From Streptomyces sp. V1I1 (lineage in GTDB: Bacteria; Actinomycetota; Actinomycetes; Streptomycetales; Streptomycetaceae), in the NCBI RefSeq assembly GCF_030817355.1, contig NZ_JAUSZH010000001.1:310001-374000 (forward strand): a DNA stretch of 64,000 nucleotides. The letters are read 5' to 3'. This document shows positions 1 to 64,000 of the stretch, piece by piece. The notes beneath the pieces were generated by a model, which did no database searches, had not been told where the DNA came from, and worked only from the letters and a program-made list of their open reading frames with translations. Each line of letters starts with the position of its first letter. The stretch's first letter is position 1. The translations under genes and the position numbers were made by a program.

Positions 1-2
1 CG

Positions 3-935
3 GTGGCCCGGGAGTTCGGGGTCACCACCGAGACGGTCGCCAAGTGGCGGGCCCGGTTCGTCACCCACCGGCTGGACGGGCTGGGTGATGCGCCCCGGCC
101 GGGGCGGGTGCGGACCGTCACCGACGAGCAGGTTGCCGAACTGGTGCGCCTGACGCTGGAGACAAGGCCGAAGAACGCCACTCACTGGTCGACCCGGTCG
201 ATGGCCCGGCGGGCCGGCATGTCGCAGTCGACGGTGTCGAGGATCTGGCGGGCCTTCCGTCTCAAGCCGCACCGCACCGAGTCGTTCAAGCCGTCCACCG
301 ACCCGTTCTTTGTGGACAAGGTGCACGACGTGGTGGGTCTGTATCTCGACCCGCCGGAGCGGGCGCTGGTGCTGCGCGTGGATGAGAAGTCGCAGATCCA
401 GGCGCTGGACCGGTCCCAGCCGGTGCTCCCGATGATGCCCGGGGTGCCCGAACGCCGCAGCCACGACTCCCTGCGCGCGGGCACCACCACCCTGTTCGCC
501 GCGCTGGATACCGCGAGCGGCAAGGTGATCGGCTCGCTCCACCGCCGACACCGCACCGCGGAGTTCAAGAAGTTTCTCTCCAAGCTCGACCGGGAGGTCC
601 CGGCCGGCCTGGACGTGCACCTGATCGTGGACAACTACGGCACCCACAAGACCGAGCCGGTCCGGAGGTGGCTGCTGGCCCACCCTCGCTTCCACCTGCA
701 CTTCACCCCGACCGGCTCGTCCTGGCTGAACCTGGTCGAGCGGTGGTTCGCCGAGCTCACCTGCAAGAAGCTCCAGTGCAGCGTCCACCGCTCGGTCCCC
801 GCCCTCGAACGCGACATCCGCGCTTGGATCAAAGGCTGGAACGCCAACCCCCGCCCATATGTGTGGCACAAGACCGCCGACCAGAGCCTCAACAGCCTCG
901 CCAGCTACTGCCGACGCATCAACGGCCCAGGTCGC
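3..935 (+). pseudogene. IS630-family transposase, truncated at both ends
   Basis: DDE transposase of the IS630 family. An N-terminal helix-turn-helix (EFGVTTETVAKWRARF) is followed by the catalytic core: VLRVDEKSQ (first Asp), LIVDNYGTHK (second Asp) and SSWLNLVERWFAEL (Glu). The 5' end lies outside the window. At the C-terminus the family reads ..SYHRRINDSGH-stop; here the frame passes RINGPG with no stop and continues for hundreds of codons antisense to fabV, so the true 3' end is lost near 935. A second IS630 tail, with the proper ending, lies beyond fabV at 2468-2562. Confidence 0.85.
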
Positions 936-992
936 TGGGGCTGGCGCCGCGACCTCGTTTTACGACGCGATCGGGGGCGTTCGTGGCGCGGG

Positions 993-2201
993 TCAGATGG
1001 TGAGAGTGGGCCAGGGGACGTCGGTTTCGACGGCGGCGGTGTAGTCGATGCCGGGGACAGAGAAGCCGTAGAGGCGGCGGACTTCGTCGCTGAACCAGTC
1101 GAGGTCGGCGAGTTCGGTGATGGTGTCGCTGGTGGCGGTGCTCCAGCGTTCGGCGACGGCGTTCTGCACGGCGGGGTCGAGTTCCCAGGTGTCGAGGCGG
1201 ACCCGGTCCTCGTCGTCGAGGTCGAGGGGGCGGGCGCCGGTCAGCTGGTCCCACAGCTCAACCAGTTGACCGATCGGGGCCACCATGGCGTCGCCGAGGA
1301 CGCCACGCAGCAGCCCGACGTACAGGGCGATGCCGGGGATGGCGGTGGAGGACTGGGTGACGGCAGCGGCGTTGACCGAGGTCACGGCCCGGCCGCCCAG
1401 GGTCTTGCCGAGGCGCTCGTCCAACGTGCGTGCGGTGGCTTCCAGATGGGACTTTGCGGCGCCGATGGTGCCCTGCCGGTAGATCGCCGCGGTGAGCGGC
1501 GAGCCGATGTAGGACAGGGCGGCGGTGGCGAAGCCGTCGGCGAGCAGGGACCGGTCGGCCAGGAACGTGATCCACCGTTCCCAGTCGGTGCCGCCCATCA
1601 CCGCCACAGTCTGCTCGATGTCGTCGCCCACGGCCGGCGCGGTGGTGACCTCCTTCACCTCCGGGGCACCGTACTCGTCGAAGACGAGGGTCTTGGTGGT
1701 GTACGGCGAGCCGATCGGCTTGAGGACCGAGGCATACACGTTGCCGGTGTCCGGGTCGGTGCGACGAGGCGCGGCCACCGAGTAGATCAGGAAGTCTAGT
1801 CGTCCCCCAAACCGCTCGGCGAGGAGGTCGGCAACCTGCTCCTTCACCGTGTCGCTGAACGCATCGCCATTGAGGAAGATCATGTCCCGCCCGTGCTGTT
1901 GGGCGAGCCGGGCGGTGGCGGCGGTGCGATACCAGCCGGCCGTGCCCGTGCGCCGCGCGGGCGCCTTCTCGAAGCACACGCCGATGCCACGGATACCGAC
2001 ACGGGCCAGGCCCGCGATCGTAGCGGCCAGGCCATACCCGGCGGACGAGCCGATGACCAGAGCCACCGGCCGTTCGCCCCCGGCGGTGACCGGGGCGGGG
2101 ACGGCCCGCCACATCTCGTCCACCAGCTGTCGGCAGCCGCCAGGATGGGAGTCGAGGAACAGGAAGCCCCGGCTCTTGGGCGCAATGACGCGTTCGCTCA
2201 C
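993..2201 (-). CDS. fabV: Enoyl-ACP/CoA reductase, FabV type (NADH)
   Basis: A 402-residue protein of full FabV/trans-2-enoyl-CoA reductase length. It reduces the 2,3-double bond of enoyl-ACP with NADH in the last step of each type II fatty-acid elongation cycle. The Rossmann motif GSSAGYGLA is at residues 51-59. The long-spacing active site Tyr-x8-Lys (YRQGTIGAAK) is Y241/K250, and the conserved SYIG tyrosine is at 231. The GTG start overlaps a TGA by four bases (GTGA), which suggests coupling to an upstream frame that now holds only an acyl-carrier-protein-like remnant. Streptomyces normally use FabI; FabV is known in other bacteria to be insensitive to triclosan, so a resistance or secondary-metabolism role is possible. 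It sits between two IS630 fragments, which suggests acquisition. Confidence 0.92.
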   Translation of the reverse strand: MSERVIAPKSRGFLFLDSHPGGCRQLVDEMWRAVPAPVTAGGERPVALVIGSSAGYGLAATIAGLARVGIRGIGVCFEKAPARRTGTAGWYRTAATARLAQQHGRDMIFLNGDAFSDTVKEQVADLLAERFGGRLDFLIYSVAAPRRTDPDTGNVYASVLKPIGSPYTTKTLVFDEYGAPEVKEVTTAPAVGDDIEQTVAVMGGTDWERWITFLADRSLLADGFATAALSYIGSPLTAAIYRQGTIGAAKSHLEATARTLDERLGKTLGGRAVTSVNAAAVTQSSTAIPGIALYVGLLRGVLGDAMVAPIGQLVELWDQLTGARPLDLDDEDRVRLDTWELDPAVQNAVAERWSTATSDTITELADLDWFSDEVRRLYGFSVPGIDYTAAVETDVPWPTLTI

Positions 2202-2235
2202 GGTGTGGTGTCCCAGGTGTCGTCACGGACAAGGA

Positions 2236-2362
2236 CGCGGCGGCCGCCTCGGCCACCCCGTCCTGCAAGTCTGCGGCCGTGCGGATGAACACGGTGATCT
2301 TGACCGGCACAACGATGTCTAGCTGGGCTTGGAGGGTTCCGACTAGCTCTAGCGGGGGCGGC
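2236..2362 (-). pseudogene. Acyl-carrier-protein-like C-terminal remnant
   Basis: One minus frame reads LELVGTLQAQLDIVVP followed by VFIRTAADLQDGVAEAAAA. This resembles helix II to helix IV of an acyl carrier protein (..L..VELV..LE..F.I.IP....I.TV.DL...V). The DSL serine region is replaced by PPPL, so the phosphopantetheine site is gone. The frame has no stop before fabV; a shift near its end would reach the TGA that overlaps the fabV start. It is probably the decayed partner of fabV. The similarity is by eye and weak. Confidence 0.35.
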
Positions 2363-2384
2363 TGGCGGCACCCAAGTCCCATCC

Positions 2385-2467
2385 CGCGGGGTAGGACCGA
2401 ACCTGCCGACCGGCAGGAACGTCTCGATAAACCTCTGTTCGGCGTCGGCGAGTTGCGCACGCGTCAC
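2385..2467 (-). pseudogene. IS5-family transposase N-terminal fragment
   Basis: Reads VTRAQLADAEQRFIETFLPV then GRFGPTPRDG, the N-terminus of the IS5-type DDE transposase group (compare the better preserved copy at 51200: YAQWKLIGPYLPIGRYGP). It begins exactly where the IS630 tail at 2468 begins on the other strand and merges into the ACP-like remnant, so it marks a deletion or insertion junction. Confidence 0.55.
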
Positions 2468-2562
2468 ACCAACCCCTGGCCCTACGGATGGCACAAGATC
2501 GCCGACCAGATCCTCGAAACCTCGCCAGCTACCATCGACGCATCAACGACTCAGGTCACTAG
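2468..2562 (+). pseudogene. IS630-family transposase C-terminal fragment
   Basis: NPWPYGWHKIADQILET, then after a one-base shift ASYHRRINDSGH and a TAG stop at 2560-2562. It matches the C-terminal region of the transposase at 3-935 (NPRPYVWHKTADQSL..) and supplies the terminus missing there. Same strand and family, with fabV lying between the two pieces. Confidence 0.75.
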
Positions 2563-2778
2563 TCCTGTCAGGTTGATCCATCGACGAATTTTCCTGGAAT
2601 CGGGATCTCGTAGTCTGGAGCTGGTTCTGAAGAGGCAAGAGCCTCGACAGAAGGGCTTGCGCACTCAGGGCGAGGTTGGGCCAGAACGGGCTTCGGTCAC
2701 CCGGACGAGGTAACAGGTCCTGGTACAGGCACTCTCAAGAACGTCGGTCAGCCGTGGACGAGGCCGGGAACTCAGCGA

Positions 2779-3160
2779 CTATTGCTCAACCCTGGTCGGT
2801 GGTCGGCGAGGGAGCCGGGCGGTCTTCTCGGGGTGGGCGACCGAGATGTAGCGCATGGCGGTGCCGTCGCTGATGCCGAACAACCGCATGAGGCGGAGGG
2901 GGTCGCCGGAGACGCGGGCCTCGTGCAAGATGCGGTCCTGCCGGAGCTCCGACAACGAGAGTTTCACCTCGCGGAAGGTCCGCTTGAGCATGGTGATGTC
3001 GACGGGCGGGTGGTCGGCGTCCATCGCGGTCTGCTGGCTGACCAAGAGGTGCCTGCGCATCTTGAGCGGCCAACTCGGCTACGAGCCGTCGAGCCAGCAC
3101 CCCGAGCGCGACCGGCGGGTCGACGAACGGCGGGCTGCCCGAAGCCCGCTCGTCCCTCAA
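2779..3160 (-). pseudogene. Tyrosine-recombinase (integrase-like) C-terminal remnant
   Basis: The C-terminus HLLVSQQTAMD....SGDPLRLMRLFGISDGTAMRYISVAHPEKT is typical of a Streptomyces site-specific integrase family (compare the remnant at 30896). The preceding stretch (ARRLVAEL..) lies in a different frame, and no catalytic N-terminal half remains. Residues up to the stop at 2779 look intact only from about 3060. Confidence 0.65.
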
Positions 3161-3174
3161 CTGGCCATCCCGGG

Positions 3175-3262
3175 CCAGCTGCGAGCGGGTTGATCGCGAA
3201 CACCTTCCGGTCCCCGGTGCGCAGGGCCGCGACGAGCACGCCGTGGCTCGTACTGCAACGGT
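3175..3262 (-). pseudogene. IS110-family transposase N-terminal fragment
   Basis: About 25 codons read SHGVLVAALRTGDRKVFAIN followed by PLAA, which matches the RuvC-like N-terminal region of IS110-type transposases. Nothing else of the element is recognisable next to it. Confidence 0.5.
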
Positions 3263-3356
3263 GTTTGCGCTGATGGGTGGGCAGTTCTACGGGCTGTGTC
3301 CGCGACGTGTGTAGTGACTGGTGCGGGCCTGGCGCCGGTTGTGCCTGTCCGGATGC

Positions 3357-4034
3357 TCAGTGACCGATGTCGCGGGCACCGGCCTCGACGAGCCCGCTCT
3401 CATAGGCGAAGATCACGACCTGGGTGCGGTCGCGCAGGCCGAGCTTGATGAGGATGCTCGACACATGCGACTTGACGGTCGCGGCTCCGATGAAGAGTTC
3501 CTCGGCGATCTCCGAGTTGCTGGACCCCCGTGCGACGGCGGCGAGCACGTCACGTTCGCGGTCGGTGAGGCGTTCCAGGCGGCGTGAGACTGCGGTGTTG
3601 ACGTTGGGTGGCGCGGCGAATTTGCCGATGAGGCGCCGGGTGATCGACGGTGCCAGCAGTGCCCCGCCGTCGGCCACCGTGCGGACGGCGGGGGCGAGTT
3701 GTTCGGGTGGGATGTCCTTGAGCACGAAGGCGCTGGCACCGGCGCGCAATGCCTGGTAGACGTACTCGTCCGGATCGAACGTGGTCAGGATCACCACCCG
3801 GACGTTCCAGTCTGCTTCGGCCAGGATCCGGGAGGTCGCCTCCAGGCCGTCCATCCCGGGCATCCGGATGTCCATCAGGATCACGTCGGGGCGGTGTCGG
3901 CGTGCCACCTCGATCGCCTCGAGTCCGGTTCCGGCCTCGGCGACGACCTCGATGTCGTCGTGGATCCGCAGGATCATGGTGAAGCCCCCGCGGACCAGTG
4001 CCTGGTCGTCGACCACGGCGACGCTGATGCTCAC
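3357..4034 (-). CDS. Response regulator, NarL/FixJ family
   Basis: A 225-residue cytoplasmic response regulator. In the receiver domain the acidic pair is D9/D10, the phospho-acceptor D55 lies in VILMDIRMPG, the switch threonine in LTTFD and the lysine in FVLKD. A LuxR-type HTH follows from about residue 158 (LTDRERDVL..EIAEELFIGAATVKSHVSSI). The GTG start at 4034 overlaps the TGA of the upstream histidine kinase by four bases, so the two are co-translated. By context it probably controls its own operon and the divergent MMPL exporter; that target is inferred. Confidence 0.93.
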   Translation of the reverse strand: MSISVAVVDDQALVRGGFTMILRIHDDIEVVAEAGTGLEAIEVARRHRPDVILMDIRMPGMDGLEATSRILAEADWNVRVVILTTFDPDEYVYQALRAGASAFVLKDIPPEQLAPAVRTVADGGALLAPSITRRLIGKFAAPPNVNTAVSRRLERLTDRERDVLAAVARGSSNSEIAEELFIGAATVKSHVSSILIKLGLRDRTQVVIFAYESGLVEAGARDIGH

Positions 4035-5263
4035 GCCGACTCGCCTCCGGTGGGCAGGTGGGCGACGACGCGGAACCCGCCGCCCGCGCGCGGCCCGGCG
4101 TCGAGGGTCCCGCCCAACAGCAGTGCCCGCTCCCGCATCCCGACGATGCCATGACCTTGTGCACTGCCCTGGGCGACGCCCGGTCCGGGTGGGACGGTGG
4201 CGCCGTGACCGTCGTCGAGCACCTCGATGACGATCCCGCTCCGGTCGGCGCTGAGCCGCACCACGGTGTGGGCACCGCGTCCGGCGTGCTTGAGCACGTT
4301 GGTGAGCGCCTCCTGGACGATGCGGTACGCGGACAGGTCCACGCGCGCCGGAATCTGGCCCGGCACAGCCTGCGTTGTCGGCAAGGAGTCCACCAGCGTG
4401 ACGTCCACACCCGCCCTGCGGACCTGCTCGAGGAGCTGGGCGAGATCCGCGAGGCCCGGCTGCGGACCCAGCCCGTCGAGGCCGGTTTCCGGTCGCAGGA
4501 CACCGAGCAGGTGGCGCAGCTCGTCCAGCGCCTGGCGTCCCACCTCCTCCACCGCCGCCATCGCCTGGCGGGCGCCCGCGGGGTCCTCGGCGGCCACGGT
4601 CCTGGCTGCGCCCGCCTGCACCGTCATCAGACTCACCCGGTGGGCGACCACATCGTGCAGCTCGCGCGCGATACGGGTCCGCTCCTCGGTCACGATCCGG
4701 CGGGCCTCGGCGGCCTGTTCCCGCAGCAGTTGGGCGGCGCGCTCCTTGCGCAGGCGCAGGCGGTGCCCGACGTACCACGCCCCGGACAGGGCGACGCCGC
4801 CGACGACAGCCGACTCCACCCACGGGGCCGGATCATCGAGGGCGTCGATGTTGACCACGACGATGGCCACGGCGACGCCCACGTGGCCCCACCGGTCCTC
4901 GGTGGTGTACCGCCCCGCGCTGTACAGGGCGATGATCGCCGCCCCGCCCGGGTCCGTGTAACTGCTTGCGAGCGTCACGGCCCAGGCGCCCAACGTCACA
5001 CCCAAAACGACCAAGGGCGCGCGCCTGCGCCAGTACAGCGCTGCACCGGCGGCGGCAAACACCAGCAAAGCAGCGAACGGGACATCGCCGAGGGGGCGGA
5101 TGACCAACGCATCGCCGGGTCCCTCCACCACAAACACCATGGCGAGGAAGATCACGGTCGCCAGGACGGCGTCCGCGGTGCGGGGCCAGCGGGTGAACGG
5201 GCCCCGGAACCTGCCCGGGGCATTCCCCAGCGGCGTCAGGGATCGCAGCGACGCGCGGTTCAC
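4031..5263 (-). CDS. Sensor histidine kinase, HisKA_3 type
   Basis: A 410-residue membrane kinase. Hydrophobic N-terminal segments run from about residue 30 to 165. The dimerisation box ARELHDVVAHRVS follows with the phospho-accepting His203, then a HATPase_c domain with N-box VQEALTNVLKHA and glycine-rich DDGHGA and GHGIVGM. It has no large extracellular sensor domain, as is usual for the membrane-stress NarL-partner kinases of actinobacteria. The GTG start at 5263 is preceded by GGAGCG. It is the first gene of the two-gene operon with the regulator at 3357. Confidence 0.93.
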   Translation of the reverse strand: MNRASLRSLTPLGNAPGRFRGPFTRWPRTADAVLATVIFLAMVFVVEGPGDALVIRPLGDVPFAALLVFAAAGAALYWRRRAPLVVLGVTLGAWAVTLASSYTDPGGAAIIALYSAGRYTTEDRWGHVGVAVAIVVVNIDALDDPAPWVESAVVGGVALSGAWYVGHRLRLRKERAAQLLREQAAEARRIVTEERTRIARELHDVVAHRVSLMTVQAGAARTVAAEDPAGARQAMAAVEEVGRQALDELRHLLGVLRPETGLDGLGPQPGLADLAQLLEQVRRAGVDVTLVDSLPTTQAVPGQIPARVDLSAYRIVQEALTNVLKHAGRGAHTVVRLSADRSGIVIEVLDDGHGATVPPGPGVAQGSAQGHGIVGMRERALLLGGTLDAGPRAGGGFRVVAHLPTGGESA

Positions 5264-5548
5264 TATCGCTCCACGGTAGGGCGGGCGGTGGCCGCCGCGG
5301 GTCGTCAGCGGTCACCGGCACACCGTAGGCCAGGGTCGCGGGCGCGGTCATCAGCCTGCAGGCGGATGCGGCTCTCCGCCCTCCGGGGGGAGACCCACGC
5401 ACCGTCAACCCGCACGACCCGCCTCCGGAGGGGAGCGCCGCCCCGCCCTGAGGCGGGCGACGGTGCCGGTCTGGGCACGCACAGTGAGACCACGCCGTCA
5501 CCGCCGGCCCACCTGTCGTCCGACCCGCACCACCGAAGGAGCACCGTT
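5264..5548. promoter_or_regulatory. Divergent promoter region, kinase operon / MMPL exporter
   Basis: The 285 bp between oppositely directed starts must hold both promoters. Two related motifs, CCTCCGGGGGGAG (about 5380) and CCTCCGGAGGGGAG (5422), lie 42 bp apart, four helical turns. The second contains a perfect 10-bp palindrome, CCTCCGGAGG (5422-5431). They are candidate sites for the response regulator. Confidence 0.35.
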
Positions 5549-7747
5549 GTGCATCGCCTCATCCGTCGCATCGGCGACGCCAGCGCCCGCAGACCATGGG
5601 CCACGATCGGGGCGTGGCTGGTCAGCGCCGCCATCGTCATAGCACTGGCCGCTACCGCCGGTGGCGCGTTCGTCGACGACCTCGTCGCTCCCGGCAGCGA
5701 GAGTGAGCAGGCGATGGAGCTCCTCGAGGAGCGCTTTCCCCAAGCGGCCGACGGCACTGCCATAGCGGTTTTCGCCGCGCCGCAGGGGGAGCGACTCGAG
5801 CGCCACCGGCCCGCCGTCGACGCGGCGGTCGCCCGGATCTCCGAGGTGGAGCACGTCGCCACGGTGGTCGATCCGTTCACCGCCGGCACCGTGTCGCCCG
5901 ACGGGCGCATCGGCTTCGCCGACATAGCCTTCGACCTGCCGTCCGGCGACCTCGGACCGAAGCCGCTCGGCACGATCACCGACGCGATGGAGCCGGCACG
6001 ACAGACCGGCGTCGCGGCCGAGCTCGGCGGCGAAGCAGCGTTCATCAACGCCCAGACCGAAACCTCGGGCGCGGAGGCGGCCGGTCTGCTGGCCGCAGTG
6101 GTCGTGCTGGTCGTCGCGTCCGGGACGATCGTGGCCGCACTGGTCCCCATCGCGCTCGCCCTGGTGGCCGTCGCCGTCGGCCTCGGAGGCATCCTGCTGC
6201 TGGCCAACGCGATGGACGTCTCAAGCGCCGCGCCGACGATCGGCGCGATGATCGGGCTCGGCGTGGGCATCGACTACGCCCTGTTCATCGTGGCCCGCTA
6301 CCGCGAGAAACGCGCCGCAGGCCAGGACAGCACCACCGCACTGTCGAACGCCATGAGCTCCTCGGGCTCCGCCGTCGTATTCGCAGGCGGCACCGTCGTC
6401 GTGGCGATGACCGCGCTCGTACTGACCGGGGCGGGCTTCCTGGCCTCGATCGGCCTCGGCACCTCGCTGGTGGTGCTCTTCGCGGTGGCCACCGCGCTCA
6501 CACTGCTGCCGGCACTGCTGTCGCTGCTCGGCGACCGCATCGACGCAGGACGGCTCATGCGCCGCCGACGCCTCGTCAAGCGGTCCCAGAACACGGCATG
6601 GTGGCGCTTCGCCCACCGCGTCTCCGGTCGGCCATGGCCGTACCTGGTCCTTGCCTCAGTGGCGCTGCTCGCGCTGGCCGCCCCCGCGCTGCGGATGGAA
6701 ACCGGCTTCCCCGACGCCGGCGACGATGCGAGGAGCACCACGCACCGTCGCGCCTACGACCTGCTGGCGGAGGGTTTCGGCCCGGGCTTCAACGGCCCGC
6801 TCCTGCTCGTCGCCGACCTACGCAGTCCCGGCGTGAGCGCCCAGACAATCCCGGCGCTGTCGAAGCGCGTCGCCGCCGACCCCGGCATCGCCAAGGTCGG
6901 CACGCCGCAGATCTCCCCCACCACAGACACCGTCGTGCTGCCCGCGATCCCCACCACCGCGTCCTCGGACGCCGAGACGTCCGCGACCCTCGAGCGCGTC
7001 CGCGACCTGCTGCCCGCGAACGTCACCGTGTCCGGCCTGACCGCCATGACCGACGACCTGACCGAGCAGCTCGCCGACACTCTGCCGATCTTCATCGCCG
7101 CGATCCTGGCCGCGTCATTCCTGCTGCTCATGGTGGTCTTCCGCTCCATCGCGGTGCCGCTCAAAGCCACCGTGATGAACCTGCTCTCGATCGGCGCGGC
7201 CTATGGCGCCGTCGTCACCGTGTTCCAGTGGGGATGGCTCAAGGACGTGTTCAACCTGGAAGGGACGCTCCTGATCGCCTCCCCGCTGCCCACGATCTTC
7301 TTCGCCGTCCTCTTCGGTCTGTCCATGGACTACGAGGTCTTCCTGCTCTCGCGTATCCGCGAGGAGTACGACGCCACAGGTGACAACGCCGAGTCGGTAG
7401 CGCGCGGCATCGCAGGCACGGGCCCCGTGATCACCTCCGCCGCGCTGATCATGACGGTGGTGTTCCTCAGCTTCGTCGCCCACCCGTCGCCGATCGTCAA
7501 GATGATGGGCCTGGGCCTGGCAACGGCGGTCGTGCTCGACGCGACGATCGTCCGCATGGTGCTGGTGCCCGCAGCCATGGCGCTGATAGGCCGTGCGAAC
7601 TGGTGGATTCCTCGCTGGCTCGACCGTCGGCTGCCGCACATGAGCAAAGAGAGCACCGGCATCCCACACCAGCCCGAGCCCGTACTCGACCACACATCCG
7701 AAAGAGCTGACGCGACGGCGTTGAAGATGCCGACGACCGGCAGCTGA
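5549..7747 (+). CDS. MMPL-family RND transporter
   Basis: A 732-residue inner-membrane transporter with two MMPL halves, each an N-terminal helix, an extracytoplasmic loop and a block of about five helices. The conserved GLGVGIDYALFIVARYRE (first half) and FGLSMDYEVFLLSRIREE (second half) are the proton-relay and intracellular-loop signatures. The family exports lipids, peptides or drugs with proton motive force. GTG at 5549 is the start because GAAGGAG lies seven bases upstream. It is divergent from a two-component system that probably senses envelope stress and induces it. The substrate is unknown. Confidence 0.93.
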   Translation: MHRLIRRIGDASARRPWATIGAWLVSAAIVIALAATAGGAFVDDLVAPGSESEQAMELLEERFPQAADGTAIAVFAAPQGERLERHRPAVDAAVARISEVEHVATVVDPFTAGTVSPDGRIGFADIAFDLPSGDLGPKPLGTITDAMEPARQTGVAAELGGEAAFINAQTETSGAEAAGLLAAVVVLVVASGTIVAALVPIALALVAVAVGLGGILLLANAMDVSSAAPTIGAMIGLGVGIDYALFIVARYREKRAAGQDSTTALSNAMSSSGSAVVFAGGTVVVAMTALVLTGAGFLASIGLGTSLVVLFAVATALTLLPALLSLLGDRIDAGRLMRRRRLVKRSQNTAWWRFAHRVSGRPWPYLVLASVALLALAAPALRMETGFPDAGDDARSTTHRRAYDLLAEGFGPGFNGPLLLVADLRSPGVSAQTIPALSKRVAADPGIAKVGTPQISPTTDTVVLPAIPTTASSDAETSATLERVRDLLPANVTVSGLTAMTDDLTEQLADTLPIFIAAILAASFLLLMVVFRSIAVPLKATVMNLLSIGAAYGAVVTVFQWGWLKDVFNLEGTLLIASPLPTIFFAVLFGLSMDYEVFLLSRIREEYDATGDNAESVARGIAGTGPVITSAALIMTVVFLSFVAHPSPIVKMMGLGLATAVVLDATIVRMVLVPAAMALIGRANWWIPRWLDRRLPHMSKESTGIPHQPEPVLDHTSERADATALKMPTTGS

Positions 7748-7777
7748 GCACGACCATCGCCCGCTACGGACGCCGAC

Positions 7778-7999
7778 GGGCTGTTCACCGCCTCCGCCGG
7801 GTGGTTCCACCTGTCTGCCCAGACCAGCATTATTCGTGAAGGCCCCAACCGCGACTACTACCTCAAGAAACGAGTCCAGGGCTGCAAGTACGTCCAGGCC
7901 GTGATCGCCCTCGCCCGCCGACGAGTCGCCGTCTTTGGGGCCCTCCTACGGGACAACCGGCTCTTCACAGCCCCACCCACGGCGACAGCCGCGGCTTGA
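7778..7999 (+). pseudogene. IS110-family transposase C-terminal fragment
   Basis: An open frame ending in TGA at 7997 reads SAQTSIIREGPNRDYYLKKR, then VQAVIALARRRVAVFGALLRDN. This is the C-terminal tail of IS110/IS116-type transposases (..R.FY..KR..GK.H.QA.IALARRR..VL.A.LRD). The catalytic part is missing. It begins 30 bp after the MMPL stop. Confidence 0.75.
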
Positions 8000-8089
8000 C
8001 CGCCCCCTTAAGACTCCGCCGCCCTCATAGAACCGCCATAGACTCGAGAGACCGGAGGTACCGGGGGGATCACCACCCGGGAGGACCCC

Positions 8090-8770
8090 ATGCGACACAC
8101 CAGACTGGTCGGCGAATCCGCGGACTACCTCGCCGCCCGCGAAGAGCTCAGGCTGGCCGAGATCGACCTCATGCGCCACCACGAACAGGTCGCGGCCCAG
8201 CGCCGGGCGCTCCCCCAGGGGCCGCCCGTCGACGACCACGTCTTCATCGAGGGCCCCGCCGACCTCGACGCCGGTGACACCCCGGTCCGCGAGGTCCCGC
8301 TGAGCGGTCTGTTCACCGCCCCGGACCGCCCGCTGATCGTCTACCACTTCATGTACGGCAAGCTGCAGACCGACCCGTGCCCGATGTGCACCCTGTGGAT
8401 TGACGGCTTCAACGGGATCTCCCACCACATCACCCGGACCGCCGACTTCGCCGTCGCCGCGGCCGCCGACCCTCCCGTGCTGCGGCAGCACGCCCGCAAC
8501 CGTGGCTGGACCCGGCTACGGCTGCTGAGCTGCGGCGACAGCACCTTCAAGTACGACCTCGGCAGCGAGGACAAGGACGGCGAGCAGGACTCGACCGTTT
8601 CCGTCTTCACCCGCGACGATGACGGCACGATCCGGCACTTCTACTCCGCGCACCCCCGCATGTCCGCCGACATCGACCAGCGCGGCATAGACCTACTCGC
8701 CCCCGTATGGAACCTCCTGGACCTCACCCCCGCCGGCCGCGGCAACTGGTTCCCCACGCTGGACTATTGA
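8090..8770 (+). CDS. DUF899 family thioredoxin-like protein
   Basis: A 226-residue protein that matches DUF899 along its whole length, from RLVGESADYLAAREELRLAE through the central GKLQTDPCPMCTLWIDGFNG and on to the GDSTFKYDL region. The CPMC (C-x2-C) pair sits where thioredoxin folds carry their redox cysteines, so a cytoplasmic dithiol-disulfide role is likely; the true substrate is unknown. ATG at 8090 follows GGGAGGA. It looks intact. Its left neighbour is an IS110 tail and its right neighbour a truncated transposon. Confidence 0.88.
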   Translation: MRHTRLVGESADYLAAREELRLAEIDLMRHHEQVAAQRRALPQGPPVDDHVFIEGPADLDAGDTPVREVPLSGLFTAPDRPLIVYHFMYGKLQTDPCPMCTLWIDGFNGISHHITRTADFAVAAAADPPVLRQHARNRGWTRLRLLSCGDSTFKYDLGSEDKDGEQDSTVSVFTRDDDGTIRHFYSAHPRMSADIDQRGIDLLAPVWNLLDLTPAGRGNWFPTLDY

Positions 8771-8880
8771 TCCCAGGCTGCGTACGGAGAGTGTGGGATC
8801 TGCAGAACATCGTGCTTGTCACCCGCGCACTCATAGGGCCGCGCGCGCCCCGCGCCGGAAGTAAGAGGTGGTAGTGAACC

Positions 8881-8972
8881 GTGGTGGCGATGGTCGGACT
8901 GTTTTGGATCAGCGAGGACGCGGTGTACGTGGGTTCCCCGCCGACCGGGGACAGGCGCTGTGGTCCGCTCCC
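8881..8972 (+). pseudogene. 5' fragment of a Streptomyces hypothetical gene
   Basis: GTG/ATG codons at 8881-8890 open a frame, MVGLFWISEDAVYVGSPPTG, resembling the N-terminus of a small protein I have seen in many Streptomyces genomes (MVGLFWIT..AVYVG.PP). After about 30 codons the similarity stops where the Tn554-like integrase becomes recognisable, so it is probably a host gene cut by that element. From memory only. Confidence 0.35.
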
Positions 8973-10363
8973 GTCAGGACGGCGGAGCGGATATGGCCGC
9001 GTTCGGCCTAAGCGACATCGAGACGTTCACGCAGCACGTGGCTCACCTGGCGCACACCGGCGAGATCAGCGCCTTCCGCCGCACGACGGTCTGCCGCTTC
9101 ACCAGCCAGTTCCTGCGCGAAATCCGCGACCTGGGCCTGACCCGGCCCGGCGAGATCCTCGCCGACCTGCCCGACGACTTCGCGCTGCGAAGGCACGACA
9201 TGCCCCCGGTCATCACCGAGGAAGGACCGGGCAGAGCCCTGGCGAAGGAGATCCTCAGCCAGCTCTGCGAGCGGCTGCCCACCCTCGACCGGATCCGCGA
9301 CGGCAGCGAGCACATGCGCCACGCCATCGAGATCCTCATCGACACCGGTCGACGTCCCGACGAAATCGGGTGCTTGCCCTGGGACTGCATGGAGACCGAC
9401 GAGCACGGCAAATCCGTGCTCGTCTACACCGACTTCAAGAACAACCGCGTCGGCCTCCGCCTGCCGATCCCGGACTCCACCGCAGAGATCATCGTCCGGC
9501 AGAAGAAGTCCATCCGCGCCCGTTTCCCGGACACCGAGCTGTCCAAGCTGGTCCTCTTCCCCCGGCCCCGGCAGAACTCCGAGGGCACCCAGCCGTTCCG
9601 GATGCAGCACATCGGCAACGTCCACCGCCGCTGGATCAACGCCATGCCCCCACTGCTACTGGCCGACGGCACCGAGTTCCCCAAGCTGGAAGTCGTGCCC
9701 TACTCCTACCGCCACTCCTACGCCCAGCGGCACGCCGACGCCGGAACCCTGCCTGACGTGCTGCGCGAGCTCATGGGTCACCGGTCGTTGCAGACCACTC
9801 AGGGCTACTACCGGGTCACGGAGAAACGCACCCGGGCCGCGGTCGATAAACTTGTCTCGCACCAGTTCGACCGGCACGGCAACAAGATCTGGACCCAGGC
9901 CCGCCAGCTCCTGGAGCACGAGCACGAGCACGCCCGCCTGCGGATCGGCCAGGTGTCCGTCCCCTACGGCATTTGCGTCGAGCCGAGCAACGTCAAGGCC
10001 GGCGGCCACGGCTGCCCGTTCCGGTTCCGTTGCGTGGGCTGCGACCACTTCCGCACCGACCCGTCGTACTTGCCGGAGCTGCGGACCTACCTGGACACCC
10101 TGCTGCGGGACCGCGAACGCCTCGCCGCGGCCTCGGACCTCGATGCCTGGGCCCGCACCGAAGCGACTCCGTCTGACGAGGAGATCAAGCGCATCCGCGC
10201 ACTGATCCGCCGCGTCGAGACCGACCTCGACGGGCTCACCGACGACGAACGCGAGCAGATCAAGGACGCCACCCGGACCCTGCGCAAGTCCCGCACCGTC
10301 TCCCTGGGCATGCCCGGCATCCGCCCGCCCGAGCCGGACCTGCGGCTGGAGCGTGACGCGTGA
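8960..10363 (+). CDS. Tyrosine recombinase of a Tn554-like element, N-truncated
   Basis: A 467-residue TnpB-like integrase. The catalytic residues are visible: Arg in DTGRRPDEIGCLPW, His-x2-Arg-type box in PYSYRHSYAQRHAD, and HRSLQTTQGYYRV with the nucleophilic Tyr. A Cys-rich C-terminal region (YGICVEPSNVKAGGHGCPFR, then CVGCDHF) and a charged helical tail follow, as in the TnpA/TnpB recombinases of TnpABC transposons. Homologues run to about 600 or more residues, so the N-terminal DNA-binding part is missing; no tnpA is present. The GTG at 8960 has no good ribosome site, and the frame stays open upstream to 8837. It ends overlapping the next gene by four bases. Confidence 0.82.
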   Translation: MVRSRQDGGADMAAFGLSDIETFTQHVAHLAHTGEISAFRRTTVCRFTSQFLREIRDLGLTRPGEILADLPDDFALRRHDMPPVITEEGPGRALAKEILSQLCERLPTLDRIRDGSEHMRHAIEILIDTGRRPDEIGCLPWDCMETDEHGKSVLVYTDFKNNRVGLRLPIPDSTAEIIVRQKKSIRARFPDTELSKLVLFPRPRQNSEGTQPFRMQHIGNVHRRWINAMPPLLLADGTEFPKLEVVPYSYRHSYAQRHADAGTLPDVLRELMGHRSLQTTQGYYRVTEKRTRAAVDKLVSHQFDRHGNKIWTQARQLLEHEHEHARLRIGQVSVPYGICVEPSNVKAGGHGCPFRFRCVGCDHFRTDPSYLPELRTYLDTLLRDRERLAAASDLDAWARTEATPSDEEIKRIRALIRRVETDLDGLTDDEREQIKDATRTLRKSRTVSLGMPGIRPPEPDLRLERDA

Positions 10364-10884
10364 GCACATCACCGGACCACCTGACCCGAGCGCGGGCAGC
10401 GGACTCCGACCGTCGACGAAACCGGGTGTTCAAAGCCCTCGACCAACTGACCGCTGCCGGGGAGGCGATCAGCGTCTCCTCGGTCGCCCGCGCCGCCGGC
10501 GTCCACCGCAGCCTGATTCATCGCCACGGAGACCTGCAAGCGGCCGTCATCGCCCGCGCGGGCCAGCCCCCACCCGGCACGACCGCCGGAACGCAGGTCA
10601 GCCGCAAGTCGCTGCTGGCCGACGTCGCGAACCTCACGGCCCGCAACGGGCGACTGTCCGCGCACATCACCCGGCTCGAACGGCGCCTGTCCAAGGCCCT
10701 GGGACAGACAGCTTGGGAAGCCTCCGGCCTCGGCGCCCCGGCCGACATCGAGACGCTCACACGCCGCACCACCGAGCTGGAACAGCAGATTCTCGACCTC
10801 CGCGGCGAACTCGCGGAACGGGACGAAGACCTCGAAGCCGCCCGTGCCGCAAACCGTGAGCTGATGGCCCAGCTCAACCGCTGA
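10360..10884 (+). CDS. TnpC-like accessory protein (DUF6262-type)
   Basis: A 174-residue basic protein starting at GTG 10360 and overlapping the integrase stop (GTGA). Residues 20-60 form an HTH-like segment (ALDQLTAAGEAISVSSVARA..). From about residue 85 to the end it is a coiled coil rich in Glu, Arg and Leu. Placement and architecture match the third gene of TnpABC (Tn554-type) transposons, which assists or orients the recombinases. The family name is from recall. Confidence 0.75.
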   Translation: MSTSPDHLTRARAADSDRRRNRVFKALDQLTAAGEAISVSSVARAAGVHRSLIHRHGDLQAAVIARAGQPPPGTTAGTQVSRKSLLADVANLTARNGRLSAHITRLERRLSKALGQTAWEASGLGAPADIETLTRRTTELEQQILDLRGELAERDEDLEAARAANRELMAQLNR

Positions 10885-10898
10885 CCGCGTCATCGCCG

Positions 10899-10997
10899 TC
10901 ACCTCCACCACGTCAGGGCGGCGGCGTTGATCGCCAGATGCACCGTGTTGTCCGCGACGATGACCAGCGCGTTCGCAAGGCCGGACTGGGCGGTCAC
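10899..10997 (-). pseudogene. DUF3307-type protein, 3' fragment
   Basis: The minus strand reads VTAQSGLANALVIVADNTVH then LAINAAALTWWR and a stop at 10899. This is the C-terminal signature (..DNT.H..INA.A..W) of the small DUF3307-like membrane proteins of Streptomyces mobile elements. The matching 5' part lies at 12932-13232. Joining the two across one copy of GTGAC restores a continuous frame, SPVTAQSG, so they are halves of one gene. Confidence 0.7.
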
Positions 10998-11012
10998 TGT
11001 CTCGTAATTGTG

Positions 11013-11083
11013 GATCTTGCATAGGTCAGCTCTAAGCTGCACGTGATCTTGCACAGGTCCAGCATGACCTTGCATCGGTTGAC
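11013..11083. repeat. Three imperfect direct repeats, GATCTTGCAYAGGTC type
   Basis: GATCTTGCATAGGTCAGC (11013), GATCTTGCACAGGTCCAGC (11045) and GACCTTGCATCGGTTGAC (11066). They sit 15-85 bp inside the left end of the inserted segment and upstream of the 3' end of the MFS gene. They look like recombinase- or transposase-binding sites. Confidence 0.55.
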
Positions 11084-11120
11084 GGTGGCTTCGGGAGTCA
11101 TGTGAAGGCCGTATCCATGA

Positions 11121-12500
11121 TCAATGTGAGCGGGTTTCGACGTCACCTGGAGGGCAGTTGCTGGTCTCGCGGGCGGCCGTCTCGTGGGCTTCAGAACGGG
11201 CGACCGTCGGCGGCGCGTCCTGCACGGCCGGAAGCGCCCGTCCCAGGCGTGCGAGCGGGGACATAGCCATCACCACCGGGGACAGCATCATGCCTGCGGC
11301 CGTCACCAGGAGGCTGGTGCGCAGCCCCCACTCCATCGCGAGGAATCCGCCGAGCAGGGAGCCGAGCGGGGTCATCCCCATGCCGACAAACGTGATCGTC
11401 GCGGCCGCGCGGCCCTGCATCCCGTCCGGAGTGACGGCCTGCCGCACGGCCATGACCGTGACATTCACCAACTGACCGCCGGTCCCGAACACGAAGTTGA
11501 CCGCCAGTAGCGCGGGAACCGTCACCGCAGAGGAGCCGTGCAGCGCGGGCACACACAGGAACACGCCGTCGCCGAGTGCCGCCGCGGACACGAGCACCGT
11601 GCCGTAACCGAACCGGCTCGGCAGGCGAGCGGCCAGCATCGAGCCCAGCAGCGCGCCCGGCCCCATCGCCGCAAGCGCCAGCCCGACGGTGATGCCAGAC
11701 AAGTGCAGTTCCCGCGGCAGGAAGAGCAGATAGACGGTCATCATGGCCGAGAAGGAGAACTGGAAGGCGGCCGAGGCGAGGCACACGGTCCGCAGCGAGG
11801 TATCGCTGACGACAAAGCGGAGGCCCTCATGGATCCGTCGCCATACCCGAGGGAAACGTTCCGAGCGTTCCGGGATCGATTCGGTCCGACGGATCCGCCG
11901 GATCGACAGGAGCGACAGCGCGAAAAACACCGCGCTGGAGGCAGCAGCGATCGGTGCCGACAGCAGTGACACCAACGCACCGCCGAGGGCGGGCCCGCCG
12001 ATCTGCGCCGCGGACCGGCTGCCCTCGAGCGCGCTGTTGCCCTGCAGCAACTGATCGCGTTTTACCAGTCGTACGAGAGACGCCTGATAGGCCACGTCGA
12101 AGAACACGGACAGCGCCCCGACGGCGAAGGCGACCACGAGCAGCGCGGGCAGACCGAGCCAACCGAGGAGACCGGCCACGGCGGCGGCGCCCAGTATCAG
12201 GGTCCGGCCGGCGTCCGTCACCACCATCACCGTGCGGGTCCGCCACCGGTCCACCCACGCGCCGACGAAGAGCGAGAGCAACAGGAGCGGCGCCTGCCCC
12301 ACCGCGCGCAGGACGCCCAACTCGCCGGCGCCGGCGTTGAGCGTCAGGACGGCGAAGAGCGGGAGAACGATCAGAGTGGTGTGTTCGCCGAGTTGGGAGG
12401 CCGTCTGACCCACCCAGAGTCTGCGGAAATCGCGATCCCGCCACAGACTTGGCGGAACAGATCGACTGGAATCGGATACAGCGGAGGAAGTGGACGGCAC
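11121..12500 (-). CDS. MFS exporter
   Basis: A 459-residue major-facilitator protein with about 12 membrane segments, of the EntS/MFS_3-like group. It has the N-terminal SLWRDRDFRRLWVGQTASQLG, the loop 2-3 motif GAWVDRWRTRTVMV and LVKRDQLLQGNSALEGSRSA before helix 5. The family exports siderophores or drugs with proton antiport. Start GTG at 12500, with AAGGGA upstream. It is the only gene in the 10998-12931 insert, and the opposite strand has no credible alternative, so it is likely cargo. The substrate is unknown. Confidence 0.88.
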   Translation of the reverse strand: MPSTSSAVSDSSRSVPPSLWRDRDFRRLWVGQTASQLGEHTTLIVLPLFAVLTLNAGAGELGVLRAVGQAPLLLLSLFVGAWVDRWRTRTVMVVTDAGRTLILGAAAVAGLLGWLGLPALLVVAFAVGALSVFFDVAYQASLVRLVKRDQLLQGNSALEGSRSAAQIGGPALGGALVSLLSAPIAAASSAVFFALSLLSIRRIRRTESIPERSERFPRVWRRIHEGLRFVVSDTSLRTVCLASAAFQFSFSAMMTVYLLFLPRELHLSGITVGLALAAMGPGALLGSMLAARLPSRFGYGTVLVSAAALGDGVFLCVPALHGSSAVTVPALLAVNFVFGTGGQLVNVTVMAVRQAVTPDGMQGRAAATITFVGMGMTPLGSLLGGFLAMEWGLRTSLLVTAAGMMLSPVVMAMSPLARLGRALPAVQDAPPTVARSEAHETAARETSNCPPGDVETRSH

Positions 12501-12931
12501 GAAGATCCCTTGGATTGCCGACTACGAGGCCCATCACCCGGCGCACACCAGGTGCGCCTGCGATTCAGGCAGGGGAGGCTCGCTGTGCCGCAACATCAAG
12601 GGCAGCACGCGATGACAGGCCGATCACGGCCTACAACGTCAACGCGCGCTCGGACGACCGGGCATGTCTTAGCTCCTCATGGGTCACTCGCTGCCCGAAC
12701 AGTAACCCTCGACGGCTCAGCACGAAAGGCGATTCCCGTGACAGACGGCCGGGCCCCCGCCCGGCATGCCCCCGCGCCTCCGGCCCGGCGGGACTTTGCA
12801 CAGCCCCGGATCAAGGCATCCCCTCACGGTGATCCCGGCGGATCGTGGCGCACAGATCGACCTGCCACTGCGAGTTCCCCAGGAGACACCCAGCAGGATG
12901 GTCACGCCTCACCGGATCAACGCACCGGACA

Positions 12932-13232
12932 GTCACCGGCGATCCTTGGTTCGCCCGGACGTCAGCCCACTTCACCCGCCGTGAGGCGGGCGCCAAGAGG
13001 TTCCTCGCCCAGACCAGGTACTTCGCCGCCCGATAGCGGTCCAGCACGATATGCGTCACCACGATCACGGACAGGGTCAGCGGAGACTGCGTGATCAGCA
13101 AGAACAGCAGTCCATACGTGGTTCCGTGAACTACCGCAGCCACCAGTGCTTGACCTTCTCGGTTGCCATCCAGTCGGACTGGATGAGGTAGTCGCCGGCC
13201 AGATGCGCCAGCAGGCTCTCGAAGAACAGCAT
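12932..13232 (-). pseudogene. DUF3307-type membrane protein, 5' fragment, frameshifted
   Basis: From ATG 13232: MLFFESLLAHLAGDYLIQSD then WMATEKVKHWWLR. A two-base loss near 13136 shifts the frame, which resumes as AVVHGTTYGLLFLLITQSPL and THIVLDRYRAAKYLVWARNL. It ends at 12932, where the MFS segment starts. Its 3' remainder is at 10899-10997. The start overlaps the stop of the gene at 13232-13555. Confidence 0.75.
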
Positions 13233-13555
13233 CAGGCAGCATCCGTCCACGACACCTGTCGCACACCAGACACCGGACGGGCCACGCCAGTGAACTGGGA
13301 GAACCTGGCGCCCTCCGCGTCCACTCGCCCCTTAAGCCCGAGAGAAAGGCAGTGCCAGGCGCATGCCTTCCGGCCGTCGGCCGTGCCGTGGACGGTCGGT
13401 TCGTCGTCCGGGTTGCCGGTGGTGAAGTGGACGGGCTTGGCATCGGTGGCGCCCTTGACCCGAGCGCAGTAGTCGCTCTGAACGAAATGATCACCGACAT
13501 TGGAACCTGCGCGGCCCAAGCCGAAGACGGCGGCGAAGAAGGCGGGACGGTGCAT
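13232..13555 (-). CDS. Short DUF3307-like protein
   Basis: A 107-residue protein, MHRPAFFAAVFGLG..NVGDHFVQSDYCARVKG....GRKACAWHC. The GDH.VQ(T/S)D pattern and the downstream GR.AC..H match the N-terminal half of the DUF3307-like proteins seen on Streptomyces integrative elements. It lacks the later membrane segments, so it may be truncated. Its TGA overlaps the ATG of the following DUF3307 gene, an operon arrangement. Function unknown. Confidence 0.5.
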   Translation of the reverse strand: MHRPAFFAAVFGLGRAGSNVGDHFVQSDYCARVKGATDAKPVHFTTGNPDDEPTVHGTADGRKACAWHCLSLGLKGRVDAEGARFSQFTGVARPVSGVRQVSWTDAA

Positions 13556-13672
13556 GCTGGATCTCCCCTGATCTCGAAACGGGTGAAGGGAGCAGGGCGC
13601 CGGCCTCTTGCCGATGCTGCGGTGCCCCGTTGGGGCCTCGCCCCGGCCGGTGTGGCCCGGGCCGAGGTGCGT

Positions 13673-14060
13673 TCAGGCGGCCAGCCGATGCGTGGCCGGA
13701 ACGGGGGGCGCGGTGAAGTGGCTCGGGTCGGCCCGTGTGCCGTCGTTGCATTCGCTGCAACAGCCCTGGGTGCGCAGGGGCAGGCAGTAGATGTAGCGGC
13801 GACGGGACTCCGGGCAGGTCTGCCTCGCGGCCATCGCCCGGTCCAGCGCCCATTCCTGAGCAAGCGTCGGCGTCCTCTTCGGCTTCGCCAGGTCGACGCG
13901 GTACGGCCAGGCCAGGTGCGTGCAGGTCGTGCCCTGCCGGTAGGAGCAGCGGCGGCACCGAAGCTGGGCGTCCGGGTCGTGACCGCCCGGGGAAAGGCCG
14001 GCGGCCCGTAACTGGCGCCGAGTGACCAGGTTCTTGGGGGCGTCGTGCCAGTCGAACTCC
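13673..14060 (-). pseudogene. RRQRL-motif zinc-binding protein, start lost
   Basis: A minus frame reads DWHDAPKNLVTRRQLRAAGL, then RCRRCSYRQGTTCTHLAWPYRVDLAKP, QTCPES and TQGCCSECNDG, to a stop at 13673. This is the RRQRL-motif zinc-binding family found next to replication and transfer genes of Streptomyces integrative elements. Cys pairs for zinc are intact. No ATG, GTG or TTG lies upstream in frame for at least 50 codons; the first start is an internal ATG that would give only 53 residues. So the 5' end is probably lost. It heads the DUF3307 operon. Confidence 0.7.
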
Positions 14061-14229
14061 GAAACCAGCGGGTTCGCGGAATCCGGAGGTGCCTGCTCCC
14101 TGGACCCGCTGGGGTCTGGGGTCTCTAAGAGAGAGAACGCCTCGGGTTCCTCCCCTGAGGGACAGGTCCCGCCCCCGGCGCCTCGGTAATCCTGATGCCT
14201 GCCTCTTCGCCGTCTGCCATCCTCGCCCC

Positions 14230-15012
14230 ATGTCCAGGTTTGAAGATCTTGTTGCCGAAGGGGAAGCCGTCCCGACGGAGGGCTGGGACTTCTCCTGGTT
14301 CGCCGGACGCGCGACCGAACAGCGTCCGTCCTGGGGCTATGCGAGGTTGCTCGCGGACCGGATGGCGAAGGCCGAGGCCGCGCTCGACATCCAAACCGGC
14401 GGTGGCGAGGTGCTGGGCTCCATCCCAGTTGCCCCGCCGGCCTTAGCGGCGACGGAGTCCTGGCAGCCGAACGTGGAGATCGCCCGGCGTAAACTGGCCA
14501 AGTTCAATGCCACCGTCGTTGAGGTGGACGATACGGCCGACCTGCCGTTCCCGCCGGATCACTTCGACCTGGTCGTCAGCCGTCACCCCGTAGTGACCCG
14601 TTGGGATGAGGTTGGTCGCGTTCTGCGTCTGAACGGCACTTACCTCTCCCAACAGGTCGGCTCAGGCTCGGTGCGAGAGCTGACCGATTTCATGATGGGG
14701 CCGCAGCAAGCTGCCGATCATCCGCTCCAGGATCCCTTCATGACGACCGCCGGCGCTAGCCCGATAGAGGCCACAACCAGCGCGGAAGCGGCGGGCCTGG
14801 AGGTTGTCGACCTGCGCCAGGAAGCACTCCGGATGGAGTTCCACGACATTGCAGCCGTGATCCACTTCCTGCGCAAGGTGATTTGGATCGTCCCGGGCTT
14901 CACGGTGGATGCGTATCGTGATCGTCTTGCGGAGCTCCATGACTTCATGGAGCGCCACGGCCCCGTCGTGGCGTACTCGCAGCGCTTCCTAATCGAAGCC
15001 CGACGAAGCTGA
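14230..15012 (+). CDS. SAM-dependent methyltransferase
   Basis: A 260-residue class I methyltransferase. The SAM-binding glycine loop is ALDIQTGGGEVL (about residues 52-63), the acidic residue VVEVDD follows about 40 residues on, and LPFPPDHFDLVVSRHPV is motif IV. The C-terminus HGPVVAYSQRFLIEARR is typical of the family. ATG 14230 is chosen because similarity begins there; an in-frame upstream extension is Pro/Arg-rich and unlikely. No ribosome site is obvious. Substrate unknown; neighbours are mobile-element genes. Confidence 0.82.
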   Translation: MSRFEDLVAEGEAVPTEGWDFSWFAGRATEQRPSWGYARLLADRMAKAEAALDIQTGGGEVLGSIPVAPPALAATESWQPNVEIARRKLAKFNATVVEVDDTADLPFPPDHFDLVVSRHPVVTRWDEVGRVLRLNGTYLSQQVGSGSVRELTDFMMGPQQAADHPLQDPFMTTAGASPIEATTSAEAAGLEVVDLRQEALRMEFHDIAAVIHFLRKVIWIVPGFTVDAYRDRLAELHDFMERHGPVVAYSQRFLIEARRS

Positions 15013-15512
15013 GCGGCTTGTCAGGCCTGCGTGGGGTCGATGCCGAAGAGCTCGAGGTGGGCCGCGCGGACACAGTGGCGGCGACTTCCCGATTCCCGCA
15101 TGGAGCGGCAAATCACTGACTCAACTCGCGGAATCTGACCGTAACTGCGGGAACCTCAGACGTGCAGGTGACAGCCACGAACAGCGCTCTCACCTCCCCA
15201 CTTTCACTGCTACCCTCCACACCGCCTCTCGGGAACCCAACGGAACTCCAGTTGGGAAGCGGTCGGTTCCGTCGTCGTACATATTCACGTCGACCAGGTC
15301 CTCGCCCTGGCCGTCCATCACCTGCTCCAGGCGACCGGAAGCCGCCGCGGCGTGTGCGGGTAGCGGAGCCCAGGGCGAGTAGGACGCGGGCGGCCGATCC
15401 TGCGGCGGGGGGCTGAACTTGAGCACGAGCGTCCTCCACGACGTCGGTAGCGAGTAGCGCCGCGCCCCGCCGACATGGTTCGTGATGCCGTTGGTCAATT
15501 CGGGGGTGGCGT
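15013..15512. other. 500-bp stretch with no convincing gene
   Basis: The minus strand has a 102-codon frame (15190-15498) containing VMDGQGEDLVDVNMYDDGTD, which looks protein-like but matches nothing I recognise and has no clear ribosome site. It may be a remnant. Confidence 0.3.
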
Positions 15513-15557
15513 GACGTCGGCCTTCACGATCTGGTTGTGGTCGTGAAGGCCGACGTC
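15513..15557. repeat. Perfect 17-bp inverted repeat
   Basis: GACGTCGGCCTTCACGA (15513-15529) and its exact complement (15541-15557), separated by 11 bases. No T-tract follows on either strand, so a simple terminator is unlikely. An operator, an RNA hairpin or an IS-end relic are possible. Confidence 0.7.
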
Positions 15558-15594
15558 GTCCTGGGTGCTGTGCGCGAACCCGTGTTGACCGGCT

Positions 15595-15616
15595 GACCGC
15601 CCGGGGCCCGGCGGTC
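15595..15616. promoter_or_regulatory. 7-bp inverted repeat upstream of the antitoxin gene
   Basis: GACCGCC and GGCGGTC with an 8-base G/C loop, 17 bp before the ATG at 15633. Phd-type antitoxins repress their own promoters at palindromes, so this could be such a site; equally it could be a hairpin in the leader. Confidence 0.35.
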
Positions 15617-15632
15617 GGTAGCGTCGACGTCC

Positions 15633-16067
15633 ATGAACAGTGTTGAACTGACGGACGACGTCGAGGACTTTGGCCGCCTGGTCGCTCTCGTGGAGGAGAC
15701 CGGCGAGCGCGTGACCCTCACCGAGGACGGCCAGCCGGCGAGCGTGCTACTCCCGGCGGCTGAGCTGGCCGAGCTGGAGCACTGGGCGCAGCGGGCATAC
15801 GGCGCCCTGATACCCCTGCCGGACACGGCCGAGGAACGGCCGCCCGGACCGGCGCAGCACGGCCCGTACACGCGGTACGTGCACGCGGACGGCGAGCGTA
15901 TGACGTTCACCCGGGGCCGGGTGGTGGTGGCCGAACTGCGCCGTGCCGGGTGGCTTGAGTGGCTGGAGGACTGGGCGCGCAGCGGGCGGCAGGGGTATAT
16001 GGACCCGAAGCAGTCGGAGGCGTTCGCCGAGTTCCTCGCCCGTCAACCCCCCGTCGGCGAGCAGTAA
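15633..16067 (+). CDS. Phd/YefM-like antitoxin, orphan
   Basis: A 144-residue protein. The first 50 residues (SVELTDDVEDFGRLVALVEETGERVTLTEDGQPASVLLPAAELAEL) have the Phd/YefM fold pattern: a short N-terminal strand, a helix with ..LV..VEETGERV, then DG.P..VL.. and a helix. The remaining 90 residues are acidic and Trp-rich, longer than the usual antitoxin tail. No Doc, RelE or PIN-like toxin lies on either side; what follows is an IS1182 tail. Either the toxin is lost or the C-terminal part has another role. Confidence 0.65.
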   Translation: MNSVELTDDVEDFGRLVALVEETGERVTLTEDGQPASVLLPAAELAELEHWAQRAYGALIPLPDTAEERPPGPAQHGPYTRYVHADGERMTFTRGRVVVAELRRAGWLEWLEDWARSGRQGYMDPKQSEAFAEFLARQPPVGEQ

Positions 16068-16179
16068 AGGGCTGGTTCGATCGGGGTAGCCTGCCGGGCG
16101 CGAGCGTCCGCAGGGTGCGGGTAGAGACCACGGTTCCCCGCCGGTTGAGCAGATGCCGTTGATTAATTCGAGGCCCTTG

Positions 16180-16610
16180 CTACTTCGCTCCGTCAGAGAT
16201 GGCGGAGCGAAGGGCCGCGAAGTGGCTGGTGCGGGTGCGGGCCCTCGGGTGCCGATCAGGTGAGCATCGATGCGGGTCAGGTTGATCGCTGCGCCGGTGA
16301 GGAGATGCTGAAGATCGGTCTTCGCCAACCCCCGGTAGCGGGATCTGCGCAGGCCGCAGTTGTGGACCCCGTGGGAGATGGTTCCTTCGATCCCAGCCCG
16401 GACCTTGTAGCGTTCCTTCCACTCGTCGGTCTGCTGGAGCGCGCGGGCCTGCTGAAGTTCGCGATGAGCTTGCTGCGGCCGCAGCGTGATGGCTCGCCCT
16501 TTGTCCCTGAGATTGGGGGCACAGTCCTGCACGACGGGACACGGCCGACAGTCACGTGCGCAGAACAGCGCGCGGACGACAGGCAGGCCATGCTGTGAGC
16601 GGTCTTCTCC
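16180..16610 (-). pseudogene. IS1182-family transposase C-terminal fragment
   Basis: Reads FCARDCRPCPVVQDCAPN, then KERYKVRAGIEGTISHGV, RYRGLAKTDLQHLLTGAAIN, and after a frameshift near 16225 RTRTSHFAALRSAISDGAK-stop. This is the Cys cluster and YR.RAGIEGT signature of IS1182 transposases. The N-terminal two thirds are absent. Confidence 0.8.
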
Positions 16611-16713
16611 AGCTGATGTTGGCGATCCCGTTCGGGCACGTCACACGTTTCCTGTCCCAGTCCACGGTGAAGGTGAACCGTGTCCTATGTGATGATCACT
16701 CGTTGGGCTGTTC

Positions 16714-17030
16714 ATGGGGCGGGGTACGTGGAGTTGGACTGTTCCGGACGGCTTGTTGGAGCTCGCAAGGCCGTTGATTCCGGAGGACCGGGTGCGACCG
16801 CAGCGTGGTGGAACACCGAACACTCCTGATGAGACGCTGTTCGCAGCAATCATCTACGTGCTGGTCAGCGGCTGCGCTTGGCGGGCCCTGCCGCCGTGCT
16901 TCGGCATATCGAAGTCGAGGGCCCACCGCCGGTTCATGATCTGGTCGCGCGCCGGGGTCTGGGGCCGGCTTCACGAAGCGGTGCTGCACCAACTCGACGA
17001 CGCGGGCCTCATCGACGTCGGCCATGTGCT
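16714..17030 (+). pseudogene. IS5-family transposase N-terminal fragment
   Basis: About 105 residues, WTVPDGLLELARPLIPEDRV then FAAIIYVLVSGCAWRALPPC and HRRFMIWSRAGVWGRLHEAV, the HTH region of IS5-type transposases. It stops at LDDAGLIDV, just before the DDE core, and the frame continues into the CRISPR-like repeats. Confidence 0.78.
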
Positions 17031-17090
17031 GCTACAAGCGATTCCTGAAACTCACCACATAGGACTCGGTCTAAAATCGGGGGCAAGACG

Positions 17091-17240
17091 GGACCCTCCC
17101 CGCGGGTGCGAGGAGCAGGTAGCGGCCCGCAAGAAGGCTCAGGCGCGCGTAGAACCATCTCCGCAGGTGCGGGCAGCACGTTTGACGGGCGTGCACTGCC
17201 CTCAGGTGATCGGGACCATCGTCGCGGGGCGGGAAGCGAA
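17091..17240. CRISPR. Decayed type I-E-like CRISPR array, three repeats
   Basis: Three 28-bp degenerate repeats at 17091, 17152 and 17213, exactly 61 bp apart, leaving two 33-bp spacers (17119-17151 and 17180-17212). They share GGACCATC-CCGC-GGTGCGG-GAGCA; on the other strand this is the GTGCTCCCCGC..GCGGGGATGGTCC form usual for actinobacterial I-E arrays. Each repeat has several mismatches. No cas gene is in the window. The 40 bp to the left (ending CTAAAATCGGGGGCAAGACG) could be leader. Confidence 0.7.
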
Positions 17241-17319
17241 TTCTTACTCAGGCTGCCGACCGTGGAAGCGTGTTGGTCGGTGCGGTTAGTGCTGAGACCG
17301 GCGGCCCAACCAGCGTCGA

Positions 17320-17901
17320 TCACCATTTGTCGGCGGCGTACGGCCGGAGCCATAGGGCGGTCTGCAGCGTCACCGACTTGAACCATGCCTGATACATGCG
17401 TTCCACAGCCGCTTCGTCATGGCCCTTATTTGCCAGGAACGGTCGGATCGTGGCAGTGATGGGGTAGATGAACGCCACCATGTAGCGCAGGGGGACATGA
17501 GGGACGGAGGCGGCGCCGTCGGTCTGGTTCTTCTTGTCTTCGGTGTGGCGGAGTCCGATTTCATGCGCGTAGGAGAGCCACTCCTCGTCGTGCGGGCGGC
17601 GGCAGGTGTCCATGATCCACTGCCCGAATCGCCTGCGGACACGCGCCAGGTAGTCGTCGAGGACCGTACCGTCCGAGGTCGCGAAGTATGCGACGAGGTG
17701 CGGATGGGAGGCCACGAATCCGTACCAGACGTCCAGGACGTCCTCGACCTGGTCCTCCAGCACCTCCCCCGCCATGTGCAAGGCCTCCTTGTCATCGGTG
17801 GTGAACAGAACACTGGCTTCCAGCTTGGCCAGCTCATCCCTCGAGACTGGGCTGGGCGGAGTCGAACCGTAGGCGTAACCGGCCGGGGGGTGCGTGCTCA
17901 T
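17320..17901 (-). CDS. Protoglobin-domain protein
   Basis: A 193-residue single-domain haem globin of the protoglobin family. An N-terminal extension precedes FTTDDKEALHMAGEVLEDQVEDVLDVWYGFVASHPHLVAYF, then RRFGQWIMDTCRRP..EWLSYAHEIGLRHTEDKKN, where a His is the likely proximal ligand, and the C-terminal helices YMVAFIYPITATIRPFLA and MYQAWFKSVTLQTALWLRPY. Length equals the family norm of about 195. It is not fused to a signalling domain. GAGAGGCG lies upstream of ATG 17901. A role in gas binding or nitric-oxide and oxygen chemistry is expected from the family. Intact and alone. Confidence 0.88.
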   Translation of the reverse strand: MSTHPPAGYAYGSTPPSPVSRDELAKLEASVLFTTDDKEALHMAGEVLEDQVEDVLDVWYGFVASHPHLVAYFATSDGTVLDDYLARVRRRFGQWIMDTCRRPHDEEWLSYAHEIGLRHTEDKKNQTDGAASVPHVPLRYMVAFIYPITATIRPFLANKGHDEAAVERMYQAWFKSVTLQTALWLRPYAADKW

Positions 17902-18052
17902 GCGGAATCGCCTCTCATTCCCATCGTTCTCCCATTGAAAGCGACATCACGCAGGAATCGGAGAACAGCCCGTCGCAGCGTGTCGGACGGAGCCGCCTCC
18001 GCAGGAAGCGACGACAACGTGCGGATGTCTGAGCGTCAAGCCTGAATAACCT

Positions 18053-19165
18053 TCATGTGGTGGGTTCCGGGGGCCCGTTCTCAGTTCGGGTGAGAACGAG
18101 GATTGCCATGTCGTCTTGCCGTTGATTCCCAGTCCAGCTGGACACGTCCTGTGCGAGGGCGTCTACAAGGTGGCTCGGATGGCTGTATTCGCCTGCGGGA
18201 AGCTGGGTGCAAGGATCGTAGAACCTGCCGTGCTGATTGCGCGCTTCGGTCACGCCGTCGGTGACCAGCAGAAGTGAGGCGCCCGGCCGCAGCGTAAAGA
18301 CATCTGCGGCGGACACACTGCCCCCCGCCCCGGTCTCCGGCAGCATCATCCCAAGCGGCAGTTCGTAACTCGCTGGTTCCAGTTGGACCACGGTTCCTCC
18401 CTCCACCAGGAAAGGCGCCGGATGGCCACGATTGACCAGCTGGACTGCGTCGCCGTCTGGCGGGATCTGGACCAGCACTGCGGTAGTGAAGTCCTCAAAG
18501 CCGCTGGCGGTCTCCCGGCGACGGTCGCTCTCCAGGGACAGAGCGCTGTCCAGCCGGTGCGCCAGCTCTGCCAGCGTGGGAGCCTGCTCGGCTTCCTGGC
18601 GAAACGCTCCGACGATCACCGAGACGGAGGAGACTGCCTGCAGCCCCTTACCCCGAACATCACCGATAATTGCGCGAACTCCATATGGGGTGGTCTGCAC
18701 GGCGTACAGATCTCCACCAATCCGAGCCTCTGCCTGCGCCGTCTCGTAGCGAGCGGCCACGGCGAGCGGCCCGGCGCGGTGCGGAGGGTCCGGCAATACC
18801 GCACGCTGCACCGCCTCGGCAACATCGCGGGCCTGCGCAAGATAGCGTCCCTGCCGATGCAGCAGGCGGTTGATCCCCAACGCGATCGTACTGACGATGA
18901 GTACGTCGGCCAGGTCGACGAAGAGCGCAGTCGCAGGACGTCGGAGGTGCAGGTCCAGCGCAATCGAGAGCACGCACGCCAGCACAGCGAATGCCAGCCC
19001 GATGCGGAACGTCAGCAGGACACATGCGATCAGCGGGGCGGCCGCCAGAAGAGGCAGACCCATGTACGGCTGCGGCCCGAAGAGGTCAGCAGCCGCGCCC
19101 CCGAGGAGCAGCAAGGCAGCGACAGCATGGGGGAATGCGAGCAGCCCCCTGCGGAACATCGTCAT
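18053..19165 (-). CDS. Membrane PP2C/SpoIIE-type serine phosphatase
   Basis: A 370-residue protein from ATG 19165 (a 403-residue version from 19264 adds a polar, unconserved stretch). About four membrane helices in residues 5-105 are followed by a short coiled linker (GRYLAQARDVAEAVQRAVLP) and a SpoIIE/RsbU-type PP2C domain: ARIGGDLYAVQTTPYGVRAIIGDVRGKGLQA (metal-binding Asp residues), NRGHPAP and LLLVTDGVTEARN. In Streptomyces such phosphatases act on anti-anti-sigma factors and so steer sigma-factor release. No partner anti-sigma gene is adjacent. Confidence 0.9.
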   Translation of the reverse strand: MTMFRRGLLAFPHAVAALLLLGGAAADLFGPQPYMGLPLLAAAPLIACVLLTFRIGLAFAVLACVLSIALDLHLRRPATALFVDLADVLIVSTIALGINRLLHRQGRYLAQARDVAEAVQRAVLPDPPHRAGPLAVAARYETAQAEARIGGDLYAVQTTPYGVRAIIGDVRGKGLQAVSSVSVIVGAFRQEAEQAPTLAELAHRLDSALSLESDRRRETASGFEDFTTAVLVQIPPDGDAVQLVNRGHPAPFLVEGGTVVQLEPASYELPLGMMLPETGAGGSVSAADVFTLRPGASLLLVTDGVTEARNQHGRFYDPCTQLPAGEYSHPSHLVDALAQDVSSWTGNQRQDDMAILVLTRTENGPPEPTT

Positions 19166-19893
19166 AACGTCTCTCTGATCGGGGGCTTCCACACGGTGTG
19201 ATCGGACCTTTTCCGGTGGGCCGGCAAGCCCTTTCCCCCCGCAAGAGACCTGCTGCCGAGCCATAGCCGGGTTTCATGAATCCTTTCGGCATTGGCTCAC
19301 TCCAGCCCCAGATCCTCTGACAGAGCAACGACGACACGCGGGACCCATGGCGGATTCGGGGCTGGCGCACCGGTCGGCCTGCCAGCGTCGCGCCCACCAG
19401 GGCACCCAGCACCGTGCCCGCGACAGGCACGGGCTCGCTCTCCTCGGCAGCGAGCAGACCGCGGCAGGCGCGTCCACCTGCCGGGTGGACCAGCCGGTGC
19501 CGAGCCCGTCACGGTTCGTCGTCCCGGCCTGTATCCGCAAGGGCCTCAGCCCGGCGGTCGCCGGCGCGCCGGACCGAAGCCACGCCGCCGCCGCCCGTCA
19601 GGCGCACTGGGCTCGCTGCTTGACATGCGCCGACAAGAGCGCCATCTGCCCTGGACTCAGGAGAGTTGGCTCCGACCCTGCCGTCTCCGTACGGCCCTTG
19701 CACGTTGCCGGATGATGGCAAGGGCAGCTGGAGGCATTGTCGTTGTCATTGAGGGTTTCGAGATCTCCGCACCTGGCGTTCCCGGCGGTCGCGGCGGTGA
19801 TCCAGCGACTCCGTCAACGGCATTGACCTTGAAGAACAAGCTCAGTGCCTGTTCCTGAACGAGACATGGCAGTGGTGATCTGCCCCGCCGCGG
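19166..19893. other. About 700 bp without a recognisable gene
   Basis: All six frames give Pro/Arg/Ala-rich shadow translations. A minus segment, VPVAGTVLGALVGATLAG (about 19375-19430), resembles a glycine-zipper membrane helix but has no supported frame around it. It may include the promoter of the phosphatase gene. Confidence 0.4.
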
Positions 19894-19920
19894 CTAGGCC
19901 TGTCCGGCGGATCATGTGAC
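19894..19920. repeat. Terminal inverted repeat of an IS5-type element, left
   Basis: CTAG followed by GCCTGTCCGGCGGATCATGT and GAC. The complement of 21630-21656 reads CTAG, GGTCTGTCCGGCGGATCTTG, TGAC: 20 of 23 positions match inside the CTAG. CTAG is very rare in Streptomyces DNA, so its presence at both outer edges points to a target duplication. Confidence 0.65.
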
Positions 19921-19935
19921 TACTAGGCTGCGACG

Positions 19936-20709
19936 ATGGACCGAGTAACCGATGTGCCCGAGAGTCTCGCCCAGTCTGCAGATCCGGCCCGGGTGAATGA
20001 CTACGAGAGCTTCGCCGAGGCGTACTCGGCGGAAAACGAGAACAACCTCGTGAACGCGTACTACGAGCGGCCCGCGATGTTAGCCCTCGCCGGAGACGTG
20101 TCCGGCCGTCGGATCCTGGACGCTGGCTGCGGCTCAGGCCCCCTGTCCGCTGCGCTGCGCGACCGCGGTGCCGACGTCACCGGCATCGACGCCAGCGCCG
20201 GGATGCTGGCACTGGCCAGGCGGCGGCTCGGTGCCGACGCGGCCCTGCACCTGGTCGACCTGAGCGACCGTCTGCCGTTCGACGACGGTGCGTTCGACGA
20301 CGTGGTCGCGTCGCTGGTCCTGCACTACCTGGAGGACTGGGGGCCGACGCTGGCCGAGATACGGCGAGTGCTCAGGCCCGGCGGCCGGCTGATCGCGTCG
20401 GTGGACCACCCTTTCGTGGCCTACACGATCCAGGATCCTCGGCCCGACTATTTCGCGACCACCAGCTATACCTTCGACTGGACGATCAACGGGCAGTCCC
20501 TCCCGATGAGGTTCTGGCGCAGGCCGTTGCACGCGATGACCGATGCCTTCACCACCGCCAGCTTCCGCCTTGTCGTCATCAGCGAGCCGCAGCCCGACCC
20601 GGCCGCCCGTGACCTGTTCCCCGACGACTTCCATGACCTTTCGACCAAAACCAACTTCCTGTTCTTCGTCGTCGAGGTACCGCCGTCGGCTACCGGCTCG
20701 GACGACTAG
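19936..20709 (+). CDS. SAM-dependent methyltransferase
   Basis: A 257-residue class I methyltransferase of the UbiE/small-molecule type. Motif I is RILDAGCGSGPLSAAL (residues 60-75), the acidic SAM ligand is GIDASAGML, motif II/IV is LPFDDGAFDDVVASLVLHYL, and IRRVLRPGGRLIASVDHPF follows, a frequent signature of this subgroup. ATG 19936 is 16 bp after a terminal inverted repeat, and the stop at 20709 abuts an IS5 transposase pseudogene on the other strand. The gene thus lies between matching inverted repeats and may be a passenger. Substrate unknown. Confidence 0.85.
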   Translation: MDRVTDVPESLAQSADPARVNDYESFAEAYSAENENNLVNAYYERPAMLALAGDVSGRRILDAGCGSGPLSAALRDRGADVTGIDASAGMLALARRRLGADAALHLVDLSDRLPFDDGAFDDVVASLVLHYLEDWGPTLAEIRRVLRPGGRLIASVDHPFVAYTIQDPRPDYFATTSYTFDWTINGQSLPMRFWRRPLHAMTDAFTTASFRLVVISEPQPDPAARDLFPDDFHDLSTKTNFLFFVVEVPPSATGSDD

Positions 20710-21652
20710 CCAGTCGCCGATGACGAGCGGAGTCAGAGTCGGATCGAGGCGACGATGACGGTGCCGTGGAAGATGCAGGCGCACTTGTCGAACCTCGTGG
20801 CTACTGCCCGGAAGTTCTTGGGTGTTGATTGTCCGCTCCACTTCGTTCCTGCGCTTGTAGATCGTCTTGTTCGAAACCGACGGGTCGGCCGCCCTTGCTG
20901 CCGCGGGCTTGCCGGTTGGCCCGCTGGTTCTTCGGCTCGGGGATGGTGTGCTTGATCTGGCGTCGTCTCAGGTAGCGACGGTTGCGGCGAAACGAGTACG
21001 CCTTATCGCCGCCAAGGTGGTCGGGCCGGGTGCGCGGGTGTCCGCCGCCCGGCCGGCCAACGCGGATGCGTTCCATGACCGGGATGAGCTGCGGGGCATC
21101 GCCCCACTGGCCCGGGGTGACCAGCAGGGCCAGCGGGCGGCGCCCGCCCTCACCGGCGAGATGGATCTTGCAGGTCAGGCCGCCCCGGGAGCGCCCGAGT
21201 TGCTCGTCGGGCCGGTGCTGCCGGGGCGGGCGTCTTTTCCCGGCACCTGCGGCACGCTCCTGCGGGCCCCGGCGGCGTGCTGGTGGGCCCGGCAGGTAGT
21301 CGAATCGACGCTCACCATCGACCAGTCCATCCGACCTTCAGCGTCGGCGTCGGCCAGGACAGCCGCGAAGATCTTGTCCCACGTGCCGTCCGCCGACCAG
21401 CATCTATGTCGCTCGTACACGGTCTTCCACGGACCGAAACTCGCAGGAAGATCCCGCCATGGCATCCCCGTGCGCAGCTGGCACAAGATCGCGTTGATGA
21501 GCCTGCGGTGACTGGCCCAACGGCCACCACGCTGCCCGCATTTCGGCAGATGCGGCCTGAGCCGAACCCACTCCGCGTTCGTCAGATCTCCCCGCCCATG
21601 ACCATGCCAACGACACGAGACCACGACGGTCACAAGATCCGCCGGACAGACC
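20710..21652 (-). pseudogene. IS5-family element, frameshifted transposase
   Basis: The N-terminal half from about 21590 reads RGDLTNAEWVRLRPHLPKCG, then GMPWRDLPASFGPWKTVYER and MDWSMVSVDSTTCRAHQHAA. Other frames then give MERIRVGRPGGGHPRTRPDH, GGDKAYSFRRNRRYLRRRQI and lastly FRAVATRFDKCACIFHGTVI, ending near 20732. At least three frameshifts separate the parts. One is near the DDE core, where some IS5 elements use a programmed shift; the others show decay. The right terminal repeat (about 21630-21652) is flanked by CTAG, into which IS701 copy A inserted. Confidence 0.85.
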
Positions 21653-21656
21653 CTAG

Positions 21657-23038
21657 TAGGGCTTTGTTAGGTGGTGTCGTAGGGCTGCCAGGGGGTGGGT
21701 TGTCGGCAGGTGGGGCAGGTGCCGGTCCAGGTGGCCAGGAGGTGTTGGAGGAGATCCAGGGCCTGGTAGAGGGTCAGGCCCTGGCAGGGGCTTTTGGGCA
21801 GGTCCGCTGTTCGGTCAGGAACAGGTGGGCGGCGGTGACGAGGGTGACGTGCCGGTGCCAGCCGGTGAACGAGCGGCCCTCGAAGTGGTCGAGGCCGAGG
21901 GTGGTCTTCAGCTCGCGGTAGTCGTGCTCGATGCGCCACCGCAGTTTCGCGATGCGGACAAGGTCGCGGGCGGGGATGTCTGCGGGCAGGTTCGAGATCC
22001 AGTACTTGACCGGCTCGTCCTCGCCTTCGGGCCACTGGGCGATGAGCCAGGTCAGCGGGATCGTGCCGTCGGTGGCGGGCTTGGGCCGCCGCCCCGCGAG
22101 ACGGATCCTCACAAGAACGAAGTGCGAGCTCATCGCGGCTTTGGAGCCCCTGCGCCAGGTCAGGGTTCGTCCCTGGCGTCGTCCGGCGGCCAGCACGTGA
22201 TCCCGTAAGGACACCGGGCGGGTGCGGTAACGCGGAAGGGGCCTGGGCCCCAGGCCGCCATAGGCAGGCTGGTGGGGTTCGGCATCCTCACTGTGGGCGG
22301 TCATTTCGGCCTTGGCCTGCAGGACGTAGGCCAGGCCGCGGTCTTCCAGGCCGCGGCGGAAGTCGGCGTTGGCGCCGTATCCGGTGTCCGCGACCAGCAC
22401 CGCCGGCTTCAGCCCGGTGCCGGCCAGGTCGTCGAGCATCTCCAGCGCCAGCTGCCACTTCGGGCGGTGATGCTCGTCATCAGGGATGCGACAGCGTTCC
22501 CGACGGCTGGCCGCTTCTGGCGTGTCCCAGCTCTCGGGAAGGAACAAACGCCAGGACAGCGGACACGAGGCGGTGTCGGAAGCGGCGTGGACGCTGACGC
22601 CGATCTGGCAGTTACCGACCTTGCCCAGGGTGCCCGAGTACTGCCGGGCCACCCCGGGCGACGAGATGCCGTCCTTCGGGAACCCGGTGTCGTCCACCAC
22701 CCACGCCTGAGGACGGACCACCCGCACGGCCCGCCACGCCAACCGGGCCCGCACCGCGTCAAAGGCCCAGGTGGAGGACGTGATGAACTGCTGAAGCTGC
22801 TGGTGGTCCACCCCCAGGCGCCCGGCCATCGGCTGCATCGACTTACGCCGGCCGTCCAGCAGCAGCCCCCGCAGATACAGGGCACCCTTCTCACGCTGAT
22901 CCCGCCGCACCAGCGGCGCGAACACCTCCCCACCGAACTCCTCCAACCGGACACGACACGAAGCGAGTTCCCCGACCCTCATACCAACAGCGAACTACCA
23001 GACACCCAACGCGACAAGACCCACCTAACAAAGCCCTA
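21657..23038. mobile_element. IS701-family insertion sequence, copy A
   Basis: A 1382-bp complete element. Its ends are the inverted repeats TAGGGCTTTGTTAGGTGG (left) and the complement at 23021-23038, flanked on both sides by CTAG (21653-21656 and 23039-23042), a 4-bp target duplication. It was inserted at the CTAG beside the IS5 terminal repeat. A second copy of the same size lies inverted at 58037-59418. Confidence 0.92.
21774..22982 (-). CDS. IS701-family transposase, copy A
   Basis: A 402-residue DDE transposase (DUF4338/IS701 type). WVVDDTGFPKDGISSPGVARQYSGTLGKVGNCQIGVS holds the first Asp, VLVADTGYGANADFRRGL the second, and WRIEHDYRELKTTLGLDHFEGRS the catalytic Glu with the YREL/K signature. 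Intact, with the same protein sequence as the copy at 58093, so transposition was recent and the element is probably active. Confidence 0.95.
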   Translation of the reverse strand: MRVGELASCRVRLEEFGGEVFAPLVRRDQREKGALYLRGLLLDGRRKSMQPMAGRLGVDHQQLQQFITSSTWAFDAVRARLAWRAVRVVRPQAWVVDDTGFPKDGISSPGVARQYSGTLGKVGNCQIGVSVHAASDTASCPLSWRLFLPESWDTPEAASRRERCRIPDDEHHRPKWQLALEMLDDLAGTGLKPAVLVADTGYGANADFRRGLEDRGLAYVLQAKAEMTAHSEDAEPHQPAYGGLGPRPLPRYRTRPVSLRDHVLAAGRRQGRTLTWRRGSKAAMSSHFVLVRIRLAGRRPKPATDGTIPLTWLIAQWPEGEDEPVKYWISNLPADIPARDLVRIAKLRWRIEHDYRELKTTLGLDHFEGRSFTGWHRHVTLVTAAHLFLTEQRTCPKAPARA

Positions 23039-23191
23039 CTAGGGATCCCCCGGGGCGCGCTGGCGGCGCGGGGTGTCAGCCGCCACGTCCCCGTGGCCGC
23101 AGCACGGCGTACTGTCGCGTTCGCGCTCCCGTAGTAGCGTCACGGGGTAGAGACATGGAGTGGCGTCGATGGAAGGCGGGCGGGTGGGGCG

Positions 23192-23923
23192 ATGAGCTAC
23201 GAGCCTGAGCTGCTGCGGCCCGAAGCGGCGGTTCCGCTGGCGCCGTTGCGGGGGCTGAAGCACGTGGCGCGGCGTTACGGCACCGGGTTGAGGGGGCCGG
23301 AGTTCGCCGGGGCGCAGCTCATTGGGGCCGGGTGGGCGGCGGTGCCGCTCGCCGTGGCGCTGGTGGGGCTGCTGGTGCCGTACGTGCGGGCCCCCGCGCT
23401 GGCGTCTGCGGTGGTTCTCGGGATAGGTGTGCTGGCAAGGTCGCTTCTTCTGGTCGCCTTCGAGCGGCTTCAGCATGCGTACGAACCGCACTGGCTGGCG
23501 GATCAGACCACCGCCCTGCGCGGGCACGACTTCCCCTTGTTGCGCTGCGCAGTCCCCTCGGACGAGGCACCGGGCCCGCCCCGGGTCTGCGACCTGACCA
23601 GCGGCGACCAGGTCGGGGAGTTGCTCGGACGACGGGAGCGGGAGCGGGCCGCCGACACCTTCTCTCGGGCCACCCTTCAGTTCGTCTGCGCCGCCGGCCG
23701 CGGTGAGTTGGTCGTAGCCGAGGTGCGCCGGGAGTTGGCCGAGCTGGAGTTCCTGCCAGTACGGCCCGGAGCCCCCCAGGCCTGGGTCCGCTTCCCTGAG
23801 GCGTGCTATCTGCCGCTGCCCGACACCGGGCGGCGGCCTGCCCAGCGGGCCTACTGGGTGCTGTCCGGGCCGGTGCTGGTGTCGGCGGCGGAGGCGACGG
23901 CCCGGGCCGGTTCGGCCAGGTGA
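23192..23923 (+). CDS. Uncharacterised two-helix membrane protein
   Basis: A 243-residue protein, not recognised. Residues 45-92 form two membrane helices (LIGAGWAAVPLAVALVGLLV and SAVVLGIGVLARSLLLVAF). The C-terminal 140 residues are soluble and contain VCDLTSGDQVGELLGRRERE and a Trp/Phe-rich segment, QAWVRFPEACYLPLPDTGRR. Its last 73 bp overlap the 3' end of the NACHT gene on the other strand, so each could influence the other. Codon bias is high-GC3 as in real genes. It could be a regulator or immunity partner of the NACHT operon; that is a guess. Confidence 0.6.
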   Translation: MSYEPELLRPEAAVPLAPLRGLKHVARRYGTGLRGPEFAGAQLIGAGWAAVPLAVALVGLLVPYVRAPALASAVVLGIGVLARSLLLVAFERLQHAYEPHWLADQTTALRGHDFPLLRCAVPSDEAPGPPRVCDLTSGDQVGELLGRRERERAADTFSRATLQFVCAAGRGELVVAEVRRELAELEFLPVRPGAPQAWVRFPEACYLPLPDTGRRPAQRAYWVLSGPVLVSAAEATARAGSAR

Positions 23924-25917
23924 CGTTGAAGCAGCCTGTGCCGGAACTCGTAGTAGCCGTTCATCTGCCGCAGCACCCCCCGCTCACGCGCGTCCTCCAC
24001 GAACGCCATCAGCCGCCTCGGCGTATGCCCGCGTACAGCCAGCCAGCTGCGGGTGGCCACAAACCGCCCCCATGAGCTGGACCCGATCGCCATCAGCCCG
24101 AGCCCGGTGGCGCTGAGCAGCGCACCGCCGGCGGCACCCATCAGCGCTTCGATGGCGGTGGGCAGTTCGTCGATCAGGGTGACGTCGTCGAGCTGCGGGG
24201 TGCGCCGGCCGTCCTTGATGGACGCGCCGAGGTAGGCGCCGGTGAGCGCCCCGGGTACGCCGCCAGCCAGCCAGGCGTAGAGCACCGCGGAGCGGTCGGA
24301 GCGGAGCAGGGTGGTGGGGGTGACGGCCTCCATCGGGTCGCTGGGTTCGCTGAAGTAGCGGGTGGCGGCGAAAGCGATGCCGCTCAGCACACCACCGATC
24401 ACGGCGTACTGGGGTTTCTCGTAAAGGAACCAGACGATCACCGCGCAGGCAGCGCCGCCCACCACGCCGAAGCCGAGCACCCGCTGCAGTGCGTGCGAGG
24501 AAGGCGGTCGTACGGACCGGAGCCGCGGCTTGGCGCGGCGCGGATCGTCCTGGGGCACCAGCTCCACCACAAGCGCGCCAACCAGCGCAGCGCCCAGCCC
24601 GATCCACAGGCCCAGCAGCGGGCGTTTGAAGAGGGAGAAGAGCGCGATCGCCGCAGCCGAGCAGCCGATCGCCGCGTTGACCACGGCGAGCGTCAGATAC
24701 ACCCCCCGCGGCACCGCCCGGTGCAGCTGCCACCAGGCCAGTCTGCCGGTGCCGGAGTCGACATTCCGGGCGAGGAAGGCAAGATAGCGGCAGGCCTCGT
24801 CGGCGTCGACGTCACCGCGCCGGTAGGCCCGGGTGATGAAGGCCCCCAGCAGATGCCGTTTGATCCGCTCCTCGGCCTCCGGCCCGGTGGCCGAGAGCAT
24901 CTCCCCGGGCAGCGAACCGCCGAGCGCCACGGCCAGGGAGAGCATGAACGGTGTCTCCAGCGCCTGCGCCAACGGTCCGCCCGGCCCGGCGTCCAGGGCG
25001 GAGACCAGCGGCTCCAGGACCGGGCCAGGGCGGGCGGTCTCCAGGACCCCACGGGCCTCGTCCGCACGCAGCGGCTGCAGCCGTACGACGAGCGCCTCGC
25101 TCAGCACCCCGTCGGCGTCCAGCCGGGCGAAGTCGGCGGTGCGGCAGGTCAGGATGAAGGACCGGCCCTCCAGTTCGTCCTCGATACGCCGCAGTGCGGT
25201 GGCCGGGTCGGAGACCTCGTCCAGTCCGTCTAGAACGGGCATTACGCAGTGCTGGACAAGCTCGGCGGCGATCCGGCGGCTGCGCATCTGGTCGGCGAGG
25301 GCCGGGTAGTTGGCGGTGAGCTCGTCCGTCATCCAGTCCATGAGCGGGCGGGCCGGGTTCCAGGAGGAGAGATGGAAGAGCACGGGAACGGCTGGGCCCG
25401 CCGGTTCGGCGAGCTCCAGCGTGGCCAGTACACAGACCGCCGTCTTTCCGGCGCCCGGCTCCCCCGTCACCACCAGCCGGGACAGACTGCCCGCGCGGAT
25501 GTGCCGGGCGAAGGCGCCCGTCAGCTGGTCCAGTACGCCCTCGTCGGGCAGTTCGGCGGCCAGCCGCGAGACCCGCTCCGAACCGGACCGGCGCCGCCAT
25601 CGCACCGCCATCCGACGCTCCGGGAAGAGGCCGCGGTGACGGCTCTCCTCCGCCCAGTCCTTGGCCACCTTCCGCGCCAGCGCCGGCACCTGCGCTGCCA
25701 CCGCCTCGTCCAGCGTGGCTGGCGGACGGCGGCCGGCCTGCAGCACGGTCGTCACGATGGTGGCGACGGTGAGTACCACGGGGATGAGGGAGGCCCACAG
25801 GTCCAGCGCCTTCAAATCGCCGCTCCTGATACCGCATACAGCCACGACGAGCGTGGCGGCCAGGATTATGGCGAGCGCGGTGTAGACGACCACCGTGAGC
25901 GCCTGCCGGGCCCTCAT
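23851..25917 (-). CDS. Membrane NACHT-domain NTPase
   Basis: A 688-residue STAND-class ATPase. Two N-terminal membrane helices (about residues 8-29 and 40-60) lead to a linker, then a NACHT domain: Walker A GEPGAGKTA (152-160), Walker B MPVLDGLDEVSD (226-237) with the Asp pair and sensor region FILTCRTADFARL. The winged-helix part (AFITRAYRRGDVDADEACRYLAFLARNV) is followed by several membrane helices in the C-terminal third and a short soluble tail. NACHT proteins of bacteria act as ligand-gated switches, often in antiphage defence. ATG 25917 overlaps the stop of the isoprenoid-synthase-like gene (ATGA), so translation is coupled. Confidence 0.88.
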   Translation of the reverse strand: MRARQALTVVVYTALAIILAATLVVAVCGIRSGDLKALDLWASLIPVVLTVATIVTTVLQAGRRPPATLDEAVAAQVPALARKVAKDWAEESRHRGLFPERRMAVRWRRRSGSERVSRLAAELPDEGVLDQLTGAFARHIRAGSLSRLVVTGEPGAGKTAVCVLATLELAEPAGPAVPVLFHLSSWNPARPLMDWMTDELTANYPALADQMRSRRIAAELVQHCVMPVLDGLDEVSDPATALRRIEDELEGRSFILTCRTADFARLDADGVLSEALVVRLQPLRADEARGVLETARPGPVLEPLVSALDAGPGGPLAQALETPFMLSLAVALGGSLPGEMLSATGPEAEERIKRHLLGAFITRAYRRGDVDADEACRYLAFLARNVDSGTGRLAWWQLHRAVPRGVYLTLAVVNAAIGCSAAAIALFSLFKRPLLGLWIGLGAALVGALVVELVPQDDPRRAKPRLRSVRPPSSHALQRVLGFGVVGGAACAVIVWFLYEKPQYAVIGGVLSGIAFAATRYFSEPSDPMEAVTPTTLLRSDRSAVLYAWLAGGVPGALTGAYLGASIKDGRRTPQLDDVTLIDELPTAIEALMGAAGGALLSATGLGLMAIGSSSWGRFVATRSWLAVRGHTPRRLMAFVEDARERGVLRQMNGYYEFRHRLLQRHLAEPARAVASAADTSTGPDSTQ

Positions 25918-26897
25918 GGCAGGGTCCCCGGTCCGGCCGGCGGGAGGGCGTCCGCACCGCGGGAGAGGAAGGCCAGTACGGCGGACCTCCGGGCGGGGCG
26001 GCGCGCCAGTCGGCCGAGGACGGGGAGCCTGCGGCCGACCCACGACTTGAGGAGCAGGAAGTAGAGCATCCCGCAGTACGGTCCGGTGGACCGGCGGCCG
26101 TAACACGCCATCAGCCGCGGCCGCATGGCGCGCAGCTGCCCCGCGATATGCGGCAGGGTGACCACGCCGAGGCCGGCGAGCGTGGTCACGCCGTGGGCTC
26201 GGTCGAGGTCGACGTCCATGTAGTCGTCGAGGGATTGCAGGGCCTCGCCCAGATCCATGGCGAGCTCGCGTTCGGCGGGCTCCAAACTGGGTTTGACGAT
26301 GCTGCACAGGATCAGGTTGGCTGCGCTGCCCTTACCGCGGGTGATCTTCTCCAGTACATCGACGGGGACGTCCGCTTCGCGCTGGCGGCGGGAGAGGACC
26401 TGGTATTCGTGCAGCGAGGCGAGCGCCATGAACACGGACTCGTCGGGGGTGTGGCCGAGTCTGCGCTCGATCTCGTACACCAGCCGTCCGAGGAGCAGTT
26501 CGGCGTCCGTGCCCGCTACGAATGGCCGATTGCCCAGTAGGTCGGCGAGGCGGGCATCTGCGGAGGGATCGACGTCGCCGTCGATGAGGTCGTCGTAGAG
26601 CCGGGTGACTCCTCCGGCTAGGACGGCGACGTCCAGTTGGAGCGTACGTCCGGTGAGGCGGGCGTAACCGAGCATGGCCAGGCCGAACTTCACGCTCATC
26701 GCGCGTAGGGACCGGTCAGCTCGGTCGCGCTCGCGCGGGTCTGTGAGGGTTTCCGTCAAGAACGGGGCGACGACCTGCTCGTATGCCTGAGTGAGTCCAG
26801 GCAACGAACGGTATACGGCCATAGCGGCCGAGGGTAACCCGGTGACCATCCTCAGTGAGCGAAAGAGCGCACCGACCTCCGTGAACCTATGCCCCAT
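25914..26897 (-). CDS. Class 1 isoprenoid-synthase-like protein
   Basis: A 327-residue all-helical protein with the two Asp-rich metal and diphosphate sites of trans-isoprenyl synthases: VTRLYDDLIDGDVD (DDLID at 102-106) and ALQSLDDYMDVDLDRAHG (about 221-235), plus ITRGKGSAANLIL between them. No second-substrate basic patch can be assigned by eye, so it may be a prenyl transferase, a terpene-type cyclase or a binding protein. ATG 26897 is chosen over an upstream ATG because GGGGGGAG lies just before it. It is first in an overlapping operon with the NACHT ATPase, an unusual pairing. Confidence 0.8.
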   Translation of the reverse strand: MGHRFTEVGALFRSLRMVTGLPSAAMAVYRSLPGLTQAYEQVVAPFLTETLTDPRERDRADRSLRAMSVKFGLAMLGYARLTGRTLQLDVAVLAGGVTRLYDDLIDGDVDPSADARLADLLGNRPFVAGTDAELLLGRLVYEIERRLGHTPDESVFMALASLHEYQVLSRRQREADVPVDVLEKITRGKGSAANLILCSIVKPSLEPAERELAMDLGEALQSLDDYMDVDLDRAHGVTTLAGLGVVTLPHIAGQLRAMRPRLMACYGRRSTGPYCGMLYFLLLKSWVGRRLPVLGRLARRPARRSAVLAFLSRGADALPPAGPGTLP

Positions 26898-27681
26898 CCG
26901 CGCTCCCCCCGCCCAAGGAACCCGAGCGTGCCACAAGGGTGAGCAGGCGGTAAATACCCCAGTGAGCTCGTAACATGATCACGGTCGGTGTTTCTTGAGG
27001 CGCCTCCAGAAGACGAGTGCGCAGGCCAGGTTCGGACCACTGGAAGGCGTCCGTCGGTGATCAGGCCGCTCGCTGCAGGTAGTCGCGGCGGGTGGCTGGC
27101 TGGGTCTTGCGGCGGGTGAGGCGCTTCCCCATCAGCGTGATCGACGCCCCACGTGATCAGCGATTCACTGACCTCGGGGAGTCGCCCATGCCCCACGGAG
27201 CGAGACCGCCCCGCACGACGGACAGGCCAACCCCCAAGCCCGCAGCTGGCGTTCCACACGTACGGCATCGGTGTCGACGATTGAGCACTCCATACCTCCA
27301 CCTCGTGCACACCGTGTCGTCGCGCACAAAGCGTGATCAGACTGCCCATCAAGATCGACACTCATGCCCACCGCGAGTGTCGCTCATGCAGAGAGTCGTC
27401 CAACAGCAGGCGCAGCCAGACGTCGTCCATCCTGTTCGCGGGTGCGGCCAGGACCGCGCGGGCCTGCCGCTCGCTGGCGCAGTGCGCGACTGCGTCGTCT
27501 GCGTACCGTTTGAACTGAGTACCCGGGTAGTTTCGGGCGAGCCGGGTATCGAACGCGAGCGCGTTGGTGTGAGGAGTGCCGCGAGCGCGGGGTCTATGCC
27601 TCGCACGCCCGCGACGTGCGCTCTTGTGGCTGGTCGTGAGCGGGCGGACGCTTTGCGCTCCCGTCGGTCCAGTCAGTCCAG
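26898..27681. other. 784-bp stretch with transposase debris
   Basis: Minus frames around 27075-27160 give ITLMGKRLTRRKTQPATRRD YLQRAA-stop, which resembles the C-terminal tail of an IS5/IS4-type transposase, with SESLI from a second frame just upstream. The rest (26970-27070 and 27330-27681) shows no supported gene. Confidence 0.4.
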
Positions 27682-28308
27682 GTGGCGATGCGTGTGCCCA
27701 ACGGCGTCGTGAAGTGGTTCGACGATGAGCGGGGTATGGGTCTGATCGCCCAGGACAGGGGAGGCTCGGATGTTGTCGCGTACCGCTCCGCGATTCAAGG
27801 CCTTGAGCCCCGCAGGCTGGTCCCGGGTGAGGAGGTCCTCTTCAACGTCACCCTGGACGCGGAAGGCATCCGGGCAGACAACATCCACCGCCTTCCCCCC
27901 GGGGGCAGTGGCGGCGCTCGGCGGACAGCGTCACTCAACGATGATCTGACTGTCCGACCCAGCTCGTCGGGGACGGGCGCGGGTCGCCGCACTCCTCGGC
28001 CACCGACCGGGCCCGCTACGCCCGGTGCTCGGCGTCCAGCGCCAGGTAGCGCGACTTTTCATCCCCCAGCGCGTCGACCAGGCAGTGCGCCTCCGCCCGT
28101 CGCGCCGGGTAGGTCAGCCGCTGTCGACGGAGAAGCCGATGTAGCTCTCGACTCGTCCAGCAGCCCGGCCTCAACCGCTCACAGTTCATGCGGGCCGCCA
28201 GGCGGGGGCCAGCAGAAGCGGTTCGATAGGGCCCAAACGGTGACTGTGGTGTCCGAGGGACAGCAGCGACAACGTATCGGGAGTTCTTCGACGCTCCCGT
28301 GGGGCTGA
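27682..28308 (+). CDS. Divergent cold-shock-domain-like ORF
   Basis: The first 70 residues, GVVKWFDDERGMGLIAQDRG then SDVVAYRSAIQGL..EEVLFNVTLDAEGIRADNI, align with a cold-shock domain. The RNA-binding motifs are altered: RNP1 KGFGFI is RGMGLI and RNP2 VFVH is VVAY, losing aromatic contacts. From about residue 75 the frame is Pro/Gly/Ser-rich and may not be coding. It may be a decayed csp gene or a specialised variant. The start is uncertain (GTG 27682 or ATG 27688). Confidence 0.45.
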   Translation: MAMRVPNGVVKWFDDERGMGLIAQDRGGSDVVAYRSAIQGLEPRRLVPGEEVLFNVTLDAEGIRADNIHRLPPGGSGGARRTASLNDDLTVRPSSSGTGAGRRTPRPPTGPATPGARRPAPGSATFHPPARRPGSAPPPVAPGRSAAVDGEADVALDSSSSPASTAHSSCGPPGGGQQKRFDRAQTVTVVSEGQQRQRIGSSSTLPWG

Positions 28309-28423
28309 TCTGCAGCCTGGACTTTCCTGCTTTGGCTCCTGGCCGGGCCCGCAGGACGGCACAATGCTGCTGCTTGCGTGAGCGCACGGCTACGCAGGGG
28401 GATCAGCATGGCCAGGGGGCACC

Positions 28424-29425
28424 ATGACAGCGTCGTCAGCTGACGGGGTGGACAGGTCGCTGTACGAGCGAGCGAGTGATCTCCATCAACGGGGCCGGCC
28501 GGAGGAAGCGATGCCGCTGCTGCAGGAACTTCTCCAACGGGAGCCCGACGATGTCGCCGCGCGCTACGCGCTCGGCATCTGCCTGACCGATACGGGCAAG
28601 CACGCCGAAGCCCAAGTCCAGTTCAGGCGTGTCCTGGATAGCGATCCGCGGCACCATCAGGCCGCGTACCGTCTCGGCCGGCTTCTCCAGGCCGATATCG
28701 ACTTGGACGGGGCATCGCAGGCCTATCGCCAAGTTCTTTCGGTGGTTGCCGAGTTTCGCGATACCGCCGCCAGGCTGAGGGCCTGCGAGGATGCCCTCGG
28801 CGCCGCCGCGCGCGTGCCTTCTCCCGCCCCCGGGGGCCCGCCCCTCGCCGGTAGGCCCCTCACCCCGGGCCCGCCAACACTGCGGTCCCAGTCCGATGCC
28901 CACCGGGTCGCGGACCGTGGAGAGCCCAGGATCTCGGTCCGGCTCAAGGCACGCCATCTTCTGATCCTGATCGCGAAGCGTTTCCTGATCTCCGCCGTCC
29001 TGACGCTGGCCGTACCGCTAATCGGCAGAGTTGGTCTCATGGGCGGCGGTCTGATCCTGCTCCCGGTTCTCGTGTCGTGGATCTTCTTCCTCGCCTCACT
29101 CATCCTCCTGCTGGTGAGACCGCGGACAAACGGCGCGGACTTCTACGAGTACGGAGTCGATGTGAAGTCCGGCTTCATCAAGCGCAAGGTCCAGTTCATC
29201 TGGTACTACCAGATCGTCGAATCACCCAGCTACGTGCGGACGTTCGGCACCTACTTCACCAATACGGCCTCCCTCGGCCTGCGCTACAACGAGGCGGGGG
29301 CCTCCTCCACGGCGTACGTGGAACTCTCCGGGATCGGCAACCCAAATGAGGTCCGGGAGATCGGCCGATACGTCGAGTCACGGACCTTCCCTGAGCGCCA
29401 TCCCATCCGGGGCCCGTGGACCTGA
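28424..29425 (+). CDS. TPR protein with two membrane helices and PH-like tail
   Basis: A 333-residue protein. Tetratricopeptide repeats cover about residues 12-120 (LYERASDLHQRGRPEEAMPLLQELLQREPDD; YALGICLTDTGKHAEAQVQFRRVLDSDPRHHQAAYRLGRLL). A Pro-rich linker comes next, then two membrane segments (RFLISAVLTLAVPLIGRVGL and GGLILLPVLVSWIFFLASLILLL). The C-terminal 90 residues (DFYEYGVDVKSGFIKRKVQFIWYYQI) have the strand pattern of bacterial PH-like domains. Probably a scaffold at the membrane; partner unknown. It faces the disordered protein gene end-to-end, 20 bp apart. Confidence 0.7.
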   Translation: MTASSADGVDRSLYERASDLHQRGRPEEAMPLLQELLQREPDDVAARYALGICLTDTGKHAEAQVQFRRVLDSDPRHHQAAYRLGRLLQADIDLDGASQAYRQVLSVVAEFRDTAARLRACEDALGAAARVPSPAPGGPPLAGRPLTPGPPTLRSQSDAHRVADRGEPRISVRLKARHLLILIAKRFLISAVLTLAVPLIGRVGLMGGGLILLPVLVSWIFFLASLILLLVRPRTNGADFYEYGVDVKSGFIKRKVQFIWYYQIVESPSYVRTFGTYFTNTASLGLRYNEAGASSTAYVELSGIGNPNEVREIGRYVESRTFPERHPIRGPWT

Positions 29426-29444
29426 CGGCCACGGGTCTGTCCGG

Positions 29445-30662
29445 CTACGCCATCATCTCGGGCGGGGCCATGGAGGTGAAGCTGTCGAAGCCGCTCGCCA
29501 CCGAGTCGCCGTCCGGAAGGCCAACGCCGTCCGTGTCGGTGCCCGTCACGGGGCCGTCGGGGCACCCTCCATCGAAGTCGAAGGCGGTGGCTCCGAACCC
29601 CTCCCCGGCAACGTGGTGCCCCAGTTGCCCGGTGTCACCGGAAGTGGAGGTGGACGACTGGCGCTGTCCAGCCTCCTGCCCCGAACCGCCCGAAGCAGCG
29701 GGCGGTTGCGGCTGTCCGGCCCCGTCGCCCTGCCCCGTCGACGGCGTGGTAGTGACCGTGTTCGATAGTGCCTCCGCTGTCGGCGAATCCGCCGCTGTCG
29801 GCTCTCCGATAACGCGGACACCGTCCACGATGTCGTCGGGTCCCTGTATCTGCCCGGCATCGGTGGGCGGAGGAACAGGGATAGGGGCTGGCGCCGGCGC
29901 CTCGGTGCTCGCGTCTGCCACCGGGGCGGTTCCGGACGCCGTTCCCTCGTCGTCGGAACCGCCCCTGGAGACATGTGTTGGAGCAGGAGTGGGAACGCCG
30001 GGGCCGGGAGACTGGACATGAGCCGTCGGCGGACCTCCTGACGAGCCGGCGTCTCCCAGGCCGTGCGGAGACTGCTCGGCATAGTGCGGTGACTTCGGGC
30101 CCATCGGATCCTTGTCAGCATGTGCGTGCAGGTGAGCGACCCCCGGCGGGAATCCGGCATCCGCCGCAGAGCCGGGCACACCGTGCGGCATCGACGTGTC
30201 CGACGGTTCCTTGCGGGGGATCGCCTGCGGCGCCTTCTCAGTCCAGTCGGCCGAGTGGTGATCCCCCTTGACGGGCGGCGCTTTGTGGTAGCCCGCAGGG
30301 CCCACATCCACATGCCCACGAGACGGGGCGGGAGCCGCCTGCGGGGCGCCGGACGACGAGGGCCCCGCACTGGCGTCCGGGGCAGACACACCTGCGTCAC
30401 GATGAGGCGCGGCGCCAGACCGCGAGCGCTCGTTGTGCCGAGTGGCAGCGTCGAGGTCCCAGCTGGCGCCCGCATCGGAGTCGGGCTGAGGCTGACTGCC
30501 GCCACCGGTGGGCCTCGGTCCAGGGGTGCGCTCCGCCGGAGGCGTAGTGTCCCGGCGCGGTGGGATACCGCCTTCCCTCCTGCCCTGATCAGGTCCCCTG
30601 ACCCGCCAGCGGGGAACTGCCGACCCGTTGCCCCGGGTCCTGCCCCATCGCCCCTTGCCCAT
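29445..30662 (-). CDS. Long low-complexity (disordered) protein
   Basis: About 405 residues from ATG 30662 (an upstream start at 30701 is possible). It is dominated by Pro, Gly, Ser, Thr and Ala with evenly spread Asp and His, and has no signal peptide, helix or Cys pair. Segments such as PAPSRGHVDVGPAGYHKAPP and GDDIVDGVRVIGE-like patches break the pattern. GGGGGTGGG precedes 30662. I recognise no family. Alternative frames on both strands are also open, so coding status is likely but not certain. Confidence 0.45.
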   Translation of the reverse strand: MGKGRWGRTRGNGSAVPRWRVRGPDQGRREGGIPPRRDTTPPAERTPGPRPTGGGSQPQPDSDAGASWDLDAATRHNERSRSGAAPHRDAGVSAPDASAGPSSSGAPQAAPAPSRGHVDVGPAGYHKAPPVKGDHHSADWTEKAPQAIPRKEPSDTSMPHGVPGSAADAGFPPGVAHLHAHADKDPMGPKSPHYAEQSPHGLGDAGSSGGPPTAHVQSPGPGVPTPAPTHVSRGGSDDEGTASGTAPVADASTEAPAPAPIPVPPPTDAGQIQGPDDIVDGVRVIGEPTAADSPTAEALSNTVTTTPSTGQGDGAGQPQPPAASGGSGQEAGQRQSSTSTSGDTGQLGHHVAGEGFGATAFDFDGGCPDGPVTGTDTDGVGLPDGDSVASGFDSFTSMAPPEMMA

Positions 30663-31358
30663 AGCACCCACCCCCAACGACGTACGACTCCGTCCGCTCA
30701 CCCCAATTGTCGTAAACAGGAGCCCGAGTTGTCACCGATACGCATACCCTCGCTCAAGCGCCCAGTGCCCGAGCCCCCTGCCGACCTCCGTCGTCCAGCA
30801 TGGCGGCTGGCCGACTCGCCGCATAACGCTGTGAGCAGCAGAAAGAGGGCTCAGACACGGGACCAGGGCTATGTCCGCGACCGGTGCGATCTCACTCATG
30901 GGGACAGTGGATCGCGACCGTAGCGCTCGGGGTGAGCTGCGCGCAGGTACTTCATGGCGGTACCCGGGGCCATGCCGAAGAGTCGCATCAGGTGCAGCGG
31001 ATCGTCGGAGTGCTTGGCCTCGTCCAGGATGCGGTCGACCCGGAGACGACCGACCTGCAGACCCAGGCGGCGCAGCGGTCAATTGATCGCCTCTGGGCTG
31101 ATCATCGAGTGCGTGTCGTCGACGGCGGTGAGGCGGCTCACCAGCAGGTACGGGTTGGTGCTGGTCGGCCACCGGCGATGTCGTTCGGCCAGCCACACGG
31201 TCGCCAGATGGAAGGTGAACTCGTCCAGGTAGACCGTGTGGTCCAGCTTGCCGCGGCGCTGGACGGTCAGATGTCCGTGGCTGCGATCGAGGCTGTCGAT
31301 CAGCAGTCTGAACCGTTCCGGGTTCGGTAGGGACTCGATCGTTTGAGAGGATCGAGTC

Positions 31359-31685
31359 ATGGCACGTCCTTCCCCTTACCCCCTTGAGCTGCGCAAGCGC
31401 GCGGTCCGCATGGTCGCCGAGGTGCGGCCGGAGTACGACACCGAGTGGTCCGCGATGAAGGCGGTCGCCGCCAAGCTGGGGATCGGGACGACCGAGACTT
31501 TGCGCAAGTGGGTCCGCCAGGACCAGATCGACAACGGGGCCCGGCCTGGCGTCACGACCGATGAGTCTGCCCAGGTCAAAGCGTTGAAGAAGGAAGTCGC
31601 CGAGCTCAAGCGGGCGAATGAGATCCTCAAGGCCGCTTCGGCTTTCTTCGCGGCCGAGCTCGACCGGCCACATCTGCGCTCGTGA
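31359..31685 (+). CDS. IS3 transposase OrfA
   Basis: A 108-residue HTH protein, YPLELRKRAVRMVAEVRPEY then AVAAKLGIGTTETLRKWVRQ, with a leucine-zipper tail (VKALKKEVAELKRANEILKAASAFF). It recognises the inverted repeats. Its TGA overlaps the GTG of orfB by four bases; a slippage site for an OrfAB fusion is not obvious. Confidence 0.92.
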   Translation: MARPSPYPLELRKRAVRMVAEVRPEYDTEWSAMKAVAAKLGIGTTETLRKWVRQDQIDNGARPGVTTDESAQVKALKKEVAELKRANEILKAASAFFAAELDRPHLRS

Positions 31686-32605
31686 CCTTCGTCGACGAGA
31701 ACCGGGACCGCTTCGGCGGCGTCGAGCCGATCTGCACCGTTCTCAACGAGCACGGTGTCGGTATCTCCCCCTCCACCTACTACGCAGCCAAGGCCCGGCC
31801 TCCGTCGCTTCGGGCGACCCGGGACGCGGAACTGAAGGCACTGATCCAGCAGGTGTTCGACGCCAACTACCGCGTCTACGGGGCCCGGAAGATCTGGCGC
31901 GAGCTGAACCGACAAGGTCATGCGGTGGCCCGGTGCACCGTCGAGCGCCTGATGCGCGAGCTCGGCCTCGCCGGCGCCGTCCGCGGCAAGAAGGTCATCA
32001 CTACGGTCACCGACCCGGCCGCCGGCCGGGCCCCCGACCTGGTCGACCGGGACTTCGTCGCCCAGGCGCCGAACCGCTGCTGGGTCGCGGACTTCACCCA
32101 CATCGCCACCTGGGCCGGGGTCGTCTACATCGCGTTCGTCGTGGACACCTTCTCCCGCCGCATCGTCGGCTGGTCGGCGGCCACGACCAAACACACCGAA
32201 CTGGTCCTGGCCGCACTGGAGATGGGCCTATGGCAGCGCGATCGGGAAGGCAGTCCGCACCAACCCGGGCAGCTGATCCATCACAGCGACGCGGGCAGTC
32301 AGTACACCTCGTTCAAGCTGGCCACCCATCTCCAAGGCGAGGGCATAGCGGCGTCCATCGGATCAGTCGGCGACGCCTACGACAATGCCCTGATGGAGTC
32401 CACGATCGGTCTTTTCAAGACCGAGTTGATCAAGCCTCAGCGGCCCTGGAAGACGCTGTCCGAGGTCGAGTTGGCCACCGCCGAATGGATCGACTGGTAC
32501 AACCACCGCCGACTTCACGGTGAGATCGGCCACGTCCCACCCGCCGAATACGAAGCCCACCACTACCTGACAGCCACAAAACACCAGGTCACAGTCACGC
32601 CATAG
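31682..32605 (+). CDS. IS3 transposase OrfB (DDE)
   Basis: A 307-residue integrase-core protein. HTH_21 region FGGVEPICTVLNEHGVGISP, then the catalytic triad: WVADFTHIATW (Asp), IHHSDAGSQYTS (Asp) and DNALMESTIGLFKTEL (Glu), 35 residues after the second Asp as in IS3. Intact. Confidence 0.93.
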   Translation: MTFVDENRDRFGGVEPICTVLNEHGVGISPSTYYAAKARPPSLRATRDAELKALIQQVFDANYRVYGARKIWRELNRQGHAVARCTVERLMRELGLAGAVRGKKVITTVTDPAAGRAPDLVDRDFVAQAPNRCWVADFTHIATWAGVVYIAFVVDTFSRRIVGWSAATTKHTELVLAALEMGLWQRDREGSPHQPGQLIHHSDAGSQYTSFKLATHLQGEGIAASIGSVGDAYDNALMESTIGLFKTELIKPQRPWKTLSEVELATAEWIDWYNHRRLHGEIGHVPPAEYEAHHYLTATKHQVTVTP

Positions 32606-32783
32606 AGTCTCGATCAAACCCGGAACGGTTCAGTCGACGCTGGTCATGATTGCTAGGGCGTGGACAGCAGCGAGTACGAAGGACAGCCGGTTCCGTGCCC
32701 CGCCGACCTGGTCGCAGGCGGATTGGAGCCGATCCATAGCCCACATGATCCGACCCGCGGCTGGCGAGGTACGCCCGGCACGG

Positions 32784-33131
32784 TCAGTTCGGTGGCGAGG
32801 AGCGCCGGATTCCGCCCCTGCCGCCGCTCTGCTTCGGCACCGGCTGCTCACCGCTGCCAGCTCCGCTCTCCCCGACGGCCCGCCGCCAGCCGTCCTGGCC
32901 CGTGACTTCGACCGCCACCGGCTCGGCAACCATAAGATCCTCGACCGTGCACTGCAGCGCCGCGCAGATCATGTCGAGGTCGTCCAAGCGCACCGTCACC
33001 GGCTTGTTCGACCACAGAGCGGCCACCTTGCTCAGCGATGGGGTGAACCTGACCTCCTCGAAGGCCATCTTCAGCTGGCTGGGCCGCCAGATGTCCCGCC
33101 GGGCCGCTACCCAGCGCAGATTCCACTTCAC
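32784..33131 (-). CDS. XRE-type HTH regulator
   Basis: About 115 residues from GTG 33131 (MKWNLRWVAARRDIWRPSQLKMAFEEVRFTPSLSKVAALWSNKPVTVRLDDLDMICAALQCTVEDLMVAE): a Cro/C1-type HTH with the C-terminal ..ALCDILGCTVEDLL-like signature. GTGAGG sits just before the GTG; an ATG at 33149 would add six residues. This small regulator normally precedes the integrase family that follows it here, which is broken by IS3. Confidence 0.75.
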   Translation of the reverse strand: MKWNLRWVAARRDIWRPSQLKMAFEEVRFTPSLSKVAALWSNKPVTVRLDDLDMICAALQCTVEDLMVAEPVAVEVTGQDGWRRAVGESGAGSGEQPVPKQSGGRGGIRRSSPPN

Positions 33132-33135
33132 TGCC

Positions 33136-33480
33136 TCACGTCTCCCCACTCAGTCGGCGTGCCGCATGGCGGGACGACTCCAGACTCGCCCGCTCCGGAT
33201 CCCCCTTGGCCGTCGTCAGATAGCCGACCGTGGTGGTCGGCCACTCGTGCCCTAACAAGACCTCGCGGGGCTCGCGCAGCATCCGGCCGACTTCGACGAA
33301 CCCGGCCTCCCGGGCCAGCCCGGCGAGGTCGTCAATCGGCCATCGGTATGCCGCCGCCACTTTGTGGTCGAACGCCGCCACCGGCCCGCCCTCAGACTCG
33401 AAGAAGGCAAGCAGGAGGGTGCCATCCACGGTCAGAGCCCGGCGGAACTCGGCAAAGTACGACGGTATTTCCTGCGGCGG
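33136..33480 (-). pseudogene. Methyltransferase C-terminal fragment
   Basis: About 105 residues: IPSYFAEFRRALTVDGTLLL AFFESEGGPVAAFDHKVAAA YRWPIDDLAGLAREAGFVEV GRMLREP. This is the C-terminal half of a class I SAM methyltransferase (from motif VI on). The SAM-binding half is missing; the break at about 33480 coincides with the start of the IS481 remnant on the other strand. Confidence 0.7.
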
Positions 33481-34258
33481 AGCACGGCACCCGAGGCCGA
33501 AGCCCGTGTCTGCGAACTCCGGCAGACCCGCAAGCTGGGACCGGCCCGCATCGGCCCGATCCTCGGGCTGCCCGCCTCGACCGTGCACCGCATCCTCACC
33601 CGCCACGGCCTGAACCGCCTGGCCTGGCTCGGCCGGCCGACCGGAGAGCCCATCCGGCGCTACGAGCGCACCCGGCCTGCGAACTGGTCCACGTGGACAT
33701 CAAGAAGCTCGGCAACATCCCTGACGGCGGGGGCTGGCGCACGGTCGGCAGGGCGACCGGCGACCGCAACCGCCAGGCCACCACCACCGCCCGCAAAAGC
33801 TCCCGCCCAGTGATCGGCTACAGCTACATCCACTCCGCCGTCGACGACCACTCCCGCCTGGCCTACAGCGAAGTCCTGACCGACGAACGCAAAGAGACCG
33901 CCGCAGCCTTCCGGCAGCTGGCGCACGCCTTCTTCACCGACCTGGGCATCACCGTCGAACGAGTCCTGACCGACAACGGCTCCTGCTACAAATCACGCCT
34001 CTGGCTCGACACGCTCACCGCGGCCGGCATCACGCACAAGCGCATACGGCCCTACCGCCCGCAAACGAACGGCAAAGTCGAACGCTTCAACCGCACCCTC
34101 CTAGACGAATGGGCCTACCTGCGGCCCTACACCAGCAACACCGAACGCACCGCAGCCCTGACAGACTTCCTCCACACCTACAACCACCACCGCTGCCACA
34201 CCGCACTCGCAGGCCAGCCACCCATCACCCGCGTCAACAACCCTGCGGGTCAATACAC
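33480..34258 (+). pseudogene. IS481-family transposase, truncated and frameshifted
   Basis: Begins mid-protein with ARVCELRQTRKLGPARIGPI LGLPASTVHRILTRHGLNRL. A one-base loss near 33670 shifts the frame, then ELVHVDIKKLGNIPDGGGWR, SAVDDHSRLAYSEVLTDERK (Asp), VLTDNGSCYKSRLW (Asp) and NGKVERFNRTLLDEWAY (Glu). The usual end GQYI-stop is GQYT with no stop. The N-terminal HTH and the 3' end are lost. Confidence 0.85.
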
Positions 34259-34466
34259 TGGGCGCCTACCAGCACAAGTTCGCCCGCGACATCGAGACCA
34301 TGTCCTGGCACCTCGTCGACAACGTGCCCGTCGGCTGTTCCGGACTTGGGACCGACCTCCTCGACGGCACCCCACAGCCGCTCCACGGCGACCTCGTCAT
34401 GGACGGAACGCCAGCGGTCGGCGTACTGAGCACGCGAGTGAGTCCCGTTCCCGCTGTGGGCGGCCG

Positions 34467-36167
34467 TCAGCTGCCCGCCTTCAGCACCGCCGCCACCAGC
34501 GGCCCCGTCGACTTGCCGCCCCGGCCGCCCTGTTGGACCACCGCCGCCGCGGCGAGGTCGCCGCGCCATGCGGTGAACCAACCGTTGGGCTTGGTCTGGC
34601 CGTCGACCTCCGCGGAGCCCGTCTTGCCGCCGATGTCCGAGCCGACGCCCGCCATGGCCTCCGCGGCGGAGCCCGACATCGCGGTGTAGTTCAGGAGTTC
34701 GTGCAGCTGCGTCTGCGCGGACGCGTCCAGCTTGCGCGCGGCCGTCGCGAGCGTGCGGTGGTCGACGTCGGGCGAGACCAGGTACGGCTGCCGGAAGACG
34801 CCCGTCTTGGCCGTGGAGATGATGGATGCGACGTTCAGCGGGTTCATCCGTACCCCGCCCTGCCCGATGAGCGACGCCGCCATCTGCGCATTGCTCTGCA
34901 CCGGCACGGCCCCGTCGAAGCTGGACACCCCGATCGACCAGTTGTTGAGCCCGAGCCCGAAGACCTGCTGGGCCTGCTTGGTCAGATCGTCGTCGTCGAG
35001 CTTCTCGGCCTGCGTGATGAAGGCGGTGTTACAGGAGGCAGCGAAGCTCGAACGGAACGTACCGTTCTTGATCTCGAACTTCTCCACGTTCTGGAACTTC
35101 CAGCCGCCGTACGACGCGTACTTGGGGCACGGATGCGGCTTGTCGATCGACGCGAGGTCCTTCTCCAGCAGCATCGACGACGTCACGATCTTCATCGTGG
35201 AGCCGGGCGCCAGGGACCCCTGGAGCGCCGTGTTGAAGCCATGGCTCGAATTGGCGGCGGCGAGGATCTCACCGGTCGACGGCTTCATGACGACTATGGA
35301 CGCCCGCTTGCGCTCACCCACTTCCCGCTCGGCGGCGGCCTGGGTGGTCGCGCTGAGCGTGGTCTTCAGTGTCCCCGGCGTGCCATCGGACAGCGTCAGC
35401 AGCGTCTTGTCGGGGGTCTCGTCGTCACTCTCCTCGCTCTTCCCCGAGCCGTCGTCCTTCTGTGCGGCGTCCGCGCTGTCCCCGCGGACCACCCGCAGTT
35501 CGATCCCCGCCGTACCCCCGGCCTTCTTGCCGTACTTCTCCCGCAGACCGTCCAGGACGGTGCCGAGCGAGGGGTAGTTCGCCTCGGTGAGCTCCGCGCC
35601 GTTACGGTCCACTGCCTTGACCGGCGGGTCCCCGGCCTCATCGGTGACCAGGGTGTCGCCCTGCTTCAGGTCCGGGTGCACGACGGACGGCTGCCACCCG
35701 ACGAGTGGCTTGCCGTCCTTCGCCCGGCGGACGACCGTGAGCTGGGAGTCGTAGGCCAGGGGCTTGCTCTTGCCCTTGTACGAGACGGTGCCGGAGACCT
35801 TGAACGTCACCGTGGCGCCGGACGCCTCGCCACGGGTCAGCATCACGTCGTCGATGTACGCGTTCTTGCGGAACCCGGTCAGCGCGGTCTGCGCCGCCGC
35901 CGTGTCGTCGGTGTACGCGGCGGCCTTCGCGGCGCTGCCTCCCTGCCACGCGGTGAGGAACCCGTCGGCCGTGGCCCGGACTTCCGCAGCCGTCACCGGG
36001 CCTGCTTTGAACGTCTTCGCAGTGCCGCCGGCCGTCGTGTCCCCATCCGCCGTGGCGCCGTACATGCTGTACGCGGCGAACCCCGCGCCGCCCGCGACCA
36101 CCGCGACCACGCCGCCGATCAGCGCAGGGTGCGTTCTCCTGCGCGCGGCGCGCCCTCTCTTGCCCAC
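34467..36167 (-). CDS. Penicillin-binding protein with MecA_N-like domain
   Basis: A 566-residue class B-type transpeptidase. An N-terminal membrane anchor (about residues 15-35) is followed by an NTF2-like MecA_N domain (VRATADGFLTAWQGG..), a dimerisation region with an acidic insert (KSEESDDETPDK), and the transpeptidase. The active-site motifs are present: GSTMKIV (Ser-x2-Lys), SCNTAF (Ser-x-Asn) and GGKTGSAEV (KTG). It cross-links peptidoglycan outside the membrane. Streptomyces carry several such SEDS-unlinked PBPs; no cell-division genes are near. The start has a basic KRGRAARRR leader. Downstream is IS481 debris; upstream is the tail of a paralogue. Confidence 0.92.
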   Translation of the reverse strand: MGKRGRAARRRTHPALIGGVVAVVAGGAGFAAYSMYGATADGDTTAGGTAKTFKAGPVTAAEVRATADGFLTAWQGGSAAKAAAYTDDTAAAQTALTGFRKNAYIDDVMLTRGEASGATVTFKVSGTVSYKGKSKPLAYDSQLTVVRRAKDGKPLVGWQPSVVHPDLKQGDTLVTDEAGDPPVKAVDRNGAELTEANYPSLGTVLDGLREKYGKKAGGTAGIELRVVRGDSADAAQKDDGSGKSEESDDETPDKTLLTLSDGTPGTLKTTLSATTQAAAEREVGERKRASIVVMKPSTGEILAAANSSHGFNTALQGSLAPGSTMKIVTSSMLLEKDLASIDKPHPCPKYASYGGWKFQNVEKFEIKNGTFRSSFAASCNTAFITQAEKLDDDDLTKQAQQVFGLGLNNWSIGVSSFDGAVPVQSNAQMAASLIGQGGVRMNPLNVASIISTAKTGVFRQPYLVSPDVDHRTLATAARKLDASAQTQLHELLNYTAMSGSAAEAMAGVGSDIGGKTGSAEVDGQTKPNGWFTAWRGDLAAAAVVQQGGRGGKSTGPLVAAVLKAGS

Positions 36168-36261
36168 AAGTCCTCCGCCGTTCGCCGATCCCTCAGCTCC
36201 TCACCAAGAGGTCCCCCACACTAGGGGCGGCAGATGTGCGGCCGCTCCTCAGCCCCCGCCC

Positions 36262-36480
36262 TCAGCCCCCCGCGCGGAGAACCGCCGCCACGATCGGGCC
36301 CGCCGCATCACCGCCGTGGCCGCCCTCCTGAGTCACCGCGGCCGCCGCGACATCGCCCCGGTATCCCGTGAACCAGCTGTTGGACTTGGTCTGGCTGTCG
36401 ACCTCCGCCGTGCCGGTCTTCGCGTCTGTGTCGCCGCCGAGCCCGGCCATCGCTGCGGTGATGCCCTCGTGGCTCCTCGC
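36262..36480 (-). pseudogene. C-terminal fragment of a second penicillin-binding protein
   Basis: About 70 residues: EGITAAMAGLGGDTDAKTGT AEVDSQTKSNSWFTGYRGDV AAAAVTQEGGHGGDAAGPIV AAVLRAGG-stop. It aligns with the last 70 residues of the PBP at 34467 (KTGSAEVDGQTKPNGWFTAW..) and keeps the KTG box. It lies 95 bp upstream in the same direction, so it is the tail of a tandem paralogue. Confidence 0.85.
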
Positions 36481-36989
36481 TGCGCGACGCTGCACCGTGA
36501 TCGTGAGAAGGGCGCCTATGACGAATGGGCCCTGCTGCGCGGCACCGGGTCGGGCCCACACCGGTCCGCTGCGGCACACGTCCTGCGTACGGCCCCCATG
36601 TCAACGTCACCCCGACGCGGGCGGTCACCCGGCCACACCCGTGGTCGTGCGGTGGTCGGGCCTGCGGTGGGGGTCATCGGGCCCCACCACCGCACGACTC
36701 CGTACGCAGGGCCCCTGGGAAATTCCCAGGGGCCCCATTGTGTCCTCGAACCCGGTTAGGACACGTCGGCGGAGCCCGTCGCGGCGCGAGGGCGGTTGCG
36801 GGCCCGGCGAGGGTGATGTCGGGCATGTGCTTCTGCTGGGCCTGGCGCCAAGCCGACGACGTCGTCCTCGGAGGCCCCCGGGGCGCGAGTGTCGGCTCTT
36901 CGGGTGCCGACGGCGTCTCCGGGACGCCGCGGGCGGCCGGGACAAATGGCGGGAGGCGGAGCTGTGACGGCATCTGAGGAGGCGGTGAG
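36481..36989. other. Gene-free stretch with strong inverted repeats
   Basis: No supported gene. CGTGCGGTGGT (36646-36656) pairs with ACCACCGCACG (36686-36696). A perfect 27-bp palindrome with 13-bp arms, GGGCCCCTGGGAA (36709-36721) and its complement (36723-36735), lies just inside. It probably acted as the terminator of the decayed ku gene. Confidence 0.5.
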
Positions 36990-37472
36990 CGGGCCGGCGC
37001 GTCGGTGCCGGGCGCGGTACTCACGGAGCTCCTGGGGCCACCGCAGGGCGTGGACCACCAGGACGCCGCGGCGTAGGCGCAGCACGGCCAGGCGCTCGCG
37101 GGTGCGGACGGCGAACTTGGCGATGCCGACGCGGCCGGTTCGGGCGAGTGCTTCGACCAGGAGGGGGAAGGGGCGCTGGGCGACCTGTCCGTCCGGGCCG
37201 GCGAAGTAGCCTCGGTCGTACAGCAGCGGGTCGACGTCCTGCTCACCGACGAAGCCGATGATCTCCACCGTCTTGGCGGGTGGCCAGGGGCAAGTGGTCC
37301 AGGTCCTCATCGCGCGGGCTTCGGCTTCGCACACCCTTCGGTGTGGAATTCTGGCCCCATCGGCGGTGTGGACCTGGTTCATCCGCGGGCGCGGGTCCTC
37401 GGTCCCAGCCTACAAACGCACCGGCACGCTGACCATTCCGCAGGTGACGTGACCTGTCCAAAGGACGCCCAT
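36990..37472 (-). pseudogene. ku: Decayed ku (NHEJ end-binding) gene
   Basis: Starts like bacterial Ku at ATG 37472: MGVLWTGHVTCGMVSVPVRL, then a stop codon; continues NQVHTADGARIPHRRVCEAE, a deletion with frameshift, KTVEIIGFVGEQDVDPLLYD RGYFAGPDG and LLVEALARTGRVGIAKFAVR TRERLAVLRLRRGVLVVHAL RWPQELRE. The order matches the Ku core domain, but a nonsense codon and at least one frameshift prevent function. The C-terminal region is not recognisable. No LigD is nearby. Confidence 0.85.
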
Positions 37473-37628
37473 GACCCAACAGCGCACGCCCGGGCCGACG
37501 GGCGCGCGGCGATTGCTCCACCAGGAGCGTTCCATGCCGTCCCCGTCGGCCCTGGCACGCGAGTTCACCCGGCGTCGTGTGACTGAGCGCCGTACTTGCC
37601 GGGACTCGCCAACAGGCGCGCTCAGCGA

Positions 37629-38666
37629 TCAGGGTCCAAACTTGATGCCGGCGGCGATCGGCAGGTGGTCGCTGCCGGTGGCGGGCAGAGTCCAGACGTC
37701 GGTAACGGTCGCCGAGCGGGTCATGATGTGGTCGATCCGGGACGCGGGGAAAGCCGCAGGCCAGCTGAAAGCGAAGCCCCGCCCTGCCGAGTTCATCTGC
37801 GAGGTGACCGGGACCAGCCCACGGTCGTCCACCGTGCTGTTCAGGTCACCCAGCAGGATCACCCTGTCCAGCTTCTCGGCGGCGATGGCCGCGCCCAGCA
37901 GTCCAGCGCTTTCGTCCCGCCAACCGGAACTGAAACCGTTCAATCGGACTCGGACCGAGGGCAGGTGGGCGACGTACACCGCGATCTCGCCCCATGGCGT
38001 ACGTACGCTGGACCGCAACCCACGGCGCCACCCCTCCCCGATCCCCTCCGGCCTGATGTCCATCGGCCGGACCTCTGCCAGCGGGTACCGCGACCAGAGT
38101 CCGACACTGCCTTCGACCACGTGGTAGGGGTAGTCCGACGCCAGGGCTGTCTCGTACACCGGCAGCGCGGAGGGCGTCAGCTCTTCCAGAGCGACGAGAT
38201 CCGGTGCGGACTCGATCAGTGCAACCGCGGTACCCGCGGGGTCGATGTTCTCGTCACTGACGTTGTGCTGGAGCGCCATGATGTCGTGCGCGCCGCGGTC
38301 CCCGGCGAGAAGCAGCCCGCCGAAGAGGTCCGCCCAAACAGCTGCGGGCAGCAGTAGGGCCACCAGCGCGGTGACCGAGCGGCGCAGCAGTGCCAGGCCG
38401 AGCAACACCGGAATGGCCAAGCCGAGCCAGGGCAGGAACGCCTCCAACAGGCTGCCGAGGCGGCCTACGGTGTTGGGCACAGCGGCGTGGAACGCCAATA
38501 GGCCGGCGGTCAGCACGGCAAGCAACGCGAGAACACGCCCACGCGCCCAGGGTGACCGGCCTCTCGCATCCTTGCCCCAACGCCACCAGTCGATGGAACG
38601 CAGCCACCGCCGGAGCGCCGCAGTCTTTGACCCCGGCGCCACACAGCTGTTCGCCCGCTCCACCAA
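37629..38666 (-). CDS. Membrane EEP-family phosphatase, VanJ-like
   Basis: A 345-residue protein. Three N-terminal membrane helices (about residues 45-120) carry an extracytoplasmic endonuclease/exonuclease/phosphatase domain with LVALEELT (metal Glu), VYVAHLPS, VILLGDLNST (GDxN), SRIDHIM and ATGSDHLPI (SDH). The architecture equals VanJ of Streptomyces coelicolor, which gives teicoplanin resistance probably by acting on undecaprenyl-pyrophosphate or related lipid. The resistance role here is inferred from architecture. Intact. Confidence 0.8.
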   Translation of the reverse strand: MVERANSCVAPGSKTAALRRWLRSIDWWRWGKDARGRSPWARGRVLALLAVLTAGLLAFHAAVPNTVGRLGSLLEAFLPWLGLAIPVLLGLALLRRSVTALVALLLPAAVWADLFGGLLLAGDRGAHDIMALQHNVSDENIDPAGTAVALIESAPDLVALEELTPSALPVYETALASDYPYHVVEGSVGLWSRYPLAEVRPMDIRPEGIGEGWRRGLRSSVRTPWGEIAVYVAHLPSVRVRLNGFSSGWRDESAGLLGAAIAAEKLDRVILLGDLNSTVDDRGLVPVTSQMNSAGRGFAFSWPAAFPASRIDHIMTRSATVTDVWTLPATGSDHLPIAAGIKFGP

Positions 38667-38829
38667 GTCTCACCCATCCGCCTCGGACACGTCCTCGCCC
38701 CGCAGCCATGAGCACGACGTGCCCGATACGACGCAGAACCCGGTGATCAGGTTCCAGACGGCCGGCCGGGGCGTTTGCGGTGCGGGACGCGGGCCGCTTG
38801 GCGGGCTGGGGGTTGGGGCGGTGTCGTGC

Positions 38830-39120
38830 CGTAGGGAGTCGTTGATGCGTTGCTGCTGCGTCGCGGTGAGGGCGCGGTCACGGCGCGCGGCAGTCTCTCT
38901 CCCGGGGCGCTCGCACGGTGGATGTCGGCGACGATTCCGCGTGGCATCCACAGGTTCGCGACGGGCACGATCCAGCCTGCGTAGATCCACGGCCAGGCGT
39001 AACGCGGCGGCTGTCCCGAGAGAGAGCGGGCGTTGTCCCGGACGCGCAACAGCCAGGCCAGGAACGTGATCGCGCACAGCGCCATGGCCGCGTCTCCCAG
39101 GGAGCTGACGACGTGGTAGG
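38830..39120 (-). pseudogene. DUF4328 domain remnant
   Basis: ENAYHVVSSLGDAAMALCAI TFLAWLLRVRDNARSLSG.. YAWPWIYAGWIVPVANLWMP RGIVADIH. This is the two-helix end of DUF4328 membrane proteins (WF.RVR.NA...GW.VPV.NLW.P...V.D.W). A frame change near 39110 separates it from upstream coding sequence, and the tail after DIHRASAP is unrelated. Probably a truncated gene. Confidence 0.55.
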
Positions 39121-39226
39121 CGTTCTCCAGGGCGATTGGCGGGCGGTGCCGGCCCGTTGGGCGGTGAAGACCTGCTCGGGGACGGGGTTGGTGTCCTGGG
39201 CTTGGTCGAGGGGGAGGAGGTCGGCG

Positions 39227-39532
39227 TCAGTCTTCGGGTCGGTGTGGGACCAGTTCTTCAGGTAGTGGTCGTGGTCGAAGCGGGCCACGCCGTGGTCGGG
39301 GTGCTGGAGGTCGGCCCTCTGCTTTGCGGGCGAACGGCGGGACGACCTGGGTGAGTTGGGTGTGCAGGTCTTGGTCGTCGAGGTCGCGCAGGCGCGGGAC
39401 GTGGCCTGGGGTGATGGTGCGGTCGGCGGTGTGGCAGGAGCGGGTCAGCGTGTTCTGCACGGCGTGGGACGGGGCGTTGTGGGTAACGTCGCGTTCGCCG
39501 ATGCGGAAGCTCTTGGTGATGCCGAGGGCCAT
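39227..39532 (-). CDS. Small uncharacterised ORF
   Basis: 101 codons from ATG 39532 (MALGITKSFRIGERDVTHNA..VPRLRDLDDQDLHTQLTQVVPP). A one-base shift near 39320 would extend it as RADLQHPDHGVARFDHDHYL KNWSHTDPKTDADLLPLD, which looks more protein-like than its own tail, so a frameshift is likely. I do not recognise it. It follows the orphan LuxR-type HTH gene by 85 bp in the same direction. Confidence 0.3.
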   Translation of the reverse strand: MALGITKSFRIGERDVTHNAPSHAVQNTLTRSCHTADRTITPGHVPRLRDLDDQDLHTQLTQVVPPFARKAEGRPPAPRPRRGPLRPRPLPEELVPHRPED

Positions 39533-39617
39533 GCCGGTCTTCCGGTCGGCGGGTGCTGGGGGTGTGCACGGGCGCCGGATCGCGTTCGTGGCGGGTTTCC
39601 GCTCGGGTGGCCGGGCG

Positions 39618-39848
39618 TCACAGTCCCAGGGAGATGGCCAGTCGGGTGAGTTCGGCGGTGCTGTTGATGTTGAGCTTGGCCCGGATACGGCGGAGGTAGG
39701 CGTCGACCGTGTGCTTGGAGAGCCCCATGTGGCGGGCCGTCTGCAGGTAGGTGCGCCCTGCGGCGATATGCCGCAGTGTCTCCTGCTCACGCGGGGCCAG
39801 CGCAGGTGCGGGGGCCTGGGCGTACGGCGTGGTGAGGGTGAGGCTCAT
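39618..39848 (-). CDS. Stand-alone LuxR-type HTH protein
   Basis: 76 residues: a 16-residue Ala/Pro leader, then a complete GerE/LuxR HTH, LAPREQETLRHIAAGRTYLQTARHMGLSKHTVDAYLRRIRAKLNINSTAELTRLAISLGL. There is no receiver or sensor domain. The ATG at 39848 follows an excellent GGAGGAAA. Such minimal HTH proteins are found in actinobacteria as DNA-binding regulators; target unknown. Confidence 0.8.
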   Translation of the reverse strand: MSLTLTTPYAQAPAPALAPREQETLRHIAAGRTYLQTARHMGLSKHTVDAYLRRIRAKLNINSTAELTRLAISLGL

Positions 39849-40192
39849 GGGATTTCCTCCGACGGATCGGCTCGGTCATCGCTGCTCACACCCTCGGAAG
39901 CAGGGGACAAATGCCCGAATGCTGCAATTTGTCCTCTTTTGAAGAGCCTGCCCGGGCGACTTCATGACGGTGTCCGCCGACTGTCACAGGCCTGTCACAG
40001 GGCACGTTCCGCAGGCACGCCACAGCGCGACCACAGAGAAGCCGCATGGCTGCGGAGATGACCTGCCCCCCGGTCGACTTCTGGGGCGGGGCCCCTGGTG
40101 ACAGCGCCGGGTTGGTGCTCCGTGCCCCTGAGGATCATGCTTGTCAGGAGGGCCCCGGCCGTGCAGGTTCCCGAACGGCGAGATGAGCGGCG

Positions 40193-42094
40193 ATGGAGCG
40201 ACTTCCCACCCCTGCCGGTGAGCGGCCGGACGAGTCGGACGCCTGTCCCGGGGCGGCATACACGGCCACGGCCACCGTCAATGAGCAGGGCATCGTGACG
40301 GGGTGGAGCGAGGGTGCCCGGCGGCTGCTCGGCTACCCGCCCTCGGAGGTCGTGGGACAGGCCGCCGCCCGGCTGCTCGCCGATGACGTCGACGAGACGG
40401 CCCGGCGGGAAGCCGCCCGGCGGGATACGGCCGGGCGGGAGAGGTGGAGCGGCACCGTGGCGCTGCTCCACCGGGACGGCCACCGGCTTCAGCGGCCACT
40501 GCTCGCACACCGCCGGACACCGGACAGCGGTATCGCCGAGTGGCTGGTGGTGTCCGCCGTGGCGGGCAGGCCCCGCACGCCCGGGAGCGAAGCGCTGAGG
40601 GAATGGACCTTCACCCAGTCCCCCGACATCCTGGCCATCTTCGATGCGGACCTGCGGCTGGTGCGGGCGAACACCGCCATGGAGCGTGCGCTGTCCCTCA
40701 CCGAGGACCAGATGCGCGGGCTGCGCCTGCCGGAAATCGCCCCGTACCCGGTGAGCGAGGAGGCCCAGAGCAAGATGCGGCTGGCGCTGGAGAGCGGCGA
40801 GCCGCAGCAGGTGGAGGCCTACATCCGCCCCACAGGTGTCAGCCCGGAGCGCGGCTGGCCGACCTCGCTGGCCCCGCTGAAAGACCCCGACGGCCGGGTG
40901 CGCGCCGTGTGCCTGACGGCGCACTCCGGCTCCGGGGAGTACCTCGCCCCCCGCCCCTACACCCGGGAGCGCACCACGACCATGACACTGCAGCGCAGCC
41001 TGCTCCCGCATACGCTGCCCGATCAGGCGGCACTGGAGATCGCCTCCCGCTACCTGCCCGCCGGTACCCAGGCCGGGGTGGGCGGCGACTGGTTCGACGT
41101 GATCCCGCTGTCCGGCGCGCGCGTCGCCCTGGTCGTGGGCGATGTGGTCGGCCACGGCATCCGCGCCTCGGCCACCATGGGCCGGCTGCGCACCGCGGTA
41201 CGCACCCTGGCCGACGTCGAACTGCCGCCCGACGAACTGCTCACCCACCTCGACGACCTCGTCATCCACCTGTCCGCCGACGAGAGCGGCACCCAAGGCG
41301 CCGCCGAAACCGCCGGAGGCATCGGCACCACCTGCCTGTACGCGGTCTACGACCCCGTCTCCCGCCACTGCACCCTGGCCCGGGCCGGCCACCCCCCGCC
41401 CGCCGTGGTCACCCCCGACGGCGCCGTCTACTTCCTCGACGTCCCCGCCGGCCCACCCCTGGGCCTGGGCGGCCTGCCCTTCGAAACCATGGAAACCCAA
41501 CTGCCCGAAGGCAGCCTCATCGCCCTCTACACCGACGGCTTGCTCGAACCCCGCCACCACGACATCGACGAAGCCCTGGACAAAATGTTCCAAGCCCTCG
41601 CCCACCCCGCCCCCACCCTGGACACCGTCTGCGACAGAGTCCTCACCGCCCTGCTGACCCACCGCCCCGACGACGACATCGCCCTCCTCATCGCCCGCAC
41701 CCGGGCCCTGCACGCCGACAAGGTCGCCACCTGGCACCTGCCCTGCGACCCCGCCATCGTCGCCCAAGCCCGCAAAAACGCCACCGACCAACTCACCGCC
41801 TGGGGACTGGACGACGCCACCTTCATCACCGAACTGACCGTCAGCGAACTGGTCACCAACGCCATCCGCTACGGCAAGCCACCCATCCAACTCCGCCTCA
41901 TCCACGCCGACACCACCCTCATCTGCGAGGTCTACGACTCCAGCAACACCGCCCCCCACCAGCGCCGCGCCCGCACCTACGACGAAGGAGGACGCGGCCT
42001 CCTCCTCGTCGCCCAACTCGCCCACCGCTGGGGCACCCGCAACACCCCCATCGGCAAAACCATCTGGGCCGAACAAACCCTCACCAGAGACTGA
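40193..42094 (+). CDS. PAS-SpoIIE phosphatase-HATPase regulator
   Basis: A 633-residue cytoplasmic multidomain protein. PAS 1 (about residues 25-125, ATATVNEQGIVTGWSEGARRLLGYPPSEVVGQ), PAS 2 (about 138-245), then a SpoIIE/PP2C phosphatase (VGGDWFDVIPLSGARVALVVGDVVGHGIRASATMG ... ALYTDGLLEPR ... DDDIALLIAR), then an RsbW-like HATPase_c2 (ELTVSELVTNAIRYGKPPI, GGRGLLLVAQLAHRWG). This is the standard Streptomyces partner-switch regulator that both dephosphorylates anti-sigma antagonists and phosphorylates them. It is the second SpoIIE-type gene here (see 18053). The ligand of the PAS domains is unknown. Confidence 0.93.
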   Translation: MERLPTPAGERPDESDACPGAAYTATATVNEQGIVTGWSEGARRLLGYPPSEVVGQAAARLLADDVDETARREAARRDTAGRERWSGTVALLHRDGHRLQRPLLAHRRTPDSGIAEWLVVSAVAGRPRTPGSEALREWTFTQSPDILAIFDADLRLVRANTAMERALSLTEDQMRGLRLPEIAPYPVSEEAQSKMRLALESGEPQQVEAYIRPTGVSPERGWPTSLAPLKDPDGRVRAVCLTAHSGSGEYLAPRPYTRERTTTMTLQRSLLPHTLPDQAALEIASRYLPAGTQAGVGGDWFDVIPLSGARVALVVGDVVGHGIRASATMGRLRTAVRTLADVELPPDELLTHLDDLVIHLSADESGTQGAAETAGGIGTTCLYAVYDPVSRHCTLARAGHPPPAVVTPDGAVYFLDVPAGPPLGLGGLPFETMETQLPEGSLIALYTDGLLEPRHHDIDEALDKMFQALAHPAPTLDTVCDRVLTALLTHRPDDDIALLIARTRALHADKVATWHLPCDPAIVAQARKNATDQLTAWGLDDATFITELTVSELVTNAIRYGKPPIQLRLIHADTTLICEVYDSSNTAPHQRRARTYDEGGRGLLLVAQLAHRWGTRNTPIGKTIWAEQTLTRD

Positions 42095-42380
42095 ACAAGC
42101 ACCCAGACCAAACCATCCAACGAACCATCGCCACACGGCCCACACCCACACCGCCGAATTTTCGATCAAGGAGTCCACTTCAGGGCTCCGCGGCTGAGGT
42201 ACACAGCCTGGGAGGTCGCCCGGATCGCCTGCGATCCGCGCACCGTAGTCACCCGCCCGGACTGGCTGGACCGGACTGGCCCGACTCCGCTCCGCATACC
42301 GCACGGTTCACCCGGCCCTGCCCCTCGAAGAGTTACTCAGCGTGCCCCGGGTAGCCCTCAACTCTCTGGCCTGCAGTGTC
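42095..42380. other. 286 bp between the regulator gene and the CRISPR remnant
   Basis: No gene is supported. A plus frame (EVARIACDPRTVVTRPDWLD) lacks a start and recognisable similarity. Confidence 0.3.
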
Positions 42381-42621
42381 CATCCGCTGTCGGAGCCGGG
42401 GTTGGTCCCGTACCTCCTGGTGCGAGTGCGGCCCCCTACCGGTGGTCCCCGCGGGTAGTAGGACTGGGTCGTGCGGGCCTTGTGGTCCCTGCGCCTGCGG
42501 GGCTGGTCCACGCCGGAGTGAGCGCCGTGATGACCGAGGTGAGGTGGTCCCCGCGCCCTTCCGCACGACGTGGGTGAAGTCGTGCCAGCCGTGGTCCCCC
42601 GCGCATGCGGGGTTTGGTCCC
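42381..42621. CRISPR. Decayed type I-E-like CRISPR array, about five repeats
   Basis: Repeat units begin at 42381, 42442, 42482, 42544 and 42591. The best (42482-42509) starts GTGGTCCCTGCG and ends GCGGGGCTGGTCC, the 28-bp actinobacterial I-E form. The 61- and 62-bp steps (42381 to 42442, 42482 to 42544) are intact repeat-spacer units; the 40- and 47-bp steps have shortened spacers. The 42442 and 42544 units have lost their 3' halves. No cas genes are present. The family matches the remnant at 17091. Confidence 0.7.
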
Positions 42622-42663
42622 ACCAACCGACGCGCCCTGTACGGGCTGTAGTGCCAAGAGGCC

Positions 42664-43563
42664 TCAGCCCTCTCCCAGCACCGCCCGGATCACGTGCCGG
42701 GCGTTGTGCGCCATCGCCGGGTTCGTCCTCCGGTAGTACGGCAGCGCGATCAGCGCCTGCGAGAGCGTCCGCCCCCGGCCGCGGTTCCAGGACGCGTCGT
42801 CCACGCCTAGCGCCTCGCGGAAGACCTCCCTTGCATCGGCCGGCAGCAGATTCCACGCCGGGAACAGATCGCAGGCCGGATCGCCCACCCCCATGCACCC
42901 GAAGTCGATCACCGAGGTCAGCCTGCCACCGTCCACCAGCAGATTGCCTGGCATCAGATCGGCATGCAGCCACACTGGCGGCCCGTCCCAGCCCGGGGCC
43001 CGCAGCGTGTCCTCCCATACGGCAGCCGCGGCATCGCAGTCGACGCCCTCCTGCGGGATCCCGCGCAGTTCCTCGATCGCCGCCCGGGTCGACGCGTCGA
43101 GCGAGGCGACCGGCCCGCCGCGGTAGGCCACCGGCGCCCCCGGCAGGGTGATGCTCCGCACCGCCGCCACGAACTCGGCCAGATCCTTGGCCAGCAGCAC
43201 GGGCTCGCTCAGCGCCCCCGCCTCGGGGTTCTCCCCCGCCAGCCACCGGTACACCGACCACGGCCACGGATACCCCTCGGCGGGCTCCCCGGCCCCGAGC
43301 ACCTCGGGGATGGCCGTGGGCAGCCGGGCCGCGAGGCGGGGCAGCCACTCCTGCTCCATCGATACGTCCTTGGCTCCGCCCTTCACCAGCGGCAGCCGTA
43401 CGACCATGCCGCCGCCCAGCCGGTACATGGCGTTGACCGTGCCGCCGGACGGAAACCGCTCCACCGCCAGCCCCGACCACTGCGGGAACTGCCCGGCGAT
43501 CAGCCGCCGTACGAGGTCGTCGTCGATGGGGTGCAGGCCTGGATGCATCTGCCCTGTGCTCAT
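42664..43563 (-). CDS. Aminoglycoside-phosphotransferase-like kinase
   Basis: A 299-residue APH/ChoK-fold kinase. The N-lobe has MYRLGGGMVVRLPLVKG with the ATP lysine region; the Brenner box is WLHADLMPGNLLVDGG (H200, D202, N207); the metal site is VIDFGCMGVGDPACDLFPAW. This is the subgroup annotated as aminoglycoside phosphotransferase in Streptomyces, about 300 residues long; few members have shown substrates. The catalytic site is HAD rather than HGD, common in the subgroup. Intact. It lies between the CRISPR remnant and an IS701 pseudogene. Confidence 0.88.
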   Translation of the reverse strand: MSTGQMHPGLHPIDDDLVRRLIAGQFPQWSGLAVERFPSGGTVNAMYRLGGGMVVRLPLVKGGAKDVSMEQEWLPRLAARLPTAIPEVLGAGEPAEGYPWPWSVYRWLAGENPEAGALSEPVLLAKDLAEFVAAVRSITLPGAPVAYRGGPVASLDASTRAAIEELRGIPQEGVDCDAAAAVWEDTLRAPGWDGPPVWLHADLMPGNLLVDGGRLTSVIDFGCMGVGDPACDLFPAWNLLPADAREVFREALGVDDASWNRGRGRTLSQALIALPYYRRTNPAMAHNARHVIRAVLGEG

Positions 43564-43639
43564 GGGGCGCCATCCGATCGCCGAACGCCGACGGGCGTCA
43601 AACGCTTTTGCGGCTCGTACTGCAGCCCGCAGTTACGGG

Positions 43640-44620
43640 GGTCGGTGACCGCGGCGGCGGTAGTGGCTGAGGCGGGCTCGATGCTGGTGGCGGCGACGCC
43701 AGCGTGACCAGTGCAGGCCGTGTTCGGCTTCGTGCCGGACGGCATGAGCGAGTTTGCTCAGCAGGCGGCCGATCTCGTTCACGCTCAGTCGGATCAGGTC
43801 ACGGTCCCCGTTTCGCTGGTGGCGGCCCGGATCGCGGTCAGGTGGGCGGCAGCCGCCAAGGCCAGGGTGATGTGCCGGCCCGGCCTCGTTCTTCGCGGCC
43901 TGGAAGCACTCCTCGATCGCCCAGCGGGCCGCGGCCGCCCGGACGATCTCCGTCAGCGGGGTGCCGGCCGGCGCGTGGGTGAGGTAGTAGGCCAGCTCGC
44001 CGTCGGTGAGCGAGCGGCGGATCAGCAGCGCGTCCTCGAACTCCGGGTCGGCGGAGGTGTCCAGTGGGACCAGGGCCCAGGCGTACTCGCGCAGCCCGTG
44101 GGCGCCGTCGCCGGCGGAGCGGATCTCCCAGGCTTCGGCGGGCAGGATCGCGGCCAGGGTGCGGGCGTTTGGCGACGCGGCCCCAACCAGTGCGTGTAGG
44201 AGATCGCCAGCACATGGGCCAGCCGCTGCTCGGCGAGCCAGCCGCGCAGCACGGGGTCGCCGCCGTGTACCTCATCGCCTGTCACCCAGCGAAACGGCAC
44301 CCCGCCTCGATCGCGCGGGCCAGCGCCGGCTTGGTGGCGAAGCCGACCTCGTCACCGATCTTCGCATCCGCCCGCCGGACCTCATCCTCGATCCAGCAGG
44401 TCGGCAGGTACAGCTCCCGGTCGATCAACGCCTGCCCATGCTCGGAGGCATAGGCGAAAAACACCCCCAGCTGACAGTTGTCGAGCTTGCCAGACGTGCC
44501 GGTCCAGGACCTGCCGGTGGCTCGTCCACCGAACCTTGGCAAGGCTGGCCCACTCCCCCATCGCCACGGGAACGAGTCTTGCCCCGCCGCAGATGCGGCG
44601 GGGCAAGAACCCACAATCCT
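43640..44620 (-). pseudogene. IS701-family transposase, 5'-truncated and frameshifted
   Basis: Different from the two intact IS701 copies. In order: GKLDNCQLGVFFAYASEHGQ ALIDRELYLPTCW, FATKPALARAIEAGCRFAG, PFRWVTGDEVHGGDPVLRGW LAEQRLAHVLAISYTHWLG, then (other frames) GWPAGALAAAAR-like debris, the RWAIEECFQAAKNEAGL-type region, and a tail reading SVNEIGRLLSKLAHAVRHEA EHGLHWSRWRR. At least three frameshifts; the N-terminal half is missing. Confidence 0.8.
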
Positions 44621-44743
44621 CACGAGCCTTCCAGCCAGGCGACGTCCGGCAACATCACCACACCCGCAAATGGGCGAGGAGACCGTCCCGGGGCCACGTC
44701 CGCAGGACGGCGCCATCCACCTTCGGCGTGTTCCCCCGCGCGG

Positions 44744-45415
44744 TCACTTGACGATGACGTCGTCGGCCGGAGCATGCGGCGCCGGCTCAGGAACAGAGGC
44801 GCTGCCGGTCTCCTTCTTGGGCGGAGCCTGCGGAGCCGGCTCCGGAACAGAGGCGCTGCCGGTCTCGTCCTTGGGGGGATCCTGCGGGGCCGGCGTGTCA
44901 GGAGTGGAGGGGCTGCCGGTGTCGTCCTTGGGCGGCGCGTGCGGGGCCGGTGTGTCAGGACAGGGGCCGCCGCCGTTGCCGTTGGTGCCCGTACCATTGC
45001 GGCCGTTGCCATCGCGGCCACCACAGCTGCCCCTGCCGCCGCGGCCGGTGCCGCCCGTGCCGGTGCCCCCCGGAGCCTGGCAGACGGGGCCGTTGCTACC
45101 CGTCCCGTTGCCGCCGGTGCCATCCCCGCCCGTGCCGCTGCGGCAGTAGTCCTCGTGACCGCCACGCTTCTTATGACTGCCGTGCTTTCCGTGGCCGCCA
45201 CGCTTCTTGTGACCGTCACGCTTCTTGTGCTTGTGACTGTCGCTCTTCTTGTGACCGTCACGCTTCTCGTGGTCGCCGCTGGCTGCCGACACCGCCTGGC
45301 TCTGCTGCGTCGGTGCCGCAAACGCCGCGCTCGCCGGGATCAGTACACCGCCGGCAGCCAGGAGGACGGAGGCGGTGGCTACGGCCAGACCGCTCTTCCG
45401 GATACTACGCTTCAT
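44744..45415 (-). CDS. Secreted His/Lys- and Gly-rich protein with Pro repeats
   Basis: 223 residues. A signal peptide (MKRSIRKSGLAVATASVLLA..ASAAFA, about 32 residues) is followed by a His/Lys/Asp zone (GHKKSDSHKHKKRDGHKKRG), a Gly/Thr/Asn zone with four Cys (DYCRS, PVCQA, GSCGG, GPCPD), and four C-terminal repeats of about 18 residues built on PAPQ.PPK.ETGSASVPE. No sorting signal or membrane tail is seen. GAGGAACGAG lies before ATG 45415. No family recognised; the composition suggests an exposed cell-wall or metal-binding protein. It is downstream of, and related in design to, the protein at 45667. Confidence 0.7.
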   Translation of the reverse strand: MKRSIRKSGLAVATASVLLAAGGVLIPASAAFAAPTQQSQAVSAASGDHEKRDGHKKSDSHKHKKRDGHKKRGGHGKHGSHKKRGGHEDYCRSGTGGDGTGGNGTGSNGPVCQAPGGTGTGGTGRGGRGSCGGRDGNGRNGTGTNGNGGGPCPDTPAPHAPPKDDTGSPSTPDTPAPQDPPKDETGSASVPEPAPQAPPKKETGSASVPEPAPHAPADDVIVK

Positions 45416-45666
45416 GAGAATTCTCGTTCCTCTTCCGCATGCTCTCGAGAAGGTGAGAACGAGCGAAAAATTCTTATTCTTTCGAGACGGGTCTTTACCC
45501 GATGCCGGGGTGGGCGCATTCGCCCCACGGTGCAGGGCCGCTTGAAGCAGCCGCACCTTCCGCTTACCTGCGGACATTCGGCGGTCTGGCTGGGTGGCGT
45601 AGCCGCCGGCCTTTGCCACCCAGCCAGACTGCGAACTCACTCGACGCTGTCCGCGCCAGTCAGCTC

Positions 45667-46299
45667 CTAGCCCGTGGCGTCACCGCCCTGAGCATTACCA
45701 CCGGTGTTGGTACCGACGCCGGAAGCATTACCGCCCTGAGCATTACCACCAGTGTTAGCGCCTACGCCGGAAGCATTACCGCCCTGAGCATTACCACCAG
45801 TGTTAGTACCGACGCCGGAAGCATTACCGCCCTGAGCATTACCACCAGTGTTAGTACCGACGCCGGAAGCGTCACCACCCTTGGCGTCACCACCCTTATT
45901 GGTGCCCACACCCGAAGCATTACCACCCTGAGCATTACCACCAGTGTTAGTGCCAACGCCGGAAGCATTACCGCCCTGAGCGTTACCACCGGTGTTGGTG
46001 CCAGTACCGGAAGCGTTACCACCCTTGGCGTCACCGCCCTTATTCTTGTTCTTTCCCTTTCCCTTACCCTTGCTCTTGCTCTTTCCCTTGCCGTGATGCT
46101 TGTCGTGATGCTTGTCAGAGTGCTTGTGGGAGTCGGCGAGGCTCACGACCGACGAGGCGGGCATCGGGGCCGCCGTCGCGGCAGTTGCCGGAAGGATGAC
46201 ACCTCCACCGATCACAGCGGCCGAGGCGACAACCGTCGCAAGGCGAAGGCCCCGACGCTTGGGACGGTCGTCATTGTGGGTGTGAACAGTGCGGTTCAT
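45667..46299 (-). CDS. Secreted protein with GGNASGVGTNTGGNAQ repeats
   Basis: 210 residues. A signal peptide (to about residue 44, ..ATVVASAAVIGGGVILPATAATA) leads to a His/Lys stretch (HKHSDKHHDKHHGKGKSKSK), then seven 16-residue repeats of the form GG(N/D)ASGVGTNTGGNAQ. The repeat part has no hydrophobic or charged residues apart from rare Asp and Lys. The low-sequence-variety, Asn/Gly-rich tandem design is like that of amyloid-forming or beta-solenoid surface proteins; that is inference. It lies 252 bp upstream of the related gene at 44744, same strand. Confidence 0.72.
   Translation of the reverse strand: MNRTVHTHNDDRPKRRGLRLATVVASAAVIGGGVILPATAATAAPMPASSVVSLADSHKHSDKHHDKHHGKGKSKSKGKGKGKNKNKGGDAKGGNASGTGTNTGGNAQGGNASGVGTNTGGNAQGGNASGVGTNKGGDAKGGDASGVGTNTGGNAQGGNASGVGTNTGGNAQGGNASGVGANTGGNAQGGNASGVGTNTGGNAQGGDATG
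45688..46023 (-). repeat. Seven tandem 48-bp coding repeats
   Basis: Near-identical 48-bp units encode the 16-residue repeats of the secreted protein. Differences are mostly single bases, so copy number can change by slippage or recombination. Confidence 0.85.
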
Positions 46300-46339
46300 G
46301 AGTTTCTCCTACTGATAAAGAGGGACTATTTGAAGGGAG

Positions 46340-46356
46340 AATCCTCGGCGAGGATT
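46340..46356. promoter_or_regulatory. 17-bp palindrome upstream of the repeat-protein gene
   Basis: AATCCTCG, one base, CGAGGATT, 41 bp before the ATG at 46299. It may be an operator or a leader hairpin. Confidence 0.4.
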
Positions 46357-46877
46357 TCCGCCTTACCGTGCTGCCCCGTTCCCTTTCGGGTGGGGCCGCA
46401 CTTCAAGTAGGCCCGACCGGCAGCACACGGTCACGTTCCGAGGACTCGGGACTTGACGCACCCAGACACATCGCGTAAAACCCCGCGGAAGCGCCGCCCG
46501 ACAGCCCCCGACCGTCCCGGAACCAGACACCGCCGCCCAGGGGTCGCGCGAGCCGTAACGGCCACGCCGCCACGACGCACAGACCGAACACACCCACCGC
46601 AGGACCCCGGAGCCGCACACCACCACCCAACCCCACGCACAAGCCGCCCCCATATAGCCGAAACAGTCCTCGAAGCAGCAAAACAACGGCTGCCCCGCAC
46701 AGCGCCGCAGAGCCGCTGCCGTGCCGACACGCCGATAGGCCCCGGCGACGGCCCGACGGTGACGGCCAAGGCGCTGGCGGCGCACCCTCCGAGGCCGGGG
46801 CCAAGATGCCCATCGGTCCACGCGGCCCGGGGAGTGTCTAATCAACGGCGGATCTGCTGATCAAGGAGAGACGCCAA
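46357..46877. other. 520-bp region without a supported gene
   Basis: Several frames are open on both strands because of the base composition, but none has a ribosome site or recognisable sequence. It ends at an IS256 start. Confidence 0.4.
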
Positions 46878-47268
46878 GTGAGCGAGACGACGATCGAGCA
46901 CGAGTCCGTCGACGAGTCGGCCGGTGGTGCGATGCCGTCGGCCGCGTCGGATGAACAGCTCGTCGCGATGCTGGTCGACCGGGCCCGCAGCGAGGGCCTG
47001 CAGCTGACCGGCGAGGGTGGGCTGTTGCAGCAGCTGACCAAGCGAGTGCTGGAGTCCGCGCTGGAGGGGGCGGGATCACCGACCATGTCGGCTACGAGAA
47101 GCACGATCCGGCTGGGAAGAACAACGGCAACAGCCGCAACGGCACTCGTGCGAAGACCGTGCTGACCGACGTCGGCCCGGTCGAGGTCAGGGTGCCCCGG
47201 AGCACCGTCGGCAGCTTCGAGCAGCAGATCGTCAAGAAGCGGCAGCGCCGCCTGTCCGGAACCATGCG
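46878..47268 (+). pseudogene. IS256-family transposase N-terminal fragment
   Basis: SEGLQLTGEGGLLQQLTKRVLESALEG, then after a frameshift near 47075 ITDHVGYEKHDPAGKNNGNS RNGTRAKTVLTDVGPVEVRV PRSTVGSFEQQIVKKRQRRL SG, the N-terminus of actinobacterial IS256 transposases. It stops before the DDE core at the junction with IS630 debris. Confidence 0.82.
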
Positions 47269-47274
47269 CACCCG

Positions 47275-47790
47275 TGCGTCAGGCTCTGTCCCCGCCCTCC
47301 CGGTCCCACGTCGGGCTCGCCCTCCTCGGGTATCACCTCGCCGTCAGCGAGTGCGTACAGGTGCTCGACGCGGGCCTTCTTGGCGGCGTAGTCGGGATCC
47401 TTCGAGGTCTTCCAGGTCTTCACGCGCTAAAAGGTGACGCCCTCCTTCCATCGAGAACCGCAGGCCGTGCTCGGTCGGCGTGGACTTGGCGATTTTCTTG
47501 ATCTCGCGGCGCTCCGGCAGCGTGAAGTTCCTCGGCCGCCCGCGCCCGCCCTTGTACTTGGGATATAGCGCGTCGAAGCCGTCGGTGTTGCTGTGGACAC
47601 GTCCCGGATGCGGTCCGCGCTGGTGAACGTGACCTCGGCGATCCTGGCCACGGGCATGCCCTGGGCGGACAGCAGCACCATCTGGGCCCGCCGCCAGGTC
47701 ACCACCGACCCGGTGCCCCTGCGGATGATCCGCAGCAGCCGTCTGCCCTCGGCGTCATCGATCTCGCGGACCCGCACTCGCTCTGCCATC
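47275..47790 (-). pseudogene. IS630-family transposase N-terminal fragment
   Basis: From 47790: MAERVRVREIDDAEGRRLLR IIRRGTGSVVTWRRAQMVLL SAQGMPVARIAEVTFTSADR IRDV. Frameshifted pieces follow, then KTWKTSKDPDYAAKKARVEH LYALADGEVIPEEGEP. The catalytic half is absent. Different subgroup from the IS630 at the left end of the window. Confidence 0.8.
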
Positions 47791-47853
47791 GGCCCAGCCT
47801 GGCGCACGCGCGCCGCCCGAAGCGGCACCCGGACGGCGCGTCACATCTGCGAC

Positions 47854-47893
47854 TGAGCACTGTAGTTGGCGGGATTTGCGCCTGCAGTGCTCA
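47854..47893. repeat. Inverted repeat, TGAGCACTG arms
   Basis: TGAGCACTGTAG (47854-47865) and CTGCAGTGCTCA (47882-47893) pair at 11 of 12 positions across a 16-base loop, beside the IS630 start. It may be an IS end or hairpin. Confidence 0.5.
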
Positions 47894-48005
47894 GCCTGGC
47901 GCCTCGACGTCGTCGGTGAAGACGCGCAGCAGATGCTGTACCAGCAGCGCCAGGCCGTCGAGCACGCTAAGGTGCCCCACGCCCAGCCCGTTCACCGGGC
48001 GCGCC

Positions 48006-48457
48006 TTAGCTCACCGCCTGCTTCACGAGCGCACCGATCCGCGCCTCCACCTCGGCCGTCACCTCGGTCAGGGCGAAACCGGCCGGCCACATCGTGCCCT
48101 CGTCCAGCTTCGCCTGGTCGCTGAACCCGAGCGTCGCGTAGCGCGCCTTGAACTTCTCCGCGCTCTGGAAGAAGCACACGACCTTGCCGTCCAGCGCGTA
48201 GGCAGGCATCCCGTACCAGAGCTTCGGCGCGAGGGCCGGGGCGCTGGCTGTGATGACGGCATGGACGCGCTCAGCCATGATCCGGTCCGAGTCCTGCATC
48301 TCGGCGATCTTCGCGAGAACGTCCCGCTCCGCCTCCGCCGCCTTGTCCGCGCGCGAGCTGCGGCGCGCTGCCGTCTTCAGCTCTTGGGCGTGGTCCTTCA
48401 TCGCGGCCCGCTCCTCGGCCGTGAACCCTCGTGCGTGCTGCTTTCGGTGCTGCTCAT
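48006..48457 (-). pseudogene. DUF1801 protein gene with 5' frameshift
   Basis: ATG 48457, preceded by GGGGAGATC, opens [11 protein letters not shown] and then goes out of frame. One added base would give [20 protein letters not shown], the family's N-terminus. The main 131-residue part starts at the internal ATG 48401, which has GAGGAG eight bases upstream, so it might still be made: [59 protein letters not shown]. The DUF1801/YdhG fold is small and soluble, of unclear function. Divergent from a TetR gene. Confidence 0.75.
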
Positions 48458-48530
48458 GGCAGATCTCCCCTTGACTACCTGATGTGCTGGATCTTGGACG
48501 CGTGGGTGGCGACGTGCCGCCACACCCGAC

Positions 48531-48608
48531 ATCGGCACGCGACGTGCCGATCGCGTCTGAATACTGCGCGCAGTCCTCGACATTGTCAACGGCACGCCAT
48601 GTGCCGTT
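48531..48608. promoter_or_regulatory. Two TetR-type operators and a promoter
   Basis: Palindromes ATCGGCACG-3-CGTGCCGAT (48531-48551) and AACGGCAC-5-GTGCCGTT (48588-48608) share GGCAC..GTGCC. A TTGTCA at 48583 and TAGGAT at 48608 form a plausible promoter whose transcript would begin at or next to the tetR ATG (leaderless), and the second palindrome fills its spacer. They lie between the divergent DUF1801 and tetR genes, so autoregulation and control of both is likely. Confidence 0.7.
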
Positions 48609-48619
48609 AGGATGGCTAC

Positions 48620-49210
48620 ATGACCGACCCGCCCGCCACGCCGAGGCGCCGAGGCGCCGCGCGCACCGAAGAGCTGCTGCAGGTAACCCTCGATCTGGCT
48701 GCGGAGGTCGGTTACGCGGGCCTGAGCATCGAGGCGGTCGGCCGAAGGGCCGGGGTCGGAAAACACACGATCTACCGGCGCTGGCCGTCCATGTCGGCGC
48801 TGCTGCTCGACGCGCTCAGCCGCGTGTGGACCAGTGACCTGGACTACCGCGACACCGGGGACGTCCGCGCGGATTTGCGCGAACAGTTCCTACGCTCGGG
48901 CCTCGCCCTCTCCAGCCCGCCGATCGGCCCCGTCTACCGTGCAGTCATCGCCGAGGCGCAGGCCGATTCCATGCTGCGGGCGACCCTGCACGAACGATTC
49001 CTGGTCACCGTCGAGCAGAGCACCCTCGATCGGATCACCCGCGCCCAGCGCACCGGTGAACTGACCGCGGAAGCGAATCTGGAATTCGCCGCCGAGGTGC
49101 TGTGCGGCACGCTGTACTACCGCAGCCTGCTGTCAACCCGCCCCATCGACGAGGACGCGGTCGACGGTCTGCTGGACATGTTCATGGCCGCCTACGGAAC
49201 CAGCAATTAA
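48620..49210 (+). CDS. TetR/AcrR-family repressor
   Basis: 196 residues. The N-terminal HTH ([58 protein letters not shown]) and a TetR_C_11-like ligand domain ([62 protein letters not shown]). ATG 48620 directly follows a -10-like TAGGAT, so translation may be leaderless. Two palindromes in front of the gene are likely operators. Ligand unknown; the only adjacent target is the DUF1801 gene. Confidence 0.92.
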
Positions 49211-49299
49211 GACTCGACCACACAAGTCGGACCTACTCTCCCGATCCGAGGACCGTGCAGCTCACAACCGCACAACAGGGCAAAAGTCGTCTGATGCGG

Positions 49300-49650
49300 C
49301 ACTAGGGTTGTTGATCAGGCGTTCGACGGTGTTCCGTTCCTTGTAAAGATCGGCGTCGTGGCTGACGGGCCGGCCGCCTCTCGCGCCCTTCTTCTTGTGG
49401 GCACTGCGTGCATCCCGGGCGCCACTGCAGAGCGGACAGGGCCTCGGCCGGCTCCGCCCGACGGATGACCCGGCGGTCTCGCAGCACCGTCGTATGGAAG
49501 GTGTCGATCAGGCCCGCCGCTGACCGTGCTGGTCGACGAGCCGCGAGACCTGCGGGTACGCGTGTCACGGGCGGGCAGGTGCTGCCGCTGCTGCGCGTGG
49601 GTGTGGTCTGCACCGTTCGGCGGCGTCGGTGACGGGTACTCACCAAGGTC
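49300..49650 (-). pseudogene. IS5-family transposase C-terminal debris
   Basis: Fragments in different frames: LIDTFHTTVLRDRRVIRRAE, KKKGARGGRPVSHDADLYKE RNTVERLIN. The last is the typical basic C-terminal region (..GRP...D...Y..RN.VER.IN) of IS5 transposases. Multiple frameshifts. Confidence 0.6.
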
Positions 49651-49821
49651 CGGATATAGATGGGCACAAAGCTCTGATTTCACGCCGCAGCGCACAGCTG
49701 CGGCGTGCCGCGAAAGAGGTATCCGATGGGAAGCAGTAACCAGCCCGGCCGGCGGGAGAGCGCTGCGGAGGTCCTGCTGCGACGTTGTCGCGGCGTCCCG
49801 GCCGGTCCAGGACCGGACTCG

Positions 49822-51018
49822 ATGACGGGCAGCCGAAAACCGTCACGTCGGCGCTCGCTGTGCCGGCGGCTCGCCGTCACCTCGCTCGCGCCGCTGCTCG
49901 CCCTGACGGCCACTGCGGCCAACGCTCAGGACGCATGGCTCACCCTGCCCCCGGTACCGACCGCCCGCGCGGCTCTGGCGGGGGCCAGCGCGCCCTGTCC
50001 CGATGAGTCGGACGACACCCGGGCGCACGCGAAGGAGACCTGCGTGTACACCTTCGGCGGGAGTACGCACTCGCCCGGTCTCACCGTCCTCAACACGGTG
50101 GAGGCGTACCGCCCAGACTTGAACGAATGGCAGACCCTGTCCCCGCTGCCCACCGCCCGCGACCGGCTGGCCGGCGTGGCGGCGCCCTGCCCCGAGGAGC
50201 GCGACGGCGACCGCGGGCCCGCCAAGGGCGACTGCGTGTACGCCATCGGCGGGTCCAACCTGGAGTCCGGCTTCCTGGACACGGTGGAGGTGTACCGTCC
50301 GGCCGTCGACGAGTGGGAGTCCCTGCCCTCGCTGCCGACTCCCCGCCGGAGCCTGACGGGGGCGGCCGCGCCGTGCCCGAAGGACGTCGAGGGCCTGCGC
50401 GGCATCTGCGTGTACGCCATCGGCGGCCTGAGCGAAGCCGGCGCCACGGGCGCGGTCGAGGCATACAGCCCTGCCACCAACCGGTGGGCGACCCTCCCCT
50501 CGCTGCCGACGCCCCGCGGGACCCTGGCAGGGGCGGCCGCGCCGTGCCCGAAGGACGTCGAGGGCCTGCGCGGTACGTGCGTGTACGCCGCCGGCGGGTT
50601 CAACGGAGTCACGGTCCTGGACACGGTCGAGGCATACAGCCCCGCCGCCAACCGGTGGGTATCCCTCCCCTCGCTGTCGGTTCCCCGCGGCTTCCTGGCG
50701 GGGACAGCGGCACCGTGCACCGAGGGGCCGAAGAACACCTGCGTGTACGCCATCGGCGGCCTCAACTTTACGGAGGTCCTGGGCACGGTGGAGGAGTACA
50801 GCCCTGTCACGAACAGGTGGGCGACCCTGCCGTCGCTGCCGACGCCCCGCGACTTCCTGGCGGCGGCAGCGGCGCCCTGCCCCAAGGACCTCGACAGCGA
50901 CCGCCGGTACGCCAAGGACACCTGTGTGTACGCCCTCGGCGGCGAGATCGACACCACCGCGCTGAACACCGCGGAGGCATTCGCCATCGACCGTGACCGC
51001 CGCACCGCCCGCAGCTAA
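49822..51018 (+). CDS. Secreted Kelch-repeat protein with Cys pairs
   Basis: 398 residues from ATG 49822, where an export signal begins (SRKPSRRRSLCRRLAVTSLAPLLALTATAANA, with twin arginines, Sec or Tat). The mature part is six Kelch blades (CVYAIGG...DTVEVYRPAVDEWESLPSLPTPR type), enough for a six-bladed propeller. Each blade carries an APCP...(T/D/I)CVY Cys pair 10-18 residues apart, presumably a disulfide stapling the loop. Blades 3 and 4 are nearly identical. An earlier in-frame ATG (49705) would bury the signal, so it is rejected. Function unknown; a carbohydrate- or wall-binding exoprotein is plausible. Confidence 0.85.
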   Translation: MTGSRKPSRRRSLCRRLAVTSLAPLLALTATAANAQDAWLTLPPVPTARAALAGASAPCPDESDDTRAHAKETCVYTFGGSTHSPGLTVLNTVEAYRPDLNEWQTLSPLPTARDRLAGVAAPCPEERDGDRGPAKGDCVYAIGGSNLESGFLDTVEVYRPAVDEWESLPSLPTPRRSLTGAAAPCPKDVEGLRGICVYAIGGLSEAGATGAVEAYSPATNRWATLPSLPTPRGTLAGAAAPCPKDVEGLRGTCVYAAGGFNGVTVLDTVEAYSPAANRWVSLPSLSVPRGFLAGTAAPCTEGPKNTCVYAIGGLNFTEVLGTVEEYSPVTNRWATLPSLPTPRDFLAAAAAPCPKDLDSDRRYAKDTCVYALGGEIDTTALNTAEAFAIDRDRRTARS

Positions 51019-51199
51019 CCGGCGTGCGAGGGGGCCCGGAGCCCCGGGAGGCAAGGGCAGCCGTTGACGGTATCGATCGCGACGACGCTCGACCCGAGGC
51101 CGCACAGGCCCGCCGACGCAGGGGCGCGCCTAGGGCCTGCGTGATGTCGTGATCAGTTGCTGGGTTCCGCCCTCTTCGTGGGGTGGAACCCGGTAGGAA

Positions 51200-51543
51200 T
51201 TGACCGTGACACGGAGGCAACTCACCTATGCTCAATGGAAGTTGATCGGGCCGTACCTGCCGATCGGCAGGTACGGCCCGTACCCCGAACGGCTGCGGGA
51301 ACAGTTCGAGGGGGTGATCTGGCGGTTCCGCTCCAGCGGCCAGTGGCGGGAGATGCCCTCCGAGTTCGGGCCCTGGGCCACCGTCTACGGGCGCTTTAGG
51401 GTCTGGCGGGACGCCGGTGTTTTCTCCGCTCTCCTGCAAGGCCTGATCGCCGGGGCGGCCCGTTCGGGGAGAACGGATTTGTCGCTGGTCAGCGTGGACT
51501 CCACAACAGCCACCACGACGCCGCCGGGATGCGTGTCGGCAAG
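51200..51543 (+). pseudogene. IS5-family transposase N-terminal half
   Basis: RQLTYAQWKLIGPYLPIGRY, QFEGVIWRFRSSGQWREMPS, EFGPWATVYGRFRVWRDAGV and LSLVSVDSTT with the first catalytic Asp. A frame change then leads to HDAAGMRVGKD, where similarity stops at the end of the HAD gene on the other strand. The C-terminal half is lost. Confidence 0.82.
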
Positions 51544-51933
51544 GACCATCTCATCGTCGACCCAGGCAAATGAGCGCCCGGCTGCCCAGTCGACAAGAGC
51601 GCGGGTCTTCCAGTGCAATCCGTTCTGCTCATCCTGCTCATCGACGTCGGACGGCTCCGGCCAGATCACCACGGCCAGCTGCGGCAGGCCGATCCGTGGC
51701 GCGATGTACTCGTTCGCGTCGGTCATCCATGTCGTGGCCCAGACCGGATCGCACGGCAGCGCCGCCAGCCGGGGCCCGTGCTCGGGATTGACCCTGGCCA
51801 GAAGCGGATTCGAGTCGGTCTCCGACAGCTCGGGACCAGTCTGATACGTCGGATACTGCTGCGCCGTGCCGAATGGGATGAGCGGTCCGTCGACATCGAG
51901 GAAGAGCAGCGGGCGTTGTACAGAACCGGTCAC
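51543..51933 (-). pseudogene. HAD-like hydrolase gene, 3' end lost
   Basis: About 130 residues from GTG 51933: RPLLFLDVDGPLIPFGT (DxD nucleophile), CDPVWATTWMTDANEYIAPR IGLPQLAVVIWP, GLHWKTRALVDWAAGRSFAW VDDEM. This is a known Streptomyces HAD-domain family of about 160-180 residues. The last 30-40 residues are replaced where the IS5 fragment joins at 51543, so it is probably inactive or altered at the C-terminus. Confidence 0.72.
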
Positions 51934-52083
51934 GGCAGCACGATGGCGCCCCCGTCCTGAGGGGCCCCGATGGGCATCACAAGATCTTCGCCAACTGCAG
52001 AGGGGTCCGCTTACCGCGGTGGCCCCGGTTCGCCAACCAGCATGCACCGCAACTGTTCGTGACCCACCGGCGTCTGAACCCGT

Positions 52084-52842
52084 ATGAAGACCCACACGCC
52101 TCCGCGTGTCCGGATCCGGATCACGCGGGGGACCATGGCGGCGGCCATGGGAGCGGCGTTGCTGCCGATCGCCGCGTGCGCCAGCGACCCGCCCGCACCC
52201 CCGCGCCCCACCGGAAAGCCCTCGATCGAGCCCTGTCTGACGCCATCGAACGATCTCGTCGTGGACGTGGACGGCGACGGCCACGCCGATCGCGTCTCCG
52301 ATCCGTCACATGTCGGAAAGCGGCTGACCATCGCCTTCGGTAAAGACTCCGGTTACGGCACACCAGTGGGGGCCAGGCAACTGGTCGGCAGCGCCGGGAA
52401 AGATCAGCACGACGTCCTGGCCACTGTCTCAGATTTCGACCAAGACGGGTGGACCGACCTTGTGGTGGTGGCCACGGGAAAGTGGCGCGGCGACGATCCG
52501 ATCGACCCGCGCGTCGCCCAGGTTCGGTGGGGACCGTTCTCAGCTGCAGGCGGCGGCCAGCGCACCCGCGACCTCGACCTTGGTGAGACGCGCGGCATCG
52601 CCGTCGCCGACTACAACCACGACCGCTATCCCGACCTGGCTATCTACACCTACGCCGGCGACGGCGTCTACCAGACGGAAGCGCGCCTCGGCAGCCAGAG
52701 CGACGGCATCGCCAACGCAACGGACCAGGTGCGCGACAGGTACACCGTCGACAATTACACAGACGACTCCACTCCGCGAAACATGCCCCGCTCCGGCCTA
52801 AGCGAATTCCTCCCAGACTGCCCTAGCCGACAGGGCAGTTGA
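52084..52842 (+). CDS. FG-GAP/VCBS-repeat lipoprotein
   Basis: 252 residues. A lipoprotein signal (GTMAAAMGAALLPIAAC, Cys about residue 32) precedes three calcium-loop FG-GAP repeats: VVDVDGDGHADRVSD, VSDFDQDGWTDLVVV and VADYNHDRYPDLAIYTY. Integrin-like repeats of this type form a propeller that binds calcium and often protein or sugar. A full propeller needs about seven, so this is short and may be truncated or a partial blade set. It would be tethered to the outer face of the membrane. ATG 52084 is supported by the signal position. Confidence 0.82.
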   Translation: MKTHTPPRVRIRITRGTMAAAMGAALLPIAACASDPPAPPRPTGKPSIEPCLTPSNDLVVDVDGDGHADRVSDPSHVGKRLTIAFGKDSGYGTPVGARQLVGSAGKDQHDVLATVSDFDQDGWTDLVVVATGKWRGDDPIDPRVAQVRWGPFSAAGGGQRTRDLDLGETRGIAVADYNHDRYPDLAIYTYAGDGVYQTEARLGSQSDGIANATDQVRDRYTVDNYTDDSTPRNMPRSGLSEFLPDCPSRQGS

Positions 52843-52980
52843 CTGCAAGCCGACGGCAGCGGCTTCTCGGTTGCCTCCAGGCAGGGGCGCCTTGAGGTTC
52901 TAAGACGCCATCCGCTTATCGATCATGGGCTGACCTAGTCGAACAGGGTTCCTGATCGGTGATCGCGCGAGAACCGGCGC

Positions 52981-53640
52981 ATGGCAGCAGGGCCTCTTGA
53001 TAGCTCGGGGGTGCGAACCAAACCAAGCACCAGGAGGCCCCGTTGTCGCGGTCTTTCGCGCTCGCGTGCGTGGAGTCCCGCGCTCGCGCCCGAACACCGC
53101 CGCGGGCACGGAGCTCTTTACGGCGGGCTCAACCAGGGGCGGATCAATGTCGCCCGCCTGCGTCGCGCTCTCGCGGCGATGCCGCTGCCGAGGGCGGCGG
53201 ACGGCCGGCTCGTGCTGGCCGTGGACGTCTCGCCATGGCTACTGCCGGACGCCAACGCCTGTGCGGACCGGTCCTTTTGCCACACGTTCGGCCGGGGTGA
53301 GGGCAAGCATCAGATGGTTGCGGGCTGGCCGTACTCGATCGTGGCCGCGGTGGAGACCGGCCGAACGTCGCGGACGGCGGTGCTGGACGCGATCCGCCTC
53401 GAGCCGGTTGCCGACGTCGCCGCGGTGACCACGGTCGAGATCCGTGAGGTCATCCAACGGCTCATCGTGGCCGGCCAGTTGAAAGAGGGCGATCCTGAGG
53501 TCCTGGTGGTGCTGGACGCCGGGTACGACGCTCCCCGCATCGCCCACCTGTTGGGCGACCTGCCGGTGCAGATCCTCGGCCGGCTCCGCTCCGACCGTGT
53601 TATGAGGCGGCCCACCCCGCCGCGTGTCTACGACCCGGGG
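52981..53640 (+). pseudogene. NF041680-type transposase, truncated
   Basis: HRRGHGALYGGLNQGRINVA RLRRALAAMPLPRAADGRLV LAVDVSPWLLPDANACADRS FCHTFGRGEGKHQMVAGWPY SIVAAVETGRTS..VVLDAG YDAPRIAHLLGDLPVQILGR LRSDRVMRRPTPP. I recall this as the N-terminal half of the NF041680 putative transposase family. The start region is in another frame, and after RRPTPP the sequence runs into the next operon's leader. Acidic residues of a DDE site (DVSPW, DAGYD) are visible. Confidence 0.75.
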
Positions 53641-53796
53641 CTCGAAGTCCGTGCGCTCCGCGTCCGCTGTCAGGGCCCGGGTGGTGCTCCAACCCGGGGG
53701 CTCCTGACAGATCACGGTCAGGAGCGTTATGCTCGCCGCGATGATGACTCATTCTCTTGGCAGATTGGGGGTCCCGTCCGCGCAAGGTGAGTGCTG

Positions 53797-55215
53797 ATGC
53801 TCACTCAGACCGCGAATGGGGATTCCCGCCTTTCCTTCTGGCTGCGCGTGCGCGAGTTCGCCGTGCCGCCGTCCATGATCGAGACTGCGACCGCCCGCCG
53901 TTGTACCGGGGACTGGGCGGGGGCGTGCGCCGCCGCAGGCATCGATGTCGATCTCAATCTGCGTTCCGTGGCGCGCACTCACGGCCACGATCTCGCAGCC
54001 CAACTCCGGGCCGATCTCCGCCATCTGGCGCCTGACCTGTTGCGCTGGCACATGCCGAGGATCGCTCCTGACGGGCTGCTGCGCCCAGGTCTGACGATCG
54101 CACTGGCTCGGTACGACCCTGCGGGGCGTGACGGTGAACGCCCGGTGTACCTCGTGGTCCGGACTCCGCCGGCTTGGGCGGACGGCGGTCAGCGGATCAG
54201 CCTCTCGCTGTGGGACGGATCCCACGCCGAGGTCGGCGCCTGCCGTCATCCGCATCCCCGTCCCGACCGGCGGTTCCGCCTGGACCTGCACCGCCACCTG
54301 TGGGACGCGCGCAGGACCGATGAGCTGCGGGTCCGGTCCGGGGCCGATCTGCTGCCCGCCGACGGCCGTCCGGTGGACCCGGATCTGCTGGGGACGGTGC
54401 CGCAGGGGCGCCGCTGTGTCGTTGACCGGTGGGCGGCCGAGGCGGCGATTCTGCTCCACGCCGAGGGGCGGACGACCAGTACCGTCACCGTGTGGATCGG
54501 GGCCCGGCATCGGCTGGTCCTGGAACTGGTCGCGGACCGGGACGGCCTCGGGCCGCCCGCCGTACGGATCGCGGCGGCACCCCCGGACGGCAGCGCCTCC
54601 GCGCTGCCGGTCCTGCCCGACGCGGCGACCTGGGTCCTGCCCGACCTGGAACTGATCCGGACCGGTTTGATGGAGGTCGATGGGCTGCACCCACTGGTCG
54701 TCTCGGCACTGGTACTGGATCATTCGCCGGCCGGTTCCCCCCGGATTCCGGTTCGGCCGGACCGGCCGGACCGGGCAGGACGACCGCGCCTCGTGGAGTG
54801 CCGGGGAGCTCAGCACCGGATCGGCCTGGTCGAAGGGGTACTTGCGGCACTGGACCACGACCCGGCCGAGATCCGCCGGGAGGAGCTGCTGGCCGCACTG
54901 ACCGGTACTCCGCTTCCCTGCCTGCAGGCCATCGATGTGGCGCACCGTCGTCCGGACTGCCTCACCGGCGTCCGCGAACGCCTGGACCATGGCGACACCG
55001 CCGGTGCGCTGGCTGTCGTCGAGGGCCTCCTTGGCCCCGACGCAGTGCTGCGCAACGGCGCTCTACGGGACGAACTGGAGGCGGCCGCGCTGCGGCGGAT
55101 CACCTATGGGCTGTTCAGGGCGGGCCTGGCCGGACCCGGACCTGGCCGTATCCGCCCGGGCCCCAGCCGCCCCCGTGAGCACCGCTCCCACCCCCGCCAT
55201 ACAACCGCTCGCTGA
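53797..55215 (+). CDS. Unknown protein of the MoxR/VWA operon
   Basis: 472 residues, no membrane helix or signal, function unknown. Residues 25-90 are helical (MIETATARRCTGDWAGACAAAGIDVDLNLRSVARTHGHDLAAQLRADLRHLAPDLLRWHMPR). The middle is beta-rich with VYLVVRTPPAW and VTVWIGARHRLVLELVADRDG. Near the end GDTAGALAVVEGLLGPDAVLRNGALRDELEAAA is a helical cap. ATG 53797 is preferred to GTG 53791 because AAGGTGAG is six bases before it. 61 bp precede the MoxR start. As gene 1 of the operon it may be the substrate, adaptor or effector of the ATPase. Confidence 0.75.
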   Translation: MLTQTANGDSRLSFWLRVREFAVPPSMIETATARRCTGDWAGACAAAGIDVDLNLRSVARTHGHDLAAQLRADLRHLAPDLLRWHMPRIAPDGLLRPGLTIALARYDPAGRDGERPVYLVVRTPPAWADGGQRISLSLWDGSHAEVGACRHPHPRPDRRFRLDLHRHLWDARRTDELRVRSGADLLPADGRPVDPDLLGTVPQGRRCVVDRWAAEAAILLHAEGRTTSTVTVWIGARHRLVLELVADRDGLGPPAVRIAAAPPDGSASALPVLPDAATWVLPDLELIRTGLMEVDGLHPLVVSALVLDHSPAGSPRIPVRPDRPDRAGRPRLVECRGAQHRIGLVEGVLAALDHDPAEIRREELLAALTGTPLPCLQAIDVAHRRPDCLTGVRERLDHGDTAGALAVVEGLLGPDAVLRNGALRDELEAAALRRITYGLFRAGLAGPGPGRIRPGPSRPREHRSHPRHTTAR

Positions 55216-55276
55216 TTCCGGGGGGCCTCCGCCCCGTCTCCGACTCGGCCCACCACGAACCCAAAGGTGATCAAAC

Positions 55277-56539
55277 ATGCCCACATTCACCCCGTTCACC
55301 GCAATTGACGCCCCCTCCGACTCGGCCCACGTCTCCCAACTCGACGTCGCCGATGAGCTGTTGGCGCTGCTGCGCGACGCCACCACTGAACCGCGCCCCG
55401 ACACACAACTGGAGGCCCTGACCCTGGCCGTGGCCGCCGACCTGCCCGTACTCCTGTGGGGAGAGCCGGGAATCGGCAAGACCGCGGCGCTGACACAGCT
55501 CGCCGAGGCCCTGGACCTTCCGCTGACCACAGTGATCGCCAGTGTGCACGAGCCGTCCGACTTCTCGGGGCTGCCCGTGGTCGGAGACGATCCGGCGGAA
55601 CACGGCGTCCCGATGGCCCCGCCGGACTGGGCGGTGCGACTGGTACGGGCCGGCCGAGGGCTGCTGTTCCTGGACGAGCTGTCCACCGCACCGCCGGCCG
55701 TTCAAGCCGCCCTGCTCCGCCTCGTGCTCGAACGGCGGATCGGCGCCCTGCAACTGCCGCCGGGGGTCCGGATCGTGGCTGCCGCCAATCCGCGGTCCTC
55801 GGCGGCCGACGGCTGGGAGCTGAGCCCGCCGCTGGCCAACCGGTTCGTTCATCTTCAGTGGACTCATGACCACGAGGTGGTGGTACGTGGCCTTGGCGGG
55901 ACCTGGCCCCGGGCGATACTGCCACGGCTCGCCCCGGAGAAGTTGCCGGAGGCTGTGGACTTCGCCCGCCGTGCGGTGTGCGGGCTCCTCTCCGCCCGCC
56001 CTGGGCTCGTGCACCGGCTGCCCAGCGGTGAGACACGTCGGGGCGGCCCCTGGCCGTCACCCCGGAGCTGGGAGATGACCCTGAGTCTGATCGCCTTCGC
56101 GACCGCGGCCACCTCCTCCCGGGACGTGCTTTCCCTGCTGGTCAGGGGCACGGTGGGCGACGGTCCGGGCCTTGAGCTGCTGGCGAGCCTGGACCGGATG
56201 GACCTCCCGGCCCCCGAGATGCTTCTCGCCGACCCGACGGGTGCCGCCCTGCCCGAGCGGGGGGATCTGCGCCAAGCCGTGCTCGACGGTGTGGTGGAGG
56301 CGGTTCGCAAGCGGCCGGAGAAGTCCCGCTGGGACGCGGCATGGACGCTCCTGGTCCGGGCGGTGGAGACCGGAGCCCCGGACCTGGTGGTCGTCCCCGC
56401 GACCACACTCGCCACGCTGCGCCAGGAGGACTGGGACGTTCCGGCATCGATCGAGCGGCTCGCCGGAGCGGTGTCCCTGTCCCGGCGGGCGGACCATGCG
56501 GCGGCCCGGGCCGCGGTCGCCACGAAGGCCGGACGATGA
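55277..56539 (+). CDS. MoxR-family AAA+ ATPase
   Basis: 420 residues. Walker A GEPGIGKTA (62-70), Walker B GLLFLDELS (128-136), sensor 1 VAAANPRSS, and arginine-finger region LANRFVHLQW. The MoxR hallmark is the PSDFSGLPV loop, followed by a helical lid and a long C-terminal extension (LASLDRMDLPAPEMLLADPT). MoxR ATPases act as chaperones that insert cofactors or remodel partner VWA proteins. The stop overlaps the ATG of the VWA gene (ATGA), so the two are co-translated. Confidence 0.92.
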   Translation: MPTFTPFTAIDAPSDSAHVSQLDVADELLALLRDATTEPRPDTQLEALTLAVAADLPVLLWGEPGIGKTAALTQLAEALDLPLTTVIASVHEPSDFSGLPVVGDDPAEHGVPMAPPDWAVRLVRAGRGLLFLDELSTAPPAVQAALLRLVLERRIGALQLPPGVRIVAAANPRSSAADGWELSPPLANRFVHLQWTHDHEVVVRGLGGTWPRAILPRLAPEKLPEAVDFARRAVCGLLSARPGLVHRLPSGETRRGGPWPSPRSWEMTLSLIAFATAATSSRDVLSLLVRGTVGDGPGLELLASLDRMDLPAPEMLLADPTGAALPERGDLRQAVLDGVVEAVRKRPEKSRWDAAWTLLVRAVETGAPDLVVVPATTLATLRQEDWDVPASIERLAGAVSLSRRADHAAARAAVATKAGR

Positions 56540-57795
56540 GCCCGGACGCGCCGGGGGCGCTCGACGTCGACAAGCTCTTCGCCGCCCGACTGCACGCCGC
56601 CCGGGTTCGGCCCTACCTGGCGACGGCGCTGTTCGCCCTGCACACCGTGGAGTCGCGGACGGTCCCGACGATGGCCGTCGACGGGCACTGGCGGTGCTAC
56701 GTCTCGCCGGTCTTCGTGGACCGGACGTCGGTGGAGGAACTGGCCGGGGTATGGGTGCACGAGGTGTCGCACCTGCTGCGCGACCATCACGGGCGCAGTG
56801 ACCGGGTCGCGCGGCAGCGCGGGCTGACCGGCCCGGCCGAACGGCTGCGGATGAACATCGCCGCGGACTGCGAGATCAACGACGACGTGTTCGGTGACGG
56901 GTTGGTCCGGCCCGAAGGTGCTGTCGAGCCGGTGTCCTTGGGGCTGCCCGAGGGGGAGCTCATGGAGGACTACCTGCGCCAGTTCCGGCTCGGGCCGCGT
57001 ACGCAGAACCTGGCCTGGCTGGACTGCGGCAGTGGCGCCGACGGGCTGGAACGGGAGTGGGATCTGGGACCGGACGGCGCGCACGGCCTCAGTGCGCAGG
57101 AACGGGACGCGGTCCGGTTCCGGGTGGCGCAGCGCATCACTGGCCGTCCGGGGAGCGCCTCGAAGGGGTGGCAGCGGTGGGCGGAAGAGGCGTTCCACCC
57201 GCCGCAGCCGTGGCGGGAGTTGCTGGGAGCGGCGGTCCGCTCGGCGGCCTCCGGCTCCGGCGCGGGCGAGGACTACAGCTACGGCCGGCCGTCGCGGCGC
57301 TCGGCCGGGGTGCCCGGCGTCGTTCTGCCGAGTCTGAGGCGCAGGCCGCCTCGGGTCGCCGTCGTCATCGACACGTCCGGGTCGGTCAGTGACGCCGAAC
57401 TGGGCAGCGCGCTCCTCGAAGTCACCGCGATCTCCCGTGCCGTGGGCGGCCGTCGGGACCTGGTCACAGTGGTGCCGTGCGACGCGGCGGCCCGGATCGT
57501 GCACCCGCTGTGCCGTGCGGAGGGAATACCGCTGGTAGGCGGTGGCGGTACGGATCTGCGCACGGGCTTCGCCACGGCGCTCCGAGCGCGGCCCCGACCG
57601 GATGTCATCGTGGTCCTGACCGACGGGCAGACACCCTGGCCGGACACGCGACCACCGTGCCGGACGGTGGTGGGTCTGTTCCCTCGGCAGCAGGCAGCCC
57701 GGTCATGGGACGAGGACGATCCCGACTACGTGCCGGACTCGCCGCCCGCGTGGGCACGAGTGGTGGTCATCGGGTCTGCTCCCGCTGCTCGGTGA
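56536..57795 (+). CDS. Metallopeptidase-like/VWA-domain protein (DUF2201 type)
   Basis: 419 residues. The N-terminal domain carries HEVSHLLRDH (75-84), a complete HExxH zinc motif, with a downstream acidic helix (NIAADCEINDDVFG) that can supply the third ligand. The C-terminal VWA-like domain has the MIDAS motif VVIDTSGSVSD (DxSxS, 279-283), the conserved threonine in GGGGTDLRTGF and the Asp in VVLTDGQTPW. This DUF2201_N plus VWA arrangement pairs with MoxR ATPases widely. Both active sites look intact, so metal-dependent proteolysis or metal-gated binding is possible. Cytoplasmic. Confidence 0.9.
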   Translation: MSPDAPGALDVDKLFAARLHAARVRPYLATALFALHTVESRTVPTMAVDGHWRCYVSPVFVDRTSVEELAGVWVHEVSHLLRDHHGRSDRVARQRGLTGPAERLRMNIAADCEINDDVFGDGLVRPEGAVEPVSLGLPEGELMEDYLRQFRLGPRTQNLAWLDCGSGADGLEREWDLGPDGAHGLSAQERDAVRFRVAQRITGRPGSASKGWQRWAEEAFHPPQPWRELLGAAVRSAASGSGAGEDYSYGRPSRRSAGVPGVVLPSLRRRPPRVAVVIDTSGSVSDAELGSALLEVTAISRAVGGRRDLVTVVPCDAAARIVHPLCRAEGIPLVGGGGTDLRTGFATALRARPRPDVIVVLTDGQTPWPDTRPPCRTVVGLFPRQQAARSWDEDDPDYVPDSPPAWARVVVIGSAPAAR

Positions 57796-57965
57796 GCCCC
57801 CTCAGGATGGGCGGACTGATCTCTTCCGATGTGTTATGGACCTCGAAACCGTGATGTACGGATGAGTCCCGTGCCGGTGAGGCAGCCGTCGAGGACGTCG
57901 CTGCCGTAATGGAGCCGAGGTAGACCCCGCCTAACGGCGGTGATCAGTTCGGGATGAAGGCATGA

Positions 57966-58036
57966 TTGACCACGCTGGTGCGTCGCAGGACCGACCAAAG
58001 GGACCAGCCCCCCATGATCGGCCGGACAAGGCCTAG
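57966..58036. repeat. Solo end of an IS5-type element
   Basis: The complement of 58013-58036 reads CTAG, GCCTTGTCCGGCCGATCATG, nearly the left terminal repeat at 19894. IS701 copy B inserted at this CTAG. The rest of the element is not recognisable; 57796-57965 holds no gene. Confidence 0.5.
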
Positions 58037-59418
58037 TAGGGCTTTGTTAGGTGGGTCTTGTCGCGTTGGGTGTCTGGTAGTTCGCTGTTGGTATGAGGGT
58101 CGGGGAACTCGCTTCGTGTCGTGTCCGGTTGGAGGAGTTCGGTGGGGAGGTGTTCGCGCCGCTGGTGCGGCGGGATCAGCGTGAGAAGGGTGCCCTGTAT
58201 CTGCGGGGGCTGCTGCTGGACGGCCGGCGTAAGTCGATGCAGCCGATGGCCGGGCGCCTGGGGGTGGACCACCAGCAGCTTCAGCAGTTCATCACGTCCT
58301 CCACCTGGGCCTTTGACGCGGTGCGGGCCCGGTTGGCGTGGCGGGCCGTGCGGGTGGTCCGTCCTCAGGCGTGGGTGGTGGACGACACCGGGTTCCCGAA
58401 GGACGGCATCTCGTCGCCCGGGGTGGCCCGGCAGTACTCGGGCACCCTGGGCAAGGTCGGTAACTGCCAGATCGGCGTCAGCGTCCACGCCGCTTCCGAC
58501 ACCGCCTCGTGTCCGCTGTCCTGGCGTTTGTTCCTTCCCGAGAGCTGGGACACGCCAGAAGCGGCCAGCCGTCGGGAACGCTGTCGCATCCCTGATGACG
58601 AGCATCACCGCCCGAAGTGGCAGCTGGCGCTGGAGATGCTCGACGACCTGGCCGGCACCGGGCTGAAGCCGGCGGTGCTGGTCGCGGACACCGGATACGG
58701 CGCCAACGCCGACTTCCGCCGCGGCCTGGAAGACCGCGGCCTGGCCTACGTCCTGCAGGCCAAGGCCGAAATGACCGCCCACAGTGAGGATGCCGAACCC
58801 CACCAGCCTGCCTATGGCGGCCTGGGGCCCAGGCCCCTTCCGCGTTACCGCACCCGCCCGGTGTCCTTACGGGATCACGTGCTGGCCGCCGGACGACGCC
58901 AGGGACGAACCCTGACCTGGCGCAGGGGCTCCAAAGCCGCGATGAGCTCGCACTTCGTTCTTGTGAGGATCCGTCTCGCGGGGCGGCGGCCCAAGCCCGC
59001 CACCGACGGCACGATCCCGCTGACCTGGCTCATCGCCCAGTGGCCCGAAGGCGAGGACGAGCCGGTCAAGTACTGGATCTCGAACCTGCCCGCAGACATC
59101 CCCGCCCGCGACCTTGTCCGCATCGCGAAACTGCGGTGGCGCATCGAGCACGACTACCGCGAGCTGAAGACCACCCTCGGCCTCGACCACTTCGAGGGCC
59201 GCTCGTTCACCGGCTGGCACCGGCACGTCACCCTCGTCACCGCCGCCCACCTGTTCCTGACCGAACAGCGGACCTGCCCAAAAGCCCCTGCCAGGGCCTG
59301 ACCCTCTACCAGGCCCTGGATCTCCTCCAACACCTCCTGGCCACCTGGACCGGCACCTGCCCCACCTGCCGACAACCCACCCCCTGGCAGCCCTACGACA
59401 CCACCTAACAAAGCCCTA
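58037..59418. mobile_element. IS701-family insertion sequence, copy B
   Basis: 1382 bp, the same length as copy A, in inverted orientation to it, with CTAG at 58033-58036 and 59419-59422. The terminal repeats TAGGGCTTTGTTAGGTGG match copy A. Confidence 0.93.
58093..59301 (+). CDS. IS701-family transposase, copy B
   Basis: A 402-residue DDE transposase with the same amino-acid sequence as copy A (21774): VVDDTGFPKDG, LVADTGYGANADFR and RIEHDYRELKTTLGLDHFEG. Intact. Confidence 0.95.
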   Translation: MRVGELASCRVRLEEFGGEVFAPLVRRDQREKGALYLRGLLLDGRRKSMQPMAGRLGVDHQQLQQFITSSTWAFDAVRARLAWRAVRVVRPQAWVVDDTGFPKDGISSPGVARQYSGTLGKVGNCQIGVSVHAASDTASCPLSWRLFLPESWDTPEAASRRERCRIPDDEHHRPKWQLALEMLDDLAGTGLKPAVLVADTGYGANADFRRGLEDRGLAYVLQAKAEMTAHSEDAEPHQPAYGGLGPRPLPRYRTRPVSLRDHVLAAGRRQGRTLTWRRGSKAAMSSHFVLVRIRLAGRRPKPATDGTIPLTWLIAQWPEGEDEPVKYWISNLPADIPARDLVRIAKLRWRIEHDYRELKTTLGLDHFEGRSFTGWHRHVTLVTAAHLFLTEQRTCPKAPARA

Positions 59419-59440
59419 CTAGTATTCCAGCGGTAGTTCG

Positions 59441-59690
59441 CTACCGCCGCTGGTCAGAGGCTGGTTTTTGAGTGTAGCTGGGTGACGGTTCGTCATGTGG
59501 CGGTGGTTCGTGACCAGCGGTGCGGCGGGCGTAGTGGCAGCGTTTAGCGATGGCTTGGTGGCGTCGTCTGTAGCGGGACCAGATCAGCGTGCGTTCGGGA
59601 TGCCGGTGGCGCGCTGAGCCGGGATGGAGAGCGTCCAGGAGTCTCCGGATTTCTGCCAAGGTGAGGGGTGCGAGGGCGGGGTCACCGTTT
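59441..59690 (-). pseudogene. IS701-type transposase C-terminal remnant
   Basis: MAEIRRLLDALHPGSARHRH PERTLIWSRYRRRHQAIAKR CHYARRT: the Leu/Arg-rich tail (..EIRRLL..W..WRR.HQA.A..CHY.RR) of IS701-like transposases. Different member from copies A and B. Confidence 0.65.
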
Positions 59691-59837
59691 CAGCAGCTCC
59701 TGCGTGACGTCGTCCAGCAAGTGGGCGGACAACCAGAACAACACGTGTGACGCGCTGGATCGCCTCGGAAGCGGACCCGCAGCGGACGCTGAGGCGCCGC
59801 TGTACTCCGTGCTCACCGTTCATCTGCAGACATCCCG

Positions 59838-59865
59838 CGGTACGTCTCGCCAGCGAGACGTACCG
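59838..59865. repeat. 28-bp perfect palindrome
   Basis: CGGTACGTCTCGC (59838-59850), CA, and its exact complement (59853-59865). Upstream of the SLATT remnant. It may be an operator for a lost regulator or an IS hairpin. Confidence 0.7.
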
Positions 59866-59949
59866 CCCTGCCGTATGCGGCAAGTTGCCCGTTGAGGTCG
59901 TCGGCGAGCCGAGGTGTCCCTGGCCTCGGGGCAGGAGTTGCTTGTGCTA

Positions 59950-60285
59950 GCTGAAGCTCAAGGCCCGCCCGCCGCTGGACCAGCGGCGCAAGCTCTACCG
60001 CAAGGAAGTCGCCAGCGCCATCGAGCAATACCACGCCGACAGCCGCAAGTACCGGCGCGTCTACAACGGCCTGCAGTCCCTCATCATGATCGGCTCAGCC
60101 CGCCACGACCACCCTCGCCGCCCTGGACACCGGCAAGGAACTGACCTGTCAGAGCGTCACCCTGACCGGCATCAGCTTCGCCATCACGCTGGCCGCGATG
60201 TTCACCGGCTACTACAAGTTCCGCGAGCGCAGCTACTTCCTGCAGCAGACCGCTGACGCCATCGAGGAAGAGGCCAACGCGTCAG
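59950..60285 (+). pseudogene. SLATT/DUF4231 two-helix effector fragment
   Basis: KARPPLDQRRKLYRKEVASA IEQYHADSRKYRRVYNGLQS LIMIGSA, a frameshift near 60100, then ATTTLAALDTGKELTCQSVT LTGISFAITLAAMFTGYYKF RERSYFLQQTADAIEEEANA. The two hydrophobic helices bounded by a charged Y-rich helix and a YKYRERS...LQ..A..IE motif match SLATT (DUF4231), an effector of nucleotide-signal antiphage systems. The N-terminus and the C-terminal end are lost and no SMODS gene is adjacent. Confidence 0.68.
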
Positions 60286-61100
60286 TCCCGTGCCTCAGGA
60301 CCTTGATCCAGATGTTCAGCTCGGCCCTAGTATCCGGCGCCAGCGAGGCGAAGTGCTTCTCGCACCAGGCATCAAGCGAGTCCAGACGGTCATCGAGGAA
60401 GATCTCCAAGCCCTCGAACGCCTCAAGGACGTGATTGGCCGGCACCGCCGCGTGGGTGAGCTGGGCGACCCTCGAGGCCCGGATCGCCTCGCCCGGCCGG
60501 TGCACCGCGCAAAGAATCCGCATGCCCCGCCGCACCGAACCAAGGGTGCGGGGTGGCCAGCCGCGAAGTCCCGCGATCCGCGCCGCTCGTGCACTCAGGG
60601 TCGTGGCCAGTTCCGGTCCAGGAGCGGTGCCAGGCTGCTGACGCCACTCAGATCGCGGGCCATCTCGAAGAGGAAGAGTTCCGTCCAATGCGGCCGAACA
60701 CCGTGCAGACGTCCTCCGAGCGGCTCGGGATGGAGCCGTTGATCGTCCATCTTCGGCGGGAACCCGCCGCGTGGCCGCAGGGTGCCCGATAATGAACAGC
60801 TGCTGCCCGGTCCAGGCGGCGACCGCAAGGTCGACGCGCGTCTTGTTGTCCGGACCGGCGATCAGGCTGGCCTGGCGACGGCAGAGCCGACAGACCCCGT
60901 CTAAGGCGGCCACCTCGCGCTGGCTGACGTCGCAGTGCTGGCTGGTCACCTTCGCCACAAACCCCCAACATGCCTTGCAGCGGGGCCGGTCGAACCAACT
61001 CCAGCCCATGCAGTCCCGGCACCTGCGGGTCGCCCAGGGACGTGATCGCCGGGCAGGCGTACTCATAACGGCGGCCCTGAACGGCCCGGCCGACGCCGAT
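60286..61100 (-). pseudogene. Large integrase-like gene, 3'-truncated and frameshifted
   Basis: From 61066: RCRDCMGWSWFDRPRCKACW, CRLCRRQASLIAGPDNKTRV DLAVAAWTGQQLFI, then another frame LFLFEMARDLSGVSSLAPLL DRNWPRP, then MRILCAVHRPGEAIRASRVA QLTHAAVPANHVLEAFEGLE IFLDDR. This is the Cys-cluster N-terminal part of a Streptomyces site-specific-integrase family; the catalytic C-terminal half is cut off at the SLATT remnant. At least two frameshifts. Confidence 0.7.
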
Positions 61101-61299
61101 GCATGACCGAGGTGCCACCGACAACCTGACGCGTTGTCTCCTCGATGGCAGTGGTCTCTTGCCTGCTGGCGGACTCGGTCACTTCCTTCACCGCGTTGAT
61201 CTCGGCGGCCTCGATTCTCCCGCTCGTTGGCGGCGCGAACGGCCCGCTCGAGCGCCTCATCCCGCCACGGCTGTCCACGGTGCTTCTCCCCATGGGCAG

Positions 61300-62088
61300 A
61301 ACCTCAACAAGCATGCCTTCGGCGGCGGTTGGCCGCCGAGGGGCAAGCAGATGCGCCGTCCCGTCCCACCCGCGAGAACCTCGCTGGGATCTCGCCGGCC
61401 GTCCTCGAAGCCGTCGCCCGAGCGCTCCAGCTCGACGACGCCAAACGCGCTCACCTCCTCCATCTGGCCCAGGCAGCCGACGGCTCGGATGCTCTGACGC
61501 GCCCACGACGCCGGCGCGTCAAAGAGCAGTGGACACCGCACCGCAGCCTGCAATGGACCCTGGACGCCATCACCGCCGGGCCCGCGTTCGTCCGCAACGG
61601 CCGCATGGACCTACTCGCCGCCAACCCGCTCGCCCGCGCCTTCTACTCCGACGTCTACACCAGCGCCCCGAAGCAGCCCAACCTCGCCCGATTCAACTTC
61701 CTCGACCCCGCCTCCCGCCGCTTCTACCCCGACTGGGACACCTTCCGCCGACACCTGCGTCGCCATCCTGCGCACCGAAGCCGGCCACGACAAAGACCTC
61801 CACGACCTCGTGGGCGAACTCTCCACGCGCAGCGAGGAATTCCGCACCCGCTGGGGCGCCCACAACGTCCGCCACCACGGCACAGGAACCAAACGCTTCC
61901 ACCACTCGGCTGTCGGCGAGCTCACCCTCGCCTTCAAGGGCCTGGAGATGGCCGCCGAACCCGGCCTCACCCTCACCATCTACACCGCCGAACCCGGCTC
62001 ACCCTCCGAAGAAGGACTGCGCATACTCGCCTCCTGGGCCGCCACCCACGACGCCGACTCCCCCACGCAAACGTCCTCGGCCGGCTGA
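61300..62088 (+). pseudogene. XRE/MmyB-type regulator, frameshifted
   Basis: RENLAGISPAVLEAVARALQ LDDAKRAHLLHLAQAA.., TLDAITAGPAFVRNGRMDLL AANPLARAFYSD, NLARFNFLDPASRRFYPDW, then a frameshift near 61745 and ADTCVAILRTEAGHDKDLHD LVGELSTRSEEFRTRWGAHN.., RILASWAAT. This is an HTH_31 plus MmyB-like ligand-binding regulator, with the start of the HTH deleted. Confidence 0.8.
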
Positions 62089-62189
62089 CCGTCCTCTCGC
62101 GTATCAACCAACTTTCCCGGACGAGAACAAGCACCAAAGTGCGCGCCCAGCCTTCTCACAAACAACCGTTTATGAGAGACAGTGGTTAC

Positions 62190-62642
62190 ATGGCATTGCA
62201 CTGGAAGCTCGTCATCGACACCACGAACGCACCCACCCTCGCGGACTTCTGGGCCGCGGCGCTGGACTACGAGGTGGAAGACCCAAGTTCCCTCATCGAG
62301 CGCCTGCTGGCCGCCGGACAAATCAGCGAGGACGCGGTCGCCGAGCACCACGGCCGCAAGACCTTCCGCGGCTACGCCGCAATCCGCCATCCCGAGGACC
62401 CGTACGACGAGACCAGCGGCATCGGCCATGGCCGCCGCCTGCTCTTCCAGGAGGTACCCGAGGGCAAGTCCGGCAAGAACCGTCTGCACCTGGACGTCCA
62501 CAGCGAGCCCGGCGGGCTCGGCAAGCTGGTGGCCCGACTGGAAGACCTGGGGGCAACCCGCATCCGCGAGGTGAACAAGGGGCCGGCCGGGCACTGGTGG
62601 ATCATGCAGGACCCGGAGGGCAACGAGTTCTGCGTGGCGTAG
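62190..62642 (+). CDS. VOC-family (glyoxalase-fold) protein
   Basis: 150 residues, one VOC module pair: ALHWKLVIDTTNAPTLADFWAAALDYEVED (first metal-side strand-helix) and GKNRLHLDVHSEPGGLGKLVARLEDLGATRIREV..GHWWIMQDPEGNEFCV. The HLDV and DPEGNEFCV boxes are typical of small Streptomyces bleomycin-resistance/dioxygenase-like proteins. ATG 62190 is supported by the conserved start; an ATG at 62172 would add six residues. Intact in a region of broken genes. Confidence 0.9.
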   Translation: MALHWKLVIDTTNAPTLADFWAAALDYEVEDPSSLIERLLAAGQISEDAVAEHHGRKTFRGYAAIRHPEDPYDETSGIGHGRRLLFQEVPEGKSGKNRLHLDVHSEPGGLGKLVARLEDLGATRIREVNKGPAGHWWIMQDPEGNEFCVA

Positions 62643-62819
62643 CTCCGGCTCAGGCCCGCTGCGAGGAATGGGATCGTTGGCATCGACTCCGGCCTGGAGA
62701 CCGAGGCCGACGCGCGGGCTGCCCTGGTCGGCTTCGAGTACGACGGCTTCCGTTTCGGCAGCGGCGACTGGGACCTGAAGGGAGCCTCGGCGAGGACTTC
62801 CCGCGTCGCGGTCCCGGGT

Positions 62820-63080
62820 TGCGCGAACACCAGGCTCCACTGCTCATACTGCAGACGTGCCTTGAGGAGGACCTCGACTCCGGCCGCCAGGCGTAGCACC
62901 GCGTATTTGAGGTTCCGGGCACTGCCCTCGCCGTCTCGGCTCTCCAGGTCTTCCACCACGCTGACGAGGTAGTCCAGCCCGTTCCCGACGGACGGGAAAT
63001 GCGGATCACCAGCCAGCTCCACCCGACGACGGATGCGGTCCCGCGCGAGCTGCGGCGGCTCATCGAAACCACTCGGCACC
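62820..63080 (-). pseudogene. Fragment of a HEPN-like Streptomyces protein
   Basis: FPSVGNGLDYLVSVVEDLES, SARNLKYAVLRLAAGVEVLL KARLQYEQWSLVFAQPGTAT REVL. This helix pair resembles a hypothetical family with ..LKYAVLHLQAA.EVLLKARL..EHWSLVF, which I associate with HEPN-like nuclease helices; from memory only. The C-terminal half is out of frame. Confidence 0.4.
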
Positions 63081-63364
63081 GTCCCCGTGGGGCCCAGCGG
63101 GCATACGCCTTGGCCGGGTCACCGAAGGCAGGCGGGGCGCCCTCGTGGGACCAGCCGACGGTGACTGCAAGGTCGGCGGCGCTCTCGTCGTGGTGGGAGC
63201 CAGGGCGCTCGCTCATCTGCCTCCTTGGTGCAGGGCACGGAAGTTCGGGACTTTGAGATCGCGCGGATAGGTCAGAGGCATCGGCTGGGTCGGGTGTCCC
63301 AGCGGTGGCTCGTCCAGGCTTAGGGTCTGTTTGAAAGTGGATCTTGGTCTGGGATGATCTTCGG

Positions 63365-63712
63365 GTGGCGCGGAGAGATCTGACCGAGGGTCAATGGGCA
63401 ATGCTGGAGCCGTTGTTGCCGTCCGCGCGCAAGCGCGGCCGACCGACCGCGTTCACGCGGCGGGACCAGGTGAACGCGATCCGGTGGCGGACCCGGACGG
63501 GTGCGCCGTGGCGGGACGTACCGGAGCGGTACGGACCGTGGGAGTCCGCGTACAGCCTGTTCCGGCGCCGGCAGCGCGACGGCACCTGGGCGCGGGTCCT
63601 CGAACATTTGCAGGTCCGCGCCGACGCGCGGGCTGATCACCTGGGACGTGAACGTCGACTCCACGGTCTCCCGCGCGCACCAGCACGCCGTCGGGGCCCG
63701 CAAAAGGTGCCC
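63365..63712 (+). pseudogene. IS5-family transposase N-terminal half
   Basis: RRDLTEGQWAMLEPLLPSAR KRGRPTAFTRRDQVNAIRWR TRTGAPWRDVPERYGPWESA YSLFRRRQRDGTWARVLEHL, then a frameshift near 63640 and GLITWDVNVDSTVSRAHQHA VGARK. It is cut at the tail of an IS110 gene. Confidence 0.85.
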
Positions 63713-63724
63713 CTATGGTTTTCG

Positions 63725-64000
63725 TCAAGCGGTGACCGGGGTGGGTGGCTGGTAGAAGGTGCCGTCTCGGAGCATGGCGAAGAGGACGTCGATGCGGCGG
63801 CGGGCGAGGCAGACGATGGCTGCGACGTGGTGTTTTCCCTCGCGTCGTTTCCTGTCGTAGTAGGCGCGTGAGTCGGGCTGGGCCAGTGAGGCGAACGCGG
63901 CGAGGTAGAAAGCCCTCTTGAGCTGCTTGTTGCCTCGCCGGGAGGGATGCTCGCCGCGGATGGACGAGCCGGATCGGCGGGTGGCGGGTGCAAGGCCGGC
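63725..64000 (-). CDS. IS110-family transposase, partial at window edge
   Basis: The last 91 codons of an IS110-type transposase: SIRGEHPSRRGNKQLKRAFY LAAFASLAQPDSRAYYDRKR REGKHHVAAIVCLARRRIDV LFAMLRDGTFYQPP, stop at 63725. The G....N..LK.A......A...D..S..YY..KR..GK.H..A...LARRR signature is complete. The rest is beyond 64000, so its integrity is unknown. Confidence 0.85.
   Translation of the reverse strand, partial: AGLAPATRRSGSSIRGEHPSRRGNKQLKRAFYLAAFASLAQPDSRAYYDRKRREGKHHVAAIVCLARRRIDVLFAMLRDGTFYQPPTPVTA

Follow-up and report, generated by a model that had tools for sequence, protein, structure and literature searches.

Genes for an isoprenoid-synthase-like enzyme and a membrane NACHT ATPase are neighbours at 14 loci, including one in Streptomyces sp. 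V1I1

In the window (the whole stretch of 64,000 nucleotides of Streptomyces sp. V1I1 that was analysed), the gene of a class I isoprenoid-synthase-like enzyme lies beside the gene of a NACHT ATPase with membrane helices, and at all of the 14 distinct loci that we compared the enzyme has a member of the same NACHT clade beside it. This pairing of the two genes is not chance. Since the NACHT protein, which is related to immune receptors, travels between soil bacteria with its own isoprenoid-processing enzyme and often with a third membrane protein, we suggest that the putative switch reads or controls a lipid built from isoprenoid units. The features of the window are collected in Table 1. The preliminary description of this DNA had reported an enzyme with both Asp-rich motifs in a four-base overlap with a 688-residue NACHT protein that carries Walker A, Walker B and helices at both ends; its coordinates proved exact, the motifs are conserved, and a hydropathy scan places the helices. 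The enzyme start at ATG 26897 is supported because the homologues, which begin with MGQ or similar, start at the same alignment column.

Table 1 Features of the unit. Positions are those of the window; column Strand gives the coding strand; aa denotes amino acids.
Feature	Position	Strand	Remarks
Class I isoprenoid-synthase-like enzyme	25914..26897	-	327 aa; soluble, hydropathy gives 0 helices above threshold
Asp-rich motif I, DDLID, enzyme residues 102-106	26580..26594	-	From sequence; DDxxD in 14/14 loci
Asp-rich motif II, DDYMD, enzyme residues 224-228	26214..26228	-	From sequence; DDxxD in 14/14 loci
ATGA shared by the enzyme stop and the NACHT start	25914..25917	-	4 bases; NTGA overlap in 8/14 loci
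NACHT STAND ATPase	23851..25917	-	688 aa; 2 N-terminal helices, C-terminal membrane bundle, short conserved F-x-H tail
Walker A, GEPGAGKT, NACHT residues 152-159	25441..25464	-	From sequence; conserved across loci
Walker B, LDGLDE, NACHT residues 229-234	25216..25233	-	From sequence; conserved across loci
Third member, two membrane helices and C-terminal mixed alpha/beta domain	23192..23923	+	243 aa
Tail-to-tail overlap of NACHT and third-gene coding regions	23851..23923	.	73 bases; overlap of 15-110 bases in 11/11 loci having the third gene

Pairing, gene order and distribution

Searches that started from the NACHT protein and from the enzyme agreed on the same 7 of 394 Streptomycetaceae genomes. 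The enzyme alignment gave matches in 9 of the 394; the enzyme-positive genomes outside the seven were G161, which has enzyme relatives in another cluster, and G224, with a match of 43 residues at E 1e-3. The NACHT protein alone matched in 197 genomes, 7 of them above 260 bits and the next best at 166.6 bits. For each genome, 5 candidates were scored in the enzyme search (genomes listed) and 2 in the NACHT search. Neither the enzyme nor the third gene was found within about 1.5 kb of the weaker NACHTs (0 of 23 loci). In the protein database, where the best 7,995 to 7,999 word-sharing candidates were scored, the matches listed comprise at least 90 enzyme relatives and at least 79 NACHT relatives, and the NACHT scores drop from 419 to 187 bits. 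Above this gap, 27 of 57 NACHT clusters share the exact size of their longest contig with an enzyme cluster, which suggests that these 27 NACHT and enzyme clusters sit on the same contigs.

The 14 loci (the window, L003 to L009, L021 to L024, L061 and L062) were found mostly via the enzyme and are counted once per genome. Left out were L026 in G224, because of its short match (43 residues, E 1e-3), and L025 in G161, where enzyme relatives occur without a NACHT of the clade. L025 is the fifteenth enzyme locus, and no NACHT match at E 1e-3 was present in 39 kb (L025 and L063); a clade NACHT thus accompanies 14 of 15 clear enzyme loci. Sequences 100 % identical over their aligned lengths were seen for L013 and L030 with L007, L020 with L003, and L027 and L002 with L005.

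The four-base overlap and the gene order, whose conservation the preliminary description had proposed as a check, are not universal. The NTGA overlap occurs in the window, at L003 to L008 and at L021 (8 of 14), whereas the two genes abut at L061, are separated by the third gene at L022 to L024 and are divergent at L009; at L062 the enzyme and third genes share a direction and the NACHT gene is oriented against them. The genes have been rearranged in these ways and have still stayed together, which speaks more strongly for a joint function than the overlap does. A unit this rare (7 of 394 genomes) might still be a chance adjacency of two unrelated genes; however, 14 loci, several gene orders and identical sets of genomes from two separate queries refute this reading and leave it a practically negligible probability. 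Because the pairing persists across loci and is confined to a single NACHT clade, the homologues neither usually lie apart nor follow another usual partner, which are the two outcomes that the preliminary description had named as speaking against it.

A further member of the unit had been missed in that description. This third gene is convergent with the NACHT gene, overlaps its 3' end and was found at 11 of 14 loci, with no match at E 0.01 at L003, L004 and L007. The overlap of the two 3' ends is 73 bases in the window and at L005, 97 at L006, 103 at L008, 91 at L021, 27 at L022 and L023, and 15 at L024; calculated from coordinates it is 44 bases at L009, 89 at L061 and 110 at L062. The third protein has a Tyr-Trp pair whose Tyr is conserved; according to sequence and alignment, the codon for this Tyr faces the stop codon of the NACHT gene in the window.

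Pairwise distances of the three members are congruent, with r = 0.969 for enzyme and NACHT (14 loci, 91 pairs), 0.919 for third gene and NACHT and 0.947 for enzyme and third gene (11 loci, 55 pairs each), where the NACHT of L009 was joined from two frame-split pieces. None of 5000 label shuffles reached the observed r in any of the three comparisons; such congruence arises by itself from overlapping neighbours that are inherited together. The distribution is rare and patchy. Counting the window genome in each, the unit occurs in 7 of 394 genomes of the family, 1 of 396 in a draw from the phylum and 3 of 345 in a draw from the class. The Streptomyces copies form two distant branches, one of which clusters with L009 and L062 in trees of the enzyme (support 0.82) and of the NACHT protein (0.96-0.99); the L062 grouping has a support of 0.79 in a separate tree with enzyme-less NACHTs. 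These two branches suggest that the unit may have been transferred horizontally, and a search of plasmids, phages and viral contigs gave no match to it.

Features of the proteins

Judged from sequence and from a structure prediction, the enzyme is a member of the class I isoprenoid synthase superfamily, with two Asp-rich metal-binding motifs on an all-alpha bundle; the predicted fold is of the isoprenoid-synthase type. Across 35 aligned enzymes, D102, D103, D224, D225 and D228 never vary and D106 is kept in at least 90 %, and both motifs as well as a lysine are kept at 14 of 14 loci. Pfam and NCBIfam gave 0 matches for the enzyme at E 1, so that it does not reach the cut-off of PF00348 (trans-polyprenyl diphosphate synthase). 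Of eight proteins, seven of them enzyme relatives, four match this family with at most 13.3 bits against a cut-off of 27. When the enzyme is aligned to octaprenyl-diphosphate synthase entries (best E 0.0018), the DDxxD motifs and the lysine come into register, features which it shares with trans-polyprenyl diphosphate synthases; it differs from these in having no Pfam match, in its sub-threshold relatives and in missing an arginine pair after motif I. Such a pair just after motif I serves substrate binding in trans-polyprenyl diphosphate synthases, and the chain-elongating template has it 5-6 residues after the motif, where it was found in none of the 14 enzymes. At L009 and L007 an arginine pair is present further along than the template place. 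Class IB terpene synthases and the MoeN5 prenyltransferase have 14-15 % identity to the enzyme, which differs from them in being coupled to a NACHT switch.

The NACHT protein passes the curated cut-off of PF05729 (28.3 against 26.7 bits). Walker A and the Asp of Walker B are present at 14 of 14 loci, and the final E of Walker B is Q at L005 and L062. The hydropathy scan places N-terminal helices at residues 9-27 and 40-58 and, in the window protein, C-terminal helices above threshold at 408-426, 433-451 and 477-495; the corresponding group at L022 has six. The protein ends in a short F-x-H tail after this membrane bundle. Pfam recognised neither a repeat sensor nor a fused effector domain in it. 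It is not the antiphage protein EruA, since it scores 29.4 bits against an equivalog cut-off of 1000 (NF058535). PADLOC models gave 0 matches at E 1 for the enzyme and one unconvincing match for the NACHT protein (E 0.028, 28 residues). For the third protein, the hydropathy scan gave two helices, no family was above cut-off, and a comparison of its structure model (pLDDT 81.5, the highest of five models from 57.8 upwards) with the PDB returned no convincing match.

The nearest relatives of the enzyme-linked clade in the tree made here are enzyme-less NACHTs of Streptomycetaceae (for example L036, L040 and L043), which have the same core and the same F-x-H tail after a C-terminal region that aligns with the bundle; several carry XRE-like or other extra domains, as judged by eye. 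Their bundle diverges fast, whereas that of the enzyme-linked clade is about as conserved as its ATPase core. Mean identity over 78 pairs was 0.51 for the bundle and 0.48 for the core in 13 enzyme-linked NACHTs (L009 left out), compared to 0.37 and 0.58 in 13 of the 23 enzyme-less relatives. We also compared bundles within bins of core identity, using separate pairwise alignments whose pairs are not independent, with L009 and gL044 left out and one pair per group outside the bins quoted. The bundle mean was 0.85 (6 clade pairs) against 0.55 (20 enzyme-less pairs) at core identity 0.75-0.90, 0.76 (13 pairs) against 0.42 (8 pairs) at 0.60-0.75, and 0.57 (16 pairs) against 0.35 (22 pairs) at 0.45-0.60. 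It hardly differed at 0.30-0.45 (0.36 in 42 clade pairs and 0.34 in 15 enzyme-less pairs), where the bundle was at least as conserved as the core in only 9 of the 42 clade pairs. The overall trend suggests that in the enzyme-linked clade the bundle contacts something that does not change, such as a lipid or a partner protein, and not an invader's variable protein. The constraint could stem from contact with a partner protein instead of a lipid.

Proposed mechanism and alternative readings

We prefer, tentatively and with somewhat less than even confidence, to read the unit as a STAND switch in the membrane that is linked to an isoprenoid lipid which its own enzyme handles, while the third protein would serve as a membrane partner or a brake. 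The gene unit would be mobile, with two members that are constant and a third that is frequent. The NACHT protein would be a membrane-embedded ATP switch of the STAND type, and the soluble enzyme, whose translation would often be coupled to that of the NACHT protein, would bind a ready-made prenyl diphosphate with Mg2+ and probably convert it. The membrane bundle would recognise the isoprenoid product, the isoprenoid pool or the enzyme itself and so set the switch. If the state of the isoprenoids or of the envelope were upset, for instance through attack by a phage, the switch would form oligomers that act on the membrane; attackers other than phages could have the same effect. This reading builds on the co-occurrence, the adjacency through rearrangement, the predicted fold with kept catalytic motifs, the kept ATPase motifs, the predicted membrane helices and the stronger constraint on the bundle in the enzyme-linked clade; catalysis, the nature of the lipid, which way the signal runs, what the third gene does and any part in defence are inferred. 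The superfamily and the kept catalytic motifs make it reasonable that the enzyme makes or binds a lipid, and the unusual constraint on the bundle fits this; the earlier proposal had left out the third gene. Enzyme relatives without a NACHT (L025), absence of the third gene at 3 of 14 loci, nearly equal bundles at low identity and defence neighbours without clear enrichment are points against our preferred reading.

The preliminary description knew of no described system with such a pairing, and our literature search likewise found no description of a NACHT protein combined with an isoprenoid-synthase-like enzyme. Taken singly, the NACHT protein represents a known kind, and the enzyme falls into a superfamily that is known as well. 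In CBASS and Thoeris, an enzyme gene adjoins the gene of a receptor or effector as a functional unit, and the messengers are nucleotides. The unit has the same layout of enzyme plus receptor, but with an enzyme of isoprenoid chemistry and a membrane-embedded receptor. A more specific form of our reading is possible but doubtful: a bacterial NLR-like receptor with its own ligand-making or ligand-consuming isoprenoid synthase, a membrane STAND switch whose conserved bundle would read a self-made or self-monitored terpenoid lipid, and with a dedicated third membrane subunit. In this form the unit would be a lipid-based counterpart of immune systems with nucleotide signals. If enzyme and switch act together, a bacterial NLR-type receptor would be tied to isoprenoid chemistry, a class of signal for which the literature search gave no example. 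As a small transferable unit it makes lipid sensing by a STAND ATPase directly testable, and it provides a concrete setting for an isoprenoid-synthase-like enzyme family that Pfam misses. Members of bNACHT clades 6 and 14 are described as protecting against phage (PMC12169576), and NACHT domains are said typically to drive oligomerisation upon phage recognition and to activate an N-terminal effector (PMC13092281). The window protein shares with the antiphage bNACHT proteins the central NACHT ATPase with Walker motifs; it differs in having helices at both ends and, by Pfam, no fused effector, and its unit adds a separate isoprenoid enzyme and a third membrane protein.

Specialised membrane-lipid metabolism instead of immunity, in which the enzyme makes a terpenoid that the NACHT and third proteins move, install or regulate, seems to us rather unlikely. 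It would agree with L025, where three distant enzyme paralogues lie without a clade NACHT in a biosynthetic-looking cluster (polyprenyl synthetase, UbiA, glycosyltransferase, methyltransferase and DUF3419 genes), and with L062, where a glycosyltransferase-like gene (blastp to L025, E 2.4e-8) and, by eye, a deacetylase-like gene follow the unit. However, the third member is the only neighbour that recurs at most of the loci, and NACHT proteins are switches that are not known to act as transporters. Other defence systems drain NAD or nucleotides, and the enzyme could be an effector of this sort: the NACHT protein would sense an attack and recruit or activate the enzyme, the prenyl diphosphates for cell wall and quinones would be drained, and growth would stop (abortive defence). 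The catalytic motifs kept at 14 of 14 loci are consistent with this, as is the patchy distribution (7 of 394 genomes, two distant Streptomyces branches); in addition, the unit is flanked by no constant set of tailoring enzymes, which would have pointed to a finished natural product. Direct phage recognition, on the other hand, predicts a fast-changing sensor whereas the presumed sensor part is conserved, the toxic activity is hypothetical and the defence neighbourhood is not clear; we therefore consider an effector role unlikely. The arginine pair missing from its template place in all 14 enzymes could point to an enzyme that no longer catalyses and serves as a prenyl-diphosphate-binding sensor subunit, through which the NACHT protein would be informed of the isoprenoid pool. 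However, the lysine has been retained together with the two Asp-rich motifs, and terpene cyclases likewise have no such pair, which makes this very unlikely.

An antiphage function of the unit is plausible but hypothetical. The 148 neighbour ORFs include two telling ones, for a type IV restriction enzyme at L005 and for a type I-like methyltransferase at L061; neither kind is among 136 control ORFs. PADLOC gave 32 families among the neighbours compared to 4 among the controls; the controls were hand-picked and the loci few. Two proteins account for 22 of the PADLOC family hits that were traced. The proteins with multiple hits are the methyltransferase at L061 and a RecD-like helicase at L006.

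An interval between a MarR-like gene and galK

A MarR-like gene and galK, both named by eye, bracket the unit in 3 of the 14 loci compared. Of 25 Streptomyces genomes carrying both genes, a set that includes the window's genome, 24 have the two 0.9 to 9.8 kb apart; given this spacing, the stretch between them appears to be a site where two different branches of the unit have inserted. Transposase genes lie on both flanks of the unit region in the window (see table).

Features in the window and in related loci (L, homologous loci in other genomes; G, genome; C, contig; G000, genome of the window).
Feature	Location	Remark
IS701-family transposase	window:21774-22982	one flank of unit region
Two-ORF transposase	window:31410-32605	other flank; HTH_Tnp_1 and rve domains
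Phd/YefM-like antitoxin	window:15633-16067	PF02604 match, below cut-off
MarR-like gene and galK bracketing unit	L020:8144-14670
	L022:2244-8991
	L023:3124-8998
Split NACHT gene	L009:5844-7909	Actinophytocola oryzae
Type I-like DNA methyltransferase	L061:12251-14158	about 135 bases from third gene
Cluster with enzyme relatives	L025:3551-13952	G161:C51
Second NACHT protein	G000:C1:6764-8851	outside window

Other NACHT genes and enzyme relatives

The second NACHT protein of the window's genome (32 % identity) is encoded near the end of the main contig. In Actinophytocola oryzae the NACHT gene is broken into two reading frames, which points to either a pseudogene or a sequencing error. The cluster at L025, which may specify an unusual terpenoid-lipid pathway, includes three diverged relatives of the enzyme. 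Its other genes encode a polyprenyl synthetase and a UbiA prenyltransferase, together with a glycosyltransferase, a methyltransferase and a DUF3419 protein.
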